64,000 bases of DNA. Source: Halobellus captivus (GTDB lineage: Archaea > Halobacteriota > Halobacteria > Halobacteriales > Haloferacaceae). Below the pieces are notes generated by a model. The model was not told the DNA's origin. It was given only the letters and a program-made list of their open reading frames with translations, and did no database searches. The position numbers were made by a program, and so were the translations under genes. Position 1 is the first letter of the stretch, and every line of letters begins with the position of its first letter. The stretch covers positions 303,742 through 367,741 of the forward strand of contig NZ_VJXQ01000003.1 in assembly GCF_007655485.1 (NCBI RefSeq). Direction: 5' to 3'. This document shows positions 1-64,000 of this stretch, in pieces.

Positions 1-431
1 ATCTCGTCGACCTCCATCGCTCGGACCGCTCGACGCCGTACGGCGTCGTCCTCAATCCGCACGCCGAACGGGCCCTCTCGCCAGCCGACGCCGAGACGAG
101 TCGGCTCGTCGCGCTCGACTGCTCGTGGGAATCGGCGGGCGAGGCGCGTTTTTCCCTCCCCGGCGAGCACCGAGCGCTACCCTATCTCGTCGCGGCTAAC
201 CCGGTCAATTTCGGCCGTCCGATGCAGTTGACGACGGTCGAGGCGCTCGCCGCGGCGCTCGCGATCTTCGACAGGCACGACCGGGCGGAGACGGTGCTTT
301 CTAAGTTCACCTGGGGGCACACCTTCCTGGAACTGAACGAGGAACCCCTCCGGCGCTACGCCGACTGTGCGGACTCAACTGAGATCGTCTCCGTGCAGCA
401 GGACTACCTCGATCGCGCCGAGAACCAGTGA
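1..431 (+). CDS. Tsr3 family rRNA aminocarboxypropyltransferase (DUF367), 5' truncated
   Basis: The reading frame is open from the window edge (first full codon at base 3) to a TGA at 429-431, so only the C-terminal 142 residues are present. The segment has the hallmarks of the DUF367/Tsr3 family: an LDCSWE motif, then [25 protein letters not shown] and a WGHTFLELN stretch near the end. Tsr3 transfers the aminocarboxypropyl group of S-adenosylmethionine to a modified uridine of small-subunit rRNA late in ribosome maturation. The N-terminal part, with most of the cofactor site, lies outside the window. Identification rests on these family motifs. Confidence 0.85.
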
Positions 432-476
432 TGGAACGCCTTCGGTGCGGTAGATCGCTGCGACGATCAGCGGCCG

Positions 477-839
477 TTATCGGTTGAAGAACCCGCCGAT
501 CGCGCCGCCGATCGCGCTGTCGATGGCGAACAGGACGGTGATGACGACGCCGACGAGGAAGACGCCCGCCCCGCCGAGTATTCCGCCGAGCGGCCCGCCT
601 GCGAGTCCGAGTAGCCCGCCGAGCAGCGCGGCGAGTATCGAAACGGCGATCCCCGACACCGATCCCGCAATCAATCCGTTCCACGCGCCGTTTCCGACGC
701 CACCGGCGAGATAGCCAGCGACGAACCCGCCGACGAGCCCCGCCCCGACCTGCCCGATAATCGGGAGCCAGAGGCCGAATACGCCGACAATCACCATCAC
801 GAGAAAGCCGATTCCGACGGCCCGCCAGTTCGTGTTCAT
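477..839 (-). CDS. Small Gly/Ala-rich membrane protein (DUF5518-like)
   Basis: A 120-residue very hydrophobic protein beginning MNTNWRAVGIGF. The frame stays open upstream, but the upstream residues are Arg/Ser-rich repeat translation, so ATG at 839 is preferred. About four membrane segments are visible, rich in GxxxG-type packing (for example GAGLVGGFVAGYLAGG and LLGGLLGLAGGPLGGILGG). This resembles the haloarchaeal DUF5518 family, which has no assigned function. It is convergent with the Tsr3 gene and divergent from the NOG1 gene. Membrane location is clear; any role is unknown. Confidence 0.7.
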   Translation of the reverse strand: MNTNWRAVGIGFLVMVIVGVFGLWLPIIGQVGAGLVGGFVAGYLAGGVGNGAWNGLIAGSVSGIAVSILAALLGGLLGLAGGPLGGILGGAGVFLVGVVITVLFAIDSAIGGAIGGFFNR

Positions 840-911
840 ACTGGGACGGACGCCGCGGGAGCACAAAGCCTCCGCGGAGACGGCGAGACAGCAGGGACGC
901 GCCACCAGATC

Positions 912-985
912 CGAGACGACGGAAGCGGAAGATAGGTCGAGACGACGAAAGCGGAAGACAGGCCGAGACGATCCGGAACGACAGG
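912..985. repeat. Degenerate 26-bp tandem repeat, 2.8 copies, upstream of NOG1
   Basis: Units start at 912, 938 and 964. The first two are 26 bp long and differ at only a few positions, both starting CGAGACGACG; the third keeps CGAGACGA and GGAACGACAGG before decaying. They lie in the 233-bp space between two divergent genes. No protein is encoded here. The repeat ends about 85 bp before the NOG1 start codon. Confidence 0.75.
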
Positions 986-1072
986 AAAACCGGAACGACA
1001 GGAGCGAGAACGGAACACACACTGCGGCCGAACGGACGCGCTTTTACGGTTCGGCCGTGTAACGGTCTCAAT

Positions 1073-2047
1073 ATGATTTTTGAGGCTCTTCCGACGACGC
1101 CGCGGTCGGAGGAACTTATCGATAAGGCGTTCTCGCGAGCGGCCCGCGCCGGACGCGCGAAATCCGGGTTGGAGGCGCAGCAGTCGATGCTACAGACCGC
1201 CTCGTCCATTCTCTCGGACAACTTAGAGAACGTCGTGACGCAGTGGCCCGACTTCGGGACCGTCGATCCGTTCTACTACGAACTCGCAGACGCCATCGTC
1301 GACGTCGACGAACTCAGACAGAGCCTTTCGCGAGTCACGTGGACGAGCCGACAGATCGACGAACTCCGACGTGAGTACCAGCCGAAGCTCCGTAAGACTG
1401 ATCCAGAGACCGCTCGGAAACACCGAAAACAGGCGTTCGCACGGATGGCGGACGTCGTCGAGGACGTGGCTGACGACCTCGAACGGATCGGCGAGGCCAG
1501 AGACGCGCTCAAAACTCTCCCCGATATCCGTCCCGACGAACCCGCTATCGTCGTCGCTGGCTATCCCAACGTCGGCAAATCCTCGTTCGTCAACGGCGTC
1601 ACCCGCGCGAGCAACGAGATCGCACGCTACCCGTTCACGACGAAGGGCGTGTACGTCGGTCATTTTGACCGAGACCGCGTTCGTTATCAGATCATCGATA
1701 CCCCCGGGCTTCTCGACCGACCGGAGGCCGAGCGCAACGACATCGAGCGGCAGGCGGTGAGCGCGATCGAACACCTCGCCGACGCCGTGGTGTTCGTGCT
1801 CGACGCCAGCGAGGCGTGCGGGTACCCGCTTGAGGCGCAACTGGAACTCCGTGACGCCGTCACCGCGCGGTTCCGCGAGCGCGACGTCCCCGTTCTGACG
1901 GTGAACAACAAGAGCGACCGCTCGCGCGACGTCGAGGCCGACCTGCACATGAGCGTCGAGACCGGCGACGGCGTCGACGCGGTGCTCGACGCGGCCGTCG
2001 AAGCGGTCGGCTGGGAACCCGATATTCCGCCCTCTCGGCAGGAGTAG
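1073..2047 (+). CDS. NOG1-type GTPase, ribosome biogenesis
   Basis: A 324-residue GTPase with an N-terminal helical NOG1 region (about residues 1-150), followed by an OBG/NOG-type G domain: G1 GYPNVGKS (163-170), G2 region with the TT of YPFTTKGVYVG, G3 DTPGLL (209-214), G4 NKSD (279-282). Archaeal NOG1 proteins are about this length and lack the long eukaryotic C-terminal extension. The family acts in large ribosomal subunit assembly. It sits near the Tsr3 gene, also a ribosome-maturation factor, but on a separate transcript. The ATG at 1073 follows an A/T-rich short leader. Family assignment is firm; the ribosomal role is inferred from eukaryotic and bacterial relatives. Confidence 0.92.
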   Translation: MIFEALPTTPRSEELIDKAFSRAARAGRAKSGLEAQQSMLQTASSILSDNLENVVTQWPDFGTVDPFYYELADAIVDVDELRQSLSRVTWTSRQIDELRREYQPKLRKTDPETARKHRKQAFARMADVVEDVADDLERIGEARDALKTLPDIRPDEPAIVVAGYPNVGKSSFVNGVTRASNEIARYPFTTKGVYVGHFDRDRVRYQIIDTPGLLDRPEAERNDIERQAVSAIEHLADAVVFVLDASEACGYPLEAQLELRDAVTARFRERDVPVLTVNNKSDRSRDVEADLHMSVETGDGVDAVLDAAVEAVGWEPDIPPSRQE

Positions 2048-2052
2048 CGCTT

Positions 2053-2790
2053 CTACTCCGCCGCAGTGTAGGTGACGTCGACCGTCGCGGAGACGGTCAC
2101 CGATCCGGCGTCGAACTGTGTCGGAACGCCGCCGCTGTCGGCGGCGGTCGCTCGCGTCTCGTAGATCGGCGAGTGACCGCCGCTCGTCGAAGCTGACTGG
2201 ACGCCCGTGACGGACAGGTCGGCAGCCGCGGCGATCGTGTCGGCGTCAGTTCGCGCGGCGTCCATCGCCCGTTCGATCGCCCGCTCGCGGAGTTCCGCTC
2301 TCCGCTCGTCGCTGAGCGTGAAGCTCACGCCGTACACCTCGCTGCCGCCGTTTTCGATCGCGGTGTCGACGACGCTTCCAGCGTTGTCAGGGGTTGTCTC
2401 GATCCGGTAGGTGTGGACCGCCTCGTAGCCGGTTATCTCCCGTTCGCCGCTCTCGCGGACGGGATCCGAAACCGGCCGAATCCGGTAGGAGTCGGTCGTC
2501 ACGGCGTCGTCGGCGACACCTGCCTCTCGGAGCGCGTCGCGCATCTCCTCTACGCTCGCTGCGACGTCCTCGCGGGCGGCGTTGGCGGTATCCGCCCGCG
2601 CTGTCACGGCGACGGTCACGACGGCCAGATCGGCGTCGGCCGACACTGTTCCGCTCCCGCTCGTGGAGATCGTTCGCGGTTCCGCTCCCGGCGTGTCGTT
2701 TCCGGCTGTCGTTTGCAGCGGGGCGCTACACCCTGCGACGAGGACGAGCGTTGCGATTGCGACCGTTGCGAGACTGAGTCGACGGTTCAT
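2053..2790 (-). CDS. SIMPL domain (DUF541) lipoprotein
   Basis: A 245-residue predicted lipoprotein. From ATG 2790 the N-terminus is MNRRLSLATVAIATLVLVAGC, a Sec-type signal with a lipobox whose lipidated Cys would be residue 21; an upstream in-frame ATG at 2910 would bury this signal, so 2790 is preferred. After a short linker come the SIMPL features: ISTSGSGTVSADADLA, AREDVAASVEEMRDAL, SYRIRPV, and a YEAVHTYRIET strand near the middle. SIMPL (BP26/OMP28-like) proteins form oligomers at the cell surface; their job in archaea is not established. The stop is 5 bp from the convergent NOG1 stop. Confidence 0.85.
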   Translation of the reverse strand: MNRRLSLATVAIATLVLVAGCSAPLQTTAGNDTPGAEPRTISTSGSGTVSADADLAVVTVAVTARADTANAAREDVAASVEEMRDALREAGVADDAVTTDSYRIRPVSDPVRESGEREITGYEAVHTYRIETTPDNAGSVVDTAIENGGSEVYGVSFTLSDERRAELRERAIERAMDAARTDADTIAAAADLSVTGVQSASTSGGHSPIYETRATAADSGGVPTQFDAGSVTVSATVDVTYTAAE

Positions 2791-2890
2791 ACGTCTGTGT
2801 TCGTCGGCCGGGCTATTCAACGCGCGCTTGACACAAGTAGCTCTTTGCGTCACCGCTCGGTATGCGTTCCGACCGCTGAACAGATGGATA

Positions 2891-4210
2891 TCAACTGTTC
2901 GCCGTGTCAACGCCGACGTATCGGATCTCGACGCGGACGTCCGATTCGCCGAAGGGGCCCATCGGGTTGGGGGCGAGTTCGTTGATCCGGTCGCGTATGG
3001 TTTCGGCGACCGGCGGCGGGGTTGACGTCGGCGGATACCCGACGGTCACGACGGCCCTCTGCGGCGTTTGGAGCGGGAACCCTTCGTAGGTGACGTCGAG
3101 TCCGAGCAGCGTCGCCTCGGGCGGGAGCTCCGATTCGATCGCGGCGGTCACGTCGGTCTCGAAATCCGCCGTTCGGTAGGAACTGTAAGTGAACGTGCCG
3201 AGCAACCCCGTCAAGAGGATCAACACGGCTGCGAGCGCGGCGATCCGTTTGATTGTCGCCGAGCGGGCCTCGTCCTCGCGGAACCACAGTTTCGGCCGGT
3301 AGCCCATCCGCCAGAGAACGATGAGGGCGACGAGGTTGATCGCGAGGATGTTCACGAGCACGAGGACGGCGGAGCCGATCACCGTCTGCGGCGCACCCCA
3401 CGCGATGCCGATGCCGACGACTGCCGTGGGCGGAACGAGCGCCGCGGCGATCATCACGCCGACGAGTGCGGAGGAAACGCCAGAAGCGAGCGAGACGGCT
3501 CCCGCGGCACCGGCACCGAGCGCGATCACGAGCGAGAGGACGTCGGGCGCGAGCCGCTCTCTGACCTCACCGATCGCGAACACCTCCTCGGTGGTGAGCG
3601 GCACGACGTTCGTCACGCGCAACAGAATCGCGAACACCGCCGCCGCGGCGATCGCCAGGACTCCTCCGAGCGCCTGGAGCTTCACGCCGCGGAGCGCCAT
3701 CTCGCGGTCGTCGACGACAGTGCCGACGCTCGCCGCCATCGCCGGTCCGATGAGCGGCGCGATGACCATCGAGCCGACGACCACCGCGGGCGAGTCCAAG
3801 AGCAGCCCCGCGGTGGCGACGATCGCACTGACAGCCGTCATCAGCACGTACGGACGAACGGTCGGCGCCATCTCGTCGGCCCGAGCGATGAGCTCTTCGC
3901 GAGCGATTCGATCACCGTTGCCGTTTTTTTCCTCCTCCTGCTCGTAGCGCTCTTTGAGCGCCTCGAACCGCTCGGAGACGACGATCTCCGCCTGTACGAT
4001 GACGGTGTACGCGTCGCGCTCGATGCCGACGCCCCGGAGTTTGTCCAAGATGGGCTCGACCGCGGCGGTCGGCAGCGGGAAGGTGACGATCGCGGCGTAG
4101 TCCCGTCCGCTGGTCTCGTCAGAGACCGCGTAATCGACGTCTTCCTCGTCCAACACGTCGAGGATGGCCTCCCGCTTTCCGGTCGGCACCATCACCTGTA
4201 CGAGTCGCAC
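2891..4210 (-). CDS. DUF389 (TIGR00341) integral membrane protein
   Basis: A 439-residue membrane protein of the DUF389 family. The likely start is the GTG at 4210, which gives VRLVQVMVPTGKREAILDVL, the typical N-terminal small soluble domain; the longer frame to 4309 adds an Arg/Ser-rich non-homologous stretch. About eight hydrophobic helices follow, including the conserved SPAVVVGSMVIAPLIGPAMA and the LVPPTAVVGIGIAWG segment. A C-terminal extracytoplasmic region carries the predicted soluble tail (ATLLGLDVTYEGFP). No transport substrate is known for the family. It is divergent from the rhomboid gene across a 299-bp promoter region. Confidence 0.87.
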   Translation of the reverse strand: MRLVQVMVPTGKREAILDVLDEEDVDYAVSDETSGRDYAAIVTFPLPTAAVEPILDKLRGVGIERDAYTVIVQAEIVVSERFEALKERYEQEEEKNGNGDRIAREELIARADEMAPTVRPYVLMTAVSAIVATAGLLLDSPAVVVGSMVIAPLIGPAMAASVGTVVDDREMALRGVKLQALGGVLAIAAAAVFAILLRVTNVVPLTTEEVFAIGEVRERLAPDVLSLVIALGAGAAGAVSLASGVSSALVGVMIAAALVPPTAVVGIGIAWGAPQTVIGSAVLVLVNILAINLVALIVLWRMGYRPKLWFREDEARSATIKRIAALAAVLILLTGLLGTFTYSSYRTADFETDVTAAIESELPPEATLLGLDVTYEGFPLQTPQRAVVTVGYPPTSTPPPVAETIRDRINELAPNPMGPFGESDVRVEIRYVGVDTANS

Positions 4211-4509
4211 GGCCGTCACTCTCGCCGACGAACTATCAATCCGGCGGGTCGAACGTCTCCACTCGGCACATACGGCTCCGATCGCAGATTCGTGGCGAAC
4301 AGCCGACACTCACTGAACGACGGTCGTTGCCCCCGTCGCTCCCGTTGCTCCTGTCACTCCCGCGTGTCCCGCGTCGATGTGTCGGACAACCGCGACCCGA
4401 CGCGGGGTGGATCTCACGTCACGGCAACAGTGGTTCCGTTTTCGGTTATAAACGTTCGGCGGCGACGTCGACCAAGCACTCATTGCGACTCGAACCGGAG
4501 TGAGACTCG
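4211..4509. other. Intergenic region between divergent DUF389 and rhomboid genes
   Basis: No gene was found in these 299 bases. The first two thirds are C-rich with short CTCCCGT/CTCCTGT repeats near 4335-4365. The distal part holds the duplicated promoter element described separately (4396-4453). A promoter for the minus-strand DUF389 gene must also lie here, but no clear TATA box was seen close to 4210. Confidence 0.5.
4396..4453 (+). promoter_or_regulatory. 58-bp promoter-like element, copy 1 (rhomboid)
   Basis: The element holds, at fixed spacing, CCCGACGCG, CGTCACGGC, TGGT, CCGTTTTCG and a TATA box (TTATAAAC, ending 4453). The same blocks at identical distances occur at 29725-29782 upstream of ygfZ. 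The TATA box lies about 57 bp before the rhomboid ATG at 4510, so transcription would begin near 4475 with a leader of roughly 30 nt. The blocks upstream of the TATA box are candidates for a BRE plus a regulator site. Confidence 0.6.
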
Positions 4510-5211
4510 ATGCGACGCGTCACGGCGACGAACGTGTTGACACCCTTCGAAAACGGGATCCGGCCGCTCGTCGCCCAGCACCGAGCGCTCGCCGCGCCCC
4601 TCACGGATCTACTCGTTATCGTGGTGTGCGGCGTCTACGCGATTCAAGCGGCCCAGACCGCGCTGTGGAACGTGTCGTCGGTGTTCGAGACGACCAACTA
4701 CGTTTATTTCAGGGAACCGTGGCTCGCGTGGCTGTTGGCACCGCTGCTTCACGGCGGCCTCACGCACGTCGTCCCCAACGTGCTCACGCTGTTCGCGTTC
4801 GGCCGAATCGCGGAGGGCCACCTGCCGCAGCGTCAGTTCGCCGCGATGGTCGTCGTCGCCGCGGTCGGATCGATACTCGCGCTCGTCGCCTGGAGCGTGG
4901 TCTTCGCTCCGGACTCGTACGTCGCCGTCTACGGTATCAGCGGCGTCGTGTTCGCCGTCGGCGGGTTCGCAGTCGTTCACCTCCCGCGGCACGGACGGGC
5001 GACCGATCTGGAACTACTCGCGACCCTGTTCGGCGTCTGTGCGGTCGCGCTCGTCGGCGTCGAAGCGCTCACCGCACTCGCGTTTCGCGCCCCGGCGAGC
5101 GTCAACGTCGGCCACGCCGTGGGTCTCCTTGTCGGCGTCGTCACCGCGTTCGGCACCCGACCCCGGGGTCGCTCCTGTGTCCCGTCGCGCGACGCCCCCG
5201 ACGAGGAGTAG
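4510..5211 (+). CDS. Rhomboid family intramembrane serine protease
   Basis: A 233-residue multi-pass membrane protein with the full rhomboid signature: HGGLTHVVPN (His81, His86, Asn90), the nucleophile motif GISG with Ser144, and the catalytic His202 in the last helix (NVGHAVGLLVG). Six hydrophobic segments are visible, matching the minimal bacterial-type rhomboid fold, plus a short charged C-terminal tail. Rhomboids cleave single-pass membrane proteins within the bilayer; the substrate here is unknown. Another frame is open over the same region but lacks hydrophobic segments. The gene has its own promoter element upstream. Confidence 0.92.
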   Translation: MRRVTATNVLTPFENGIRPLVAQHRALAAPLTDLLVIVVCGVYAIQAAQTALWNVSSVFETTNYVYFREPWLAWLLAPLLHGGLTHVVPNVLTLFAFGRIAEGHLPQRQFAAMVVVAAVGSILALVAWSVVFAPDSYVAVYGISGVVFAVGGFAVVHLPRHGRATDLELLATLFGVCAVALVGVEALTALAFRAPASVNVGHAVGLLVGVVTAFGTRPRGRSCVPSRDAPDEE

Positions 5212-5234
5212 AATTATGACGGATCGCCTCCTTC

Positions 5235-5477
5235 GTGCGGACGATGGAGGACAGCGAGTACGACGAACTCACCTCGTCGCTGACGCCGCACGAGTCGGCG
5301 GGCGGGGTGACGACGTATCGGAACACCGTGAGCATCGCCTGTCCCGCGTGCGGTGACCCGTTCGACGACCTGGTCATCTGCGAGGACGAGTACAACAGCC
5401 TCGAACTCAGTATGCTCCTCGATCTCTGCGTGACGACGCACGAGGACGAGGTACTCCTCTTCACGCACAAACACTGA
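5235..5477 (+). CDS. Small zinc-ribbon-like haloarchaeal protein (DUF7385-like)
   Basis: An 80-residue acidic protein, or 77 residues if the second ATG (5244) is used. It has one CPACGDPFDDL pair of cysteines, another Cys in LVICED and one in LDLCVTT, then ends LLFTHKH. This resembles a short haloarchaeal family often labelled flagella cluster protein, whose members have CPACG...FDxL and end in FTH; there is no archaellum gene nearby. It starts 23 bp after the rhomboid stop, so co-transcription is possible. Function unknown; metal binding is inferred from the cysteines. Confidence 0.75.
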   Translation: MRTMEDSEYDELTSSLTPHESAGGVTTYRNTVSIACPACGDPFDDLVICEDEYNSLELSMLLDLCVTTHEDEVLLFTHKH

Positions 5478-5576
5478 CAGCGTGTTCGCGCGCACGCGCT
5501 GTCGACGGTTTCGCACACGAGTGATGACGTTCGACCGCGAAACGAACCGTTGGCTTCGCGTCTCTCTTTCGTGAGG

Positions 5577-6914
5577 CTACTCCTCGCGTCGGTCGAGTCG
5601 CTCCGGCGGGAGCCCCTTCTCGTTGACGACCTCGCCGTCGTCGTCGACGGTGACGATCCCGCGGTTGTTGACCGCGTGCGGATCGAGATGGACCTCCTCT
5701 AAGAACTGCTTGTACAGTCGTTCGGCGGTTTCGCCGTCCTTCTGGCGCTCCGACGCGCGGTCACACAGTTCGACGAGGTCCTCGGGGACGTCGTTTTCGT
5801 GGACGATCCAGTGGTTGATCAGGTCCGAGAGCCGTCGGATCGGGGAGGTGAAGTGCCCGTAGATGTCGAAGTTCAGCGCGTAGTGCCCCCCGAACGGATC
5901 GTTCATATACTTCGCGCGCGGCATCACCTTCAGCACGGCTCGCTGGATCTTGTTGAGCGCCCGCGAATCGGAGTTCTCCAGGGCGTCGTTGACGGCTTTC
6001 CGCGGGTCGTCCCACGAAGCGCCGGAGATGTTCACGCCGTCGAGTTCGGTGATCTCCCGCAGTGCCTCGTCCCACTGATCGGGCGTCGGCTGCGGGTGGA
6101 CGCGGTACATCGCCTCCACGCCGCGGTTCCACATCAGCTCGTGCGTGACGGCCTTGTTCGCCTTCAGCATACATTCCTCGATGATCGTGTGCGCGCGGTC
6201 CCGGCTCGGGTTCAACACGAGCGAGCCGTCCTCCTTCCGCTGCTCGTGGAGCTGATCGGCGAGCTCGTAGACGAGGACGTTCTCCTCGTGCAGCGGCGCG
6301 TCGGGGTCGTCGAGGCGGTTCTCACACTGCGTGTACGTCAGCCGCTCGTTCGAGTGGATGACCGACTTGTAGATATCGACTGTCTCGAAGGAGAGCGTGT
6401 CCTTCTTGATCTCCATCTCCACCGTGTGCGCCAGTCGGTCCTCCTCGGGGACGAGCGAGCAGACGGTCTCGGCGAGCATCGGCGGGAGCATATGGATCGT
6501 ATAGCCCGGGAGATAGACGGTGTTGCCGCGCTCGACGGCCTCGGCCCACATCTCGGAATCGGAGTGGACGTAGTGGGTGACGTCGGCGATGTGGACCCAC
6601 AGCGTGTACGTCTCCTCGTTCTCGCGGATGCTGAGCGCGTCGTCGAAGTCCTGGGCGTCGATCGGGTCGGTCGTCCACGTCGTCAGCTCGCGGAGGTCCG
6701 TTCGTTTCTCCAGTTCGTCTTCGATCTCGGATTGGATGTCCTCGGTCCGCGCTTTCGCCTCCGATCGGACCGCCGGGGGGAACTCGTCGCGAATCCCGAA
6801 CTCCTCGAAGAGCTCCTCGCGTTTCTCCGCCAGCTGCCGGGCGACGTCGATAGAGATCTCGACGGGGCCCTGCCCCTCGGCCGTCCCGGCCTGTGACTGC
6901 GCGTCGTTCGACAT
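5577..6914 (-). CDS. RNB-domain ribonuclease (RNase R-like)
   Basis: A 445-residue protein that is almost all RNB catalytic domain. The active-site motif DPIDAQDFDDA supplies the four metal-binding aspartates (about 83, 89, 91, 92), followed by VHIADVTHYV and GNTVYLPGYTIHMLPPML, typical of RNase II/R. The cold-shock and S1 domains of bacterial RNase R are absent. Haloarchaea lack the archaeal exosome and rely on such a short RNase R for 3'-5' decay, so this gene is likely important. The start ATG at 6914 follows the pattern MSNDAQSQAG; the frame is open further upstream but that part is Arg-rich and non-homologous. Confidence 0.92.
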   Translation of the reverse strand: MSNDAQSQAGTAEGQGPVEISIDVARQLAEKREELFEEFGIRDEFPPAVRSEAKARTEDIQSEIEDELEKRTDLRELTTWTTDPIDAQDFDDALSIRENEETYTLWVHIADVTHYVHSDSEMWAEAVERGNTVYLPGYTIHMLPPMLAETVCSLVPEEDRLAHTVEMEIKKDTLSFETVDIYKSVIHSNERLTYTQCENRLDDPDAPLHEENVLVYELADQLHEQRKEDGSLVLNPSRDRAHTIIEECMLKANKAVTHELMWNRGVEAMYRVHPQPTPDQWDEALREITELDGVNISGASWDDPRKAVNDALENSDSRALNKIQRAVLKVMPRAKYMNDPFGGHYALNFDIYGHFTSPIRRLSDLINHWIVHENDVPEDLVELCDRASERQKDGETAERLYKQFLEEVHLDPHAVNNRGIVTVDDDGEVVNEKGLPPERLDRREE

Positions 6915-7148
6915 ACCCGTTCCTACTGGGGAGAGGTAGTTAGTGGTGTCGCACCGATACGCGGAGGGACGTGTAATCTGATCCGCGATTCGGGTCGAGC
7001 GGGCTTTCAGTCCCATTCGGAGCGGTTCTTCGGCAGCCACCGACCGCGGCAACGGCCCTGCCCTCGCCGTTCCGAACGCGGCTGTCGCCGTCGATCCGCT
7101 CGACTGCAAACCGCACCGATTTACTCCTCGCACGCTGAACGCATTCCC

Positions 7149-7898
7149 GTGTCTCTCGTTCATCTCCCTCCCGAAATCCGCCGCGGCGTCCGCGACGTGG
7201 CACCGCTGCTGATCGGGATCGCCCCGTTCGGTCTCGTCGCGGGCGCGGCCGCGATCGACGCCGGTCTGACGCCGCTGCAGGCCGTCGGTCTGTCGGTGGT
7301 CGTCTTCGCAGGCGCGTCTCAGCTCGCTGCGATCGACCTCCTCGGCAGCAACGCCGAACTCCTCGTTGTCGTCCTCACGGGCGCCGTCATCAACCTCCGG
7401 ATGCTGATGTACTCCGCGTCGATCGCGCCGCACTTTCGCGCGCTGCGCTCCGGGTGGAAGTCGCTCTGTGCGTACGTACTCACCGATCAGGCCTACGCGC
7501 TCTCGATCGCGCGCTACACCGACGCGGAGGCCGAGTTGGACCCCCGCGAGCGACGCCGATACTACCTCGCCGTCGGGCTGTCGCTGTGGGTCGTCTGGCA
7601 GTGCTGTACGCTCCTCGGAATCGTCGTCGGCGCGCGCGTCCCCGACTCCTGGGGGTTGGCCTTCGCCGTCCCCCTCGTCTTCCTCAGCCTGCTGATCCCG
7701 GCGATCACGACGAAGCCGAAGGCGATCGCCGCACTCGTCGGCGGCGGCGTCGCCGTCGCTGGCGAGGTCTTCGCGGTGCCGTTGGACCTCGGGCTCATCC
7801 TCGGGGGGCTGGCGGGCGTCGTCGCTGGCGTCATCGCCGACGAACGGCTGTCGACGGTGAGCGGGAACGCCGAGTCGGATGCCGGAGGTGAGCCCTGA
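7149..7898 (+). CDS. azlC: AzlC family branched-chain amino acid exporter, large subunit
   Basis: A 249-residue membrane protein starting at GTG 7149. It has the AzlC pattern: RRGVRDVAPLLIGIAPFGLVAGAAA near the N-terminus, VVFAGASQLAAIDLL, and INLRMLMYSASIAPHFR, the family's best-conserved stretch. About seven to eight helices are predicted by eye. AzlC with AzlD exports branched-chain amino acids and analogues. The stop overlaps the azlD start (TGATG), showing translational coupling. Substrate in archaea is untested. Confidence 0.88.
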   Translation: MSLVHLPPEIRRGVRDVAPLLIGIAPFGLVAGAAAIDAGLTPLQAVGLSVVVFAGASQLAAIDLLGSNAELLVVVLTGAVINLRMLMYSASIAPHFRALRSGWKSLCAYVLTDQAYALSIARYTDAEAELDPRERRRYYLAVGLSLWVVWQCCTLLGIVVGARVPDSWGLAFAVPLVFLSLLIPAITTKPKAIAALVGGGVAVAGEVFAVPLDLGLILGGLAGVVAGVIADERLSTVSGNAESDAGGEP

Positions 7899-8233
7899 TG
7901 CCGACGGAGTACGGCACCCTGGCGGTGTGGACCGCGATCGTCGCGCTCGGCCTGGTCACGTTCGGGATCCGCGCGTCGTTCATTCACCTGTTCGGTCGCC
8001 TCGAAGCCGTGCCCGACAGGGCGACGAACGCGCTCAGATTCGTTCCGCCCGCCGTCTTCGCGGCGCTGACCGTCCCGGCCTTCATCGCTCCCGAGGGTGC
8101 GATCGCGGTCGTCGGCAACGAGCGGCTCCTCGCGGGACTCGTCGCCGCGGCGGTCACGTGGTACCTCGACGACGTCTTCGCGACGATCGTCGCCGGGATG
8201 GCGACGTTGTGGATCCTTCGGTTCGGGTTCTGA
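7898..8233 (+). CDS. azlD: AzlD domain small membrane subunit
   Basis: A 111-residue four-helix membrane protein, coupled to azlC by a one-base ATG/TGA overlap. Family features include the N-terminal VWTAIVALGLVTFGIRASFIHLF, RFVPPAVFAALTVPAFI, and AAAVTWYLDDVFATIVAGMATLW. AzlD is the obligatory small partner of AzlC in branched-chain amino acid export. Length and gene order are normal for the pair. Confidence 0.88.
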   Translation: MPTEYGTLAVWTAIVALGLVTFGIRASFIHLFGRLEAVPDRATNALRFVPPAVFAALTVPAFIAPEGAIAVVGNERLLAGLVAAAVTWYLDDVFATIVAGMATLWILRFGF

Positions 8234-8364
8234 ACGCCCCGGAGAGGCGTGGCTCTGGTCGTCTGCGAAATAAACGCGCGGTGGGTGGGGCCGCGTTCAA
8301 CACCGAACAACCCGAAACCTCCGAACTACTGTAGATTTAATTCGCGTCGGTGTCTGGGTGGGCT

Positions 8365-10413
8365 ATGAACTGGCGGGACGCGGAAGCGACGTACGACGAC
8401 GACGTCCTCGGCGAGACGACGCTGGCTCGGATGTTCGAGGAGAGCGCGGCGCGAAACGCCGACGCGATCGCCCAGCGATACAAGGGCGGCATCTACGACC
8501 GATCGCTCGCGGCGGCCGACGTCGTTCCGGCCGCCCCCGACGGTGCCTACGCCGATCTGACGTACGCCGAGATGCGCGCGCTCGTCCGTCGACTCGCGGC
8601 CGGATTCCGCGATCTGGGTGTCGCACCCGGCGACCGCGTCGGCGTCCTCTCTGACACCCGGATGGAGTGGGCGCAGACGGATTTCGCGCTGCTTTCGGTC
8701 GGCGGCGTCGTCACCACCGTGTACACCTCCTCGTCGGAATCGCAGATCCAGTACCTCCTCTCGGATCCCGGCGCGAGCGGCGTCGTCGTCGAAAACGCGG
8801 ACCTCCTCTCCCACGTCCTCGCCGTCGAGAAGGATCTCTCACTGGAGTTCATCGTCGTGATCGACGAGATCCCCGACGGCAGCGGGATGGGCGGAGCGGT
8901 TCGCGACCGCGACGACATCTACACCCTCGCCGACGTTCACGCCCGCGGAGCCGCTGTCTTCGACGAGGACGACGTCGAGTCGTGGCTGGCGGCGCGCGAG
9001 GTCGACGACCTCGCGTCGCTCATCTACACCTCCGGAACGACCGGCCGCCCGAAGGGCGTCGAACTGACCCACCGGAACTTCCGATCGAACGTCAACCAGA
9101 GCTACCGCCGGTTCGGCCCGCGTCCGGACCGCACTGGCGGATCCATCTCCCCGGAGGCGACGACGCTCTCGTTCCTCCCGCTCGCGCACGTCTTCGAGCG
9201 GTTGGCGGGGCACTACCTGATGTTCGCCGCCGGGGCGACCGTCGCCTACGCCGAGAGCCCCGACACGCTTCGGGAGGATTTCGGGCTCGTCCGCCCGACT
9301 GTCGGGACGTCGGTCCCGCGGGTGTACGAGAAACTCTACGACGCAATCCGGTCGCAGGCATCCGAATCGCCGATCAAGCGCCGGATCTTCGAGTGGGCCG
9401 TCGACGTCGGCCGCGCGCACCAGTCCGCGGACGACCCCGGCGCAGTCCTCGACGCGAAACTCCGGATCGCCGACCGTTTGGTCTTCCAGCAGGTACGCGA
9501 GGCGCTCGGCGACCGCGTCGACTTCCTCATCAGCGGCGGCGGCAGCCTCTCCCCCGAGCTGTGTCGGCTGTACCACGCGATGGGCCTGCCGATTCTGGAG
9601 GGGTACGGGCTCACCGAGACGTCGCCAGTCGTCGCCGCGAACCCGCCGGAGGCCCCGAAAATCGGGACGATCGGCCCGCCGCTCACGGGGGTCGAGACCC
9701 GCCTCGATCCGTCGATCGTCGGCGACGGTGTGGGCGGCAATCCTGGCACGCACAGTGAGAGCGACGATACCGGCGCGCACAGTGAGGGCGGCAATCCCGG
9801 CACGCACAGTGAGAGCGACGCGGAATCCGCGGCGGCGACGGAGGTGGGCGAGCTCCTCGTCCGCGGTCCCAACGTCACCGCGGGCTACTGGAACCGCCCC
9901 GATCAGACCGCCGCGGCGTTCACGGAGGACGGCTGGTTCCGGACGGGCGACATCGTCGAACGGGGTCCCGACGACTACCTCCGGTTCCGCGAGCGGGCCA
10001 AACAGCTCCTGGTGCTTTCGACGGGCAAGAACGTCGCACCCGGTCCGATCGAGGACGGGTTCGCCGCCAGCCCCGTGATCGAACAGTGTGTCGTCGTCGG
10101 CGACGGCCGGAAGTTCGTCTCGGCGCTCCTCGTCCCCAACTTCGAGGGCCTCCGCGAATGGGCCGGACGCGAGGGAATCGACCTTCCCGCGGAGCGAGCG
10201 GCGATCTGTCGCGACGAGCGCGCAGTCGAGCGAATCCAGCGGGAGGTCGACGCCGTCAACGACGGACTGGAGTCGTACGAGCGGATCAAGCAGTTCCGCG
10301 TCCTCTCCGAGGAATTCTCCGAGTCAGACAACACGCTCACGCCGACGATGAAGAAGAAGCGGCGGAACATCCTCGATCGCTACGCCGACCAGATCGAGAT
10401 GCTGTACGAGTGA
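8365..10413 (+). CDS. Long-chain fatty acid-CoA ligase (AMP-forming)
   Basis: A 682-residue ANL-superfamily enzyme. ATG 8365 (MNWRDAEATYDDD) is preferred to the GTG five codons upstream. Motifs: the phosphate-binding loop LIYTSGTTGRPKG, GYGLTETSPVV, the AMP-contacting TGDIVERGPDDYLRF region, and a C-terminal LTPTMKKKRRNILDRY with the catalytic lysine area. It activates fatty acids with ATP and CoA. Between the core strands (about residues 457-485) lies a low-complexity insertion made of repeated GNPGTHSESD units, absent from typical relatives. A thiolase gene lies 2 kb downstream on the other strand, which fits fatty-acid metabolism. Confidence 0.92.
   Translation: MNWRDAEATYDDDVLGETTLARMFEESAARNADAIAQRYKGGIYDRSLAAADVVPAAPDGAYADLTYAEMRALVRRLAAGFRDLGVAPGDRVGVLSDTRMEWAQTDFALLSVGGVVTTVYTSSSESQIQYLLSDPGASGVVVENADLLSHVLAVEKDLSLEFIVVIDEIPDGSGMGGAVRDRDDIYTLADVHARGAAVFDEDDVESWLAAREVDDLASLIYTSGTTGRPKGVELTHRNFRSNVNQSYRRFGPRPDRTGGSISPEATTLSFLPLAHVFERLAGHYLMFAAGATVAYAESPDTLREDFGLVRPTVGTSVPRVYEKLYDAIRSQASESPIKRRIFEWAVDVGRAHQSADDPGAVLDAKLRIADRLVFQQVREALGDRVDFLISGGGSLSPELCRLYHAMGLPILEGYGLTETSPVVAANPPEAPKIGTIGPPLTGVETRLDPSIVGDGVGGNPGTHSESDDTGAHSEGGNPGTHSESDAESAAATEVGELLVRGPNVTAGYWNRPDQTAAAFTEDGWFRTGDIVERGPDDYLRFRERAKQLLVLSTGKNVAPGPIEDGFAASPVIEQCVVVGDGRKFVSALLVPNFEGLREWAGREGIDLPAERAAICRDERAVERIQREVDAVNDGLESYERIKQFRVLSEEFSESDNTLTPTMKKKRRNILDRYADQIEMLYE
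9732..9819 (+). repeat. In-frame 54-bp coding repeat inside acyl-CoA ligase
   Basis: Two 34-bp copies (9732-9765 and 9786-9819) differ at one base and are separated by a shorter half-copy containing GCGCACAGTGAG. They encode GGNPGTHSESD, TGAHSEG and GGNPGTHSESD, adding roughly 30 residues without breaking the frame. The repeat sits at a surface-loop position just before EVGELLVRGPNVTAGYW. Confidence 0.9.
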
Positions 10414-10495
10414 CCCCCGGAATCTGGATCGACGGGGCGGAGGCGTGGTTTTATGCGCTCACGTCCCACCGAGAGAGACGTATGGAGGGACGATA

Positions 10496-12364
10496 GTGGC
10501 CGCCGCCGGTGGCTCGTTGCTGCTGCCCATCGTCGCCGCGATCATCGGAATCGGGGTGATCGCCCAGCTCCTCGCGGACCGGTTCCAGGTCCCGAGCGTC
10601 GTGTTCCTCATCGCGGCTGGCATCCTCCTCGGACCGGAGGTACTCGGCGTCGTGGGGCCGGACTCCTTCGGCAACGCGCTGGGCGCGATCGTCGGCCTCT
10701 CGGTGGCGATCATCGTCTTCGAGGGCGCGTTCCACCTCCGAGCCGAGAAGCTCGGGGAGGCACCGGCGGCGACGGTGAAGCTGATCACGTTCGGTGCGGC
10801 CATCGCGCTGGTGGGGACCGCGACCGCCGTCCACTTTCTGCTCAGTGCGCCCTGGGACATCTCGTTTCTCATCGGCGCGCTCCTCGTCGCGACGGGGCCG
10901 ACCGTGGTCACGCCCATCCTTCGAGTCGTCCCGACCCGCGACCGGGTCGCGGCCGTCTTAGAGACCGAGGGCATCGTCAACGACGTGACGGCGGCCATCC
11001 TCGCGGTCGTGATCTTCAACGCGATTAACGTCGGCATCGACGAGCCCCTGGCGCTCCTGACGCTGTTCGCGGAGCGCCTCGGCGTCGGGGTCGTCGTCGG
11101 CGGGATCGTCGCCGGAGTGCTGTTCTATCTCCTCCGGTACGTGGACCTCTCGCCGGGGAACGCCCCCCGAAACGCTCGGCTGCTCGTCCTCGCGGGCGCG
11201 CTCGTCGCCTACGGCGCGGCGGACACGATCGACACGGAGGCGGGCGTCGCCGCCGTCGCGACCGCGGGAATCCTGCTCGGGAACGCCGACGTGCCGTACG
11301 AGGAGGAGATTTCGGCGTTCAAAGGCGACGTGACGCTCGTCGTCCTCTCGTTCGTCTTCATCGCGCTCGCAGCGCTCCTGCGCTTCGACGTGCTGCTGAC
11401 GCTCGGCGTCCGCGGACTGGCCGTCGCCGTCATCGTGGCACTCGTCCTGCGCCCGGCGTTAGTGTTTCTCTCCGCGGCAGGCGATCGGTTCACCACCGGC
11501 GAAAAGTGGTTCATGAGTCTCGTCGGCCCCAGAGGCATCATCCCGGCGTCGGTCGCGACGCTCTTCGCCATCGGTCTCCGCGACGCGGGACGAACCGCGT
11601 CGGCGGACCTCCTCGTCGGGACGGTCTTTCTCGTCATCTTCGTCACCGTCGTGTTCGAGGGCGGCTTCGCCCGACAGATCGCAGAACACCTCGACATCAT
11701 TCCAATGCGCGTACTCATCATCGGAGGCGGCTCGGTGGGCCGATCCCTCGCCGAGCGCCTCGAAGACCGCGGCGAGAACGTAGTGCTCATCGAACAGAAC
11801 CAAGCGGTCGTCGAGACCGCCCGTAACGCCGGATTCACCGTTCACCACGGCGACGGCACCGACACCGACGTCCTGCAATCTGCGGGCGCGGAGAAGGCCC
11901 GGATCGTCGTCGGCGCGACCGGCGACGACGACGTGAACCTGCTCGTCTCGCAGCTCTCCAGCTCGAAGTTCGATCCCGAGACCCTCGTCGCGCGGGTGAA
12001 CAACCCGAACAACGCCGAGGCGTTCGAAGAGCTAGGCGTTCGGACCATCTCGGCGTCGCTCGCGACGGCGCAGGCGATGGACAACTACATCGAACGCCCG
12101 TCGATGATGGAGTGGATGGACGAGGTGGGCCACACCGGGGACATTCAGGAGATCGAAGTCACCACGGAGGAGCTGATCGGACACACGATGCGCGAGATCG
12201 GCCCGAAGCTCCCGGGCGACTGTCTGATCGCGCTCGTTCAGCGGGATGGCGACACGCAGGTCCCCGGTGCGGACTTCACGATCGAGCGCGGCGACCGTCT
12301 CACGGTCATCGGCAGCCGCGAAGCGGTCCGTGAGGCGATCCAGTTCGTCAACCCCGACGCGTAA
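10496..12364 (+). CDS. Cation:proton antiporter (CPA1/NhaP type) with TrkA-N and TrkA-C domains
   Basis: A 622-residue protein. The GTG at 10496 (preceded by GGAGGG) starts the first membrane helix and is preferred to the upstream frame beginning at 10445. Residues 1 to about 400 hold around 12 helices of a Na+/H+ exchanger, with LLVATGPTVVTPILR and the SLVGPRGIIPASVATL motif. After this comes a Rossmann TrkA-N domain (RVLIIGGGSVGRSLAERL) and a TrkA-C domain near the C-terminus (LIGHTMREIGPKLPGDCLIA). TrkA domains bind nucleotides and gate transport. Such antiporters maintain Na+ and pH balance in haloarchaea. Its stop lies 105 bp from the convergent thiolase stop. Confidence 0.9.
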   Translation: MAAAGGSLLLPIVAAIIGIGVIAQLLADRFQVPSVVFLIAAGILLGPEVLGVVGPDSFGNALGAIVGLSVAIIVFEGAFHLRAEKLGEAPAATVKLITFGAAIALVGTATAVHFLLSAPWDISFLIGALLVATGPTVVTPILRVVPTRDRVAAVLETEGIVNDVTAAILAVVIFNAINVGIDEPLALLTLFAERLGVGVVVGGIVAGVLFYLLRYVDLSPGNAPRNARLLVLAGALVAYGAADTIDTEAGVAAVATAGILLGNADVPYEEEISAFKGDVTLVVLSFVFIALAALLRFDVLLTLGVRGLAVAVIVALVLRPALVFLSAAGDRFTTGEKWFMSLVGPRGIIPASVATLFAIGLRDAGRTASADLLVGTVFLVIFVTVVFEGGFARQIAEHLDIIPMRVLIIGGGSVGRSLAERLEDRGENVVLIEQNQAVVETARNAGFTVHHGDGTDTDVLQSAGAEKARIVVGATGDDDVNLLVSQLSSSKFDPETLVARVNNPNNAEAFEELGVRTISASLATAQAMDNYIERPSMMEWMDEVGHTGDIQEIEVTTEELIGHTMREIGPKLPGDCLIALVQRDGDTQVPGADFTIERGDRLTVIGSREAVREAIQFVNPDA

Positions 12365-12379
12365 GGAGAGATCGGCCCT

Positions 12380-12482
12380 CATCGACGGGGACTACCGCGA
12401 CCTTCCTCGACGAGGACTACCGCGGACTTTCCTCAACGCCGATTACCACGAATTTTCCTCAACGCCGACTATCGCGAGAACT
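12380..12482. repeat. 26-bp degenerate tandem repeat, 4 copies, running into thiolase 3' end
   Basis: Units start at 12380, 12405, 12431 and 12457, with lengths 25, 26, 26 and 26. Consensus is CCTCRACGMSGAYTACCRCGR followed by a short T run. Units 3 and 4 share CCTCAACGCCGA. The last unit contains the thiolase stop codon (complement of CTA at 12469-12471), so the array appears to have grown out of the gene's 3' end. The T runs could help terminate transcription between these convergent genes. Confidence 0.85.
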
Positions 12483-13602
12483 CGATCGCCGCGCCCTGTC
12501 CGAATCCCACGCAGAGCGTCGCGAGCCCGCGTTCGACGTCGCGCGTTCGCATCTCGTGGAGCAGCGTGACGGGAAGGCGCGCGCCCGACGCGCCGAGCGG
12601 GTGCCCGATCGCGATCGCGCCGCCGTTGACGTTGTACCGCTCGGGATCGACGCCGAGTTCGCGACGCGCGTAGACGCACTGGCTCGCGAACGCCTCGTTG
12701 AGTTCGACGAGGTCGTAGTCGTCGATGTCCGTCCCGGCGCGTTCGAGGAGCGAACGCGTCGCCGGGACCGGCCCGATTCCCATCACGGTCGGGTCGACCC
12801 CCGCGACGGCGTTGGTTCCGACTTCCGCGAGGACGTCGAGCCCGTGTTCCTCGGCGAACGCCCGCGAGGTGACGAGCGTGGCGGCCGCGCCGTCGGTCAC
12901 CTGCGAGGAGTTGCCCGCGGTGACGGTCCCGTCGCCGGTGAACGCGGGCGAGAGCCCGGAAAGCGCCTCAAGCGAGGTGTCGGGGCGAATCCCCTCGTCT
13001 TCGGTGACGGTTTCGTCAGCCGTCTCGATCGGGACGATCTCGTCGTCGAAGCGCCCCACCTCGGTCGCCTCGGCGGCGCGCTGGTGCGACTGCAGCGCGT
13101 ATTCGTCTTGGGCCTCGCGGGACACCTCGTACTCGTCTGCGACCTTCTCGGCGGTCATCCCCATCTGAAGCTGGAAGACGTTGTACGCCTCCGAGAGCTC
13201 AGGATGAAGGTGCTGATAGGAGTCGCCGTCCATCGGCACGCGGCTCATACTCTCGACGCCGCCCGCGATGACGCACTCGCGGTTCCCCGCGGCGACCGCG
13301 TCCGAGGCTGAGATGATCGCCTGCATCGACGAGGCGCACCAGCGGTTGATCGTCGTCGCCGGGACGCTCTCGCCCAACTCGGAGAGCAACGCGATCACGC
13401 GGGCGACGTTGTTGTCCTGCTCGCCGCGCTGCTGGGCGACGCCCCACATCAGGTCGTCGATCGCGTCGCTGTCGAGTCCGGTTTCGGCCAGAATGTGGTC
13501 GATCAGCGCGATGGAGAGATCCTCGCTGCGGACGTCCTCGAAGACGCCACCGGCCTTTCCGAACGGCGTTCGGTACGCGGCGGCGATGACTGGTGTCGGC
13601 AT
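12469..13602 (-). CDS. Thiolase family protein (acetyl-CoA C-acyltransferase)
   Basis: A 377-residue thiolase. Catalytic features: nucleophile Cys89 in NRWCASSMQAI, the NVNGGAIAIGHPLGASGARL motif with the catalytic His, and the C-terminal LCVGFGQGAAIEF with the second cysteine (GFGQG in place of the usual GGGQG). Length fits degradative or biosynthetic thiolases, which interconvert acetyl-CoA and acetoacetyl-CoA or cleave 3-ketoacyl-CoA. Direction in vivo cannot be told from sequence. No partner hydratase or dehydrogenase is adjacent. A TATA-like TTTTATCA (near 13628 on the minus strand) lies about 25 bp before the ATG. Confidence 0.92.
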   Translation of the reverse strand: MPTPVIAAAYRTPFGKAGGVFEDVRSEDLSIALIDHILAETGLDSDAIDDLMWGVAQQRGEQDNNVARVIALLSELGESVPATTINRWCASSMQAIISASDAVAAGNRECVIAGGVESMSRVPMDGDSYQHLHPELSEAYNVFQLQMGMTAEKVADEYEVSREAQDEYALQSHQRAAEATEVGRFDDEIVPIETADETVTEDEGIRPDTSLEALSGLSPAFTGDGTVTAGNSSQVTDGAAATLVTSRAFAEEHGLDVLAEVGTNAVAGVDPTVMGIGPVPATRSLLERAGTDIDDYDLVELNEAFASQCVYARRELGVDPERYNVNGGAIAIGHPLGASGARLPVTLLHEMRTRDVERGLATLCVGFGQGAAIEFSR

Positions 13603-13754
13603 AGTATTCTCTCCCGTCGCCGTCGTGATAAAAGGAATAGAACGCGAGAGGTCGGACGCGGAGTTTTCGCGTCCGATCCGTTGAACGGTGGTCGGTGGTT
13701 GCTGGTACCGACGTTCCGACGCGCTTATGCGACTGAGTCGGCAACGTCTTTGGG

Positions 13755-15131
13755 ATGAGTAACCGGGCTCTCGAGGTCGTCGAATTTCTCCTCACGGCGC
13801 ACCTCTACAGCGAAAACCGTGATCTCGACGAGAACGATCTGCCGCCGCGGTATCGACGTGTCTTCTGGACGGAGCCGTCCGACGACGACGAGGACGACGG
13901 ACCGAACGTCGTCGGCATCGAGCGGCCGCTCGTCGTCACCGATAGCGTCGCGCGAAAGGCAACCGGGGTCGAGCACCCGTGGGAATCGATCTCCGATCTG
14001 CTCTTCACCCAGCGAGAGGAGTTCTCGGGGCGAATCTCGCTGACGCAACCGGAGATGGCGATCGAGTGGTTCCTCGACCGCGCAGACCGCGAGCGGCTGG
14101 AGACGAACCCGACGGTCGCGGCCGCCGTCGAGGGTCGTGAGGGCGTCGACGTGACGCACGCCGAGGCGCTCGAGCACACCCGCCCGATCCACGCCGACCG
14201 CGTCTGGATCGACAGCCTCCTGGAGGAGTACTTCGACGAGGACGAGGACGGCGAGATGCTCGATCTCGTGCAGGTCCGCGCGCCCGAGGAGATCGAGATG
14301 ACCCTCAACGACCTCGTGCTGACGGGCGATCAAGAGGGCGAGATTCACAAACTGATGCAGGCGATCGAACACCGCGAGTACCTCGCCGAGATCGGCCTGC
14401 GCGAAATCGGGAAGATCCTCTTCGTCGGGCCGCCGGGAACCGGGAAGACGACCGTCTCGCGCGCGTTGGCCCACGAACTCGGCCTGCCGTTCGTCGAGGT
14501 GAAGCTCTCGATGATCACGAGCCAGTACCTCGGCGAGACCGCGAAGAACGTCGAGAAGACCTTCGAGGTCGCCAAACGACTCTCGCCGTGTATCCTCTTC
14601 ATCGACGAGTTCGACTCCGTCGCGAAGACGCGCCGCTCGGACGAACACGCGGCGCTGAAGCGCGCGGTCAACACGCTGCTGAAGAGCATCGACGACATCT
14701 CGCTGATCCGCGACGAGGTGATCCTGATCGGCGCGACCAACCACCCCGACCAGCTCGATGCGGCGGCGTGGCGGCGCTTCGACGAGATCGTGAACTTCCC
14801 GAAGCCGGACAGTCAGATGCGCTCGGACATCCTCCGGATCATCACCCGCCGGATGGACATCGACGACTTCGACCCCGACGCCGTCGCCGATTTGACGGAA
14901 GGGCTCACGGGCTCGGACCTCCGGATGGTCCTTCGGGAGGCGGTGTTGGAGGCGCTGACCGAGGACAGAATGACGCTCACGCAGCAGGACATCGTCGAGG
15001 CCGTCGAGGACTTCGAAGAGCGTGACAACCTCAAGAATATGGATATGATGTCCGACGGCGAACAGCTCGTCGCGGGCAACGGCGGCGACGACGAGCATTC
15101 ACACGACCACGACCACGATCACGACCACTGA
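13755..15131 (+). CDS. AAA family ATPase with His-rich C-terminal tail
   Basis: A 458-residue protein. Residues 1-180 form an acidic N-terminal domain; residues 185-440 form one AAA module with Walker A GPPGTGKT (225-232), Walker B ILFIDEFD (280-287), sensor-1 GATNHPDQLD and an arginine-finger region RRFDEIVNFPKP, then a small helical domain (LTGSDLRMVLREAVLEAL). It resembles archaeal CDC48-like/proteasome-related single-AAA proteins but lacks the coiled-coil-OB of PAN. The protein ends in HSHDHDHDHDH, a likely metal-binding tail. Substrate unknown. It is divergent from the thiolase gene. Confidence 0.87.
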   Translation: MSNRALEVVEFLLTAHLYSENRDLDENDLPPRYRRVFWTEPSDDDEDDGPNVVGIERPLVVTDSVARKATGVEHPWESISDLLFTQREEFSGRISLTQPEMAIEWFLDRADRERLETNPTVAAAVEGREGVDVTHAEALEHTRPIHADRVWIDSLLEEYFDEDEDGEMLDLVQVRAPEEIEMTLNDLVLTGDQEGEIHKLMQAIEHREYLAEIGLREIGKILFVGPPGTGKTTVSRALAHELGLPFVEVKLSMITSQYLGETAKNVEKTFEVAKRLSPCILFIDEFDSVAKTRRSDEHAALKRAVNTLLKSIDDISLIRDEVILIGATNHPDQLDAAAWRRFDEIVNFPKPDSQMRSDILRIITRRMDIDDFDPDAVADLTEGLTGSDLRMVLREAVLEALTEDRMTLTQQDIVEAVEDFEERDNLKNMDMMSDGEQLVAGNGGDDEHSHDHDHDHDH

Positions 15132-15218
15132 GGGTAGCTCGATCAGTGCGGTCTCGGCTGCCGTCTTCGGACGCCGCTTCGACCACGCTTATCATCTGCC
15201 CGCTCTCATTCCTCTACG

Positions 15219-16043
15219 ATGCGGGTCACACTCCTCGGAACGGGCGACACGACCGGGACGCCGACGGTCGGCTGCGAGTGCGACACCTGCGCGGAAGCGC
15301 GCCGCCGCGGCGTCGAGCGAACGCGCTTTTCGGTCCACGTCGAGAACGAGCGCAGCGGCGAGTCGCTGCTCGTCGACTTCAGCCCGGACTTCCGCCACCA
15401 GTTTCTGACGCAGGAGGTCCCGCTCCCGGACGCCGGAATCGTCACGCACATCCACTTCGACCACTTGGACGGCCTCGGCAACGCCTACCGGCTGTTCGAC
15501 GACCTTCCCGTCCACGCCGCCGACGAAACCGATCCACAGACCGGCGAGAGCGTCGCCGAGACCGTCTCGCGGAAGTACGACTATCTCGATCGAGTGCACG
15601 TCAGTCCGGAGACGCCGTTCGAGCCGTTCGAGGTCTGCGGACTGGAGGTCACCCTCGTCCCGGTCGACCACCCGCCGCTGATCTGCTTCGGCCTCGCGAT
15701 CGAGGATACAGAAACGGGAGCGAAACTGTCGCTGTCGGGTGATACGAGCTACGGCATTCCCGAGGCGTCGCGGGCGGTCCTCGACGATCCGGACCTGCTG
15801 CTCGCCGACGGTATCGTGCCCGCGTCGCTAAGCGAGCACCACCCTCGCGGTGGGAAGCACGTCGGCGCGGACGGCGTCCCGCGGACGTTCGGGCAGAAAC
15901 ACATGACCCGAGAGGGGGCGCTGGCGCTCGCTCGCGACTTATCCGCGACGGAAACGCGGATCGTCCACACGGCGCACTTTTATCCCGCAAATGAGGCGTT
16001 CGAGGAGCCGCTGGCGATCGACGGCGAGACGTACGAGCTGTGA
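15219..16043 (+). CDS. PhnP-like metallo-beta-lactamase fold hydrolase
   Basis: A 274-residue MBL-fold enzyme. The N-terminus MRVTLLGTGDTTGTPTVGC leads to GCECDTC (Cys19, 21, 24), the structural zinc cysteines seen in PhnP. The active-site motif is THIHFDHLDG, followed by VPVDHPPLICFG and SLSGDTSYG. PhnP hydrolyses cyclic ribose phosphates in bacteria; archaeal relatives act without phosphonate genes, and none is present here. A role in cyclic-nucleotide or tRNA-derived phosphate turnover is only an inference. Confidence 0.85.
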   Translation: MRVTLLGTGDTTGTPTVGCECDTCAEARRRGVERTRFSVHVENERSGESLLVDFSPDFRHQFLTQEVPLPDAGIVTHIHFDHLDGLGNAYRLFDDLPVHAADETDPQTGESVAETVSRKYDYLDRVHVSPETPFEPFEVCGLEVTLVPVDHPPLICFGLAIEDTETGAKLSLSGDTSYGIPEASRAVLDDPDLLLADGIVPASLSEHHPRGGKHVGADGVPRTFGQKHMTREGALALARDLSATETRIVHTAHFYPANEAFEEPLAIDGETYEL

Positions 16044-16082
16044 TCGGGGACGACAAACAGTGATCATTGCCTGTCGGCTGTG

Positions 16083-16844
16083 TCAGCGTTCGTTCATCCC
16101 GCCCGAGAGCAGTCGACCCGCTCCCGCCACCTGCGTGCTGAGATTGAGCTGATCGAGGATCTCGTAGGTGGTCGCCGTCGCCGCCGAGAACACGGGCAGC
16201 CCGAACTTGTCCTCTGCCGCCTGAATCGAAGCGAGCGACGGCATCTGCACGCACGAGGAGAGGACGAGCGCGTCGGCGTTCTCGGTATCGAGGTCCTCGG
16301 CGATGGTGAGCAGGTTCCGCTGGTCAAGTTGTGCGACCTCGAGGTTGTCGGGACATTCGAGCGTCTCGTAGTCGATTACCTCCACGCCTGTGTCCTCGAA
16401 GTATTCGATAACTGTCTGCGTGAGCGCTTCCATATAGGGCGCGATCAGTACCACGTTTTCGGCTTCCAGCCGTTCGAGCGCCCGAACGAGGGCGCCCGCG
16501 CTCGTGACGACCGGTGCTTCCGCGTCGTTCTCGACGGTTCGCTGACGGAGAGTGGCTTCGCTCTCCTCGTGGTATCCGGGTCCCTGCGCCATAATGCCGA
16601 TGAGGCAGGCGTAGGCGAGGACGTCACAGCGGGCATCGGATAGTAACGTCGCGCAGTCTTCCGACTGCTCGTCCATACGCGCTAACTCCTCTTGGGTCAC
16701 ACTCTGCATCCGCATCCGACTGGAATGGAACGTGAACGATTCGGCGTAGTGATCCGGACGGGCCTGTAACATCGCCGGAATCTCCGTCTCCATCGTGACG
16801 TTCGAACTGGGTACGATCAGCCCGACTCGGAAATCGTTCTTCAT
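16083..16844 (-). CDS. Maleate isomerase-like enzyme (Asp/Glu racemase superfamily)
   Basis: A 253-residue protein. It matches maleate cis-trans isomerases: VPSSNVTMETEIPAML at 11-26, FHSSRMRMQSVT, catalytic Cys80 in YACLIGIMAQGPGYH and Cys198 in SSCVQMPSLASIQ. Both cysteines needed for isomerisation or racemisation are present. Maleate isomerase turns maleate into fumarate, which feeds the citric acid cycle. It lies downstream of a TRAP-TAXI transporter on the same strand, but with 173 bp and its own repeat-bearing promoter region. No maleamate or nicotinate pathway gene is near. Arylmalonate decarboxylase-like or other dicarboxylate chemistry cannot be excluded. Confidence 0.82.
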   Translation of the reverse strand: MKNDFRVGLIVPSSNVTMETEIPAMLQARPDHYAESFTFHSSRMRMQSVTQEELARMDEQSEDCATLLSDARCDVLAYACLIGIMAQGPGYHEESEATLRQRTVENDAEAPVVTSAGALVRALERLEAENVVLIAPYMEALTQTVIEYFEDTGVEVIDYETLECPDNLEVAQLDQRNLLTIAEDLDTENADALVLSSCVQMPSLASIQAAEDKFGLPVFSAATATTYEILDQLNLSTQVAGAGRLLSGGMNER

Positions 16845-16875
16845 AGCTCAGCTATCGTTTCGCACCCAGAGGATA

Positions 16876-16931
16876 TGAGAATTAGCCTCACGCTTCCGAT
16901 TTCTGAGAATTATCTCCACGCTTCCGAGTTC
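16876..16931. repeat. Two 28-bp direct repeats upstream of maleate isomerase gene
   Basis: Copies at 16876-16903 and 16904-16931 match at 24 of 28 positions; each begins TGAGAATTA and contains ACGCTTCCGA. They lie 32-87 bp before the ATG at 16844. A TATA-like sequence on the minus strand (TCATATCC, about 16869-16876) sits between the repeats and the gene, so the repeats occupy the usual activator/BRE position. Confidence 0.75.
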
Positions 16932-17017
16932 GGTGCGGGGCTGCTTCGATCCGGCTGGTGACGGAAATGCCCGTCACGGGCTTCGACGCTCCGAAGCGGG
17001 GTGAAAACGGAGGACTC

Positions 17018-18988
17018 TCACTGACTAGCGGAGCTGAACTGTGGGAATCCCCCGCGAAGCAGCACGGTCAGCGCGACGACCGCAACCCCGGTGAGCTGGA
17101 TCGCGAGGCTCGGGCCGAACGCGATCACCAGGAACAGAACTGCCCTGAGCGCCCGCTCGTACCGCGGGAGCCGCCGTCCGAACTCGATGCCCATCGTGAC
17201 CGACAGCGCGACCATCAGCCCGATCGCCTGGACCAACAGCGCGATGGGGGTCTCGGGGAACGACCAGAAGATCAGCGCGGGGTTGTACACGAAGACGAAG
17301 GGGATCAGGAACGTCGGACCACCGAGTCGGATCGATGCGAGCGCCGTCTCGATGAAGTCCGATCCGGAGATGTTGATCGCCATCGCGACCGCCAGCGCCA
17401 CCGGCGGCGTGAGCGCCGAGAGCAGCGCGAAGTAGAAGACGAACATGTGCGCAGTGATCGGTTCGACGACGATGCTGTGGAGCGCACCGAGTTCGACGAT
17501 GACCGGTGCGATGATCGTCGCCACGAGGAGGTAGGCCGCCGGGGTCGGCATTCCGAGGCCGAAGAGCAACGCCAGAATCATACTGATGACGAGGATGCCG
17601 ACGAACGATGCGCCGGTGAGCGTCGACAGCGCGAACGTGATTCGGTTCGTCAGGCCGGTCGCGCCGAAGATGTTGATCACGACCGCGAGGGCCGCGAGCA
17701 GCGCGACGAACGGCGCGGCCGACTCGCCGCCGTGTCGGAGCCCGCTCAAGAACTGTCTGAGGTATTTCCGGAACGTAGAGAGACTGATCCCGTCGTGGAG
17801 CTGCAGGTACACGAATCGCGTCGCGAAGAGCGTCAACACCGTGTACAGCCCGCTGTAGAGCGGGCCGAACCGCTGTACGATGAGGAGGTAAATCAGTACG
17901 ACCAACGGGATGAGGTACTGCGCGCCCTGCACGAAGAACTCCGTCCGAGATTTCTCCGGCGCACTGTCTTCCGCCTCCGACCCGCCGCTCTCCCAGTCGT
18001 ACCAGATCGACCACTGATACACGCCGTAGCTCGTGACACCGTAGTACAGGAAAGCTGGAATGGCCGCCGCGATGGCGACGTCGGCGAACGCGATCCCGAG
18101 GATGTCGGCCATGATGAACGCGGCCGAACCCATAATCGGCGGGAGGACCTGTCCGGCCGTACTGGCGACCGATTCGATCGCCCCGGCGTGCTTGCCGAGG
18201 ATGCCGCGCTCCTGCATCAGCGGAATGGTGAACGAGCCCGTGGCGGCGACGTTGACGCCCGCCCCGCCCATCATCGTTCCCATAAACATACTCGACACGA
18301 CCGCGGTCTGCGGGACGGCACCGCTGAACGAGCCTTCCAACCGCTCTGTGAGTTCCAGGATGAGATCGAAGCCGCCGAACATCCGCACGATGCCCGCGAA
18401 GATGACGAAGATCGCGACCCAGGTGGCCGCGATCTGCGTCAGGAACCCGTAGACGCCCTGCAGCGAGATCGTGTTCTTGAACACGATCGTCTCCAGCGTC
18501 AATCCGCCGTGATTGAGGATGCTCGGAAGGTACGGACCACCGACCCCGTACAGCACGGTCGCGAGGACGAGCGCGCCGAGGAAGTGCCCGAACTTGTCCG
18601 AGGTGACGACCGTCACGAGGACGATCAGCAGCCCCCCCGTGATCAGGTCGGCGTTGTTGTAGATCACGAACGCGCCGGTTTCGAGCCACCGATCGAAGGC
18701 GAGATGGACGTACGCGACGGCCGCGATCGACAGGACGATCAGGAGCGCGCACGACAACAGGAGCGGTCGCGAGGATCGACCGTCCGCGTCGTCTACTTCC
18801 GCCCGCGCCCGACCGAGGAAGTACGTGACTAACGAGAGGCCGAGCACGAGGTTCGTGAACAGTTGCTTCGGCAGGTACGATCGCATCGCATAGGCGATGA
18901 CGGCGACTGACAGGAGGACGGCGGGCGCTCCGATGGCCGCGGCTCGGAGCCACGAATGTCGTTCGATAAACCCGCGGAGATTGGCCAT
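17018..18988 (-). CDS. Fused TRAP transporter permease (DctQ-DctM type, TAXI class)
   Basis: A 656-residue very hydrophobic protein of the TRAP fused-permease class (4TM-12TM). The N-terminal quarter has the small-subunit-like helices; the remainder has the DctM pattern, including SSMFMGTMMGGAGVNVAATG, the repeated GLGMPTPAAYLLVATI segment, and LPPIMGSAAFIMADILGIAFADV. TRAP transporters use Na+ or H+ gradients with an external binding protein to import organic acids. The binding protein gene lies 18 bp upstream, so the two form an operon. Fused permeases are the norm with TAXI-type binding proteins. Confidence 0.93.
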   Translation of the reverse strand: MANLRGFIERHSWLRAAAIGAPAVLLSVAVIAYAMRSYLPKQLFTNLVLGLSLVTYFLGRARAEVDDADGRSSRPLLLSCALLIVLSIAAVAYVHLAFDRWLETGAFVIYNNADLITGGLLIVLVTVVTSDKFGHFLGALVLATVLYGVGGPYLPSILNHGGLTLETIVFKNTISLQGVYGFLTQIAATWVAIFVIFAGIVRMFGGFDLILELTERLEGSFSGAVPQTAVVSSMFMGTMMGGAGVNVAATGSFTIPLMQERGILGKHAGAIESVASTAGQVLPPIMGSAAFIMADILGIAFADVAIAAAIPAFLYYGVTSYGVYQWSIWYDWESGGSEAEDSAPEKSRTEFFVQGAQYLIPLVVLIYLLIVQRFGPLYSGLYTVLTLFATRFVYLQLHDGISLSTFRKYLRQFLSGLRHGGESAAPFVALLAALAVVINIFGATGLTNRITFALSTLTGASFVGILVISMILALLFGLGMPTPAAYLLVATIIAPVIVELGALHSIVVEPITAHMFVFYFALLSALTPPVALAVAMAINISGSDFIETALASIRLGGPTFLIPFVFVYNPALIFWSFPETPIALLVQAIGLMVALSVTMGIEFGRRLPRYERALRAVLFLVIAFGPSLAIQLTGVAVVALTVLLRGGFPQFSSASQ

Positions 18989-19006
18989 TGTGTCTCTCGC
19001 TCCGAA

Positions 19007-20140
19007 TCAGAAACTACCCGCGGTGAGGTCGTCGCTCCAGAGCCCCTGCTCTTCGAAGAACTCGACTGCACCCGGGTGGACCGGAATGTCCGGATGGAGG
19101 GTGCTCGTCCAGACCTCGTCGTCCTCGAAGAGCCGCCAGCCCTCGTGGGCGTCGATCAGGGCGTCGCGGTTGCTCCAGAGCGCGTCGAGGAGGTTGTACA
19201 CGCTGTCGGCGTCGACCTTGTCCGTCGTGTAGTGCGGATAGTCGACCCGGACCGTCGTCGTCTCGCCTTCGTCGGTGTACTCCTCGATGCTGTCGCCGAA
19301 GTCCCCGTTCGGGAGGGTTTCCATCGAGAGCCACTCGTGGTCCTCGATGGCCTGCTCGGTCTCGTCGGTGAGCCCCAGCAGCCGGACGTCGTTGTCTGAG
19401 TATGCCTGCTGCATAAAGCCGGGCGTCAGTCCGCTCACGATGCCGGGGCCGCCCATCGCGTCGACCCGACCGGCGCTGAACTCCTGGGGGATCTCAGTCG
19501 CGCCTTGGTGGACGAGTTCGTAGTTGCCCTCGCCGACGGCGAGATCGAGTGCCGCCCGGTAGTATGCCTGGTACGTCGACCCCTGCGTCCCCGTCGCGAT
19601 CGACGCGCCCTCGAGGTCCGACCAGTACTCGTACTCGCTATCGGTGGGTACCAGGATGGGTTCGATCAGCGTCGTCTGCGTCATCATCTGGTAGATCTCG
19701 TGATTGAACTCGACTTGCGAGAACTCTTGTTCGCGGTTCATCGCGTTGAGTCCCGCGAACGCCGTCCCGAACGCGAGCTCCTCGTCCCCGCTCACGAGCC
19801 GCACCATCGACTCCCCGCTGGTCCCCGAGACCACGTCGAGGCCGACGTCGCTCTCTCTGTCGAGGACGCCCGCCGCGGCGTTGTGCATCAGGAACGTCAC
19901 GCCGTTTTGCGGACCGGAGATGATTCCGAACGTGGAGACCGACTCGGGCTCCGACCCCGACCCGCCGTCGGATCCGCCGCTGTCAGACGACGAGCCGTCG
20001 CCGTTGCCGTCGCCGCCACCGTCTCCGCCACCGCCGTCGCCCCCGTTGCCGCCCGAACAACCGGCGAGCCCGGTCAACGCGGCGACACCGCCGATCGTTT
20101 TGAGCGATTCGCGCCGTGTGAGAGACGTTCTCATCGTCAT
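19007..20140 (-). CDS. TAXI family TRAP transporter solute-binding lipoprotein
   Basis: A 377-residue secreted protein. The N-terminus carries a twin-arginine motif (TRRESLKTIGG) and a lipobox LTGLAGC with lipid Cys28, then a Gly/Asp/Ser-rich linker to about residue 65, typical of haloarchaeal Tat-lipoproteins. The mature part has TAXI features: GVTFLMHNAAAGVLDRE, MVRLVSGDEELAFGTAFAGLNA, a STYQAYYRAALD segment and VRVDYPHYTTDKVDADSVY. It delivers ligand to the fused permease 18 bp downstream. The ligand is not known; the neighbouring isomerase suggests a C4-dicarboxylate such as maleate. Confidence 0.92.
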   Translation of the reverse strand: MTMRTSLTRRESLKTIGGVAALTGLAGCSGGNGGDGGGGDGGGDGNGDGSSSDSGGSDGGSGSEPESVSTFGIISGPQNGVTFLMHNAAAGVLDRESDVGLDVVSGTSGESMVRLVSGDEELAFGTAFAGLNAMNREQEFSQVEFNHEIYQMMTQTTLIEPILVPTDSEYEYWSDLEGASIATGTQGSTYQAYYRAALDLAVGEGNYELVHQGATEIPQEFSAGRVDAMGGPGIVSGLTPGFMQQAYSDNDVRLLGLTDETEQAIEDHEWLSMETLPNGDFGDSIEEYTDEGETTTVRVDYPHYTTDKVDADSVYNLLDALWSNRDALIDAHEGWRLFEDDEVWTSTLHPDIPVHPGAVEFFEEQGLWSDDLTAGSF

Positions 20141-20445
20141 GCTACTCGTTTGGAACCGAGTATCGACTATAATTGTTACGATTAATTATGTTCTATTAGA
20201 CGGAACACCGAATATCCCACCGAGCGAGCGAGAGAACCTGATACAATCGTGTAGGAATTATTATCTATTTGTTCTGGAATCGATGAGTGGACGGTAGCTG
20301 CCGTCGAACGCCCGTTCTATGGCGTTTTCTGTGGTCATAGCGAATTGCTGAAACCCGGACGCTCGCAACCCGAGGCGTTCGCACGAACGAAACGAGTTCA
20401 CACGCCCTCTCTAAAACGTGTTCACACTTCGTATTTATACCGAGC
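20141..20445. other. Regulatory intergenic region upstream of the TRAP-TAXI operon
   Basis: These 305 bases lie between the TAXI gene start and the IclR stop and hold no gene. The part next to the TAXI gene is unusually A+T-rich for this genome (20160-20280) and contains two palindromes listed separately. Near 20394-20432 GTTCACAC occurs twice, 36 bp apart, then TATTTATACC close to the IclR stop. Confidence 0.55.
20169..20207. promoter_or_regulatory. Two abutting 19-21 bp palindromes at the TRAP-TAXI promoter
   Basis: The first palindrome, 20169-20189, has arms ATAATT and AATTAT around a 9-nt centre. The second, 20189-20207, has arms TGTTC and GAACA around a 9-nt centre. They lie 29-67 bp before the TAXI start codon at 20140, so they cover the expected TATA/BRE position of that minus-strand promoter. 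The 9-nt spacer shared by both suggests dimeric regulator sites, and the IclR gene next door is the natural candidate. Confidence 0.55.
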
Positions 20446-21231
20446 TTACGCCTCGTATCGCATACTCAGTTCGATCTCGTTTTTCGTCCCGAGCAGCAGG
20501 TCCGAGAGCTCCGATCGCAGGTACGATTCGTTCAGCCTGTGGGCGGGTCCGGCGACGCAGATCGATCCGATCGGTGACCCGTCCTCGCGCTGAATCGGGA
20601 CGCTGATCGCGTTCCCGCCGTCTACCGCTTCCTCGAGGTGAAGCGCGTATCCCCGCTGTCGAGTCCGATCCAGTTCGGCGAACAACGCGTCTCGATCGGT
20701 GATCGTCTCTTCGGTGTACGCCGGAAGCCCTCGCCGGTCGAGGATCGCGTTCACTTCGTTTTTGCTCAGTTGCGCGAGGATGGCTTTCCCCGCCGAAAAC
20801 GCGTGGAGGTGCCCACGGTAACCGACCCGCGTGAACGACCGGTACAGCTCTTCGCCCGACTGCATATACAGGTAGACGGCGTATCCGTTCTCCTCGACGA
20901 CCAGCCACACTTTCTCGCCGACTTTCTCCGCCAGCGCGTCCACCTTCGGCTTAGCGGCGTCATACAGCGGGTGTGACCGCTGTGCCTCGATGCCGTAATC
21001 GAGGTACAGCTGTCCGATCCGGTAGCCGTCGTCGGTCTCGACGAGATACCCCGCGTCCTCCAGGGTTCGGAGGTGGCGGTAGACGGTGCTCTTTGCACTG
21101 TCTGTCTCCTCGGCGATTTTCGACAGGGTCGCGGGACCGTTCTCCTTGAGGAACCGAAGCACGCCGATCGATTTCTGGGTGGCCTCGACGTAGTTCGGCC
21201 CGTCGTTTCCGCGACCGGTTCGACCGTCCAT
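20446..21231 (-). CDS. IclR family transcriptional regulator
   Basis: A 261-residue regulator from ATG 21231. Residues 10-75 form a winged helix (ATQKSIGVLRFLKENGPATL, then DSAKSTVYRHLRTLEDAGYL). The rest is the IclR effector domain: WLVVEENGYAVYLY, HLHAFSAGKAILAQLS, and EEAVDGGNAISVPIQREDGSPIGSICVAG. IclR proteins bind small metabolites and commonly control adjacent catabolic or transport genes. It lies upstream of the TRAP-TAXI genes on the same strand and diverges from an MBL hydrolase gene. Palindromes next to both flanking TATA boxes are its likely targets. Confidence 0.92.
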   Translation of the reverse strand: MDGRTGRGNDGPNYVEATQKSIGVLRFLKENGPATLSKIAEETDSAKSTVYRHLRTLEDAGYLVETDDGYRIGQLYLDYGIEAQRSHPLYDAAKPKVDALAEKVGEKVWLVVEENGYAVYLYMQSGEELYRSFTRVGYRGHLHAFSAGKAILAQLSKNEVNAILDRRGLPAYTEETITDRDALFAELDRTRQRGYALHLEEAVDGGNAISVPIQREDGSPIGSICVAGPAHRLNESYLRSELSDLLLGTKNEIELSMRYEA

Positions 21232-21305
21232 ACCGTGCAGTATCGACGGATGTACAAAAGTTTCACTCTCGCGAACACACTCCGAAATATCGACAAAAAC
21301 TGCCT

Positions 21306-21326
21306 CATTCTGCAGCATCCAGAATG
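21306..21326. promoter_or_regulatory. Perfect 7-7-7 palindrome abutting a TATA box
   Basis: CATTCTG at 21306-21312 and CAGAATG at 21320-21326 are exact reverse complements with a 7-nt centre. The next base starts TATATAATAAAAAT (21327-21340), a strong archaeal TATA region for the plus-strand MBL hydrolase gene. An operator here would overlap the BRE and block or recruit TFB/TBP. The divergent IclR product is the likely ligand-responsive protein. Confidence 0.7.
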
Positions 21327-21393
21327 TATATAATAAAAATGGCGAATGACTATCTATGACCCTCGAACCGATTTGCACGGAGGTGCGGCCGTC

Positions 21394-22239
21394 GTGAAAA
21401 CGACGCTTCTCGGAACGGCGAACCCGATCCCGACGCTCGATCGCGCGGGGAACGCGATCGTCGTCGAGGTGGCGGGCGAACCGTACCTCGTCGACTGCGG
21501 GCCGCGAACGGTGTACGAACTCCTCCGCAACGAGATCGATCCCGGCGACGTGGAGAACCTGCTGTTCACGCACCATCACATGGACCACAACCTCTCGTTT
21601 TTCCACCTCGCGATCGTCGGCTGGACGGCGGGCCGGGAGTCGCTGGAGATCTACGGTCCCACCGGTACCGACGACCTCGTCGACGGGCTGTACTCACTCT
21701 GGGAGGAGGATATCGCCTACCGGCAGGAAGCGGGATATCCGGCTGAAGGGATCGAGAATATCGCCACGACGCGGGTGTCGGAGGGGTTCGAACTGGAGAC
21801 CGACGAAGTCCACATCGAAACGCTCCCTGTCCAGCATTCCATCGAGACGTACGGCTACAAGTTCACCGAGAAATCGACGGGCGCGACGACGGTCCTTTCC
21901 TCGGACACCGCGAAGTTCGACGGTCTCTCGGATTTCGCCGCGGGAGCAAACGCCCTCGTGATGACGTGTGGCATCGTCCCCGTCGGCGAGACGCCCGAGG
22001 AGGGCTTCGTGTGGGAGCGATACACCGAACCGTACGAGGAGGAGCGGCGGAGCGTCCTGCTGAACTACCACGTCACGCCGACGCAGGCGGGCGAGATCGC
22101 AGCCGACGCAGGCGTCGACACGCTCGTGCTAACGCACTTCACGCCCTACCCCGACCGCGACGCGATCGAGGCCGAAGTCGCCGAGGTGTTCGACGGCGAG
22201 GTCGTCGCCGCTCGAGACGGCTGTACGGTCTCCGTCTAA
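21394..22239 (+). CDS. Metallo-beta-lactamase fold hydrolase in TRAP/IclR cluster
   Basis: A 281-residue MBL-fold protein. The GTG at 21394 is preferred: it follows GGAGGT at 8-nt spacing, and the TATA box at 21327 predicts transcription starting about 21352, downstream of the only upstream in-frame ATG (21346). Motifs: TTLLGTANPIPTLDRAGNA, the zinc motif THHHMDHNLS, LPVQHSIETYGY, VLSSDTAKFDG and VLTHFTPY. It is RNase Z-like in outline but lacks tRNA-specific features. Its place opposite IclR suggests hydrolysis of a lactone or ester related to the TRAP substrate; the reaction is unknown. Confidence 0.8.
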   Translation: MKTTLLGTANPIPTLDRAGNAIVVEVAGEPYLVDCGPRTVYELLRNEIDPGDVENLLFTHHHMDHNLSFFHLAIVGWTAGRESLEIYGPTGTDDLVDGLYSLWEEDIAYRQEAGYPAEGIENIATTRVSEGFELETDEVHIETLPVQHSIETYGYKFTEKSTGATTVLSSDTAKFDGLSDFAAGANALVMTCGIVPVGETPEEGFVWERYTEPYEEERRSVLLNYHVTPTQAGEIAADAGVDTLVLTHFTPYPDRDAIEAEVAEVFDGEVVAARDGCTVSV

Positions 22240-22320
22240 TCCGTTTGCCGCTATTCGATCCGATTCTTGCGTCGAGAACGAATTTTGCCGCGGGTCTTCA
22301 CCGCGGGGGTGAAGCTGCGG

Positions 22321-22851
22321 TCACCCGAGCAGATACTTCGCCGCCCGCGTCTGCCCGAGCCTCGTCTGTTCGAGGACCGCGTCGAGGCCGAGCACGCGAC
22401 CCGCGCCGAGGACGCCAAGCGTGACGAACAGCAGCAACCCCATCAGGTCGCCGTTGACGAAGCCGTGCGCCCAGCTGGCATTCCCGAGGTAGAAGAACGT
22501 CATCAGGACTCCGCCGAAGAGGCTCGCCAGTCTGACGAGCGCGCCGACGACGAGCCCGAGTCCGATGAGCGCCTCCCCGACCGGGACCATAACGTTCGCG
22601 AACTCGACCATCCACGGCGTCTGCCCCGCCCACACGAGGAAGCCCTGGATGGGGCTGCTCGCGCCGACGTTGACGAGGTAGCCCTGCGCGCTGAAGGGTT
22701 CGCCCGAGACGAAGGCAAACTTGGTGATCCCGGAGTGGAGGAACCAGTACCCGGTCACCACCCGCAGCACGGCGACCCAGTACCCCGCGAGCGTTCCGTG
22801 CAGGTCGAAATCGAGCGGATTCGCGATCGTCGTTTGGGTGAATGTGGCCAT
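22321..22851 (-). CDS. DoxX family membrane protein (copy 1)
   Basis: A 176-residue four-helix membrane protein of the DoxX family: GTLAGYWVAVLRVVTGYWFLHSGITKF, MVPVGEALIGLGLVVGALVRLASL, FFYLGNASWAHGFVNGDLMGLLLF. It is a close paralogue (by eye well over half identical) of the gene at 52675-53220. DoxX proteins take part in quinone or thiosulfate chemistry in some organisms; the role in haloarchaea is unknown. A TATA-like TTTATACT (minus strand, about 22892-22899) lies some 43 bp before the start. Confidence 0.85.
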   Translation of the reverse strand: MATFTQTTIANPLDFDLHGTLAGYWVAVLRVVTGYWFLHSGITKFAFVSGEPFSAQGYLVNVGASSPIQGFLVWAGQTPWMVEFANVMVPVGEALIGLGLVVGALVRLASLFGGVLMTFFYLGNASWAHGFVNGDLMGLLLFVTLGVLGAGRVLGLDAVLEQTRLGQTRAAKYLLG

Positions 22852-22949
22852 CGTGCGTCACCTCACATCTCAACGTTGGCCCGGAAAGTCAGTATAAACC
22901 CCGGCCGGTTTTCAGATCCTTGGAACGAATGTCCCCGATTCCGGGTGAA

Positions 22950-23930
22950 CTATCCGAACCGGTCCAACCCTGTCTGCCGCCGAACCACGCCCGGCGGATC
23001 GCGCCGCCAGGACGTCCGCGAGTCACGGTGTTCGTCGGCAGCCACCTCGGGAGGAGATCCCGGCGCGTATCCAGTACACTCGGACCCGCACGCTCGGCTC
23101 GGTTCGACGACGCACTCGAACTGCGCGCAGTACGGACGGCCGTCAGCGGTCGCGCTCGCGTGCGCACACGCCGGAAAATCGTAGGTCCGCCACCCTTTGC
23201 CGTAGGCTCGTTCCGCGATCCGTCTCCGCGCCCGCGCCTTCTCGTCAGTGCCGACGATCGCGACGTCGGTTCTGAGCGGTCGCTCCTCGACGAGTTCGAC
23301 GCCCGCGCTCTCGGTCGAAAGCGACGTCGACTCGCGAATTACTTCCTTTCGCCCCGTCTCGGGATCGAACCGCCAGACCCCCACCGCTCTCGGGATCCGA
23401 TTCAGGTGCGCTCGGGTGACGTGACTCTCGGTCGCCAAGACGACCTCCTCGAAGAGGCCGAGCGAGACGTCGGTCCGGAGCTGCCGCGACAGTGCCCCCG
23501 GATCGCCGAGATCCGGCTTGTTCTCGATACCGACTAGCCCCTCGAACCACCCGTCGGGATACCGCGTCGTCCGTCGGAGATACTCCCGGCCCTTCCGTCG
23601 CTCGCGCTCGAAGAATCCGACGTCGATCGCCCGCTCGACGACCTCCTCGCGGAGCCTCCACGACTCGCGGAGCGCGCGGTACCGGGAGACGGCCTCGCCC
23701 GCGCCGACGCCGCTTTCGATCGCTCGAACCGGAATCGATCGATCCGTTATTCTGGCGCGCTCCTCGAAGTCCGGACCGGGAACCACGCCGACGACGTCGA
23801 CGATGCGCCGCCCCGAGCGGTCGACCGCCGCGCCGAGCTGGCGGCTGAGCACCCACTCCGTCGTCTCTTCGAGGTGCGCACAGAGCGCGAGTTCGAAGGC
23901 GAACTCCCGGGGTGCGTCGGCGTCGTTCAC
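22950..23930 (-). CDS. DUF5787 family protein
   Basis: A 326-residue soluble protein starting at GTG 23930. It opens with EFAFELALCAHLEETTEWVLSRQLG, which I recognise as the start of haloarchaeal DUF5787. Further blocks are FFERERRKGREYLRRTTRYPDGWFEGLVGIENKPDLG, resembling a restriction-nuclease-like core with an ENKPDLG (E-x-K) triad, and a Cys-bearing C-terminal part (CAHASATADGRPYCAQFECV, ACGSECTGY) that may bind metal. The ExK motif hints at a PD-(D/E)XK-type fold, but this is an inference. No function is known. Confidence 0.75.
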   Translation of the reverse strand: MNDADAPREFAFELALCAHLEETTEWVLSRQLGAAVDRSGRRIVDVVGVVPGPDFEERARITDRSIPVRAIESGVGAGEAVSRYRALRESWRLREEVVERAIDVGFFERERRKGREYLRRTTRYPDGWFEGLVGIENKPDLGDPGALSRQLRTDVSLGLFEEVVLATESHVTRAHLNRIPRAVGVWRFDPETGRKEVIRESTSLSTESAGVELVEERPLRTDVAIVGTDEKARARRRIAERAYGKGWRTYDFPACAHASATADGRPYCAQFECVVEPSRACGSECTGYAPGSPPEVAADEHRDSRTSWRRDPPGVVRRQTGLDRFG

Positions 23931-24013
23931 GACCTACCGACGGCGCTGCGGAACCAAAAACGCCTCGTCGTCGACGACTGTCTCGTTTCCGAGCCCCGTG
24001 TCGTCGCCGACAC

Positions 24014-24346
24014 TCAGAAGTGACCGGGGTCGTCCGTGCCGTACTGGAGCTCTCCGCCGCGACCGCCTTCTACCGTACTGCTCCCGTGATCTCCCGAGCT
24101 CGGGACCTTCACGCGAACGTCCGTGATCTCCTCGAACTCCATCATCAGATCGGCGGTGATGTTGTCGGCCGTGATGTTCGAGATGCCGCAGCCGGCGCAC
24201 GCGCCGCCGAGTTCGACGACGACCTCGCCGGTGTCGGGGTCGGCCTTCCGGACGACGCTCTCGCCGCCGTGCATCTGGATGATCGGCATCTGCCCGGCCA
24301 TCCACGTCTCCACGCGCCGCCGGAGAGAGTCCTCGGAATCGCTCAT
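24014..24346 (-). CDS. NifU-like C-terminal domain protein (Fe-S scaffold)
   Basis: A 110-residue protein from ATG 24346 ([20 protein letters not shown]). It is a stand-alone NifU C-terminal domain with [21 protein letters not shown]; the CxxC pair (CAGC) is the Fe-S binding site. Such proteins act as Fe-S scaffolds or carriers. The C-terminus is Gly/Ser-rich. No other Fe-S assembly genes are adjacent. Confidence 0.87.
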
Positions 24347-24429
24347 TACACCCTCTTCGGGCTCGACGCTTTGGAACTTTGCGGTTCTGCTCGCCCCGCA
24401 CTCGCCCTGAGAAAAGTGTATCACGGTCG

Positions 24430-24478
24430 TCCGTGTGCCACTGCTGTCCGTGCATCACTGCCGTCTGTGTGTCACCGT
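24430..24478. repeat. 17-bp degenerate tandem repeat, 3 copies, upstream of nifU-like gene
   Basis: Units start at 24430, 24447 and 24464 and share the pattern GTCYGTGYRYCACYG. The array lies 84-132 bp upstream of the NifU-like start codon and before the stop of the next gene. No gene fits here. Confidence 0.7.
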
Positions 24479-24509
24479 TCACCCGTCTGCTGTGATCGTC
24501 CGCATACGA

Positions 24510-26219
24510 TCATCCGCGTCGGCGCAGTCGCCACGCGGCCAGCCCCAAGGCGGACACGGCGGCACCGACACCGAATCCCGGGGCACTGATGCCGCCACCG
24601 CTCTCGTCGGTCGCCGTCGGTTGCGAATCCGGTTCCCGGTCCGAATCCCCCCCCGTCGCAGTCGTCTCCGACTCGCTCGTCGCGGCCGGTCGAGGCGTGT
24701 GCGGCGTCGCCGTGCCGCTCGGAAGCGTTGACGGCGGGTCGGCCTGCTCACCCGCGTGGTCGGGGAACGTGTAGAGCCGTTCGGGGCCGTCGCCGACGCC
24801 CCAACTGCTCGCGATGAAGAACCCCTCTCGCTCGCCAGCGTGTGCGAGTCGCGCTGTCCAAAAGCTCGCGGCTTCGGGGTCGCGCCACCAGGTCACTTCC
24901 TGCGGCGCCGCGGGGTCCGAAACGTCGTGACGCTTGACCCCGCCTCGGTACCACGACGAGTAGAGGACGCCACCGCTGATCTCGAAGTTGTGCGCGGTCG
25001 TCCACACGCCGCCGTAGGTCGGATCCGGCGAGGCGGGCGCGGGGATCGTCGACTGCAACACCGGAGCAGCGGGATCCGAGACGTCCCACAGGTCGATCCC
25101 CGACGGGCCGCCGACGTACTCAGTTTCGGGGGTACTCGGGCTCGTAGTCGCCGATTTCGCAACCGTTGTGCTCGTTGTCATCTCCCCCGCGTCCGTCCCA
25201 CGCGACGTCGATTTCGCCTCTGCCTCGGCCGTTCCCGCGTCGGCTCCGGGAATGGCCCACGACTCGCGGCCGACGCCGAGGAGCGTGCCGGAGTCGTCGG
25301 TCGCGACGTAGTGGTGGTTCCCCGGCGGGAGCGTCGCCTCCCGTCGAGCCTTCTCCTGTGACCACTCGGCGAGGGAGGCGGGATCCGGCGTGTCGACGCG
25401 CCCCACCGCGACCGGTTCAGTCGGCTCCGATACGTCGAGAATCCACGTTCCGGCGTCCCACAGCGCCACGTAGGCCGTCGTCTCGGTGACGAACACGTCG
25501 TGGACGCTGCGGGAGGCGTTCGGTACCTCGCTCCACGTCTCGTCGGCGTCGTCGAGCGCCCAGCGACCCAGCTCCTCGCCCGTCGCGACGTCGAGGAGGA
25601 CGAGCGGGTTTCGGTCGCCGTCGTTGCCGGTGAGGTAGGCGATTCCGTCGCGGACGAAACAGTTGTGGATCGGGTACGAGGTCTCGTGGAACGCCCGTTC
25701 TGCGGGATTTTCCGGGTCCGAGACGTCGACGACCAGCGCGCCAGCAACCGCGCCGCGGAGGGGGTTCGCGGGGCCGACGACGAGAAGCGTGGTCGGGTCG
25801 GTCGCGTCCAGTTTCACGTCGAAGATGCCGCGGAGCGGGCCGCCCTCTCGGTCCGCGAGCGGCTCGCGGACGTCCGCGAGCAGTCGCGGCCGGTCGGGAG
25901 CCGACACGTCGACAGCGGCGTAGCCCGTTGTGGTCGCGAGATAGGCCACGTCGCTCTCGGGGTCGACGACGGCCTCCTTCGCGCCCTCGACGTCGAGGGA
26001 GCCGTACGGTTCGTAGGGGCCGGGATGCGCGCTGGCCACTCCCGCGTTCCCGACGGCTTTGCCGACGCCAGCGGCGACGCCCGCACCGAGGAGCGCGCCG
26101 CTCGCCCGCAACACGTCGCGGCGATCCAGCGCGTCGCCGCGGTACAGTGCGCCACCGCTATGGCGTGCGTCACCGTCGTCCAGCGCGTCACAGCCATTCA
26201 GCGTCTCGCGGCGGCTCAT
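24510..26219 (-). CDS. Tat-exported LVIVD-repeat surface protein with PGF-CTERM-like anchor
   Basis: A 569-residue protein. A twin-arginine signal ([15 protein letters not shown], around residues 33-47) precedes [12 protein letters not shown]. The body is made of beta-propeller LVIVD-type repeats ([78 protein letters not shown]). A Thr/Ser/Pro-rich stalk leads to [25 protein letters not shown], which has the PGF motif, a helix and basic tail used for archaeosortase processing. So it is exported folded and anchored to the membrane or S-layer. The start overlaps the stop of the ROK gene (ATGA). Ligand unknown. Confidence 0.85.
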
Positions 26220-27184
26220 AGCCGGGATCGATCGCCGGTTCCCCCGGTCATCGCGCTGGCGAGCGCGCCCATCACGACGACGTCGTCTCCGAGGGTCGTC
26301 AGCTGAATCTGGGGGACGTTCGACATCACCATCTCGTCCATCCGCTCGCGGATCGGATCGAGCGTCTGTGCCGGATTGTTGAGCGCGACCGCGCCGCCGA
26401 CGTAGATGATGAGCGGCGCGTACGCGTGGACGATGTTCGCGACCCCCATCGCGTTCCAGTGGCCGAGCTGCTCGACGACGTAGGTGGCGAACTCGTCGGC
26501 TCCGGCGTGTTCGAAGACGTCGACGGCAGAAAAGTCGGGATCATCGACCGGAAGTGCCGTTTCGACGTTGTCGTCCTCGTAGAGGAATTTCGCGTATTTC
26601 GGGATGTTGTTTCCGGAGCAGTACGCCTCCCAGTGGCCGTCGTGCCCGCAGCCGCAGGTGAGGTATCCCTGGGGATCGATCGTCATATGTCCGACCTCTC
26701 CGGCGTTTCCGTCCCATCCGGAGAGGACGTTGCCGTCGACGCAGACGCCCGCACCGATTCCCGAGGAGATCGTGAGATACACCATATCGTCGGGGTTCCG
26801 TTCGGAGTAGAACCGCTCGCCGATGACGCCCGCGTTCGTATCGTTGTGGAGGAACACCCGATCGGTGTCGAACAGCACCGACAGCGGCCCGGTGAGCGGG
26901 ATGCGATCGATGGTGTCCGGGAGGTTCGCCGGGTTCTCGACGGCTCCCTCGGCGAGGTCGAGCGGACCGATCGCACCGATCCCAGCCGCGTTCACTCGCT
27001 CCGGATCGATTCCCGCGTCGTCGCACGCCTCGCGGGCGACGCGGAGGACCGCCTCGGTGACGGCGATCCCGGTCGGCGCGCGCGGGGTACTGTCGTCGTC
27101 GCGCCCGACGACTGTGCCGTCGCCGTCGGCGACGATCGCCCGGACGTTCGTCGCCCCGAGGTCGACGCCCACGTAGTAGGCCAT
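26216..27184 (-). CDS. ROK family sugar kinase
   Basis: A 322-residue ROK protein with the ATP-binding motif [15 protein letters not shown], the [11 protein letters not shown] segment, a [26 protein letters not shown] catalytic region and the ROK signature [15 protein letters not shown], in which one usual zinc cysteine is His. Family members are glucokinases, fructokinases or N-acetyl-hexosamine kinases; in haloarchaea glucose or fructose is likely. Its stop overlaps the start of the LVIVD surface gene, so the two are co-transcribed, an odd pairing with no obvious metabolic link. Confidence 0.88.
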
Positions 27185-27439
27185 CGTGTCGTTACGAGTG
27201 AGCCCGACACTTAACTCAGCGGGTTCGCACGGACGCTTCGAACCTCACGATCGTTCGTTCACAGCTCTCCTCACCCGGTCTGGGCTTCCGGTTCGGTGGG
27301 TCGTGGGTCTCGAAGTGAACGGTGATACGTCGATCGCTGGGAGGTCCGTACTATCCGCTCGAAGCGCACGGGCGGACCTCGCGGTGCCCTTCGTTGAGGA
27401 CGGTGAAATCCGCGTCAGGCGAAATGAGAACGAGTCGCG

Positions 27440-27820
27440 TCAGTAGTCGGGGGCGTCGTCTTCGACGTCGCGCTTCATCGACTCGCGGCGCGACTTCGCG
27501 TCCCGACCGGTCGCTTCGAGGAGGAAGTCGTTTTTCGCGTCGACCGCGTCGCCCGCGGCTTCGAGGTCATCGGGGGACAGTTCCGTCGGATCGCGCTCCT
27601 CGAACTCGACGGCCAGCCGATCCTTCTTGCCGCTGTAGGCTACAGCCCCGACGACGACGCGTTCGAACACCGGATTGTCCGGCTCGTCGATGACGTGGAG
27701 GTCGCTCCCCTTGTACTCAGTTGTCCCCGTGATCGGACCGAAGTACTCCTGGACGGTCGTCTCGATATCCGGAACGCGATCCTCCAGCGTCTCCCCGCGA
27801 CGCATCTTGTACTCCTTCAT
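27440..27820 (-). CDS. DUF5611 family protein
   Basis: A 126-residue soluble acidic protein, MKEYKMRRGETLEDRVPDIE, with EEYFGPITGTTEYKGSDLHVI-like wording that identifies haloarchaeal DUF5611. The C-terminal half is charged (RDAKSRRESMKRDVEDDAPDY). No enzymatic motif is visible. It is preceded by 256 bp without a gene downstream of the ROK start. Function unknown. Confidence 0.8.
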   Translation of the reverse strand: MKEYKMRRGETLEDRVPDIETTVQEYFGPITGTTEYKGSDLHVIDEPDNPVFERVVVGAVAYSGKKDRLAVEFEERDPTELSPDDLEAAGDAVDAKNDFLLEATGRDAKSRRESMKRDVEDDAPDY

Positions 27821-27971
27821 GGGCGCTGATTCGGTAGGTGGTGGTTTACCTGTTTCGTCACCGGCCGAGCGGCGTCACAGCGGTGCGCTTGTTCACCTTC
27901 GCGGCCTCGTTCGCGTCGGCGTCTGGTCACGCCTTCGTCGGTCGCTGATACGCTCACGCACATCCTCACAC

Positions 27972-29144
27972 TCACCGCTCGCGCTCGGCGATGTAGCCCC
28001 GTTTACACTCCGGGCAGATATCCCCGGCGCGCATCGACGACGCGCCCGCACTGTTGGCGTGCCCGCAGTTGGGGCAGTAGAACTCGACGCGGTCGTCCGG
28101 CACGTCGGACTCTAACGTCGTCGACTCCCTCGCGCGAGCGAACCCGTCGTCTTCGCGAGCCTGTCGGTGTGCCCTGGATGTCGCGTGCTCTCCGTCGGCG
28201 GCGATTCCCTGCACTGTGCCGTCGTCGTCGAGTGCTGCGCGGCCGTTCACCTCCGGAGTGAGGCCGTTACCTTGGAACTCGACGTCGTCTTCGACATCTG
28301 CTGTGGCGTCGAACCCCTCGTCTTCGCCCTTGGGGTCGGGCCATCCGCTCGATCCCGCCTCTTCGGCTTGGGAATCGGAGGCCTCGTCCCGTTCGGGCCA
28401 CTCGCCGTGGCCGCGCTCCCGAGGCTCGACGTCGTCGGTGCCGTCGATGATCTCGGCGTCGTTCGTCACCTGTTCGTCGGTTGCGGCCTCACCACTCTCG
28501 GCCGCCTGCGACTGCTGTGCAGCATTCGCCGGGTCGGGGCCGGAGTCCTCCGGCCACTGCGTTTCGTCGCGTTCGGTGTCCGTCTCGCCGAGGATGACGG
28601 CGTCGTTCGCGTCCGGGTCGGCCTCGACGTCCTCCCAGTCGTCGCTGCCGGTTTCCCAGCCGTCTGTCTCCGCTTCCGCCTCGCCGATCGGACCGTCCGA
28701 CGCCGGGTCCGAAGCGTCTGTCTCCGTCGCTTCCTCCGCCTCCGCATCCGCGGCGGCTGTCGACGCGTCGGGCGCGTCCGCATCGGCCGCCGAATCCACG
28801 CTTTCGGCCTCCTCGGCGTCTGCCGACGCGACGTTAGCAGGCGCTGACGACGCCCTCTCTTCCGCCGACGGTTCGCCGTCGCTCCCCGCGGTCGACGACG
28901 GCTGCGCGCCGTGTGCTGGCTCCGGGTCCGTTCCTCCGGCGGCGGTGCCGCCGAGGCCGACCTCTTCGGGCGTGCGAATCGCCGTCACCTCCTTGTTTTG
29001 GCTGACGACCTGTTCGGCACCGCACCGCTCACACACCTGCACCTCGCGGATCGTGACGATGACCTCGTCCCCCTGTTCCTCCCGGCTCCGCTGGACCTCG
29101 GGGTCCGCGTACGTGTGCCCGAGAAGACGGCACTTGAGTCCCAT
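27972..29144 (-). CDS. DUF7093-like zinc-ribbon protein with long acidic linker
   Basis: A 390-residue protein from ATG 29144 (MGLKCRLLGHTY); an ATG six codons upstream is possible. The N-terminal domain has CRLLGH and CERCGAEQVV; the C-terminal end has a second ribbon, FYCPNCGHANSAGASSMRAGDICPECKRGYIAE. Between them lie some 270 residues rich in Asp, Glu, Ala and Ser, highly repetitive and probably disordered. The two metal sites and the haloarchaeal N-terminus match DUF7093. It diverges from the DUF6432 gene. Function unknown. Confidence 0.75.
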   Translation of the reverse strand: MGLKCRLLGHTYADPEVQRSREEQGDEVIVTIREVQVCERCGAEQVVSQNKEVTAIRTPEEVGLGGTAAGGTDPEPAHGAQPSSTAGSDGEPSAEERASSAPANVASADAEEAESVDSAADADAPDASTAAADAEAEEATETDASDPASDGPIGEAEAETDGWETGSDDWEDVEADPDANDAVILGETDTERDETQWPEDSGPDPANAAQQSQAAESGEAATDEQVTNDAEIIDGTDDVEPRERGHGEWPERDEASDSQAEEAGSSGWPDPKGEDEGFDATADVEDDVEFQGNGLTPEVNGRAALDDDGTVQGIAADGEHATSRAHRQAREDDGFARARESTTLESDVPDDRVEFYCPNCGHANSAGASSMRAGDICPECKRGYIAERER

Positions 29145-29310
29145 TATCCGACGTTCGGACATTCAGGGCCAAAAGTGTACCTCCTGCGTCAGACGGTCGG
29201 CTGACGAGTTCGGTCTGATCGAGGGGGCGGAGACGCTGCAGAGCGACTTCGAGGCCGTCGTCGCGCGCGGCGGCGGTAAGCGTAAACCCCACGGGAGCGA
29301 ACGGGCACCT

Positions 29311-29613
29311 ATGAGAGCGCGGCGCGAATTCAGAGACCGACGCGACGTCGAAGTGGCGGTGCTCGACGCGCTCGTCGATCGCGCGGAGGAGGGGATGACC
29401 GTCTTCGAGGTGCGCGCCGCCGTCGACGCCGATATCGACGAGATCGAAGAGGCGCTGGCGGCGCTCAAGCAGGACGACCTCCTCTCCGTCGGGAACGGCG
29501 ACGACGAGCGCGTCGTCATCTTCGTCGACGACCGTGTCGTGCCCGACCCCGAGTCGACACACGCGGACGAACAGGGGCTCGTGGATGTGCTTCGCGACCG
29601 ATTTGGACTGTGA
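29311..29613 (+). CDS. DUF6432 winged-helix-like protein
   Basis: A 100-residue protein from ATG 29311, MRARREFRDRRDVEVAVLDALVDRAEEGMTVF; the frame is open far upstream but that part is antisense to the DUF7093 gene. The pattern VLDALVDR...MTVFEVRAAV...EEALAALKQDDLLSV...VVIFVDDRVV reads as a small winged helix. It matches haloarchaeal DUF6432. A regulatory role is inferred from the fold only. Confidence 0.8.
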   Translation: MRARREFRDRRDVEVAVLDALVDRAEEGMTVFEVRAAVDADIDEIEEALAALKQDDLLSVGNGDDERVVIFVDDRVVPDPESTHADEQGLVDVLRDRFGL

Positions 29614-29907
29614 ACGGCCGATAGCCGTCGGTCCCGCTCGACGGTGGCGACCAGCTGACACCCGCCCGAGCGGCCGGTCCCTCGTAAGTCGCGAGGGCCT
29701 CCGACGCACGCGAGGAGACTGCGGCCCGACGCGAAGGGATGGCTCCGTCACGGCGGGACTGGTGCCGTTTTCGTATATAAACCCAGGCCCGCGACGCGTA
29801 CTTCGGGCGGGAAGTGACGACTGCGTCCGCTCCATCGCGAGGGCGTTGCGACCTGTCCCACCGCGAGGGCGCTGCGGTTTTCCCCGTCGAGCGCGCACGG
29901 GAGTGTA
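29614..29907. other. Intergenic region upstream of ygfZ-like gene
   Basis: These 294 bases have no gene. They hold the second copy of the 58-bp promoter element (29725-29782) and, in the predicted leader, two 19-bp direct repeats (29832-29850 and 29858-29876, sharing CGCGAGGGCG). Predicted transcription start near 29805 leaves about 100 nt of untranslated leader, long for a haloarchaeal mRNA. Confidence 0.55.
29725..29782 (+). promoter_or_regulatory. 58-bp promoter-like element, copy 2 (ygfZ)
   Basis: CCCGACGCG, CGTCACGGC, CTGGT, CCGTTTTCG and TATATAAAC occur here in the same order and at the same spacing as at 4396-4453. The TATA box (29774-29781) is close to the archaeal consensus. It lies about 127 bp before the ygfZ ATG. 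Confidence 0.65.
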
Positions 29908-31119
29908 ATGACGGTCGTCACGGAGATGCACGAGCAGCACGGTGCGACGTTCGAGGAGCGCGGCGGTCGCGGGGTCGTCACCGACTACGGCCGTCCCGAG
30001 CGGACGCACCGCGCGGTCCGAAACGGTGCGGGCGTGATCGAGATGGGCTACGGCGTCGTCGTCGTCGAGGGCGACGATCGGATCGAGTTCGTCGACGACA
30101 CCGTCTCGAACCGCGTCCCGCGAGACGACGGCGAAGGGGTGTACGCGCTGCTCTTGAATCACCAGGGGCGAATCGAGACGGACCTGTACGTCTACAACGC
30201 TGGCGAACGGTTGCTCTGCTTCGCGCCGCCAGCGCGCGCGCGGCCGCTGGTCGAGGACTGGTCGGAGAAGGTGTTCATTCAGGACGTCGAGATCCGGGAG
30301 GCGTCGACGGAATTCGCCGTGTTCGGGGTTCACGGCCCCAAATCGACGGAAAAAATCGCGAGCGTCTTCAATGGCGCTGGCTCGCCCGAACCGGGGCTGA
30401 CATTCGTCCGCGGCTCGATGGGCGGTGAGGGCGTCACCGTGATCGCCGGTGATGGTCTCACCGGCGAGGAGGGCTACGAGGTCGTTTGCGCCGCTGACGC
30501 CGCCGAGCGCGTCTTCGAGACGCTTCTGACGTTCGGAATGAACGCCGTCCCGTTCGGCTACCGCACGTGGGAGACGCTGACGATCGAAGCAGGGACGCCG
30601 CTGTTCGAGACCGAATTGAAAGACAGGATCCCGAACGTGCTCGGCCTCCGAAACGCGCTCGACTTCGGAAAGGGCTGTTTCGTCGGCCAGGAGGTCGTCT
30701 CGAAGGTCGAGAACCGCGGCCGTCCCAGCCAGCAGTTGATCGGGCTCCGATTGGCTGATCCGGCGGGCGATTCGATCCCCGGATCCGGCTCGACCGTCGT
30801 CGCCGACGACGAACCCGTCGGTGAACTCACGCGGGCGACGGTGAGTCCCACGCTCGATGCGCCGGTCGCACTCGCGCTCGTCGACTACGAGGTCGCGGAC
30901 GCGCTCGCGTCCGACCCCGGTTCGCTTCCGGTCAGTGTCGAACCCGAGTCCGACCCGGACGGTGGCTCCGGACCACCCGCTGACTCCGACGGTGATTCCG
31001 CCCCCGCTCTCGACTCCGAGGGCTTCGACACGAAGTGCTTCGATGCCGAGTTCGTCCAGTTGCCGTTCGTGGCGGGCAGTGCGGAGTCGGCTCGGTGTCC
31101 GTCGTATCTGCAGGACTGA
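29908..31119 (+). CDS. ygfZ: YgfZ/GcvT-like folate-binding protein
   Basis: A 403-residue protein of the aminomethyltransferase fold. The YgfZ signature is present as KGCFVGQEVVSKVENRG with its conserved Cys, after FGYRTWETLTIEAGTPLFETEL. It lacks the catalytic context of a true glycine-cleavage T protein and no other gcv genes are nearby. YgfZ/IBA57-type proteins bind tetrahydrofolate and help build or repair Fe-S enzymes. The C-terminal barrel is interrupted by an acidic Ser/Pro/Gly-rich stretch (about residues 345-375). The ATG at 29908 is chosen because it starts the conserved N-terminus. Confidence 0.85.
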   Translation: MTVVTEMHEQHGATFEERGGRGVVTDYGRPERTHRAVRNGAGVIEMGYGVVVVEGDDRIEFVDDTVSNRVPRDDGEGVYALLLNHQGRIETDLYVYNAGERLLCFAPPARARPLVEDWSEKVFIQDVEIREASTEFAVFGVHGPKSTEKIASVFNGAGSPEPGLTFVRGSMGGEGVTVIAGDGLTGEEGYEVVCAADAAERVFETLLTFGMNAVPFGYRTWETLTIEAGTPLFETELKDRIPNVLGLRNALDFGKGCFVGQEVVSKVENRGRPSQQLIGLRLADPAGDSIPGSGSTVVADDEPVGELTRATVSPTLDAPVALALVDYEVADALASDPGSLPVSVEPESDPDGGSGPPADSDGDSAPALDSEGFDTKCFDAEFVQLPFVAGSAESARCPSYLQD

Positions 31120-31239
31120 GATGCTTCAGTTCCGGCCGGACTGCCTCTCACCTGCGAGAGACCCCCAGCGGAGCACGAATTTTCAGTACAAACACAGGAT
31201 ATCCCAACTATCAATACCTCTCCGTTCTCCAATCCTCCA

Positions 31240-32787
31240 ATGAGTGGCCCTCAACGTCTCTCGACCGGAATCGCTGGTCTCGACGAAGTTCTCGGCGGTG
31301 GGTTCCCCCGAGAGCGAGCGTATATGGTCACCGGCGGTGCCGGAACGGGTAAGACGATCCTCGGCCTCCACTTCCTGACCGCGGGGGTCGACGCGGACGA
31401 GAACGCGCTGTTCGTGGCCTTCGAGGAGGATCCGGAGGACCTCTCTGCGGACGCCAGACAACTCGGCTTCGACACGGGAGAGATCGAGTTCTTGGATCTC
31501 TCACCCGACGCCGAGGAGTTCGTTATCGACGACCGATACGACGTGTTCGAACCGGACGTCGTGGAGGGGTCCGGGATCGCCGATCGGATCGTCGAAGCGG
31601 TCGAGCGGACCGATCCCGACCGGGTGTTTATCGACCCGTTGACGTACCTTCAGTACCTCGCGCCCAACGAGTACCAGTACCGCCAGGAGGTCGCCGGTCT
31701 CGTGCAGTATCTGACGGATCAGGACGCGACCGTCCTGTTCAGTTCACAGGCGGCGATCGAGGGCGAGCGTCGAACGCTCGAATACCTGTGTGACGGAAGC
31801 CTCACGGTCGCCCAGGCGGAGAACGGGCGAACGATCGAAGTGACGAAGCTCCGTGGGTCGGGCTTCCTTTCGGGCGCGCACACACTGGAAATTTCGGGGG
31901 ACGGAATCGACGTGTTCACGAGATTGGTCCCGGACGCACACGACCGAACACACTCGACGACGACGCTCTCCACCGGCGTCGAGGAACTCGATGAACTGCT
32001 TCACGGCGGGATCGAATCTTCGACCGTGACGGTGATCAGCGGTCCGAGCGGCGTCGGGAAGACCACGACGGCGTCGCAGCTCGCGGTCGCCTCGGCAAAG
32101 GCGAGCGCGCGGGCGGTGACCTATCTGTTCGAGGAGACGCGCGACACGTTCGTCCACCGCTCAGAGAGCGTCGGACTTCCGATCGAGCAACTCGAAGCCG
32201 ACGGGACGCTTTCAGTCGAGGAAGTCGAACCGCTGCGCGTCTCTCCGGATCAGTTCGCCCACAGCGTGAGACGGGAAGTCGAGGAGCGCGACACCCAATT
32301 CGTTGTCATCGACGGGATCTCCGGCTACCGGCTGTCGATCCGCGGTGAGGGAGACGAGCTGATCCGCGAGCTCCACGCGCTCGGCCGGTACCTCAAGCGA
32401 ATGGGGGTTACGGCGGTCTTTATCGACGATATGAAGAACGTCACCGGCGACTTCGAGCCGACGAGCTCGAACCTCAGTTACCTCGCGGACAACCTCCTGT
32501 TCCTCCGCTATCTCGAAGCCTACGGAGAACTGCGGAAGGCGATCGGGGTGCTGAAAAAGCGGACGGGTGACTTCGAGCGCACGCTCCGAGAGTTCGGGAT
32601 ACGCAGTGACGGCATTCACGTCGGCGAGCCCCTGACGGGCCTCCGCGGCATCCTGACGGGGACGCCGGAGTGGGGTGCCGACCCCGTGTTCGATCCGCGC
32701 GGTTCCGAGGACACCGCGGGGCCGACCGACCATCACCGCAGGATCGAACCGAGTGATCGCTCCGAAAGCGCTGATCCTCCCGAATGA
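31240..32787 (+). CDS. Double-domain KaiC-type (RecA superfamily) ATPase
   Basis: A 515-residue protein with two tandem KaiC-like ATPase domains. Domain 1 has STGIAGLDEVLGGGFP, Walker A GGAGTGKT (32-39), catalytic glutamates in VAFEED and Walker B RVFIDPLT. Domain 2 has STGVEELDELLHGGIE, Walker A GPSGVGKT (268-275), LFEET and Walker B FVVIDGISGY. Both nucleotide sites look intact. KaiC-type ATPases form hexamers and have been proposed as signal hubs in archaea. The stop codon overlaps the ATG of the LOV histidine kinase gene, so the two proteins are co-translated and probably act in one pathway. Confidence 0.9.
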   Translation: MSGPQRLSTGIAGLDEVLGGGFPRERAYMVTGGAGTGKTILGLHFLTAGVDADENALFVAFEEDPEDLSADARQLGFDTGEIEFLDLSPDAEEFVIDDRYDVFEPDVVEGSGIADRIVEAVERTDPDRVFIDPLTYLQYLAPNEYQYRQEVAGLVQYLTDQDATVLFSSQAAIEGERRTLEYLCDGSLTVAQAENGRTIEVTKLRGSGFLSGAHTLEISGDGIDVFTRLVPDAHDRTHSTTTLSTGVEELDELLHGGIESSTVTVISGPSGVGKTTTASQLAVASAKASARAVTYLFEETRDTFVHRSESVGLPIEQLEADGTLSVEEVEPLRVSPDQFAHSVRREVEERDTQFVVIDGISGYRLSIRGEGDELIRELHALGRYLKRMGVTAVFIDDMKNVTGDFEPTSSNLSYLADNLLFLRYLEAYGELRKAIGVLKKRTGDFERTLREFGIRSDGIHVGEPLTGLRGILTGTPEWGADPVFDPRGSEDTAGPTDHHRRIEPSDRSESADPPE

Positions 32788-34634
32788 CGAGTGAGCAGTC
32801 ACCGGCGCCCGGAACGAGCGTCCTCGTTCTCGTCTCGAACCCGGGGAACCGACGGGTCCTCGTCGACTGGGTCCGGAGCACCGAGGGATACGAGTTCGCC
32901 GATCCGACTGCCGACGGCACCGCCTCTGACGGATCGCTTCCCGAGTTCGACGTCTGTCTCGCGGACCGAAGCGAACTCCGGAAGTTCGCCGACGAAATCC
33001 GTGAAACCCGATCCCGTCCGCATACCTTTCTTCCGTGTCTCCTGATCGACGAACGAGGGGCGGATTTCGAGTCGGTCAGTCCATCGATTCGCGGACTCGT
33101 CGACGACGTGATGACCGCGCCGATCGATCCGGCACACCTCCGGTTTCGGGTCGACACGCTCGCGCGTCGTCGACGGATCTCACTGGAGCTCTGGGAGACT
33201 GAAGAGCGATATCGACGGCTGTTCGAGTTGGCTCCGAACGCGAAGTTCCTGCTCGACGACACGGAGATCCGCGCGACTAACCGGGCCGCAGAGCGGTTTC
33301 TGGGGCGGGATTCCGACTCGCTGGAGGGGACAGAGCTGGAAACGTTCGTCGTGGACAGGGATCGCTCGACGCTCGCGGAACTGCTCGCGGCGGCACCGTC
33401 GGAGGTCGACCCCGCGGGGCCGACGTTCCAAACACTGACGTTCGAGTTCGACGACCGCACGGCCATCTGCGAGGTGGCAACGGTCAGAACCGGCGAGGGG
33501 AGCGAACTGCTCGTCCTCGTTCAGGACATCACCGAGCGAATCGAGCGCGAGCACCAACTCGAACTGTACCGGCGCGCGATGGACGAAGCCACCATCGGAA
33601 TCACGATCACCGATCCGACGCTACCGGACAATCCGATGATCTACGTCAACGACCAGTTCGTCGAGACCACCGGCTACAACCGCGAGGAAGCGCTCGGACG
33701 GAACTGTCGCTTCCTGCAGGGCGACGGGACCGACCGGCAGGCGGCCGCACGAGTTCGGCGAGCGATCGAGAGGCAGCAACCCGTGAGCGAAATTCTCGTG
33801 AACTACAGGAAGAACGGCGAGCCGTTCTACAACGCCCTGGACGTGATGCCGGTCCGCGACGAATCGGGAACGGTCACGAACTTCCTCGGCTTTCAGCGGG
33901 ACGTCACGGAGTGGGTGCGAAACAGACGGCGGCTCTCGGTGCTCGATCGGGTGCTGCGTCACAACGTCCGCAATCGGATGAACGTCGTCACCGGGTACGC
34001 CGAACAGTTGCTCGATCACGACGACCCCGACGTTCGGGCGGCCGCAGAGCGGATAGAGGCGGCGGGCGACGACCTCCTCAGACAGAGTGAAACCGCCCGC
34101 CACTTCCGGGACGTCGTCAACAACGAGTCGACGGCGGTCGGCACTCGCGATCTGGTCGCCGACGTCACTGCCGCGATAGAGGAGATCAGCGCGGGCTATC
34201 CGGACGCCGAAATCGCCACGTCCCTCCCGCCGGAGGCGTGTATCCGAGGCGACGACGGCGTCTCGCTCGCGGTGGTCGAACTGATCGAAAACGCCGCAGA
34301 GCACGGGGCGCCGCCGATCATCGTATCCGTCGAATCCGACCCCGACGAGACCGTCCTCTCGGTATCGGACGGGGGCGAGGGCATCCCCCGAGTCGAGCGG
34401 GCGGTCTTCGACGACCTCGACGAACGCCCGACGCGGCACGCCGGGGGCGTGGGTCTCTGGCTCGTTCGCTGGACGGTCGAGCGGATCGGCGGCCGCATCG
34501 AATACCCCGATCCCGACAGTTCGACCGTGGAGTTGTACTTCGCGACGGCGGACGGCGACCGCGACCGCACCGATGGCCCCGATGGTTACATCGGCCGCGG
34601 CCGCGGATTAGACCGCAGTGGGTTCGGTATCTAG
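32784..34634 (+). CDS. LOV-domain sensor histidine kinase with receiver-like and PAS domains
   Basis: A 616-residue soluble kinase. Domains: receiver-like (10-125; Asp61 could be the phospho-site, but the usual Lys is Ala in TAPID), PAS (140-250), LOV (260-375), HisKA-like helix with His393 in LRHNVRNRMNVV, and an ATPase domain with VELIENAAEH (N box), SDGGEGIP (G1) and GGVGLWLV (G2). The LOV motif GRNCRFLQ carries the flavin-adduct Cys308, and the other flavin contacts Arg309, Gln312, Asn340, Asn350 and Gln370 are all there. Blue light should drive a Cys-FMN adduct. No membrane segment. Coupled to the KaiC gene by ATGA. Confidence 0.9.
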   Translation: MTSEQSPAPGTSVLVLVSNPGNRRVLVDWVRSTEGYEFADPTADGTASDGSLPEFDVCLADRSELRKFADEIRETRSRPHTFLPCLLIDERGADFESVSPSIRGLVDDVMTAPIDPAHLRFRVDTLARRRRISLELWETEERYRRLFELAPNAKFLLDDTEIRATNRAAERFLGRDSDSLEGTELETFVVDRDRSTLAELLAAAPSEVDPAGPTFQTLTFEFDDRTAICEVATVRTGEGSELLVLVQDITERIEREHQLELYRRAMDEATIGITITDPTLPDNPMIYVNDQFVETTGYNREEALGRNCRFLQGDGTDRQAAARVRRAIERQQPVSEILVNYRKNGEPFYNALDVMPVRDESGTVTNFLGFQRDVTEWVRNRRRLSVLDRVLRHNVRNRMNVVTGYAEQLLDHDDPDVRAAAERIEAAGDDLLRQSETARHFRDVVNNESTAVGTRDLVADVTAAIEEISAGYPDAEIATSLPPEACIRGDDGVSLAVVELIENAAEHGAPPIIVSVESDPDETVLSVSDGGEGIPRVERAVFDDLDERPTRHAGGVGLWLVRWTVERIGGRIEYPDPDSSTVELYFATADGDRDRTDGPDGYIGRGRGLDRSGFGI

Positions 34635-34700
34635 CCTCCACTGCGAACCTGACCCTCATCGCCCGTCTAGCCCTCTCTGACAATCGATCCTCATTTCCGT

Positions 34701-35798
34701 CTAGCTCCCTCTTCGCATCAATGCGCGGAGCTGCTCGCGAGAGAAGAACGACGAGGGCCGGTCCATATGCACGCCGATCTCGCCCGACAGCGCGCGGAGA
34801 CCGACGCGTTGGATCGGCTCCGGCAGCGAGTAGGCTCGCCGGAGCCAGTGACCCAGCGCGATCTCGCGTGAGAGCGCCGACCGCCACGCCGCGTCGTAGT
34901 CGCGGAGCGTCCCCGGATCGTCGGGATCGACGGTCTCGGCGGCGCAGTCGGCGGCGGTCATTCCGTAGAGGATCCCGCCGCCGGTGAACGGCTTCGTCTG
35001 CGCGGCGGCGTCACCGAGTAGGAAGACCCGGCGGCCGTGCACGCGCTCGGGCGGCCCGATCGGTATCGCCCCCGAGCAGAAGTGCTCGGTTTCCACGTCG
35101 TAGGCTTCGGTGAGTTCCCCGAACAACTCGTTGACGGAGCGTCCCGGCGGCGCGGCGAGGCCGTACTCGACGCCCGCCTCGCCGCGGGGGATCCGCCACG
35201 CGAAGAACCGGGGCGCAGTCAGGTGGACGTCGACGAAATCGCCGTCGTCAGGGTCGGGATCGAACGCGAGGACGCCGTGGATGATCTCTTCGGGCTCCGG
35301 GAGCCCGCACTGCCGCCGCACCCGCGAGGTCGGGCCGTCACACCCCGCCACCATTTTTGCCATCACTGTCTCTGTCTCGCCCGCGTTCGAGACGGTGAGC
35401 TCGACGCCGTCGTGACGCTCATCGACGTCGACGACGGTGTGGCGCTCGCGGACGTCCGCGCCCGCCTCCCGCGCGCACGCCGCGAGCGTGCGATCGAGTT
35501 CGACTCGATCGATCACGTTCGAGATCTCCTCACGCTTGTAGAAGGGGTAGGCGGCGGAGTCGGGACCGCCGACGTGGAACCGCGCGCCGTAGACGCGGTT
35601 CTGGAGGAGCCGGGGCTTCGCCTCGTCGGGGACGAATCCCCAGATGTCGGTGCTGACGTGGCCCGAGCACGCCAGCGGCGTTCCGACGGTGCCCTGCTCG
35701 AAGGCGACAACGTCGTATCCGGCCTCGGCCGCGCGCCGGGCGAAGCGCGCGCCCGCGGGGCCGACGCCGACGACCGCAAAATCGTACATTTCGCTCAT
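34701..35798 (-). CDS. Geranylgeranyl reductase family flavoprotein
   Basis: A 365-residue FAD enzyme: Rossmann motif VVGVGPAGARFARRAAEAGYDV, LACSGHVS, the substrate-side FFAWRIPRGEAGVEYGL and the second FAD motif LLGDAAAQTKPFTGGGILYGM. The family saturates isoprenoid chains, here most likely archaeal lipid or quinone side chains. ACSG with Cys is typical of archaeal digeranylgeranylglycerophospholipid reductases. Several paralogues usually exist per haloarchaeal genome, so the exact substrate is open. It is convergent with the LOV kinase gene. Confidence 0.88.
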   Translation of the reverse strand: MSEMYDFAVVGVGPAGARFARRAAEAGYDVVAFEQGTVGTPLACSGHVSTDIWGFVPDEAKPRLLQNRVYGARFHVGGPDSAAYPFYKREEISNVIDRVELDRTLAACAREAGADVRERHTVVDVDERHDGVELTVSNAGETETVMAKMVAGCDGPTSRVRRQCGLPEPEEIIHGVLAFDPDPDDGDFVDVHLTAPRFFAWRIPRGEAGVEYGLAAPPGRSVNELFGELTEAYDVETEHFCSGAIPIGPPERVHGRRVFLLGDAAAQTKPFTGGGILYGMTAADCAAETVDPDDPGTLRDYDAAWRSALSREIALGHWLRRAYSLPEPIQRVGLRALSGEIGVHMDRPSSFFSREQLRALMRRGS

Positions 35799-35840
35799 CT
35801 ATCGGAGCCGCGGGCATATACTTTCCCGGTCGCAACGTCG

Positions 35841-35918
35841 CGGTCCCGTTCGTCGGTTTCGACCGGCGATCTCGCTCGGCGGTCCCGTCCGGCGATTTCG
35901 ACCGGCTCTCTCGCTTGC
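35841..35918. repeat. 39-bp tandem repeat, 2 copies, between two minus-strand genes
   Basis: Units begin at 35841 and 35880, each starting CGGTCCCGT and containing TTTCGACCGGC then CTCGCT. A further fragment CCGTCCGGCGACCCGG follows. The array lies between the geranylgeranyl reductase start and the stop of the BNR-repeat gene. No gene is seen here. Confidence 0.7.
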
Positions 35919-35942
35919 CGTCCGGCGACCCGGCTCGCCGGG

Positions 35943-37049
35943 CTACTGCTCGACGACGGCGAGGCCGCTCGTCGTCGTGTCGCGAAACGACTCCGACCAG
36001 TCGATCTCCAAGCGCTCGAAGCCGTCGCCGCCGTCGGTGGTCCGAAACAGGCCGCGATCCGTGAACGCGAACAGTTCGCCGTCGGCGACGCCCGCGGCGA
36101 GCGTCGGTCGGAGCACCCCCTCTCCGGTCGGTACGCCCGCGTCGTCGATCCGCTCCCACTCGGCTTCGGTGGCCGCGGGTTCGGTTTCGCGTTGCGTGGA
36201 TGCGTCGCCGACGGCGTCGAGGTCGCCGTCGACTCGACGGTACAGATACGACGCCGCGGAACCGGTGCTGTGCGCCCGGCGCGCGCCCGCCGCGGCCGAA
36301 AGGAGAACGCGTCTCGGATCGCCGGGATCGATCGCGACGCTCCAGCAGTAGCGGTGCTTCAACCCCTCCTGCGGGAACGACCACGACTCGCCGCCGTCGC
36401 GGCTCTCGGCATACCCGTCGCCCGCGGCCGCTCGGACGACCTCCGACGCGTCGGGGTGAATCGCCATCGAGTGCGTGTCTCGCCGGGTCGACGGCGCGCG
36501 CTCCTCCCACGTCTCCCCGCCGTCGCGGCTCTGAATCAGCGCGCCAGCCTCGACGGCGACGTAGAGATGGGCCGGATCGGCGGGATCGACCTCGATCCAG
36601 CGGACGTGATGGGTGTGTGGCCGCGGCGGGAACGCCCACGTCGACGCCGACGGGAGGTCCGCGAGGCCGGGGAGCTCGCTCCACGTATCGCCGCCGTCTG
36701 TCGATCGGTAGACGGCGCTCGGCTCGCTCCCGGCGTAGACGACGTCGGGATCGTGCGGCGAGACGGTCACGCTCGTTACCGACGTCGCGAGCGCGGGCTC
36801 GCCGACGCGTTTCCACGTTCGTCCGCCGTCGACCGAGCGGTGCAGTCCGGCGTCGAAGGTACCGCAGAAGACCCGTTCGGGGGCATCGATCGCGGCGTCC
36901 AGACACTCGATGTCGTCGCGCTCGAAGGTGTACTCGGCGTCCGGTCCGGTAGCTGTGTCGTCGCTCGCCCGATCGCCGGTATCGCGGACGTCAGCGACGC
37001 CGCGGACGACGAGGACGCCCGCGCTGGAGGCCGCATAGCAGGTGACCAT
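35943..37049 (-). CDS. BNR/Asp-box beta-propeller protein
   Basis: A 368-residue protein built from BNR (Asp-box) repeats: SVDGGRTWKRVG, STDGGDTWSELPG, SRDGGETWEERA, SRDGGESWSFP and TTDGGDGFERL. It has no signal peptide or membrane helix, so it appears cytoplasmic. Catalytic residues of sialidases are not recognisable. Haloarchaea have several such soluble propellers, of unknown role. The ATG at 37049 begins MVTCYAASSAGVLVV. Confidence 0.85.
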   Translation of the reverse strand: MVTCYAASSAGVLVVRGVADVRDTGDRASDDTATGPDAEYTFERDDIECLDAAIDAPERVFCGTFDAGLHRSVDGGRTWKRVGEPALATSVTSVTVSPHDPDVVYAGSEPSAVYRSTDGGDTWSELPGLADLPSASTWAFPPRPHTHHVRWIEVDPADPAHLYVAVEAGALIQSRDGGETWEERAPSTRRDTHSMAIHPDASEVVRAAAGDGYAESRDGGESWSFPQEGLKHRYCWSVAIDPGDPRRVLLSAAAGARRAHSTGSAASYLYRRVDGDLDAVGDASTQRETEPAATEAEWERIDDAGVPTGEGVLRPTLAAGVADGELFAFTDRGLFRTTDGGDGFERLEIDWSESFRDTTTSGLAVVEQ

Positions 37050-37115
37050 ACACTACCTATGCGACGCAGTCACTTGGCCTCAGCGGGTGAACGAGCGGGA
37101 ACCGGAGCGGACCGA

Positions 37116-40064
<2,949 letters not shown>

Positions 40065-40132
40065 CTACGGCCGAGTAGGGAGAGCGGAGAGGAAAGTTCG
40101 TCGGTTCCGGCGGTCGGCCCCGACAAGGAAAC

Positions 40133-40477
40133 TCAGTTCAGCTTCTCGCGCGCGACGCCGACGCCCGTGGGCGAGATGATGATCTGATCGTCGCCCTTCT
40201 GGGCGATGTCGCCGTCGACTTCCTGGGCGACCTGCCGGAGGTCGTCGACGATGTGCTCCATCGTGCTGTCGCTCGTCGTGTGGCGCGTGATGTCCGCGAT
40301 AACGAGGTCGCCGTCGTAGACGGCGTCTTTGATCGCGATGACGTCCTGCTGGCCGCTGATGGTCGCGATTCGGACGCTCATTCCGGCCTCACCGCGGGAG
40401 GACTCGATGCCCTCGATGTCGAGATCGAGGTACTCGTCTGTCGAATGCTGTCCGCCCCCGCTGATGATTTTGCTCAT
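40133..40477 (-). CDS. sepF: Archaeal SepF, FtsZ membrane anchor
   Basis: A 114-residue protein ([13 protein letters not shown]) or 117 residues if the ATG at 40486 is used ([11 protein letters not shown]). Core motifs are [76 protein letters not shown]. Archaeal SepF tethers FtsZ to the membrane at the division site through its N-terminal amphipathic stretch. GGAGGT lies 9 nt before ATG 40477 and directly against ATG 40486, so a ribosome site favours 40477, while the known membrane-targeting N-terminus favours 40486. Located upstream of uvrA. Confidence 0.9.
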
Positions 40478-40588
40478 AATCCCCATACCTCCTTCAAACG
40501 GCAGTAACACGTTAGTTCTTACGTCAGACGATCGTCTGACGCGTCGGTCGGCTGCGGCGCGCCTGGGACGTCGCGGACGCCTCCCGGC

Positions 40589-41068
40589 TCAGACCGCGAA
40601 CTCGAAGAGGTCGTCACCGACGTGGTGGATCGACTCGACGACCTTCCCCGAGTCGCCGGTCATCTCGTCGCCGTCGACGAGCGCGCGACCGATCGCGAGC
40701 ACCTTTCCGTGGGTCTCCTCGGCGACCGTGACGAGTTCGCCCGAGGCGACGCCGTCGTCGGCCTCGACGATCCCCGGGCGCATCACGTCCGCACCGTCGC
40801 TGACGAACGAGATCGCTCCGGCGTCGACGGTGACGACGCCTCTCGTGGGGCCGTGGCGGTTCGCGCCCTGAACGGTCAGGAACGCCTCATCCTCGAACTG
40901 GACGACGTCCGGTTCGCCGTCGACGAGGACGACGTCGAACGGTTCGTCGGCGAGTTCGACCATCTCGTACGTGTCGCCGTCGAGGTCGACGCCCGTTTTC
41001 GATTCGATGGCGGCCTCCAGTTCGGCGATCTCGTCGGCGCGGAGGTGGTGGCGGGATTTCACCTGCAT
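40589..41068 (-). CDS. PUA-domain RNA-binding protein
   Basis: A 159-residue protein from ATG 41068 (MQVKSRHHLRADEIAELEAAI). N-terminal half resembles the small domain of MCT-1/archaeal pre-PUA proteins; the C-terminal half is a PUA domain with GVVTVDAGAISFVSDGADVMRPGIV and GELVTVAEETHGKVLAIGRAL. Such proteins bind tRNA or rRNA and related eukaryotic MCTS1 acts on the ribosome. The frame is open to 41137 but upstream residues are not conserved. Role in archaea not proven. Confidence 0.87.
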   Translation of the reverse strand: MQVKSRHHLRADEIAELEAAIESKTGVDLDGDTYEMVELADEPFDVVLVDGEPDVVQFEDEAFLTVQGANRHGPTRGVVTVDAGAISFVSDGADVMRPGIVEADDGVASGELVTVAEETHGKVLAIGRALVDGDEMTGDSGKVVESIHHVGDDLFEFAV

Positions 41069-41169
41069 ATCCGATCGCACGACGCGCCAGCCGATAAAAG
41101 GCGCGACACGAAACTCGTCTGACGACTCGGCGGACAAACGCTAAGTGACGGTGGTGCCTCCCTCTCGCT

Positions 41170-41622
41170 ATGTGGCGCTCCCGGAGTGACCGGGACGGGA
41201 CGACGGTGGTCTGTATCGCCTGCGGCACGTCGCTCCCGCGCTCGGAGGCGCGCGAGTACGACAAGCACGGTAACCGCTGGGAGCGACACGGAAAGTCCTT
41301 CGAGCACCTCTGTAAGGAGTGCTACCGCGGGCTCTGCCACCAGCCGCGCGGCGAACTCGAAGCCCTCCTGCTCGACGTCGAAGCGGAGGTGCGCACAGAT
41401 TTTCCGTCCGAACGATCCACTGTCGCCGATACCGACGCCGATTCCGGACTCGACAGCGACACGGACGCAGACTCGGTCGACGACACTGACGTCGACTCGG
41501 ACGCCGACTCGGCTTCGGTTCGGGGCTCACGGGCGGCATTTCTCTCTGCGTACGCCCGCGCGGTCGAGGCGCGCTACGGATCGATCGAGCCGTCCGAGAC
41601 GGAGTCCGAACGAGATCGCTGA
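41170..41622 (+). CDS. Zinc-ribbon haloarchaeal protein (DUF7562-like) with Asp-repeat tail
   Basis: A 150-residue protein. CIACGTSLPRSEAREYDKHGNRWERHGKSFEHLCKECYRGLC gives a four-Cys zinc ribbon (CxxC and CxxC), followed by HQPRGELEALLLDVE. The middle (residues 85-117) is a run of Asp-containing repeats such as DTDADSGLDSDTDADSVDD, and the end returns to helix (AAFLSAYARAVEARYG). Function unknown. It is divergent from the PUA gene. Confidence 0.75.
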   Translation: MWRSRSDRDGTTVVCIACGTSLPRSEAREYDKHGNRWERHGKSFEHLCKECYRGLCHQPRGELEALLLDVEAEVRTDFPSERSTVADTDADSGLDSDTDADSVDDTDVDSDADSASVRGSRAAFLSAYARAVEARYGSIEPSETESERDR

Positions 41623-41689
41623 TAGCAACTACCGGACTGTAGTACTGAGAGCAACAGCCGACGGTATCACCGACACCAACTGTCGAACG

Positions 41690-42139
41690 CTATCGCCCGA
41701 TGACGACGGCCTCGCGGATTTCTAAGGCGGTCTCCAGTTCGCTGCGTCTGTCCGCACTTGCCCCGAGTCGGCGGAGCTGTTGTGCGTGCGCCCGCCGCAG
41801 TGCGTCCACTTCGCGCTCGGGGAGGTCGAGGGCGTCGCCGACGTCCGTCCAGTGGCCCTCGGGAACGAGAAAGACGTCGCGCTCCTCCTCGGCGAACACG
41901 CGCTCGTAGGTGCGGCGATAGGTGTCGCGCCGCGGGCCGAGGTGCGCCTGCGCGTCCCGGAGCAACGGCGCGAGCCGCTCAGGTGCGACGCTGGCGGTTG
42001 CGCCGGTGTAGAGCAGGACATCGCCGTCGAGCGGTATCTCGTGCCCGCTCGGTTCTTCTCGCTCGCTCGATCCGCCGCGTCCACCGCCCTCGTTCACGTC
42101 GTCCCCTCCACCAGGGTCGTCGCTCGGCACCTCACCCAC
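41690..42139 (-). CDS. Uncharacterised haloarchaeal protein downstream of MoaD genes
   Basis: A 149-residue protein starting at a GTG (42139) that overlaps the end of the preceding gene. The N-terminus is acidic and Gly-rich; the conserved part is LDGDVLLYTGATASVAPERLAPLLRDAQAHLGPRRDTYRRTYERVF, then FLVPEGHWTDVGDALDLPEREVDALRRAH and EIREAVVIGR. I do not recognise a described enzyme; a haloarchaeal family of this pattern exists. Overlap with the DUF1952-like gene argues for a shared operon and perhaps a molybdopterin or sulfur-transfer link. Confidence 0.7.
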   Translation of the reverse strand: MGEVPSDDPGGGDDVNEGGGRGGSSEREEPSGHEIPLDGDVLLYTGATASVAPERLAPLLRDAQAHLGPRRDTYRRTYERVFAEEERDVFLVPEGHWTDVGDALDLPEREVDALRRAHAQQLRRLGASADRRSELETALEIREAVVIGR

Positions 42140-42401
42140 CGGCGCGCATCGCCTTCTGAGAGAACCGGTCGATCAGCCCGTCCAGCGTCTCCGGGTCGCC
42201 CTCGAAAACGACTGTCACCTCCGTCAGTTTCAGCGTCGGCCCGATCGACACTTTCTCGGCCGAAAGCGAGACTGTCCACCCCTCCCCTTCGACGCGCTCG
42301 TCGTCGACGATGTCGCCGCCGAGCTTTTCGAGGTAGTGGCGAGCGAGTCGCAGCGAGATCCCGCGATAGGACTTCTCTCTGGTCACGCTGGAGCTGCTCA
42401 T
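42132..42401 (-). CDS. MoaD-associated DUF1952-like protein
   Basis: An 89-residue protein, MSSSSVTREKSYRGISLRLA, with YLEKLGGDIVDDERVEGEGWTVSLS and VVFEGDPETLDGLIDRFSQKAMRAGG. It resembles the small C-terminal domain found with MoaD in archaea (DUF1952 type). Its start codon overlaps the MoaD stop (ATGA), so the two may act together in molybdopterin synthesis or small-modifier chemistry. No catalytic residue is obvious. Confidence 0.7.
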   Translation of the reverse strand: MSSSSVTREKSYRGISLRLARHYLEKLGGDIVDDERVEGEGWTVSLSAEKVSIGPTLKLTEVTVVFEGDPETLDGLIDRFSQKAMRAGG

Positions 42402-42691
42402 AGCGTCTCTCCGAGCGACCCGCCCGCGACGGGCGGGAAGATGCTCAGCGTGTCGTCGGGTTCGATCGGCGTGTCGACGCCCTGTTCGTGCTCGACGTCC
42501 CGCCCGTTCAGGAGGACGTTCACCTGCGGGGGGACCGCGCCGTCGTCGAGGAGCTCACCGGCGAGGCCCTCGAACTCGTCTTCGAGCGCGACGAGGACGT
42601 CGCCGACGGTCTCCGCGTCGTACTCGCGGGCGATCGTCTTCGTGCCCACCGCCTCGCGAAACGTGGCGAAAAAGCGCAGTTCAAACGACAT
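42398..42691 (-). CDS. MoaD/SAMP1-like ubiquitin-fold protein with tail beyond diglycine
   Basis: A 97-residue beta-grasp protein from ATG 42691 (MSFELRFFATFREAVG). The C-terminal motif is SIFPPVAGG, but six residues (SLGETL) follow the diglycine before the stop. MoaD and SAMP1 act with a C-terminal Gly-Gly that is adenylated and thiocarboxylated or ligated to proteins. The tail would have to be removed by a JAMM protease to expose the glycine, or this protein does not conjugate. The TGA stop overlaps the next gene's ATG, so the tail is not a wrongly called end. Confidence 0.82.
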   Translation of the reverse strand: MSFELRFFATFREAVGTKTIAREYDAETVGDVLVALEDEFEGLAGELLDDGAVPPQVNVLLNGRDVEHEQGVDTPIEPDDTLSIFPPVAGGSLGETL

Positions 42692-42848
42692 ACTCGATGC
42701 TCGGGCGCGGCGGGCAAAAAGGACGCGCCCCTGTGATACGTGTGCACGAAACCGATGCGTTGCGCCTCTCGGACGTTGGTTTCGCCGCAACTGCCTGTGC
42801 TCTCGTATCCTCCGAGCGTTCAAGTAGGATAGCGACGCCACACAGCGC

Positions 42849-43751
42849 GTGTCTCACCCAGTCGACTCCGACCCCGCCGCGTCCGCTGCCCCCGACGATG
42901 CCCCGTCAGCGTCGCCCGCTGACGACTCCGATCGACCCCGATCCGAGGGTTCAGACGCCGAAAACGAACCGCAGCCATCCTCTTTGGACGGCACGACTCC
43001 GATATCTCACCTCGCCCGTGCGGCCTACTGTCCGCGGCAGCTCCACTACGCCCGACGCGATGACGACCACGAACCGCCGTCAGGGGTCGCGGCCGTTCGC
43101 TCGCTGGCGTTCGCGTACGACCGAAACCGGTTCGCGACCGACGAGACGCTCCGCAGTCTGCCGATCGCCGTCTCGCCCGGGGCGTACCGGGAGAACCTCG
43201 CTGACCTCGCTCGACGGGAGCAGTTCGAACGCCTCGCGGATCCAACCGCGCGCGACGTCTTCCTCCGCGGCCGCGACTGCCACGGCGTCGCTCACAAGGT
43301 GTTGGAACCGACGGACGCGGACGGGAGCGCCGAATCGGGGTCTGAATTGACGGACGATTCCTCGACGGTCGAACAGACGAGCGCGGCGCCGACAGTCGAA
43401 CAGACGGATGCACCGCCGACGCCGACGATCGTCTCGCCGGGCGATCCGCCGCCGCAGGGCGTCTGGGAGCCCCAGCGGGTCCGCGCCGTCGCGGTCGCGA
43501 AGGCGCTCGCGTGGGAACGGAACCGAGAAGTTCCGCGAGCCCTCGTCGAGTACCCGGCTCACGGCGTCGTCCGGACCGTCCGGTTGACGACGCGGAACAG
43601 GAGCGCCTACCGGCGGACGCTGTGGACGGTCCGGTCGATGGCGGGCGTTCCGAGTCGAACCCGCGACACCGCCAAGTGCGACGCCTGCGACTACCGGTCG
43701 ACCTGCGGGACGAAAACGCGGTCGCTGCGGACGCTCCTCGGACTGGGGTGA
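42849..43751 (+). CDS. Orphan Cas4-like (PD-(D/E)XK superfamily) protein
   Basis: A 300-residue protein starting at GTG 42849. A Ser/Asp/Pro-rich N-terminus leads to ISHLARAAYCPRQLHYARR, the Cas4/RecB-like first cysteine (Cys61), and it ends with CDACDYRSTC (Cys277, 280, 286), giving the four cysteines of an Fe-S cluster. The middle has GRDCHGVAHKVLEP and a 50-residue low-complexity insert. A clear D...ExK nuclease triad is not visible. No cas genes or CRISPR array are in the window. It may be a structural relative that has lost nuclease action. Confidence 0.72.
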   Translation: MSHPVDSDPAASAAPDDAPSASPADDSDRPRSEGSDAENEPQPSSLDGTTPISHLARAAYCPRQLHYARRDDDHEPPSGVAAVRSLAFAYDRNRFATDETLRSLPIAVSPGAYRENLADLARREQFERLADPTARDVFLRGRDCHGVAHKVLEPTDADGSAESGSELTDDSSTVEQTSAAPTVEQTDAPPTPTIVSPGDPPPQGVWEPQRVRAVAVAKALAWERNREVPRALVEYPAHGVVRTVRLTTRNRSAYRRTLWTVRSMAGVPSRTRDTAKCDACDYRSTCGTKTRSLRTLLGLG

Positions 43752-43770
43752 TCCGTGCGCTGGCGGTCTC

Positions 43771-43860
43771 GTCGCTGCCGCTGGTTCGCCGGTCGTCATC
43801 AGTCGCCGCCGCTAGTTCGCCAATCGTCCCCAGTCGCTGGCGTGGACCGGCCGGTCATCA
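43771..43860. repeat. 31-bp degenerate tandem repeat, about 3 copies
   Basis: Units start at 43771, 43802 and 43833. The first two share GTCGCYGCCGCTRGTTCGCC; the third is a decayed GTCGCTGGCG version. The array occupies the space between the stop of the Cas4-like gene and the stop of the Sua5 gene. Confidence 0.7.
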
Positions 43861-43882
43861 CCGCTCGCCGCCACTGATCTGA

Positions 43883-44536
43883 TCAGTCGCTCTCGACAGT
43901 CGGCTGCGACCCGGTCTCGTCGGTCAGCCACGCCACGATCGCGTCGGCCATCGCCCCGCGTCGGTGGACGACGTTGCGCTCGGGATCGACCACCGTGCTC
44001 TCGGTCCCGGGTGTCGGCCCCGCGTCGACGACGGCCCCGACCGACTCGCGGAGCGTCGGGTCCAACGCGGAGACGTCGGTGACGCTCGCCGAGCCGCTGA
44101 CGTTGGCGCTCGTCGCGGTCACCGGGGTCGGGGCGACCCGCTCGAACAGCGCCAGCGCCACCTCGTGATCCGGGATCCGGACGCCGACGCGGTCGCCGCC
44201 AGCGGTGAGCACGTCGGGAACCGCGGGTTTCCGTTCGACAACGACGGTGACCGGTCCGGGGAGGAACGCCCGCATAAACCGGCACGCTCGTTCGGTCGGA
44301 CGGGTGTATCGCAGGGCCCCGTCGATGCTCGGGACGCCCAACGAGAGCGGCTTCGATCGATCGCGGCCTTTGAGCTCGAACACGCGCTCGACGGCCGCCG
44401 GATCCGTCGCATCCGCACCGAGCCCGTAGACCGTCTCGGTCGGATAGACCACGGCCTCGCCGCGTTCGATCGCCGCTGCCGCCTCGTCGATGGCGGCCGA
44501 GAGTCGGGAATCTGCCGTTTCCTCGAAATCGGTCAT
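43883..44536 (-). CDS. L-threonylcarbamoyladenylate synthase (Sua5/YrdC family)
   Basis: A 217-residue YrdC-domain protein with AIERGEAVVYPTETVYGLGADA, ELKGRDRSKPLSLGVPS, FLPGPVTVVVERKP and TATSANVSGSASV. It makes threonylcarbamoyl-AMP from threonine, bicarbonate and ATP, the first step toward t6A37 in tRNAs reading ANN codons. The extra C-terminal Sua5 domain is absent, as in YrdC-type members. Located as a single gene, next to the orphan Cas4-like gene. Confidence 0.9.
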   Translation of the reverse strand: MTDFEETADSRLSAAIDEAAAAIERGEAVVYPTETVYGLGADATDPAAVERVFELKGRDRSKPLSLGVPSIDGALRYTRPTERACRFMRAFLPGPVTVVVERKPAVPDVLTAGGDRVGVRIPDHEVALALFERVAPTPVTATSANVSGSASVTDVSALDPTLRESVGAVVDAGPTPGTESTVVDPERNVVHRRGAMADAIVAWLTDETGSQPTVESD

Positions 44537-44635
44537 CTGTCCGAGTCGATGAGGTCAGCGGAAAAGAGCGTGGCGGATGCGCGCGTCGGATCCCGGTGGG
44601 CTCCGAGTCGGCTGGAAACCGATCGATTCCGTCGT

Positions 44636-45148
44636 TCAGACGTGTTGGTCGATCGCGGCCTCGATCTCGTCGTACTCGGGGAACTCGGGCCACTCCGCGG
44701 CGGCCCACGCGTACTGGACCGTTCGCGACTCGTCGAGGAGGAAGACGGCCGGGCGGTGTTCGATCACCCCAGCCATCCCGTCGAGGGGGTTCTCGATCCC
44801 GTAGTCGGCGGCCACCTCGGCGGCAGGGTCCGAGAAGAGACGGGCCCCGTCCGCCCGCTCGTCGAGGAGGGCTTTGTGCTCGTACGGCGAGGAGACGGAC
44901 ACGCCGACGACCTGCACGTCGTCCGCGAACGCTCGGTCGTCGATCTCGTTCCAGATGTACGTCGTCGGGAACGCGCCGTCCATCGGGTGGAACACCAGGA
45001 GCGTCGGCCCCTCGGACGCGACCGCCGAGAGCGACGCGTCCTCCCAGTACTCTTCGTTCACGATCGGTCGCGTGAAGTCCGGTGCGGTTTCGCCCGCCTC
45101 GGGGTGGTCGCTCTCCGGAAGCGAAACGACCTCGAAGTCGACCATCAT
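44636..45148 (-). CDS. Cysteine-less peroxiredoxin-like protein
   Basis: A 170-residue thioredoxin-fold protein with PEAGETAPDFTRPIV and LLVFHPMDGAFPTTYIWNEID. In real peroxiredoxins the last segment contains the peroxidatic Cys; here that position is Thr/Tyr and the whole protein has no cysteine at all. The fold and charged DPAAEVAADYGIENPLDGMAG are intact. It shares a start/stop overlap with the glutaredoxin-like gene. Peroxidase activity is therefore unlikely; a structural, chaperone or binding role is an inference. Confidence 0.82.
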   Translation of the reverse strand: MMVDFEVVSLPESDHPEAGETAPDFTRPIVNEEYWEDASLSAVASEGPTLLVFHPMDGAFPTTYIWNEIDDRAFADDVQVVGVSVSSPYEHKALLDERADGARLFSDPAAEVAADYGIENPLDGMAGVIEHRPAVFLLDESRTVQYAWAAAEWPEFPEYDEIEAAIDQHV

Positions 45149-45414
45149 GCGGCCCCTCCCTCGCCGTAGGTCGTCGTCAGGTACTCGACGATGTTCGCCG
45201 ACTCCGACATCGTGACGCCGGTATCCTCGTCGACGATCGCCGGGACGCTCCGCTTACCGGAGACGCGCTTGACCACGTCGCGGTCGGCGTGCATCGGCTC
45301 GACGAACCGGGATCGATACGAGAGATCCAGTTCGTCGAGGACGCGGACGACGCGCTCGCAGAACGGACACGCCTGCAGCCGATACAGGGTGATCTGTGGG
45401 TCGGAATCGCTCAT
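45145..45414 (-). CDS. Glutaredoxin/GST-N domain protein
   Basis: An 89-residue thioredoxin-fold protein with redox motif CPFC (Cys16, Cys19) in YRLQACPFCERV, the cis-Pro in RSVPAIVDEDTG and SESANIVEYL. The motif fits a dithiol glutaredoxin. Haloarchaea use gamma-glutamylcysteine rather than glutathione. It is followed by the cysteine-less peroxiredoxin gene with an overlap. Confidence 0.88.
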   Translation of the reverse strand: MSDSDPQITLYRLQACPFCERVVRVLDELDLSYRSRFVEPMHADRDVVKRVSGKRSVPAIVDEDTGVTMSESANIVEYLTTTYGEGGAA

Positions 45415-45577
45415 ACCTCGGGTACGGCCGTCTCGTCCCTAAGGCTGTCGGAGGCGGTCGTGGGGCGTCTGCTAGGCCCCCGCATCCAACCCGTTGTCAC
45501 GTTCGAGGGCTCCCGCGTCCGCAACCAACGACGAGGGTAACTCTTAATTCCGGGGCAAGACAAGGTGACGTAGTTAT

Positions 45578-47071
45578 ATGGGTTTGTCTCCGCCATTCGC
45601 CTCTATCGCCGCGCGAGCCCCGGACGAAATCGCCGACAGAACCGCGATCGAACTGGGGGCTAACGCCGGTGAGACCCCCGTACTCGATCTTATCTCCGGT
45701 CCGACCACTGTCTCCGGCACGCTCCTCCAGACGGTGCCGATCAACGACACGACGGTGACCGTCGCTGGCGCGGTCGCGATTGTCCTCTTGATCGCCTTTT
45801 CGGCGTTCTTCTCCTCCTCGGAGATCGCGATGTTCTCGCTGGCGAAGCATCGGGTCGACTCGCTCGTCGAAGACGGCGTCCCGCGGGCGAACGTCGTCAG
45901 CGATCTCAAGGCGAACCCGCATCGGCTTCTCATCACGATCCTCGTCGGCAACAACATCGTCAACATCGCGATGTCGTCGATCGCGACCGCGATCGTGAGT
46001 ATCTACTTCGACCCGGGTGCGGCCGTGCTGGCCTCGACGTTCGGGATCACGACGTTAGTCCTCCTGTTCGGCGAGAGCGCGCCGAAGTCCTACGCCGTCG
46101 AGAACACCGAGTCGTGGGCGCTCCGTATCGCGCGACCGCTGAAGTACTCCGAGTACGTCCTCCTGCCGCTGGTCGTCGTCTTCGATTACTTGACTCGCGT
46201 CATCAACAAGGTCACCGGGGGCCGCTCGGCGATCGAGACCTCCTACATCACCCGCGATGAGATCCAAGATCTCATCCAGACGGGCGAACGCGAGGGCGTC
46301 ATCGAGGAGGAAGAGAGGGAAATGCTCGACCGCATCTTCCGCTTCAACCAGACCATCGCAAAGGAGGTGATGACGCCGCGGCTCGATATGACGGCCGTCC
46401 CGAAGGACGCCACCCTCGATGAGGCGATCGAGACGTGCGTTCAGTCAGACCACGAGCGCGTGCCGGTCTACGACGGCAACCTCGACAACATCATCGGCAT
46501 CGTCACGATCCGCGATCTGGTCAGAGAGAAGCACTACGGCACCGGGGTCGCCTCGCTGACGGACATTGTCCAGCCGACGCTGCACGTCCCCGAATCGAAG
46601 AACGTCGACGAACTGCTCACGGAGATCCAGGACAACCGCCTGCGAATGGTGATCGTCATCGACGAGTTCGGGACTACCGAGGGACTCGTCACGCTGGAGG
46701 ATATGGTCGAAGAGATCGTCGGGGACATCCTCGAAGACGACGAGGAGGAGTCCTTCGAGTACGTGGACGACCGCGAGACGCTCGTCCGCGGCGAAGTCAA
46801 CATCGACGAGGTCAACGAGGAACTCGGGCTGGAACTCCCGGAGGGCGAGGAGTTCGAGACGCTCGCGGGGTTCATTTTCAACCGCGCCGGTCGGTTGGTC
46901 GAAGAGGGCGAGGAGATCACCTACGACGGCATCACGATCCGCATCGAGCAGGTGGACAACACCCGGATTATGAAGGCGCGGATCACGATCCCGGAACCGG
47001 CGGAGACGGAGGACGAGGAGGAGGCGGACACCGACGCGAGCGAACAGTCGGAATCACCCACGCAGGAGTAG
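45578..47071 (+). CDS. CNNM/CorC (hemolysin C) family membrane protein
   Basis: A 497-residue protein: CNNM/DUF21 membrane domain (IALLIAFSAFFSSSEIAMFSL and related), two CBS domains in the middle (MTPRLDMTAVPKDATLDEAIE, LLTEIQDNRLRMVIVIDEFGTTEGLVTLEDMVEEIVGDI), and a CorC_HlyC C-terminal domain (ETLAGFIFNRAGRLVEEGEEI). Family members move or regulate Mg2+ and other cations, with the CBS pair sensing nucleotides. An acidic tail ends the protein. ATG at 45578 has an A/T-rich region just upstream. Confidence 0.92.
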   Translation: MGLSPPFASIAARAPDEIADRTAIELGANAGETPVLDLISGPTTVSGTLLQTVPINDTTVTVAGAVAIVLLIAFSAFFSSSEIAMFSLAKHRVDSLVEDGVPRANVVSDLKANPHRLLITILVGNNIVNIAMSSIATAIVSIYFDPGAAVLASTFGITTLVLLFGESAPKSYAVENTESWALRIARPLKYSEYVLLPLVVVFDYLTRVINKVTGGRSAIETSYITRDEIQDLIQTGEREGVIEEEEREMLDRIFRFNQTIAKEVMTPRLDMTAVPKDATLDEAIETCVQSDHERVPVYDGNLDNIIGIVTIRDLVREKHYGTGVASLTDIVQPTLHVPESKNVDELLTEIQDNRLRMVIVIDEFGTTEGLVTLEDMVEEIVGDILEDDEEESFEYVDDRETLVRGEVNIDEVNEELGLELPEGEEFETLAGFIFNRAGRLVEEGEEITYDGITIRIEQVDNTRIMKARITIPEPAETEDEEEADTDASEQSESPTQE

Positions 47072-47102
47072 CCCAGCATCGGTTCAGATGATCGATTCCG
47101 GT

Positions 47103-48305
47103 TCAGATCGACAGCACGGCGTCGACGCCGAGGAACCCGAGGTAGGCGACGCCGAAGGCCAACACGAGCGACCCGGCCCACGCCAGCACCGTTTTGAGCA
47201 TCTTCTCGCGACTGACCCCCGCGCCCCCGGCGGCGTAGCCACTTCCGATGATCGCGCTGACGATGATCTCGTTGAACGACACCGGGATCCCGAGCGCGAC
47301 GGCCGCCTGCGCGATGGCGAACGACGGGATCATCGCCGCGATCGACCGTCGGGGACCGAGCGAGGAGTAGTCCTGCGCGATCGCTTTAATCATCCGCGGC
47401 GCACCGGTCCACGAGCCGACGAGCAGTCCCAGCCCGCCGCCGACGAGCAGCGCGGGGAGCGGGACGGCCACCTCGTCTAAGAGCGGGACCAGCGGACCGA
47501 TCGCGAGCCCGACCTGACTGCCACCGGCCGAGAAGGCGACGAGGCCGCCCAACAGCAGCAGGAACCGGCGTTGCCCGCGCGTCGCGTCGACGGCGATCTC
47601 CCGGTGAATGAGCGCGACGAACGCGAGGACGATCAGCGCGGAGACGATTACGACGCCGAGGTCGACGCCGACGACCGGGAGCACGATCGGGGGCGTCGCG
47701 GACGCGCCGACCTCCGCCAGCGATCGGCCCGATTCGCCTCCGAGCGCCGCGAACCGGATGTTCGCGACCAGCAGGCCGACGACGCCGCTGAGCGCGGGAA
47801 TGGCGACGCGCTCGGGGATCGATTCGTTGCGGAGCAGTTTGGCGGTCCCGTAGGCGATTCCGCCGCCGACAAACGGCGTGAGAACCCACAGCGCGACGAT
47901 CTGCTGGTACTTCGCGACCGCGGGACCGCCGCCGTTGGCGAGGCCGACGCCGACGACCGCGCCGGTGACGGTGAACGCCGTCGCGATCGGATAGCCCGCG
48001 AACACGCCGATCGCGACGAGGGCGGCGGCGACCAGCAGCGCCACCGTCGACGCGGTGGCCGTGAGCACGGAGCCGACGACGAGTTCCGTGCCGACGGCCT
48101 CGGTCACGTTCGCGCCCTGGAGGACGGCACCGGCGAGGCCGAGCACGCCGACGACGAACCCCGCGCGCATCACGGAAATCGCGTTCGCGCCGACCGCCGG
48201 GGCGAACGGCGTTGACCCCGAGGAGCCCGCGCCGATCGACCACGCCATAAACAGGCTGGCCAGCGCGGCGATGACGAGCGTGGCCAGCGTCGCGACCACA
48301 ACCAT
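47103..48305 (-). CDS. pit: Inorganic phosphate transporter (PiT family)
   Basis: A 400-residue transporter from ATG 48305 (MVVVATLATLVIAALASLF). Two PiT repeats are visible: GSTPFAPAVGANAISVMRAGF in the N-terminal half and SFNEIIVSAIIGSGYAAGG in the C-terminal half, with AGYPIATAFTVTGAVVGVGLA and about ten helices. PiT proteins move phosphate with Na+ or H+. A 73-codon gene ends 5 bp upstream of this start, so the two are one operon, and a membrane-anchored regulator is divergent from that operon. Confidence 0.9.
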   Translation of the reverse strand: MVVVATLATLVIAALASLFMAWSIGAGSSGSTPFAPAVGANAISVMRAGFVVGVLGLAGAVLQGANVTEAVGTELVVGSVLTATASTVALLVAAALVAIGVFAGYPIATAFTVTGAVVGVGLANGGGPAVAKYQQIVALWVLTPFVGGGIAYGTAKLLRNESIPERVAIPALSGVVGLLVANIRFAALGGESGRSLAEVGASATPPIVLPVVGVDLGVVIVSALIVLAFVALIHREIAVDATRGQRRFLLLLGGLVAFSAGGSQVGLAIGPLVPLLDEVAVPLPALLVGGGLGLLVGSWTGAPRMIKAIAQDYSSLGPRRSIAAMIPSFAIAQAAVALGIPVSFNEIIVSAIIGSGYAAGGAGVSREKMLKTVLAWAGSLVLAFGVAYLGFLGVDAVLSI

Positions 48306-48310
48306 CGCGG

Positions 48311-48532
48311 CTACTTCCCCCGGTATCCTTCGTCGAACCCGTCGCGAAGCCCGGTCAGCGTCCGCCTGACGAAGAGATACGCGAAGAAGACGAATCCCAG
48401 GAGAAACACGAGGAGGATAACCAACGCCGGGTTCGAGGCGACGAAGTCGACGACGACGTCGATCTGTGCGGGATCGCCACCCGGATGCACGGCTCGCAAT
48501 CGGCCGATCGCATCTGGTGGAGCAGCGAACAT
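48311..48532 (-). CDS. Small single-helix membrane protein upstream of pit
   Basis: A 73-residue protein (ATG 48532) with a single strong membrane helix, NPALVILLVFLLGFVFFAYLFV, and a short basic tail RRTLTGLRDGFDEGYRGK. The 5-bp gap to the phosphate transporter start shows co-transcription and suggests an accessory subunit. I do not recognise a named family. Confidence 0.75.
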   Translation of the reverse strand: MFAAPPDAIGRLRAVHPGGDPAQIDVVVDFVASNPALVILLVFLLGFVFFAYLFVRRTLTGLRDGFDEGYRGK

Positions 48533-48665
48533 AGCCCCCGCTTCCCCCGGCGTCAGTAAATGCGTTTCGCCGTCGACATCCGCGACCGACTCCCGCCACC
48601 GGCCGCACGCACTGCGCCAACGAAGGTAACACTCATCATACACGCGTCGAAAACACTGCCGAAAG

Positions 48666-49682
48666 ATGGCCGATATCCTGCCATCCCGGCCAGATGTCCC
48701 CGACGACGAGGACAAAGACCCTCGCGTCGTCGGCCTCGATAGCGACGAGGTCGACGAACTGCTCGCCGCGATCGGCTCCCAGACGGCGAGAGAGACGCTC
48801 GCGGAGCTGCACGACGAGCCGGGAACGCCCTCCGAGGTGGCCTCCCGCGTCGACACGTCGATCCAGAACGCCCAGTACCACCTCGGGCGACTCGAAACCG
48901 CCGGGCTGATCGAATCCGCGGGAACGGCGTACTCCGAAAAGGGCCGGGAGATGACCGTCTACGCGCCCGCCGACCGCGCGCTCGTCGTCGTCGCCGGGAC
49001 GGACGACGACACAACGGGGCTCCAGTCGGCGCTGACGCAGTTGCTCGGCGGACTCGGCGTCGTCGCGCTCGGCAGCGTCATCGTCGACCGCCTCGCCCGA
49101 ACGGGGATCCGTCCGCCGATCGCGCTCGGGTCCAGCGGTGCGGACGGCGGTACCGGCGGGGCAGATGGTGGAGGCGGTACCGGCGGGGCCGACGGCGGGA
49201 GCACGCCCGGCGGTACCGGCGGTGACGGAACGAACAACCTCAGCGGAACCGAAACGGACGCCCCCGCTGATTCCGAGACCGCGACATCCGGTTCGGAACC
49301 GACGGGGGAGTCGACGTCGGAACCGACCGCGGAACCGACGAATACGCCGTCCGACGACGGCGGCGGGTTCCAGATCGCGGAGGCGACCGACACACCGGGC
49401 CCGGAGGCAACGTCGGAGCCGACGGCACAGCCGACTCCCGAGCCGACGGACGCGCCCACTGCGACGGACGCGCCCCCCACCGAAACGGTCGCGGAGGCGA
49501 CGCGGACAGCCGCCGATATGACGCAAGCAGTCGTCGACACGGCGCAAAGCGCCGGAGGGGAGGGGCCGATTCAAGCGCTGCACGCCGCGGTATCGACGCT
49601 TCCGCCAGGGGCGTTCTTCTTCACGGGGGGACTCGTGGCGCTGGTGCTTTTGACGGTCTGGCAGACTGACTGGATGCGTTGA
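48666..49682 (+). CDS. Membrane-anchored winged-helix (ArsR-like) regulator with stalk
   Basis: A 338-residue protein with three parts. Residues 25-100 are an ArsR-like winged helix (LLAAIGSQTARETLAELHDEPG, SIQNAQYHLGRLETAGL). Residues 124-141 form a membrane helix (TQLLGGLGVVALGSVIV). A long Gly/Asp and then Thr/Pro/Glu-rich stretch (about 155-275) follows, likely outside the cell, and a second helix sits at the end (FFFTGGLVALVLLTVW). It would put a DNA-binding domain in the cytoplasm and a glycosylation-prone stalk outside. It is divergent from the pit operon. Confidence 0.82.
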   Translation: MADILPSRPDVPDDEDKDPRVVGLDSDEVDELLAAIGSQTARETLAELHDEPGTPSEVASRVDTSIQNAQYHLGRLETAGLIESAGTAYSEKGREMTVYAPADRALVVVAGTDDDTTGLQSALTQLLGGLGVVALGSVIVDRLARTGIRPPIALGSSGADGGTGGADGGGGTGGADGGSTPGGTGGDGTNNLSGTETDAPADSETATSGSEPTGESTSEPTAEPTNTPSDDGGGFQIAEATDTPGPEATSEPTAQPTPEPTDAPTATDAPPTETVAEATRTAADMTQAVVDTAQSAGGEGPIQALHAAVSTLPPGAFFFTGGLVALVLLTVWQTDWMR

Positions 49683-49749
49683 TCTCGATCCCGGCTGCTT
49701 GCGATGATCGCCGTCGAATCAAACGTTGCTGTCAACGTCTCTCGTCGCG

Positions 49750-50268
49750 TTACTCGTCGATTTGGATGACGAACGACTCGAACACGTCGCCGTCGACGGT
49801 GACGAGCCGCCCCTCCACGCCGCCGTCCGGACGCGCTTCGAGTTCGGCGTGCGCGGCGCGGTTGCCGCGGGGCTGGGCGTGGCTCCCCGGATTGAGGAGG
49901 ACGACCTCGCCGCGCTCGTCGTACGTCGGGCGGTGGCTGTGACCGAACAGGACCACGTCGGCACCGCGCTGTCGGCCGAACAACGGGAGCGCAGTCGGGC
50001 CGCCGGGACGCGTGTGCGTCATCGCGAACGTGAGTCCACCGAAGGTGAAATTCCGGGCCTCGGGAAGTCGCGAGCGGATCGGGGCGTCGTCGTTGTTGCC
50101 GATGACGCCCAGCAGTCGCGACGATTCGCGTTCGAAGTCGTCGAGGACGGACTCGCGCATAAAGTCGCCCGCGTGAGCGACGACTTCCGCCTCGCGGACG
50201 GCGTCGAGCGTTCGTCCCGAGAGTCGGTGTGAATCTGTGCTGTGGGTATCGGAGACGACGGTGAGCAT
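49750..50268 (-). CDS. YfcE/MJ0936-type metallophosphoesterase
   Basis: A 172-residue phosphodiesterase from ATG 50268 with motifs SDTHSTD, AHAGDF, GNNDDAP, THTRPG and FGHSHRP, the metal ligands of the family. Small archaeal members hydrolyse cyclic nucleotide or phosphodiester substrates. The frame continues upstream but those residues are unrelated and rich in charged repeats. It diverges from the CDF gene. Confidence 0.88.
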   Translation of the reverse strand: MLTVVSDTHSTDSHRLSGRTLDAVREAEVVAHAGDFMRESVLDDFERESSRLLGVIGNNDDAPIRSRLPEARNFTFGGLTFAMTHTRPGGPTALPLFGRQRGADVVLFGHSHRPTYDERGEVVLLNPGSHAQPRGNRAAHAELEARPDGGVEGRLVTVDGDVFESFVIQIDE

Positions 50269-50388
50269 TGCGGGGTGGTATGACGTCGAGAACCAAGAAC
50301 CGACCGACCCGAATTCGGAGCGGTCACCGGTACGACGGCGCCCGTCGACGGTGCAAATCACTTTATCCCTATCGCCGGAGGTATGCAT

Positions 50389-51330
50389 ATGGCCGGAAGC
50401 AAAGGCGTCGTCCTCGCCGCGCTGTTCGCGAACGGGGCGATCGCGATCCTGAAGTTCGGCGGGTTTCTCCTCACCGGCAGTCCCTCGATGCTGTCGGAGA
50501 CGTACCACTCGATCTCTGATACGGGGAACCAGGTGTTTCTCCTCGTCGGGATCCGGTTCAGCGAGAAGGAATCCAGCCGCGAGCACCCGTTCGGCTACGG
50601 GAAGGCGCAGTTCTTTTATTCCTTTCTCGTCGCCGTCCTCCTGTTCGGCATCGCTGGCTGGGAGTCGATGAAGCACGGCTACAACGCGATCGTGCACGGC
50701 AGCCACGCCATCAGCGGGACACTCACGTTCGCGGGGACGACGTTCCCCTCGTGGTACGTGAACGTGGTCGTGCTGCTCGGCGCGATCGGGTTCGAGACCT
50801 ACGCGCTCGCGAAGGCGAACGCGGAGATGCAGCGGCAGATCGATCACTACGGATGGAGCGGAATCCGAGAGGCATTCGGCAAGATGAGCGACGTGACGAC
50901 GCTAACGGCGTTCACGGAGGACTCGATCGCGCTCGCCGGGGCCGCGTTGGCACTCGTGGGCATTCTGCTCTCGAAGGCGACCGGGAACGAGGTCTTCGAC
51001 GCGATTGCCGCCGTACTCATCGGGATTCTGCTGATGGGGTTCGCGCTCGCGCTGGCGTGGGAGAACAAGCGACTGATCCTCGGCGAGAGCCTCCCCGCGG
51101 ACGTCGAGGCCGAACTCCGAGCCGTCGTTCGTGCGTCCCCGCGCGTCGTCCACCTCGACACGTTCCGGTCGGTGTACGTCGGCCCCCAGACCGTCCTCGT
51201 GACGATGGACGTGAGTTTCGATCCGGAGACGGAGGCGACGGAGCTGGACGGCGTCATCGACGACCTCGAAGCGCGGTTGTACCAGGCAGACGACCGAATC
51301 CGCCACGTGTTCGTCGAGCCGGAAGTCTGA
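50389..51330 (+). CDS. Cation diffusion facilitator (CDF/ZnT9-like)
   Basis: A 313-residue transporter. GGAGGT at 50377-50382 lies 6 nt before ATG 50389 (MAGSKGVV) and directly against ATG 50383, so 50389 is preferred. Features: SMLSETYHSISDTGNQVFLLVGI with the metal-binding histidine and aspartate, EHPFGYGKAQFFYSFLVA, DSIALAGAALALVGILL and a soluble C-terminal domain (VHLDTFRSVYVGPQTVLVTMDV). It resembles the SLC30A9/ZNT9 branch of CDF transporters and likely exports divalent metal. Confidence 0.9.
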   Translation: MAGSKGVVLAALFANGAIAILKFGGFLLTGSPSMLSETYHSISDTGNQVFLLVGIRFSEKESSREHPFGYGKAQFFYSFLVAVLLFGIAGWESMKHGYNAIVHGSHAISGTLTFAGTTFPSWYVNVVVLLGAIGFETYALAKANAEMQRQIDHYGWSGIREAFGKMSDVTTLTAFTEDSIALAGAALALVGILLSKATGNEVFDAIAAVLIGILLMGFALALAWENKRLILGESLPADVEAELRAVVRASPRVVHLDTFRSVYVGPQTVLVTMDVSFDPETEATELDGVIDDLEARLYQADDRIRHVFVEPEV

Positions 51331-51411
51331 GTCGCGTTTCGACCTCCGGGCCGCATTTCAGTCGCTCGCTGCGCGTGCCGACGATCAGCGCGGAAACGGA
51401 TCTCGGAGGTA

Positions 51412-52443
<1,032 letters not shown>

Positions 52444-52674
52444 ACGCGACTCGTCGGCGTCAACGGAGAAATATCCGCGGATCGGCGGCGTCGCAACGTC
52501 CGGGAACGGAATTCATAGCCAATGGGAGACCCAACGAAACGGGATACTGCGGCAGAACTCTGCGAGGCGAAACTACGGCTCGAAAGAAACTACGACTGAA
52601 ACGATGACTCAAAAGAAACTACGACGCGAAAGAAGCTACGACAGGAATCTCGGATGCTCACCCGCGGACGGGGG
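52444..52674. repeat. Intergenic region with an 18-bp degenerate repeat
   Basis: No gene. Units CTCGAAAGAAACTACGAC (52579-52596), CTCAAAAGAAACTACGAC (52608-52625) and GCGAAAGAAGCTACGAC (52626-52642) are near-copies; a shorter GGCGAAACTACGG (52566-52578) precedes them. The region is A-rich compared with its surroundings. The units lie between the DoxX stop and the threonine aldolase start. Confidence 0.75.
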
Positions 52675-53220
52675 TCACCCGAGGAGGAACTTCGCGATTC
52701 GGGTGTTCGCGAAGTCGAGCTTTTCGAGGTAGGCGTCCAGGCCGAGGATCCGGCCCGCGCCGAGCGTCGCGAGGGTGACGAAGAGCAGCAGCCCCATCAG
52801 GTCACCGTTGACGAGCCCGTGCGCCCAGTCGGCGTTCCCCAGGTAGAAGAACGACATCAGGAGGACCCCGAAGAACGAGGCCAACCGGACGAGCGCACCC
52901 ACGATCAGTCCGAGTCCGATGAGGAACTCACCGGCCGGGACCATCAGGTTCGTGAGGTCCATCAGCCACGGGGTGCCCGCGACCCACGCGAACAGGCCAG
53001 CGATCGGACTGCCGGTCGCGTTGAGGAGGTAGCCGCTCGCGTCGAACGGTTCTCCGGCGACGACGCTGAACTTCGTAAAGCCCGCGTGGAGGAACCAGTA
53101 GCCGGTGATCACGCGCAGCACGGCGATCCAGTATCCGGCCAGCGTTCCCTGCAGGTCGAAGTCGAGGACGTTGCCGAAGGTCGTCTCAGCCGCGGTTCGG
53201 GTTGTGGGGGTTGTGCTCAT
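52675..53220 (-). CDS. DoxX family membrane protein (copy 2)
   Basis: A 181-residue four-helix membrane protein, paralogous to the gene at 22321-22851. Shared blocks include GYWIAVLRVITGYWFLHAGFTKF, MVPAGEFLIGLGLIVGALVRLASFFG and NADWAHGLVNGDLMGLLLFVTLATLGAGRILGLDAYLE. It differs mainly in the N-terminal and C-terminal tails. A TATA-like GTTATATGGG (minus strand, 53261-53270) lies about 45 bp before the ATG. Function unknown. Confidence 0.85.
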   Translation of the reverse strand: MSTTPTTRTAAETTFGNVLDFDLQGTLAGYWIAVLRVITGYWFLHAGFTKFSVVAGEPFDASGYLLNATGSPIAGLFAWVAGTPWLMDLTNLMVPAGEFLIGLGLIVGALVRLASFFGVLLMSFFYLGNADWAHGLVNGDLMGLLLFVTLATLGAGRILGLDAYLEKLDFANTRIAKFLLG

Positions 53221-53419
53221 AATCGTTCACCTTACAGCTAAACAAATGCGCGCTCGACCCATATAACGGGAGAACGATTCTCGATTGTGTAGAAATCGAG
53301 TCACCGGTTGTCTCGGATCGGAGCAGTTGTGTCGGCAGCGACGGGATCGCATCGGTCCGATCGGGTGCGTAAGAGCGTGATACCGAAACAGGAATGCACT
53401 GTTCAGGAATGTATTCGCT

Positions 53420-53839
53420 ATGGAGTACCTTCCGTGGGTGGTCGTCGCGCTCGTTTCGTACGGGATGCTCGCACCGGTAACCAGCAAGGTGACGCAGGAG
53501 GTTCCGCCCGCCGTGTCGCTGTTTCTCGCAACTGTCGTCTTCCTCGTCTTGACTCTCGGCGTGATGGTCGCGACGGATACGAACCCGCTAGCCTACGTGT
53601 TCCTGCCCAGCGCGGGCTACGTGTACGTCGGCGGCGCGTTCCTCGCGGTCGGCATCCTCTCGTATTACTTCGCGTTACAACGCGGCCCGGTCAGCGTCGT
53701 CGTGCCGATTTACGGGATGTTCATCGTCGGCAGCTCGGTCATCGGAATCGCGTTCCTCGGGGAGGCGCTGACAGTCACCCGGGTTGGGGGGATCGCATCC
53801 GCGATCATCGCGGTCTATCTGAGTTCGGGGGCCGAGTGA
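53420..53839 (+). CDS. Half-size EamA transporter, subunit 1
   Basis: A 139-residue protein with four to five helices, one EamA half instead of the usual two. Characteristic strings: VVVALVSYGMLAPVTSKVTQEVPP, YYFALQRGPVSVVVPIYGMFIVGSSVIGIAFLGE, RVGGIASAIIAVYLSS. Its stop overlaps the start of an equally long sister gene (TGATG). Two halves would be needed for a pore, so a heterodimer is likely. Substrate unknown. Confidence 0.85.
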   Translation: MEYLPWVVVALVSYGMLAPVTSKVTQEVPPAVSLFLATVVFLVLTLGVMVATDTNPLAYVFLPSAGYVYVGGAFLAVGILSYYFALQRGPVSVVVPIYGMFIVGSSVIGIAFLGEALTVTRVGGIASAIIAVYLSSGAE

Positions 53840-54258
53840 TGGCGCGATCGTACCTGCAGTTCTCGATCGTCGCCTTCGTGACTTACAGCCTCGTCGCACC
53901 GCTTTTGAAGGTCGCGATGGAGACGGTTCCGAGCACGCCAGCGGTCTTCTTCTCGAACTTCGTGCTTCTCATCGTCGTCGGTGGCGTCTTACACTACCGC
54001 GGCGAGTCACCCCTCCCGTACCTCCGACACCAGTATACGCCGCACATCATCGGTCTCGGCGTGCTGCTCACCGTTGGGCTGTTGACGTACTATCGGGCGC
54101 TCGAACTGGGGCCCGTGAGCGTCGTCGTGCCGATCTACGGGCTCTTCATCGTCGTGAGTTCGGTGATCGGAATCGTCGCCTTCGACGAGGCCCTGACGCC
54201 TCGAAAGATCGCGGGGATCGCCTTCAGTATCCTCGCGATCGTGTTGATCTCGATCTGA
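53839..54258 (+). CDS. Half-size EamA transporter, subunit 2
   Basis: A 139-residue protein beginning at the overlapping ATG 53839 (MARSYLQFSIVAFVTYSLVAP). Its membrane pattern mirrors subunit 1, for example YYRALELGPVSVVVPIYGLFIVVSSVIGIVAFDEALTPRKIAGIAFSILAIVLI. The shared GPVSVVVPIYG segment shows they are paralogues. Overlapping start and stop argue for co-synthesis and hetero-oligomerisation. Confidence 0.85.
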   Translation: MARSYLQFSIVAFVTYSLVAPLLKVAMETVPSTPAVFFSNFVLLIVVGGVLHYRGESPLPYLRHQYTPHIIGLGVLLTVGLLTYYRALELGPVSVVVPIYGLFIVVSSVIGIVAFDEALTPRKIAGIAFSILAIVLISI

Positions 54259-54552
54259 GGACCGACTTCTGAGGCCTTCCCGGACGGATTCACTACTGGT
54301 CGTTACCCTTGGCAGCGTGACTTGGGCTCCAGGCTCCGATCGCAGACGCTCGCTTCGATCCCTCGTTCGGTTCTCTCGTCGACTTCCCCTTCGACACTCG
54401 CGACGAGCACACGCTACGCGGCGCTCGTTGGTTGTGGTCTCAGACAGAACCGTCCGGGTGCGAGAATCGAACCCGAGGCGGGACTCGCTGCGCTCATCTG
54501 GCGTGATTCAATCTCACTGTCCGTCCTTCTTCGTCACTACGTTCCCCAGAAG
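54259..54552. other. Intergenic region between EamA pair and tRNA-His
   Basis: These 294 bases contain no plausible gene, only short frames built from repeated CTCGTTCG/CTCGCTTCG-like strings. The important content is the duplicated 3' part of tRNA-His at 54452-54475. The stretch between the duplicate and the tRNA (54476-54552) is 77 bp and carries no integrase or other recognisable coding sequence. Confidence 0.6.
54452..54475 (-). other. 24-bp exact copy of tRNA-His 3' end (possible att site)
   Basis: The 24 bases here equal bases 54553-54576 of the tRNA, covering C73, the 3' acceptor strand and most of the T arm. The copy lies 101 bp beyond the 3' end in the direction expected when an element integrates at a tRNA 3' end. 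The match stops sharply after 24 bases. No integrase gene is in the window. Confidence 0.75.
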
Positions 54553-54626
54553 GTCCGGGTGCGAGAATCGAACCCGCGTCTCAGCCTCCACAAGGCTGAA
54601 GGATAGTCCACTACCCTAACCCGGAC
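54553..54626 (-). tRNA. tRNA-His (GUG)
   Basis: Seventy-four bases fold as a complete tRNA. The acceptor stem TCCGGGT/ACCCGGA is extended by an encoded G-1 paired with C73, as in tRNA-His. The anticodon arm is CAGCC TT GTG GA GGCTG, giving anticodon GUG. The T arm is GCGGG TTCGATT CTCGC. CCA is not encoded. No intron is present. Confidence 0.97.
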
Positions 54627-54744
54627 ACGCACCTTCAGGTACCCCCGTCGAAGTCAAATACGTTACGACTCCGTACCGGGGTGCGCTGGTGTCGCACGGA
54701 GACCGAGACGTTTTTCGCCCGCAGCGACCTACCCCCGCCCAACC

Positions 54745-55200
54745 GTGGCTATCACGGACAAGGTCTACCTCAAGAACCACCGCCAGATCGTCTCCCAGCT
54801 CGACGTCAACATCCCGAAAGGGGCGTTTAAGGGCGCGACGATGGACGTGCTCTACTCCGGCGAGGGGCTCTCGAAGGTCGACGACGCGACGCGCGACCGC
54901 CTGCTCGACTTCGCTCAGGACTTCCTCGATCCGGAGAATCCGGACGACCTCTACACCGGCTACCCCGAGCGGCAGTTCGTCCGCTACCTCTTGGAACTGC
55001 GCGCGCAGGGGCTCGGACCCGACGCCATCGTCGACGTGATGGGCGACGAGTATATGCTGTACGCGTACTCCGGCGACGTGCTCTCGTTTCTGGACAACGC
55101 GGTCAGAACCCTCGAGGCGGCCGAGACGCTCGCGGGCGTCGACGGCAACCAGGAGATGGAACAGAAACTGCACCGCGCGCGGACGGCGCTCTCAAGATAG
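54745..55200 (+). CDS. Conserved haloarchaeal protein of unknown function
   Basis: A 151-residue soluble protein starting at GTG 54745 (VAITDKVYLKNHRQIVSQLDVN). Conserved-looking blocks are IPKGAFKGATMDVLYSGEGLSKVDDATRDRLLDFAQDFL, YPERQFVRYLLELRAQGLGPDAIVDVMGDEYMLYAYSGDVLSFLDNAVRTLEAAETL. It appears mostly helical. I believe it is a widely conserved haloarchaeal family but cannot assign a function. It stands alone on its strand. Confidence 0.78.
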   Translation: MAITDKVYLKNHRQIVSQLDVNIPKGAFKGATMDVLYSGEGLSKVDDATRDRLLDFAQDFLDPENPDDLYTGYPERQFVRYLLELRAQGLGPDAIVDVMGDEYMLYAYSGDVLSFLDNAVRTLEAAETLAGVDGNQEMEQKLHRARTALSR

Positions 55201-55230
55201 CGCGCGAGTTGAGCACGTCGGAGTTGCGTC

Positions 55231-55599
55231 CTAGTTGAGCAACTCGGACACGTCGATGGTGTCGATATCCAAAGACGGCTTTTCGAGGCGCTGCGCGATC
55301 GAGAGCAGTATCTCGACTTCCCGAGCGGCGTCGGTGATTCTCACCCCCTCGTTCTCGCGGTCGAACTCGACACTCGCGGCCGACTCGATCTCCGGCAGAT
55401 GCGTGTGATTCAACGTCAACATCACGTCCTCGAACCGTTCGTCAGGCTCCGAACCCTCAGCCGAAGCGGCTTCCCACTCGTTGACCGCATCCGTGAGTTC
55501 CTCGATCGTAACCGGGCGGTCTTGTTGATAGAGATAATAGAGCGCGTACCGCCGCCGTTCCTTGCTCAGTAGCCTGAATACCTCGTCTAATGAATTCAC
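55231..55599 (-). CDS. DUF7344 winged-helix regulator
   Basis: A 122-residue protein. The GTG at 55599 (VNSLDEVFRLLSKERRRYALYYL) is chosen: the TATA box TCTATATAGC (55621-55630, minus strand) lies 26 bp upstream, so transcription and translation start almost together. The wHTH pattern LLSKERRRYALYYLYQQDRPVTIEELTDAVNEWE is the DUF7344 core, with LNHTHLPEIESAASVEFD. Such domains occur in haloarchaeal regulators. Its target is unknown. Confidence 0.82.
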   Translation of the reverse strand: MNSLDEVFRLLSKERRRYALYYLYQQDRPVTIEELTDAVNEWEAASAEGSEPDERFEDVMLTLNHTHLPEIESAASVEFDRENEGVRITDAAREVEILLSIAQRLEKPSLDIDTIDVSELLN

Positions 55600-55620
55600 G
55601 GAGAAGTCAGGCGATGTACA

Positions 55621-55630
55621 GCTATATAGA
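55621..55630 (-). promoter_or_regulatory. TATA box for DUF7344 gene
   Basis: TCTATATAGC on the minus strand, centred 26 bp before GTG 55599. The spacing predicts a leaderless transcript and supports the chosen start. Confidence 0.7.
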
Positions 55631-55729
55631 TTTCGCCGAGAATCAGTACAAGACCGGCCCACGTCGATTCCGATGCCGACACGCCTCTGTGAGTGTTTCC
55701 GAGCGCTCCCAACGCGGATGGCTCCCCGC

Positions 55730-56140
55730 TCAACCCAGTCGGAACGACGGCTCGTCCGGTTCGGCTGCATCGAGGTCTTCGAGGTGGATTACTTCCTCGT
55801 CGTCGTCTTCGAGCTGCTCGCGGAGGTGGTTCACGTACTGCTTGTGCTCTTCGAGTTGCTCGCGGAGGTGTTCAGCCTCCAGTTCGAGGCGCTCGTGCTC
55901 GCGGACGAAGCTCTTCGGGACGGTCACCGTCGGCGGGAACTCCGACTCGCCGCCGGTTCGCAACTCTTCGAGTTCGTGCTCGGCGACGACCTGCACCTGG
56001 CCGTCGTGGGCAACGAGCGTGTCGACGTAGTCGCGAAAGACCGCTGACAGCGAAATGTCTCGCTCCTCAGCGATTTCCCGGAGCGTCTCGAAGGCGTCCT
56101 CGTTGACACGGAACGAGATCGTCTTGTTCTTGTTGCCCAT
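55730..56140 (-). CDS. Ribbon-helix-helix protein with coiled-coil tail
   Basis: A 136-residue protein from ATG 56140 (MGNKNKTISFRVNEDAFETLREIAEERDISLSAVFRDYVDTL). The first 45 residues have the strand-helix-helix pattern of CopG/Arc-type DNA-binding proteins. Residues 80-125 are heptad-rich (REHERLELEAEHLREQLEEHKQYVNHLREQLEDDDEE), a likely coiled coil for dimerisation. No toxin gene is next to it, so an antitoxin role is not supported. Target unknown. Confidence 0.8.
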   Translation of the reverse strand: MGNKNKTISFRVNEDAFETLREIAEERDISLSAVFRDYVDTLVAHDGQVQVVAEHELEELRTGGESEFPPTVTVPKSFVREHERLELEAEHLREQLEEHKQYVNHLREQLEDDDEEVIHLEDLDAAEPDEPSFRLG

Positions 56141-56297
56141 AGGTTCGTCTCGTAATTCGTCGGCCGATCCACTTAACGCTTCGTCAGACGTTCTCACGGC
56201 GGCAGATGGGGAACACAGTCCTCGAATCGGATGTGAGAAAATTGTCCGGGGCGCTATCGAACCGATCTAACGGCCTAGGGGTCGAGCTAGCGATGGC

Positions 56298-56987
56298 CTA
56301 CGGTTCGGGCTGGAGATCCGCGGCGTCAGAGTCGTCGTCGACGTCAGCGTCGGAACCGGCGTCAGCGTCACCGTCGGCGACCGTCCCGCCGTCGAGGCCG
56401 AACTCGTCGCTGTCGGACTCTTCGAGACTCTCAAGTGCGGACACCGCCGACTCGGTGTAGCGATCGATCGGGAGGTCGTACTCCTCGCGGGCCATCCGCG
56501 CGTACTCGTTGCCCTCCTCGTCGAACGCCTCGATGCGGTCGAGCGTCCGCTCGGCGGTTTCGACGACCCAGCGGTCGCGCGTCGCCGCGTCGACGACCTG
56601 GATCGACTCGGGCCTGACGGAGACGTTGACCGTCCCGTCGTCGGTCTCGTACGTCCGCGGCTTGCCGACGACCGCGACGTACGCTGGTGGCTCCAGATCC
56701 CGGAGCATACTCGCGGCCTCGGGCTGGTACTGCCCGGCGTAGACGAAGAACGTCCCCGTGGGGTCGACGATGCGACCGCGCCAGTACTCGTTGTCCTCGC
56801 CGACGTCGTCTTTCTCCGTCAGTGTCCCGACGAAGAACACGCGGTTCGCTTTCTCGCCGGTCGGCAGCAGCAGGTAGACCGGCGCGCGGTCGTCGTCGGA
56901 TTCCTTGAAGGTGAAGGCGGCGTCGTTGAACTCGTCTGCGAACACGCGTCGGGCGACTTCTCGGGATGGAATCTCGTTTGCGCTCAT
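56298..56987 (-). CDS. rpap3: RPA3-associated protein (RPAP3)
   Basis: A 229-residue protein, MSANEIPSREVARRVFADEFNDA, with an OB-like core (APVYLLLPTGEKANRVFFVGTLTE, YWRGRIVDPTGTFFVYAGQYQPEAA, YVAVVGKPRTY) and an acidic tail. In haloarchaea this gene is paired with rpa3, and the two products form a single-strand DNA-binding complex. Here it directly follows the RPA3 gene with a 1-bp gap. The tail (about residues 190-229) is Asp-rich and probably disordered. Confidence 0.9.
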   Translation of the reverse strand: MSANEIPSREVARRVFADEFNDAAFTFKESDDDRAPVYLLLPTGEKANRVFFVGTLTEKDDVGEDNEYWRGRIVDPTGTFFVYAGQYQPEAASMLRDLEPPAYVAVVGKPRTYETDDGTVNVSVRPESIQVVDAATRDRWVVETAERTLDRIEAFDEEGNEYARMAREEYDLPIDRYTESAVSALESLEESDSDEFGLDGGTVADGDADAGSDADVDDDSDAADLQPEP

Positions 56988-56988
56988 A

Positions 56989-57918
56989 TCAGATCGACCT
57001 CGCTTTGATCAGCACCGCTTCTGGATCCGCCGGTTCGGTGAGCCGTTCGACCTCGTCGGCGAGGACGTAGCGTCCCAGTTCGGGGCCGGAGACGCGGTAG
57101 TAGGTGCCGAGGAGGTCCTCGCGCATCTCGTCGACGACGACGGTCGTGTCGAGGGCGTCCATCGCCATCTGCTGGGCCTCGTCGAGCGTGATTTCCGTGA
57201 GGTCCTCTGTGACATCGCGGCCGAAGATGATCTCGTAGACGCGCTCGCCGTCGTCGAGCACGCCCTTGATCCGCAGGTCGAACTCGCCGTCGACGTCGCC
57301 GTGCTCCGAGCAGCGACCGTTCTGGAGGACGCGCGTACAGCCCTCCTCGGGGCAGCGCTTGATGAGGCCGCTCCCCGACTGGATGTCGACGAGCGCGCCC
57401 TCGACGGTGGTCGAGTCGTCGCCGACTTCGATCTCCTCGTCGAGCTCCTCGATCGAGGTCGTCTTGTTCAGCTTCACCGAGAAGTTACCCTGGTACTCGT
57501 CGGTGACGACGTTGCCGAGGCGGTAGACCGCACCCTCTTCGAGCTTCGGGAGGTCCGACGTCTCGAAGGCGACGAACTTCGTCCGGCCGGATTCGTCGCC
57601 GAGCAGGCCCACCTGCGCGATCGACTCGCTTCGGGGCTCCCACAGTTCGACGACTTTCGCAGTCACGTCGATCCACTGCTCGTCCTCGTCGATGTCGGCG
57701 AGGCGGACCTCGTCGTTGCCGCCGCGTCCGATCTCGTCGCGTTCGAGGCCTGCCTCTTCGAGGTAGCTGTTGATGACCGAGCGACGCGCTTCCTCGACCG
57801 GCACGCGGTACTCCTCGACGAGGTTCTCCAGTCGCTCTTCGACTTCGGCCTCGTCGACGTCTAGGTGGTCCGAGAACTGTTCGGCTATCTCCGCTGCGTG
57901 TGTTCGCAGGTCTGACAT
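56989..57918 (-). CDS. rpa3: Replication factor A / RPA3 single-strand DNA-binding protein
   Basis: A 309-residue protein from ATG 57918 (MSDLRTHAAEIAEQFSDHLD). Two OB folds are visible (DIDEDEQWIDVTAKVVELWEPR, TTVEGALVDIQSGSGLIKRC) and a zinc finger RCPEEGCTRVLQNGRCSEHG (C-x4-C-x8-C-x2-H). The C-terminal domain includes GELQYR-like oligomer surfaces that I cannot define further. RPA3 with its partner RPAP3 protects single-stranded DNA in replication and repair. The frame is open to 58140 but the extra residues are Arg-rich and not conserved. Confidence 0.92.
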   Translation of the reverse strand: MSDLRTHAAEIAEQFSDHLDVDEAEVEERLENLVEEYRVPVEEARRSVINSYLEEAGLERDEIGRGGNDEVRLADIDEDEQWIDVTAKVVELWEPRSESIAQVGLLGDESGRTKFVAFETSDLPKLEEGAVYRLGNVVTDEYQGNFSVKLNKTTSIEELDEEIEVGDDSTTVEGALVDIQSGSGLIKRCPEEGCTRVLQNGRCSEHGDVDGEFDLRIKGVLDDGERVYEIIFGRDVTEDLTEITLDEAQQMAMDALDTTVVVDEMREDLLGTYYRVSGPELGRYVLADEVERLTEPADPEAVLIKARSI

Positions 57919-58147
57919 AGTTTCACTCGCCTCCGCCTTGTTTTCCGTTGGGAGGCACAGAGCGTTTGGTGCGCGATGGGTAATAAACTGTCGTAACCGG
58001 GGTGAAAGTGAAATCCGACGGCCCGGGTGCCGTATGGATAACAGCGCATCAACGAGACGGAACACCGTACCGACAGCGCCGCTTTCGACGGGGCGGTCGT
58101 CAGCGCCACCAACGGACCTATGTCGGTCCGAATCCCACACCCGAGCG

Positions 58148-58459
58148 ATGGACGACCGCCTCGAAGGACTGCTGCGACGGAAGCTTCGAGAGGCGGGCCG
58201 ACAGTACGCTCGCGCCCGCGACGCCTACCGAGAGGGGCGGCAGTCGGCTGACGCGGCCGAAGCGGGCGAACGCGACGCCGTACCGGACGCGCTTCCCCGC
58301 GACGACGAGGGACGCGTCCGCCTCGTCTGCCGTCGCGAGGCCGAACGGCGGGCCGTCGCGGTCGACGCCGACGGCCATCCGGCCTGTTTCGAGGCGGGTC
58401 ACCCCGACTGTGAGGGCTGCGCCGAAGACGTCAGAGACGGTATCGTGGAGACGTGGTGA
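58148..58459 (+). CDS. DUF7091-like small zinc protein
   Basis: A 103-residue protein, MDDRLEGLLRRKLREAGRQYARARDAYREG, with a charged helical N-terminus and LVCRREAERRAVAVDADGHPACFEAGHPDCEGCAEDVRDGIVETW at the end. Four cysteines and a His suggest a zinc site. It matches haloarchaeal DUF7091. Its stop overlaps the start of the mannose-1-phosphate guanylyltransferase gene (TGATG), so they are co-transcribed. Confidence 0.78.
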   Translation: MDDRLEGLLRRKLREAGRQYARARDAYREGRQSADAAEAGERDAVPDALPRDDEGRVRLVCRREAERRAVAVDADGHPACFEAGHPDCEGCAEDVRDGIVETW

Positions 58460-59592
58460 TGACCGAACCGCGATCTTCTCCAGCGACGGAGCAATCCGTA
58501 GCGGAGCGACCCGCAGCGGAGCAACCCGCGACGGACGACGCCGCTTCGCTCCCAGTGGTCGCCGCCGTGCTCGCCGGGGGAACCGGGTCGCGGCTCTACC
58601 CCGCGAGCCGATCCGACCGGCCGAAGCAGTTCCTCTCGTTGGCGGGTGGCGGCAAGTCGCTTCTCGAGCGGACCGTCGACCGCGCCCGCGAGGTCGCCGA
58701 CGAAGTGGTCGTCGTCACGCGCGAGTCGTACCGCGACGGCGTCGCCGAGCGGGTCGGCGACGGCGTGACGGTCCTCGTGGAACCCGCGGGCCGGGACACT
58801 GGTCCCGCGCTGTTGTACGCGACGCACCGAATTTCGCGCCGGTACGACGACTGCGTGCTTCTGTCGCTCCCGAGCGATCACCTCGTCGGCGAGGGCTTCG
58901 CGGACGCAGTCCGCCGCGGGACTGCCGTCGCGGCGACCGAGGACCGGCTGGTCACCTTCGGCGTGGAGCCGACCCGTCCCGAGACCGGCTACGGCTACAT
59001 CGAAGCGGCGGGACCCGGGGGAGAAACCGAGTGGCAATCGGTCCGGTCGTTCCACGAGAAACCCGACGCCGCGACCGCGGCCGCGTACGTCGAGGCGGGT
59101 CACTACTGGAACGCCGGGCTGTTCGCCTGGCGGCCGGAGATCCTCTTCGATGCCGTCGAGAGGTCGCCGCTGGCTCCGCTCTCGGCAGCGCTCGCCGCCG
59201 CCGATGACTCGCGCGGTGCGGCGGACGGGACAGTCACGGCCGCCTTCGAGTCTATCGATCCCGTGAGCGTCGACAACGCCGTCTTCGAGACTGCCGACGA
59301 CGTCGCGGTGGTCCCGGTGTCGTTCCCGTGGGACGACGTCGGCGCGTGGGACGCGCTCGAACGAGTTCTCGACGCTGACGCGAACGGAAACGTCTCCGAC
59401 GGCGACGTCACGCTCCGAACGGTCGAGGCCGAGGACAACGTCGTCGTCGCCGACGACGCGCACGTCTCGCTTGTCGGCGTGTCGGACCTCGCGGTGGTCG
59501 CGTGGGACGGTCGCGTGCTGGTGGTGCCGAAAGCGCAGGCGCAGAAGGTCAAATCGCTCGTGCGGTCGCTCCAGGACCGCGGGGAGTTCTGA
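58459..59592 (+). CDS. Mannose-1-phosphate guanylyltransferase
   Basis: A 377-residue nucleotidyltransferase; ATG 58459 is preferred to the two preceding in-frame GTGs. Signature AAVLAGGTGSRLYPASRSDRPKQFL, then PAGRDTGPALLYA, LPSDHLVGE, PETGYGYIEAAG, FHEKPDAATAAAYVEAGHYWNAGLFAWRPEIL. These are the ManC/GMP-type motifs: GTP plus mannose-1-phosphate gives GDP-mannose, used for glycosylation. The C-terminal isomerase domain of bacterial ManC is missing. A short repeat ERPAAEQPA lies near the N-terminus. Confidence 0.9.
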   Translation: MTEPRSSPATEQSVAERPAAEQPATDDAASLPVVAAVLAGGTGSRLYPASRSDRPKQFLSLAGGGKSLLERTVDRAREVADEVVVVTRESYRDGVAERVGDGVTVLVEPAGRDTGPALLYATHRISRRYDDCVLLSLPSDHLVGEGFADAVRRGTAVAATEDRLVTFGVEPTRPETGYGYIEAAGPGGETEWQSVRSFHEKPDAATAAAYVEAGHYWNAGLFAWRPEILFDAVERSPLAPLSAALAAADDSRGAADGTVTAAFESIDPVSVDNAVFETADDVAVVPVSFPWDDVGAWDALERVLDADANGNVSDGDVTLRTVEAEDNVVVADDAHVSLVGVSDLAVVAWDGRVLVVPKAQAQKVKSLVRSLQDRGEF

Positions 59593-59613
59593 AGACGTCT
59601 CAACAGTCCCGCG

Positions 59614-60126
59614 TCACTCCGTCGTTCGTCGGACCTGCACCGTCCCGCCGGTCGTGACGCCGACGAGCAGCGACTCGCGGACCTCCCGGCCCTGAATGGC
59701 GTCACCGGCGGCGTCGGAGACGACCTTCATCAGCTCCGGCGCCGTTCGGTTCACTTTCACCCCCGCCTCGTCGCAGGCGTCGTAGACCTGTTTGGGCACG
59801 TCGTACAGGTCCGTTCCCTTCTCGACGGAGATCTGGACCGGCGCGGCCAACGCCTCGGCGAAGGCGACAGTCTCTCGCGCCTTCTCGACGTTCCGCCGGG
59901 CACTCGACTCGACGCTCGACACGTTCGCGCGCGAGGTCCCGAGCATATCCGCGATTCGGGACTGCTGGACCCCACGCTCGCGGAGCACGAGCACCTCGGC
60001 CTGCCGTCGCGTCAACACGCTCTCTTCGGCGTCGAATCCGACTTCCGACAGCGCGGCGTCGACGTCGAACACCTCGTCGTCGTCCGACGTTGTTGCGCCG
60101 CCGCCGTCGCCTTCGCCATCAGCCAT
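59614..60126 (-). CDS. Tfx family DNA-binding protein
   Basis: A 170-residue protein. After an acidic start, residues 38-80 form the Tfx HTH: LTRRQAEVLVLRERGVQQSRIADMLGTSRANVSSVESSARRNVEKA. The C-terminal domain (QISVEKGTDLYDVPKQVYDACDEAGVKVNRTAPELMKVV) matches the Tfx pattern as well. In methanogens Tfx binds upstream of a formylmethanofuran dehydrogenase operon; its target in haloarchaea is unknown. It is convergent with the guanylyltransferase gene. Confidence 0.9.
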   Translation of the reverse strand: MADGEGDGGGATTSDDDEVFDVDAALSEVGFDAEESVLTRRQAEVLVLRERGVQQSRIADMLGTSRANVSSVESSARRNVEKARETVAFAEALAAPVQISVEKGTDLYDVPKQVYDACDEAGVKVNRTAPELMKVVSDAAGDAIQGREVRESLLVGVTTGGTVQVRRTTE

Positions 60127-60260
60127 ACGGCTGTGTTGCGCGGCCGTCGCAAAAAAGCTACAGAAGACCGACTGTCTGTTGGTCGGCCGTCCGTTGATCG
60201 ACGACCCGTTGACCCGGAGAACCGACTGTCCATCCGATCCCCCCCGGGCCGCGAGTCCGA

Positions 60261-60746
60261 CTACCCGCCCCAGAAGTTGTCGCGGCTTCCGAGTGCGGTC
60301 GGTCGTCCCCGGCCGCTGAAGTCGTCGTTTTCGTCGTCACCGTCGTCATCGTCGGGGTCGACAGTTTCTGATTCCGCGTCCGCGTCCTCGTCGTCGACTT
60401 CGTCTTCGTCCAGCGGCAGCCGTTCCACGATCTTCTTCGCCGTCGCGTGATTCGACTTCACGCGGTCGATTCTGACGACCGCCCGCGCTTCGGGTAGGAG
60501 ACCGTCGGTGAGGACGATGAACCCGTCCTCGGTGCGGCCGACGCCCGCACCGCTCTCGTGGATGTCGTCGACGTCGATGACGACCTCCTCGCCCGGCTTG
60601 ACGGGTTGGGCCTTCAGGTCGCGGATCGGCTGTTCGTAGTTGTTACACCACTCCGCGCCGCCGCGGTCGCCGTAGTACTGACACCCCATTCCGTCGATTC
60701 GCTCCGAATACCGGGGACAGTCGTCGGCCAACGGACAGTCTGACAT
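60261..60746 (-). CDS. TRAM-domain RNA-binding protein
   Basis: A 161-residue protein. The N-terminus is Cys-rich (CPLADDCPRYSERIDGMGCQYYGDRGGAEWC), likely zinc-binding. A TRAM domain follows (VKPGEEVVIDVDDIHESGAGVGRTEDGFIVLTDGLLPEARAVVRIDRVKSNHATAKKIV). The tail is long, acidic and ends SRDNFWGG. TRAM proteins bind tRNA or mRNA and some act as cold-shock-type RNA chaperones in archaea. Confidence 0.88.
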   Translation of the reverse strand: MSDCPLADDCPRYSERIDGMGCQYYGDRGGAEWCNNYEQPIRDLKAQPVKPGEEVVIDVDDIHESGAGVGRTEDGFIVLTDGLLPEARAVVRIDRVKSNHATAKKIVERLPLDEDEVDDEDADAESETVDPDDDDGDDENDDFSGRGRPTALGSRDNFWGG

Positions 60747-60921
60747 AGCGAGAGATACTTCACGGCCCGTCTAAACGCTTGCGGGTCGACGAACGAGCCC
60801 CCGTGTACCGTGGAATGACGGCTCACAGACGCGGCCCGCAACGACGGTCATCAGTCGCTCGATACGGATGCGATCTCGGCGCGACCGCAACGCTTTCTGC
60901 CGACTCGCCCCGACTCGGAGT

Positions 60922-61608
60922 ATGAGCCGTCGCGTTCCCGAGTTCGCGGTCCTCATCGGCGTCGTGCTCGGCCTCTCGGTCGTCGTGACCGGGGTCACGC
61001 TGGGCTGGGGTCTCTACGCGACGACCGTCGTCGGCGCGCTCGTCTCCTACCCGTTCGTCGGCTTCGGAATCGTCCGCGACTCCGACCCCGCGGCGACGCT
61101 TCGCCCGCGATGGCTGCTGGGACTCGGGGGTGCGATCGCCGCCGCTGGTGCGCTGGGTACGCTCGTCGACGACCCCACGGCTGGCGGTGTTCTGAGAGCC
61201 GCGCTCGTCGGACTCGCGCTCGGAACCCCGCCAGCCGGATACGCGACGCGCTACGGAGCGGGCGTCAATCCGCTCACGCCGCGGGCGACCGCGGGCGTCG
61301 GCGTCGCCGCAGGGCTCGCGCTTCTCGCATTCGGTCTCTTCGTCGGACAGCCGCTCGTCGGCGTCGTCGCCGGGGGCGTCTGCGCGCTCGGTGCCGCACT
61401 CTACGCGACTGCCCGCGGGGTCGACTTCGACCGTCGCACGAAACGTCTCGCCGCGAGCGTCGGTGGATTGTTGGGCGTCGCTATCGTCGGGATCGGCGTC
61501 GCCAGCGGCGGCGCACTCGGCGAGTGGCTCCTCGTCGGCACGGCGGTGGCGCTCGTTCCGGGTCTCTACGCGGCGCTGACGTTAGAAAAGGAATCACGAA
61601 CCGGATAG
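60922..61608 (+). CDS. Integral membrane protein, about seven helices
   Basis: A 228-residue membrane protein from ATG 60922 (MSRRVPEFAVLIGVVLGLSVVV). Hydrophobic segments alternate with short loops: LGWGLYATTVVGALVSYPFVGFGIV, RWLLGLGGAIAAAGALGTLV, TAGVGVAAGLALLAFGLFVGQPLVGVVAGG, LAASVGGLLGVAIVGIGVA, WLLVGTAVALVPGLYAALTL. No family was recognised, and there are no conserved charged residues that would point to transport. It is divergent from the TRAM gene. Confidence 0.75.
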   Translation: MSRRVPEFAVLIGVVLGLSVVVTGVTLGWGLYATTVVGALVSYPFVGFGIVRDSDPAATLRPRWLLGLGGAIAAAGALGTLVDDPTAGGVLRAALVGLALGTPPAGYATRYGAGVNPLTPRATAGVGVAAGLALLAFGLFVGQPLVGVVAGGVCALGAALYATARGVDFDRRTKRLAASVGGLLGVAIVGIGVASGGALGEWLLVGTAVALVPGLYAALTLEKESRTG

Positions 61609-61625
61609 CTGCGCTTCTTGCGACG

Positions 61626-62621
61626 TCACGCCAGCGGTGTCCGCTCGACGACTGTCCCGTCCGCGGTCGGGTACTGCTCGACGATCTCGCCCTCGGGCAC
61701 GTCGCCCGCTTCGATCATCTCCTCTAAGAGCCACCACGCGACCTCGATGTGGTTCGATTTGATCGTGTAGAACTCCTCGGGGACACCGAGGGCGTCGAGC
61801 TTTTCAGACCCGATCCACGTCTTGCCGTAGACGAGCGTCCCGTCGTCGGTCACCTCGTCGAACGGTCGCCGGATCGTCCGCGCCATCCGCTTGAGTCGGT
61901 TGCGGTGCTGGGCGGCGTCCTTGAACACGGAGGTGCAGAAGTACACGCGCTCGTGGTCGCCCATCGCGTCGAGGATTTCAGTCTTCGAGCCGTCGACGGC
62001 GGACATGTGTCCCTCCTGCAGTTCGTACCCCTCCTCCTGCATCCGGCGGTAGTTCCCGTCGCTCATCTCGAACTCGTTGACGTTGCAAAAGTCGGCGGCG
62101 CCCTCGTCGAGGAACTCCAGGAACTCCGGTTCGGCTCGAATTCCCGGGATCTCGAACGCGGGAGTGAGTCCCTCTTCACGGGCGATATAGAGGATCTCCT
62201 CCCACTCGGTCCCGTGGAGGTCGCCCCACAGTTCGTACGGCGGGTGAAAGCGGATTTCGTCGAGTCCGGCCTCCGAGAGCCGCCGCATATTCTCTCTGCC
62301 GCCGGTGATCCCGGTGTACAGGTGCGTGTGGTGATCCTCGCCGAACTCCTCTTTCAAGAGCGACAGATAGCGACAGGTCTGCTCGAGGGCCTCCTGCGGT
62401 TCGCCGCCGGTGATCGAGGTGCCGAGGGCGTCCATTCGGTGGGCCTCCTCGATGACGTCATCGTCGGATTCCACGAGGCGCTCGTTGGCGTAGACGTCGG
62501 TGACGTTCTTGCGGTTCTCGCCGAGCGGGCAGTAAAAGCAGTCGCGCTGGTCGCAGTAACCGTAGACGAAGAGGACCATCTTCCCGCCTTTCGCGCACTG
62601 CTCACAGCCCTTCGAGATCAT
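61626..62621 (-). CDS. Radical SAM protein with CX4CX2C motif
   Basis: A 331-residue protein. The N-terminus has GCEQCAKGGKMVLFVYGYCDQRDCFYC, in which the putative 4Fe-4S cysteines are Cys23, Cys28 and Cys31, spaced CX4CX2C rather than CX3CX2C. SAM-binding features follow: ALGTSITGGEPQEALE, LYTGITGGRENMRRLSEAGLDEIRFHPP, EIPGIRAEPEFLEFL. A second cysteine pair (Cys6, Cys9) precedes. I believe this is a conserved archaeal radical SAM family. The reaction is unknown. Confidence 0.85.
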   Translation of the reverse strand: MISKGCEQCAKGGKMVLFVYGYCDQRDCFYCPLGENRKNVTDVYANERLVESDDDVIEEAHRMDALGTSITGGEPQEALEQTCRYLSLLKEEFGEDHHTHLYTGITGGRENMRRLSEAGLDEIRFHPPYELWGDLHGTEWEEILYIAREEGLTPAFEIPGIRAEPEFLEFLDEGAADFCNVNEFEMSDGNYRRMQEEGYELQEGHMSAVDGSKTEILDAMGDHERVYFCTSVFKDAAQHRNRLKRMARTIRRPFDEVTDDGTLVYGKTWIGSEKLDALGVPEEFYTIKSNHIEVAWWLLEEMIEAGDVPEGEIVEQYPTADGTVVERTPLA

Positions 62622-62715
62622 TCTGTTGTACTCGCTACCGCCCGGAGACCCAAAAGTCGTGCTACTTGGATCGGCGACTGGCGTTCGATCCGGACGATCT
62701 CTCCCATTCGGTCGG

Positions 62716-62784
62716 TTGTGACTGCCATCACTCCCGAATTGTGACTGCCATCACTCCCGAATTGTGCCTGTCATCACTCCCGAA
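62716..62784. repeat. 23-bp direct repeat, 3 copies, just upstream of DUF373 TATA box
   Basis: Units at 62716, 62739 and 62762, each 23 bp. The first two are identical and read TTGTGACTGCCATCACTCCC followed by GAA; the third differs at two bases. They end where the TATA-like AGATATAG (62789-62796) begins, at the usual position of regulator sites. The DUF373 ATG follows at 62819. Confidence 0.85.
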
Positions 62785-62788
62785 AACA

Positions 62789-62796
62789 GATATAGC
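62789..62796 (+). promoter_or_regulatory. TATA box for DUF373 gene
   Basis: AGATATAG, centred about 27 bp before ATG 62819, which predicts a leaderless or nearly leaderless transcript. No strong ribosome-binding site precedes the ATG, in agreement with leaderless translation. Confidence 0.6.
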
Positions 62797-62818
62797 CCGG
62801 CGGCGTACCTCCGGGCAG

Positions 62819-63946
62819 ATGCTGTTGGTCCTCTGTGTCGACCTCGACGACGACCTCGGCCGCAAGACCGGGCTGGAAACGCCCGTCGTCGGCCGCGACG
62901 CCGTCGAATCAGCGGCCGTAGCCCTCGCGACGGCCGACCCGGAGGACTCCGACGTCAACGTGCTGTTCCAGGGGATCCACGAGCACGACGCCCTCGAACG
63001 CGACCCCGACGTCGAAGAGGAAGTGGCCGTCGCGGCCGTCACCGGGACGCAGGGCGGCGACGTGAAGGCCAACCGGGCGATCGGCGAAGAGATCGACCGC
63101 GTGCTGGCGGGGCTCTCGACCGGGGAAAACGTCAGCGCCATCGTCATCACCGACGGCGCGCAGGACGAGTCGGTGCTGCCGATCATCCGCTCGCGCGTCC
63201 CGATCGACAGCGTTCGACGAGTCGTCGTCCGGCAGGCGCAGGACCTGGAGTCGATCTACTACACGATGAAGCAGGTTCTCGCAGATCCGGAGACGAGAGG
63301 CACGATTCTCGTGCCGCTCGGGATTCTCCTCTTGATCTACCCGTTCGTCACGATCGCGAGTCTCTTCGACGTTCCCGGCGCCGTCGTGTTGGGATTCATC
63401 TCGGCGTTTCTCGGCCTGTACACGCTCTTCCGCGGTCTCGGATTGGAGGACGCCGTCGACGACACCGCAGAGCGCATCCGCGACGTGCTCTACGAGGGGC
63501 GCGTCACGCTCATCACGTACGTCGCGGCCGCGGCGCTCCTCGTCGTGGGCGGCTTCCGGGGCTACGCGCTCGTCGAAACGCTCCGGACGAGCGTCACCGA
63601 CCCGACGCCGCCGCTCGTTCTCGCGGCGCTCGTCCACGGTGCAGTCCAGTGGTTCGCGGCGGCGGGCGTCACGTCGAGCCTCGGGCAGGTGACAGACGAG
63701 TACCTCGCGGACCGGTTCAAGTGGCGCTATCTCAACGCGCCCTTTTACGTCGTCGCCATCGCGGTGGTCCTCTACGTCGTCTCGGGGTTCTTCCTCCCGA
63801 GCGGGATCGCCGGGGTCGAGTCGTTCTCGATGACCGAGCTGGCGATCGGTCTCACCGCCGGAACGCTCCTCGGCGTGTTCAGCACGCTCGCGTTCGCCAT
63901 CGCGGAGTCGCGGTTCCCGACGGCCGCGGAGGCGGCGCAGGGGTAG
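62819..63946 (+). CDS. DUF373 family membrane protein
   Basis: A 375-residue protein. The N-terminal domain (about 1-150) is soluble: MLLVLCVDLDDDLGRKTGLETPVVGRDAV, QGIHEHDALERDPDVEEEVAVAAVTGTQGGDVKANRAIGEEID, then AIVITDGAQDESVLPIIRSRVPI. The rest holds about six to seven membrane helices (IPLGILLLIYPFVTIASLF-like, ITYVAAAALLVVGGFRGYALV, YVVAIAVVLYVVSGFFLPSG). This is DUF373, widely conserved in archaea and without a known role. The start is fixed by the leaderless promoter upstream. Confidence 0.88.
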   Translation: MLLVLCVDLDDDLGRKTGLETPVVGRDAVESAAVALATADPEDSDVNVLFQGIHEHDALERDPDVEEEVAVAAVTGTQGGDVKANRAIGEEIDRVLAGLSTGENVSAIVITDGAQDESVLPIIRSRVPIDSVRRVVVRQAQDLESIYYTMKQVLADPETRGTILVPLGILLLIYPFVTIASLFDVPGAVVLGFISAFLGLYTLFRGLGLEDAVDDTAERIRDVLYEGRVTLITYVAAAALLVVGGFRGYALVETLRTSVTDPTPPLVLAALVHGAVQWFAAAGVTSSLGQVTDEYLADRFKWRYLNAPFYVVAIAVVLYVVSGFFLPSGIAGVESFSMTELAIGLTAGTLLGVFSTLAFAIAESRFPTAAEAAQG

Positions 63947-64000
63947 CGTAGCGGGACTCGATGGAAGCGGCTGACTGGACGACGGCCTCCTGTCGCTCGC

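Follow-up and report, generated by a model that had tools for sequence, protein, structure and literature searches.

What connects a KaiC-family ATPase with the apparent light-sensing histidine kinase whose gene overlaps its own? The question is raised by a locus of a haloarchaeon of the genus Halobellus, within a 64-kb stretch of DNA that was analysed as a whole and is called the window below. The first-pass annotation of this DNA, made from its letters alone, had treated the pair as a functional unit in which a LOV kinase acts on KaiC as a light-gated switch. We compared the locus with related haloarchaeal genomes, asking which part of the kinase is shared by the partners of KaiC. Its features are as follows.

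31240..32787, + strand: KaiC-family ATPase, 515 aa, two RecA-type domains (PF06745 twice, 1e-71; match to solved KaiC)
31261..31920, + strand: KaiC CI domain (Walker A 31333-31356; catalytic EE 31423-31428)
31966..32670, + strand: KaiC CII domain (Walker A 32041-32064; EE 32131-32136; Ser-Tyr 32476-32481)
32784..32787, + strand: ATGA, overlap of KaiC stop and kinase start
32784..34634, + strand: pREC-PAS-LOV-histidine kinase, 616 aa
32817..33197, + strand: pREC, N-terminal pseudo-receiver (profile E 1.4e-36; PDB receivers, best PleD 1.7e-14)
33204..33539 (span approximate), + strand: first PAS domain (PAS_8, residues 141-187)
33552..33917, + strand: LOV domain (residues about 257-378; photoactive Cys codon 33705-33707)
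33918..34559, + strand: kinase core (H-box RHNVRN, His393 33960-33962; HATPase_c 34257-34538)

Both ATPase sites ascribed earlier to the KaiC protein are present, as seen from its two Walker A motifs, two EE pairs and repeated PF06745 match, and solved KaiC structures match it over the whole length (1.7e-59). The four-base overlap of the two reading frames is likewise as described, and suggests that KaiC and the kinase are co-translated. The pair is flanked by a gcvT-like gene and a gene of the geranylgeranyl reductase family, and among the ORFs of the 64-kb window none adjacent to the pair encodes a response regulator; a scan for bacterial promoters gave no match, as expected for an archaeon. 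At the position of the cyanobacterial S431-T432 pair, 99 of 102 sampled KaiC rows carry Ser-Tyr and the rest Ser-His or Ser-Asn, so that autophosphorylation, if any, would differ from that of cyanobacterial KaiC. A KaiABC clock was considered and rejected, since KaiB was absent from all 30 relative genomes searched (the Synechococcus control was positive).

The LOV-type PAS domain of the kinase has YF1/YtvA as its best PDB match (1.4e-37), is matched by the NCBIfam YtvA and LOV-kinase models with scores below their cut-offs, and has no second strong LOV match beside it in this genome. Its adduct-cysteine motif reads NCRFLQ. Five of the flavin-binding residues listed in the first-pass annotation (C308, R309, Q312, N340, N350) are where they were placed, whereas the glutamine is residue 371, position 370 being Phe. 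The ATP-binding domain is also complete (HATPase_c at residues 492-585, 1.2e-11), and His393 lies in an H-box that was read by eye and is conserved; Pfam HisKA gave no match in the window kinase. From what is known of the family, the LOV domain would bind FMN and form an adduct at Cys308 under blue light, with a change in the kinase.

The possibility that the pair occurs only here can be dismissed, since the pair and its synteny are fully preserved in five further Halobellus species (gcvT, KaiC, LOV kinase, reductase, the gene at 35943, uvrA), where KaiC is 72-78% and the kinase 60-73% identical. A search for the gene pair across haloarchaea found it conserved in two arrangements, codirectional and divergent, so that the pairing survives rearrangement, and this supports the earlier idea of a functional LOV-kinase/KaiC unit. 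Across 60 related genomes with 37 KaiC genes, 109 LOV-like domains were counted, and 19 of them have KaiC no more than 3.5 kb away, where random placement would give about 0.3. In a larger collection of 102 haloarchaeal KaiC genes, consisting of fetched loci plus the window and picked by similarity to the window KaiC, a LOV-type kinase adjoins 51, a proportion that is no census, the 60-genome set being the less biased sample. The photoactive cysteine is intact in 39 of these neighbours (16 codirectional, 23 divergent) and absent from 12, while a further 19 KaiC genes adjoin another kinase and 32 have no kinase detectable by BLAST.

The trees of the two proteins reflect the same two arrangements. 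The KaiC tree gathers the divergent pairs into a single group (24 rows, LOV in 23), and the codirectional LOV pairs fall mainly in a second one (25 rows, LOV in 22); fitting the labels takes 20 changes, versus 59 when they are shuffled. The kinase tree unites the Halobellus kinases with partners in which the photoactive cysteine is replaced by proline (18 rows, support 98), these Cys-to-Pro rows being one branch within that group (11 rows, 95), and sets apart 20 of the 23 divergent partners (98); support is SH-aLRT throughout, from quick trees. The codirectional and divergent groups of the two trees largely match.

One Halobellus genome departs from this order. In this sixth genome (G006; locus L077, G006:C22, 6583-9900) KaiC alone is absent from its place between gcvT and the LOV kinase, the kinase retaining its cysteine and the rest of the synteny being intact; the genome has a KaiC elsewhere (C20:70143), with no pREC neighbour, which is possibly a partner in trans.

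That the link from LOV to KaiC is what sets the pair apart, as first proposed, is not supported, because half of the sampled KaiC partners lack LOV, 12 LOV-type partners lack the photoactive cysteine, and nearly all partners, LOV or not, carry one and the same N-terminal pseudo-receiver. The N-termini of the KaiC-adjacent kinases are alike with or without LOV, and follow the pattern N-R-x-L-L-x-x-W-L ... F-D-x-C-x-V-D ... F-L-P-x-L-L ... V-D-D-V-x-x-x-P ... R-x-x-x-L-L-x-x-R-x-x-S. When copies of this domain, pREC, were counted at E 1e-6 or better in the 60 genomes, 38 of the 44 had a KaiC gene no more than 3 kb away (for 35, no more than 600 bp), where 0.13 would be expected, and six stood apart from KaiC; conversely, a pREC gene adjoins 35 of the 37 KaiC genes. 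Thirty genomes hold both genes, one KaiC only, two pREC only and 28 neither (Fisher 6e-14, indicative only, as species are not independent). In the larger collection pREC is next door in 97 of 102 KaiC loci, a count that includes three small REC-only neighbours with a Lys-Pro motif that are nearer to ordinary receivers (L135, L136, L142). Adjacent pREC is still found in 28 of the 32 loci without a BLAST-found kinase, loci that contributed no rows to training, and a profile built from eight LOV-kinase rows alone recovers 104 of the 105 ORFs.

What follows pREC is evidently exchangeable. Besides LOV and PAS kinases, we found pREC fused to HisKA kinases (L145, L146, L148, L153), to GAF-BAT-HTH_10 modules of the bacterio-opsin-activator type (L129, L138, L170) and to PAS alone (L082, with L078 and L079 similar), so the part behind it may be a LOV-kinase, a PAS-kinase, a Bat-type regulator or PAS only. 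The LOV version itself varies: the Cys-to-Pro clade comprises 11 KaiC-linked rows (L080, L081, L083-L087, L089, L090, L112, L169), 10 of which are unchanged at the five further flavin positions examined (R, Q, N, N, Q), the remaining one having an Asn-to-Ser change. The cysteine is retained in the window kinase and its orthologues from Halobellus, in each of the 23 divergent partners, and in 37 of 40 LOV domains unlinked to KaiC, the three with Pro having also lost N350; the excess of cysteine loss among KaiC-linked LOV domains is marginal (p 0.049), its cases being non-independent and mostly of one clade.

The N-terminal domain is a receiver by descent, to judge from its profile. An alignment of 27 pREC rows matches receiver domains of the PDB, best the second receiver of PleD (1.7e-14), itself a pseudo-receiver (PMC12632262), and keeps the receiver aspartate and the proline that follows the lost lysine. 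No Pfam family recognises the pREC row of the window, and each Pfam family matches at most three of the 27 rows, weakly and scattered. AlphaFold pLDDT, from a three-sequence input, was 37.5 for pREC alone and 38.8 for the whole kinase. The absence of the usual lysine, noticed previously, is real (A112 precedes P113), and the acidic pair is lost as well, being replaced by S18/N19, with D61 kept; by the definition of PMC12632262 this sequence makes pREC a pseudo-receiver. Because the Mg-binding acidic pair and the lysine are missing, phosphotransfer to pREC within the kinase is unlikely. The domain's oddity had been placed in just such a transfer; its distribution points to coupling with KaiC instead.

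Beyond the haloarchaea, one further family of the same phylum has four loci where pREC directly follows KaiC (L208, L210, L211, L212); a protein beside a KaiC-like gene at L214 was left out of these pairs as an ordinary REC-MetOD1 protein. Plasmids provide further cases. The plasmid pMB01 of the cyanobacterium Acaryochloris (L233) carries a KaiC resembling those of haloarchaea (40.6% identity) and, in divergent orientation to it, a pREC kinase (E about 1e-29); the pair, which lies beside an IS630 transposase, was probably acquired by gene transfer. On plasmids of Haloferax larsenii and Halorubrum ezzemoulense (L227, L228) two pREC proteins stand in tandem behind KaiC, and their annotation says no more than PAS or HAMP kinase. 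KaiC genes of proteobacterial plasmids (L229, L230, L231, L234) overlap hybrid or PAS kinases whose N-terminal ~130 residues have no Pfam match and are weakly receiver-like; we did not accept these as pREC (hhalign probability 8.9%, E 0.0037).

Taken together, we think it on balance probable that a KaiC signalling module widespread among haloarchaea, with pREC docked on KaiC, is present here in its light-input version. The distribution of the domain suggests that pREC would sit on the KaiC ring and, through this contact, link the conformation of sensor and kinase to the state of KaiC, be it that of bound ATP or of phosphorylation. In the window, blue light would form the FMN-Cys308 adduct in LOV, the kinase would be switched, and the change would pass via pREC to KaiC, with overlapping translation probably keeping the two proteins in balance. 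Co-evolution fits pREC as the KaiC-facing part, since in a mirror-tree comparison over 68 loci pREC tracks KaiC better (r 0.73) than the kinase core does (0.57), with partial values of 0.60 vs 0.24, although such values can also reflect differing rates and alignment quality. Against this reading we count the clean loss of KaiC from the syntenic site of G006, where the kinase is retained, the 12 LOV-type partners without a photoactive cysteine, and the six of 44 pREC copies away from KaiC.

The same contact could be read in the opposite direction, with KaiC upstream: the kinase would sense the nucleotide or phosphorylation state of KaiC via pREC, as an output of the SasA or CikA kind, and light would modulate a kinase whose target is an unlinked response regulator. 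Cyanobacterial SasA and CikA, which read KaiC/KaiB, offer a precedent, and the Bat-type transcription regulators among the partners have an output architecture, but no response regulator gene lies beside the pair and the sensor-only pREC-PAS partners fit an input better. It is because some partners are sensor-only that we prefer the direction from light to KaiC; a KaiC that sets kinase output is the less likely direction, though quite possible, and this reading as a whole appears somewhat unlikely. Light may also be secondary, the flavin domain acting mainly as a redox or dark flavin sensor. Flavin redox sensing is known from NifL-like proteins, and the supported clade of 11 Cys-to-Pro rows (95), in which 10 keep R, Q, N, N and Q, would suit such a role, the three Cys-to-Pro cases among the 40 unlinked LOV domains having, by contrast, lost N350 too; since the window protein, its orthologues and every divergent partner keep the cysteine, we regard this as unlikely here.

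Two further explanations were weighed. In the model of the first-pass annotation the LOV kinase phosphorylates KaiC directly, with His393 docked on the ATPase, as a dedicated light-gated ATPase. Gene overlap and the completeness of the LOV and kinase domains agree with it, but a domain search found no receiver domain in the window KaiC, and half of the partners have no LOV and some no kinase domain at all, while nearly all have pREC; we therefore give this model little credence. Alternatively, KaiC and the kinase may be neighbours that are merely co-regulated, with no physical coupling, as the KaiC-less syntenic site of G006 would allow. This seems very unlikely given that the pairing is retained in both gene orders, is nearly exclusive to one domain family, and is matched more closely by the pREC tree than by the kinase core.

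A domain almost exclusive to the KaiC neighbourhood and fused to exchangeable sensors is a direct candidate for the part that couples them to KaiC. Its LOV version would offer a blue-light on/off input for switching the state of KaiC in vitro, and the natural Cys-to-Pro series could separate light from flavin redox. More broadly, and only tentatively, pREC may be a dedicated KaiC-docking domain of archaea and some cyanobacterial plasmids, a functional counterpart of the KaiA/CikA pseudo-receivers, by which light, redox or other sensors would set the state of KaiC without KaiA or KaiB, the LOV version then feeding blue light into a KaiC timer or switch of archaea.

Several known systems bear comparison with this module. 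Makarova et al. (mBio, 2017) reportedly described KaiC-like ATPases as signal hubs with neighbouring sensors and kinases. PMC5847659 cites the general proposal that KaiC proteins are signalling hubs. In Haloferax volcanii, where the expression of four cir genes is light/dark-dependent, the double-domain KaiC gene cirC was reported next to fixL (PMC3941300), an arrangement like that of the window in placing such a gene beside a sensor kinase gene, yet different in that fixL was described as an oxygen sensor and a shared domain went unmentioned; in Haloferax larsenii, a relative, the KaiC partners are pREC kinases without the LOV motif. Galperin et al. (2018) noted a divergent, unrecognised N-terminal receiver in haloarchaeal Bat proteins and called its role obscure (PMC5847659). 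Some KaiC-adjacent pREC proteins are of this Bat type, whereas the window protein has a kinase, the BAT and HTH_10 domains being absent. The window LOV has the same LOV residues as LOV kinases, YtvA and the archaeal ALovD-1, with which the first haloarchaeal LOV photochemistry was reported in 2025, in a paper that does not mention KaiC (PMC12202551). The authors of a review from the same year were aware of no published work on what any archaeal pseudo-receiver does (PMC12632262), and we provisionally regard the pREC finding as new. The pseudo-receiver of CikA binds KaiB (PMC12632262). While the haloarchaeal module differs from the cyanobacterial clock in its N-terminal pREC and in having no KaiB in 30 relatives, it resembles CikA, KaiA and SasA in that kinase and pseudo-receiver elements would act on a KaiC system.
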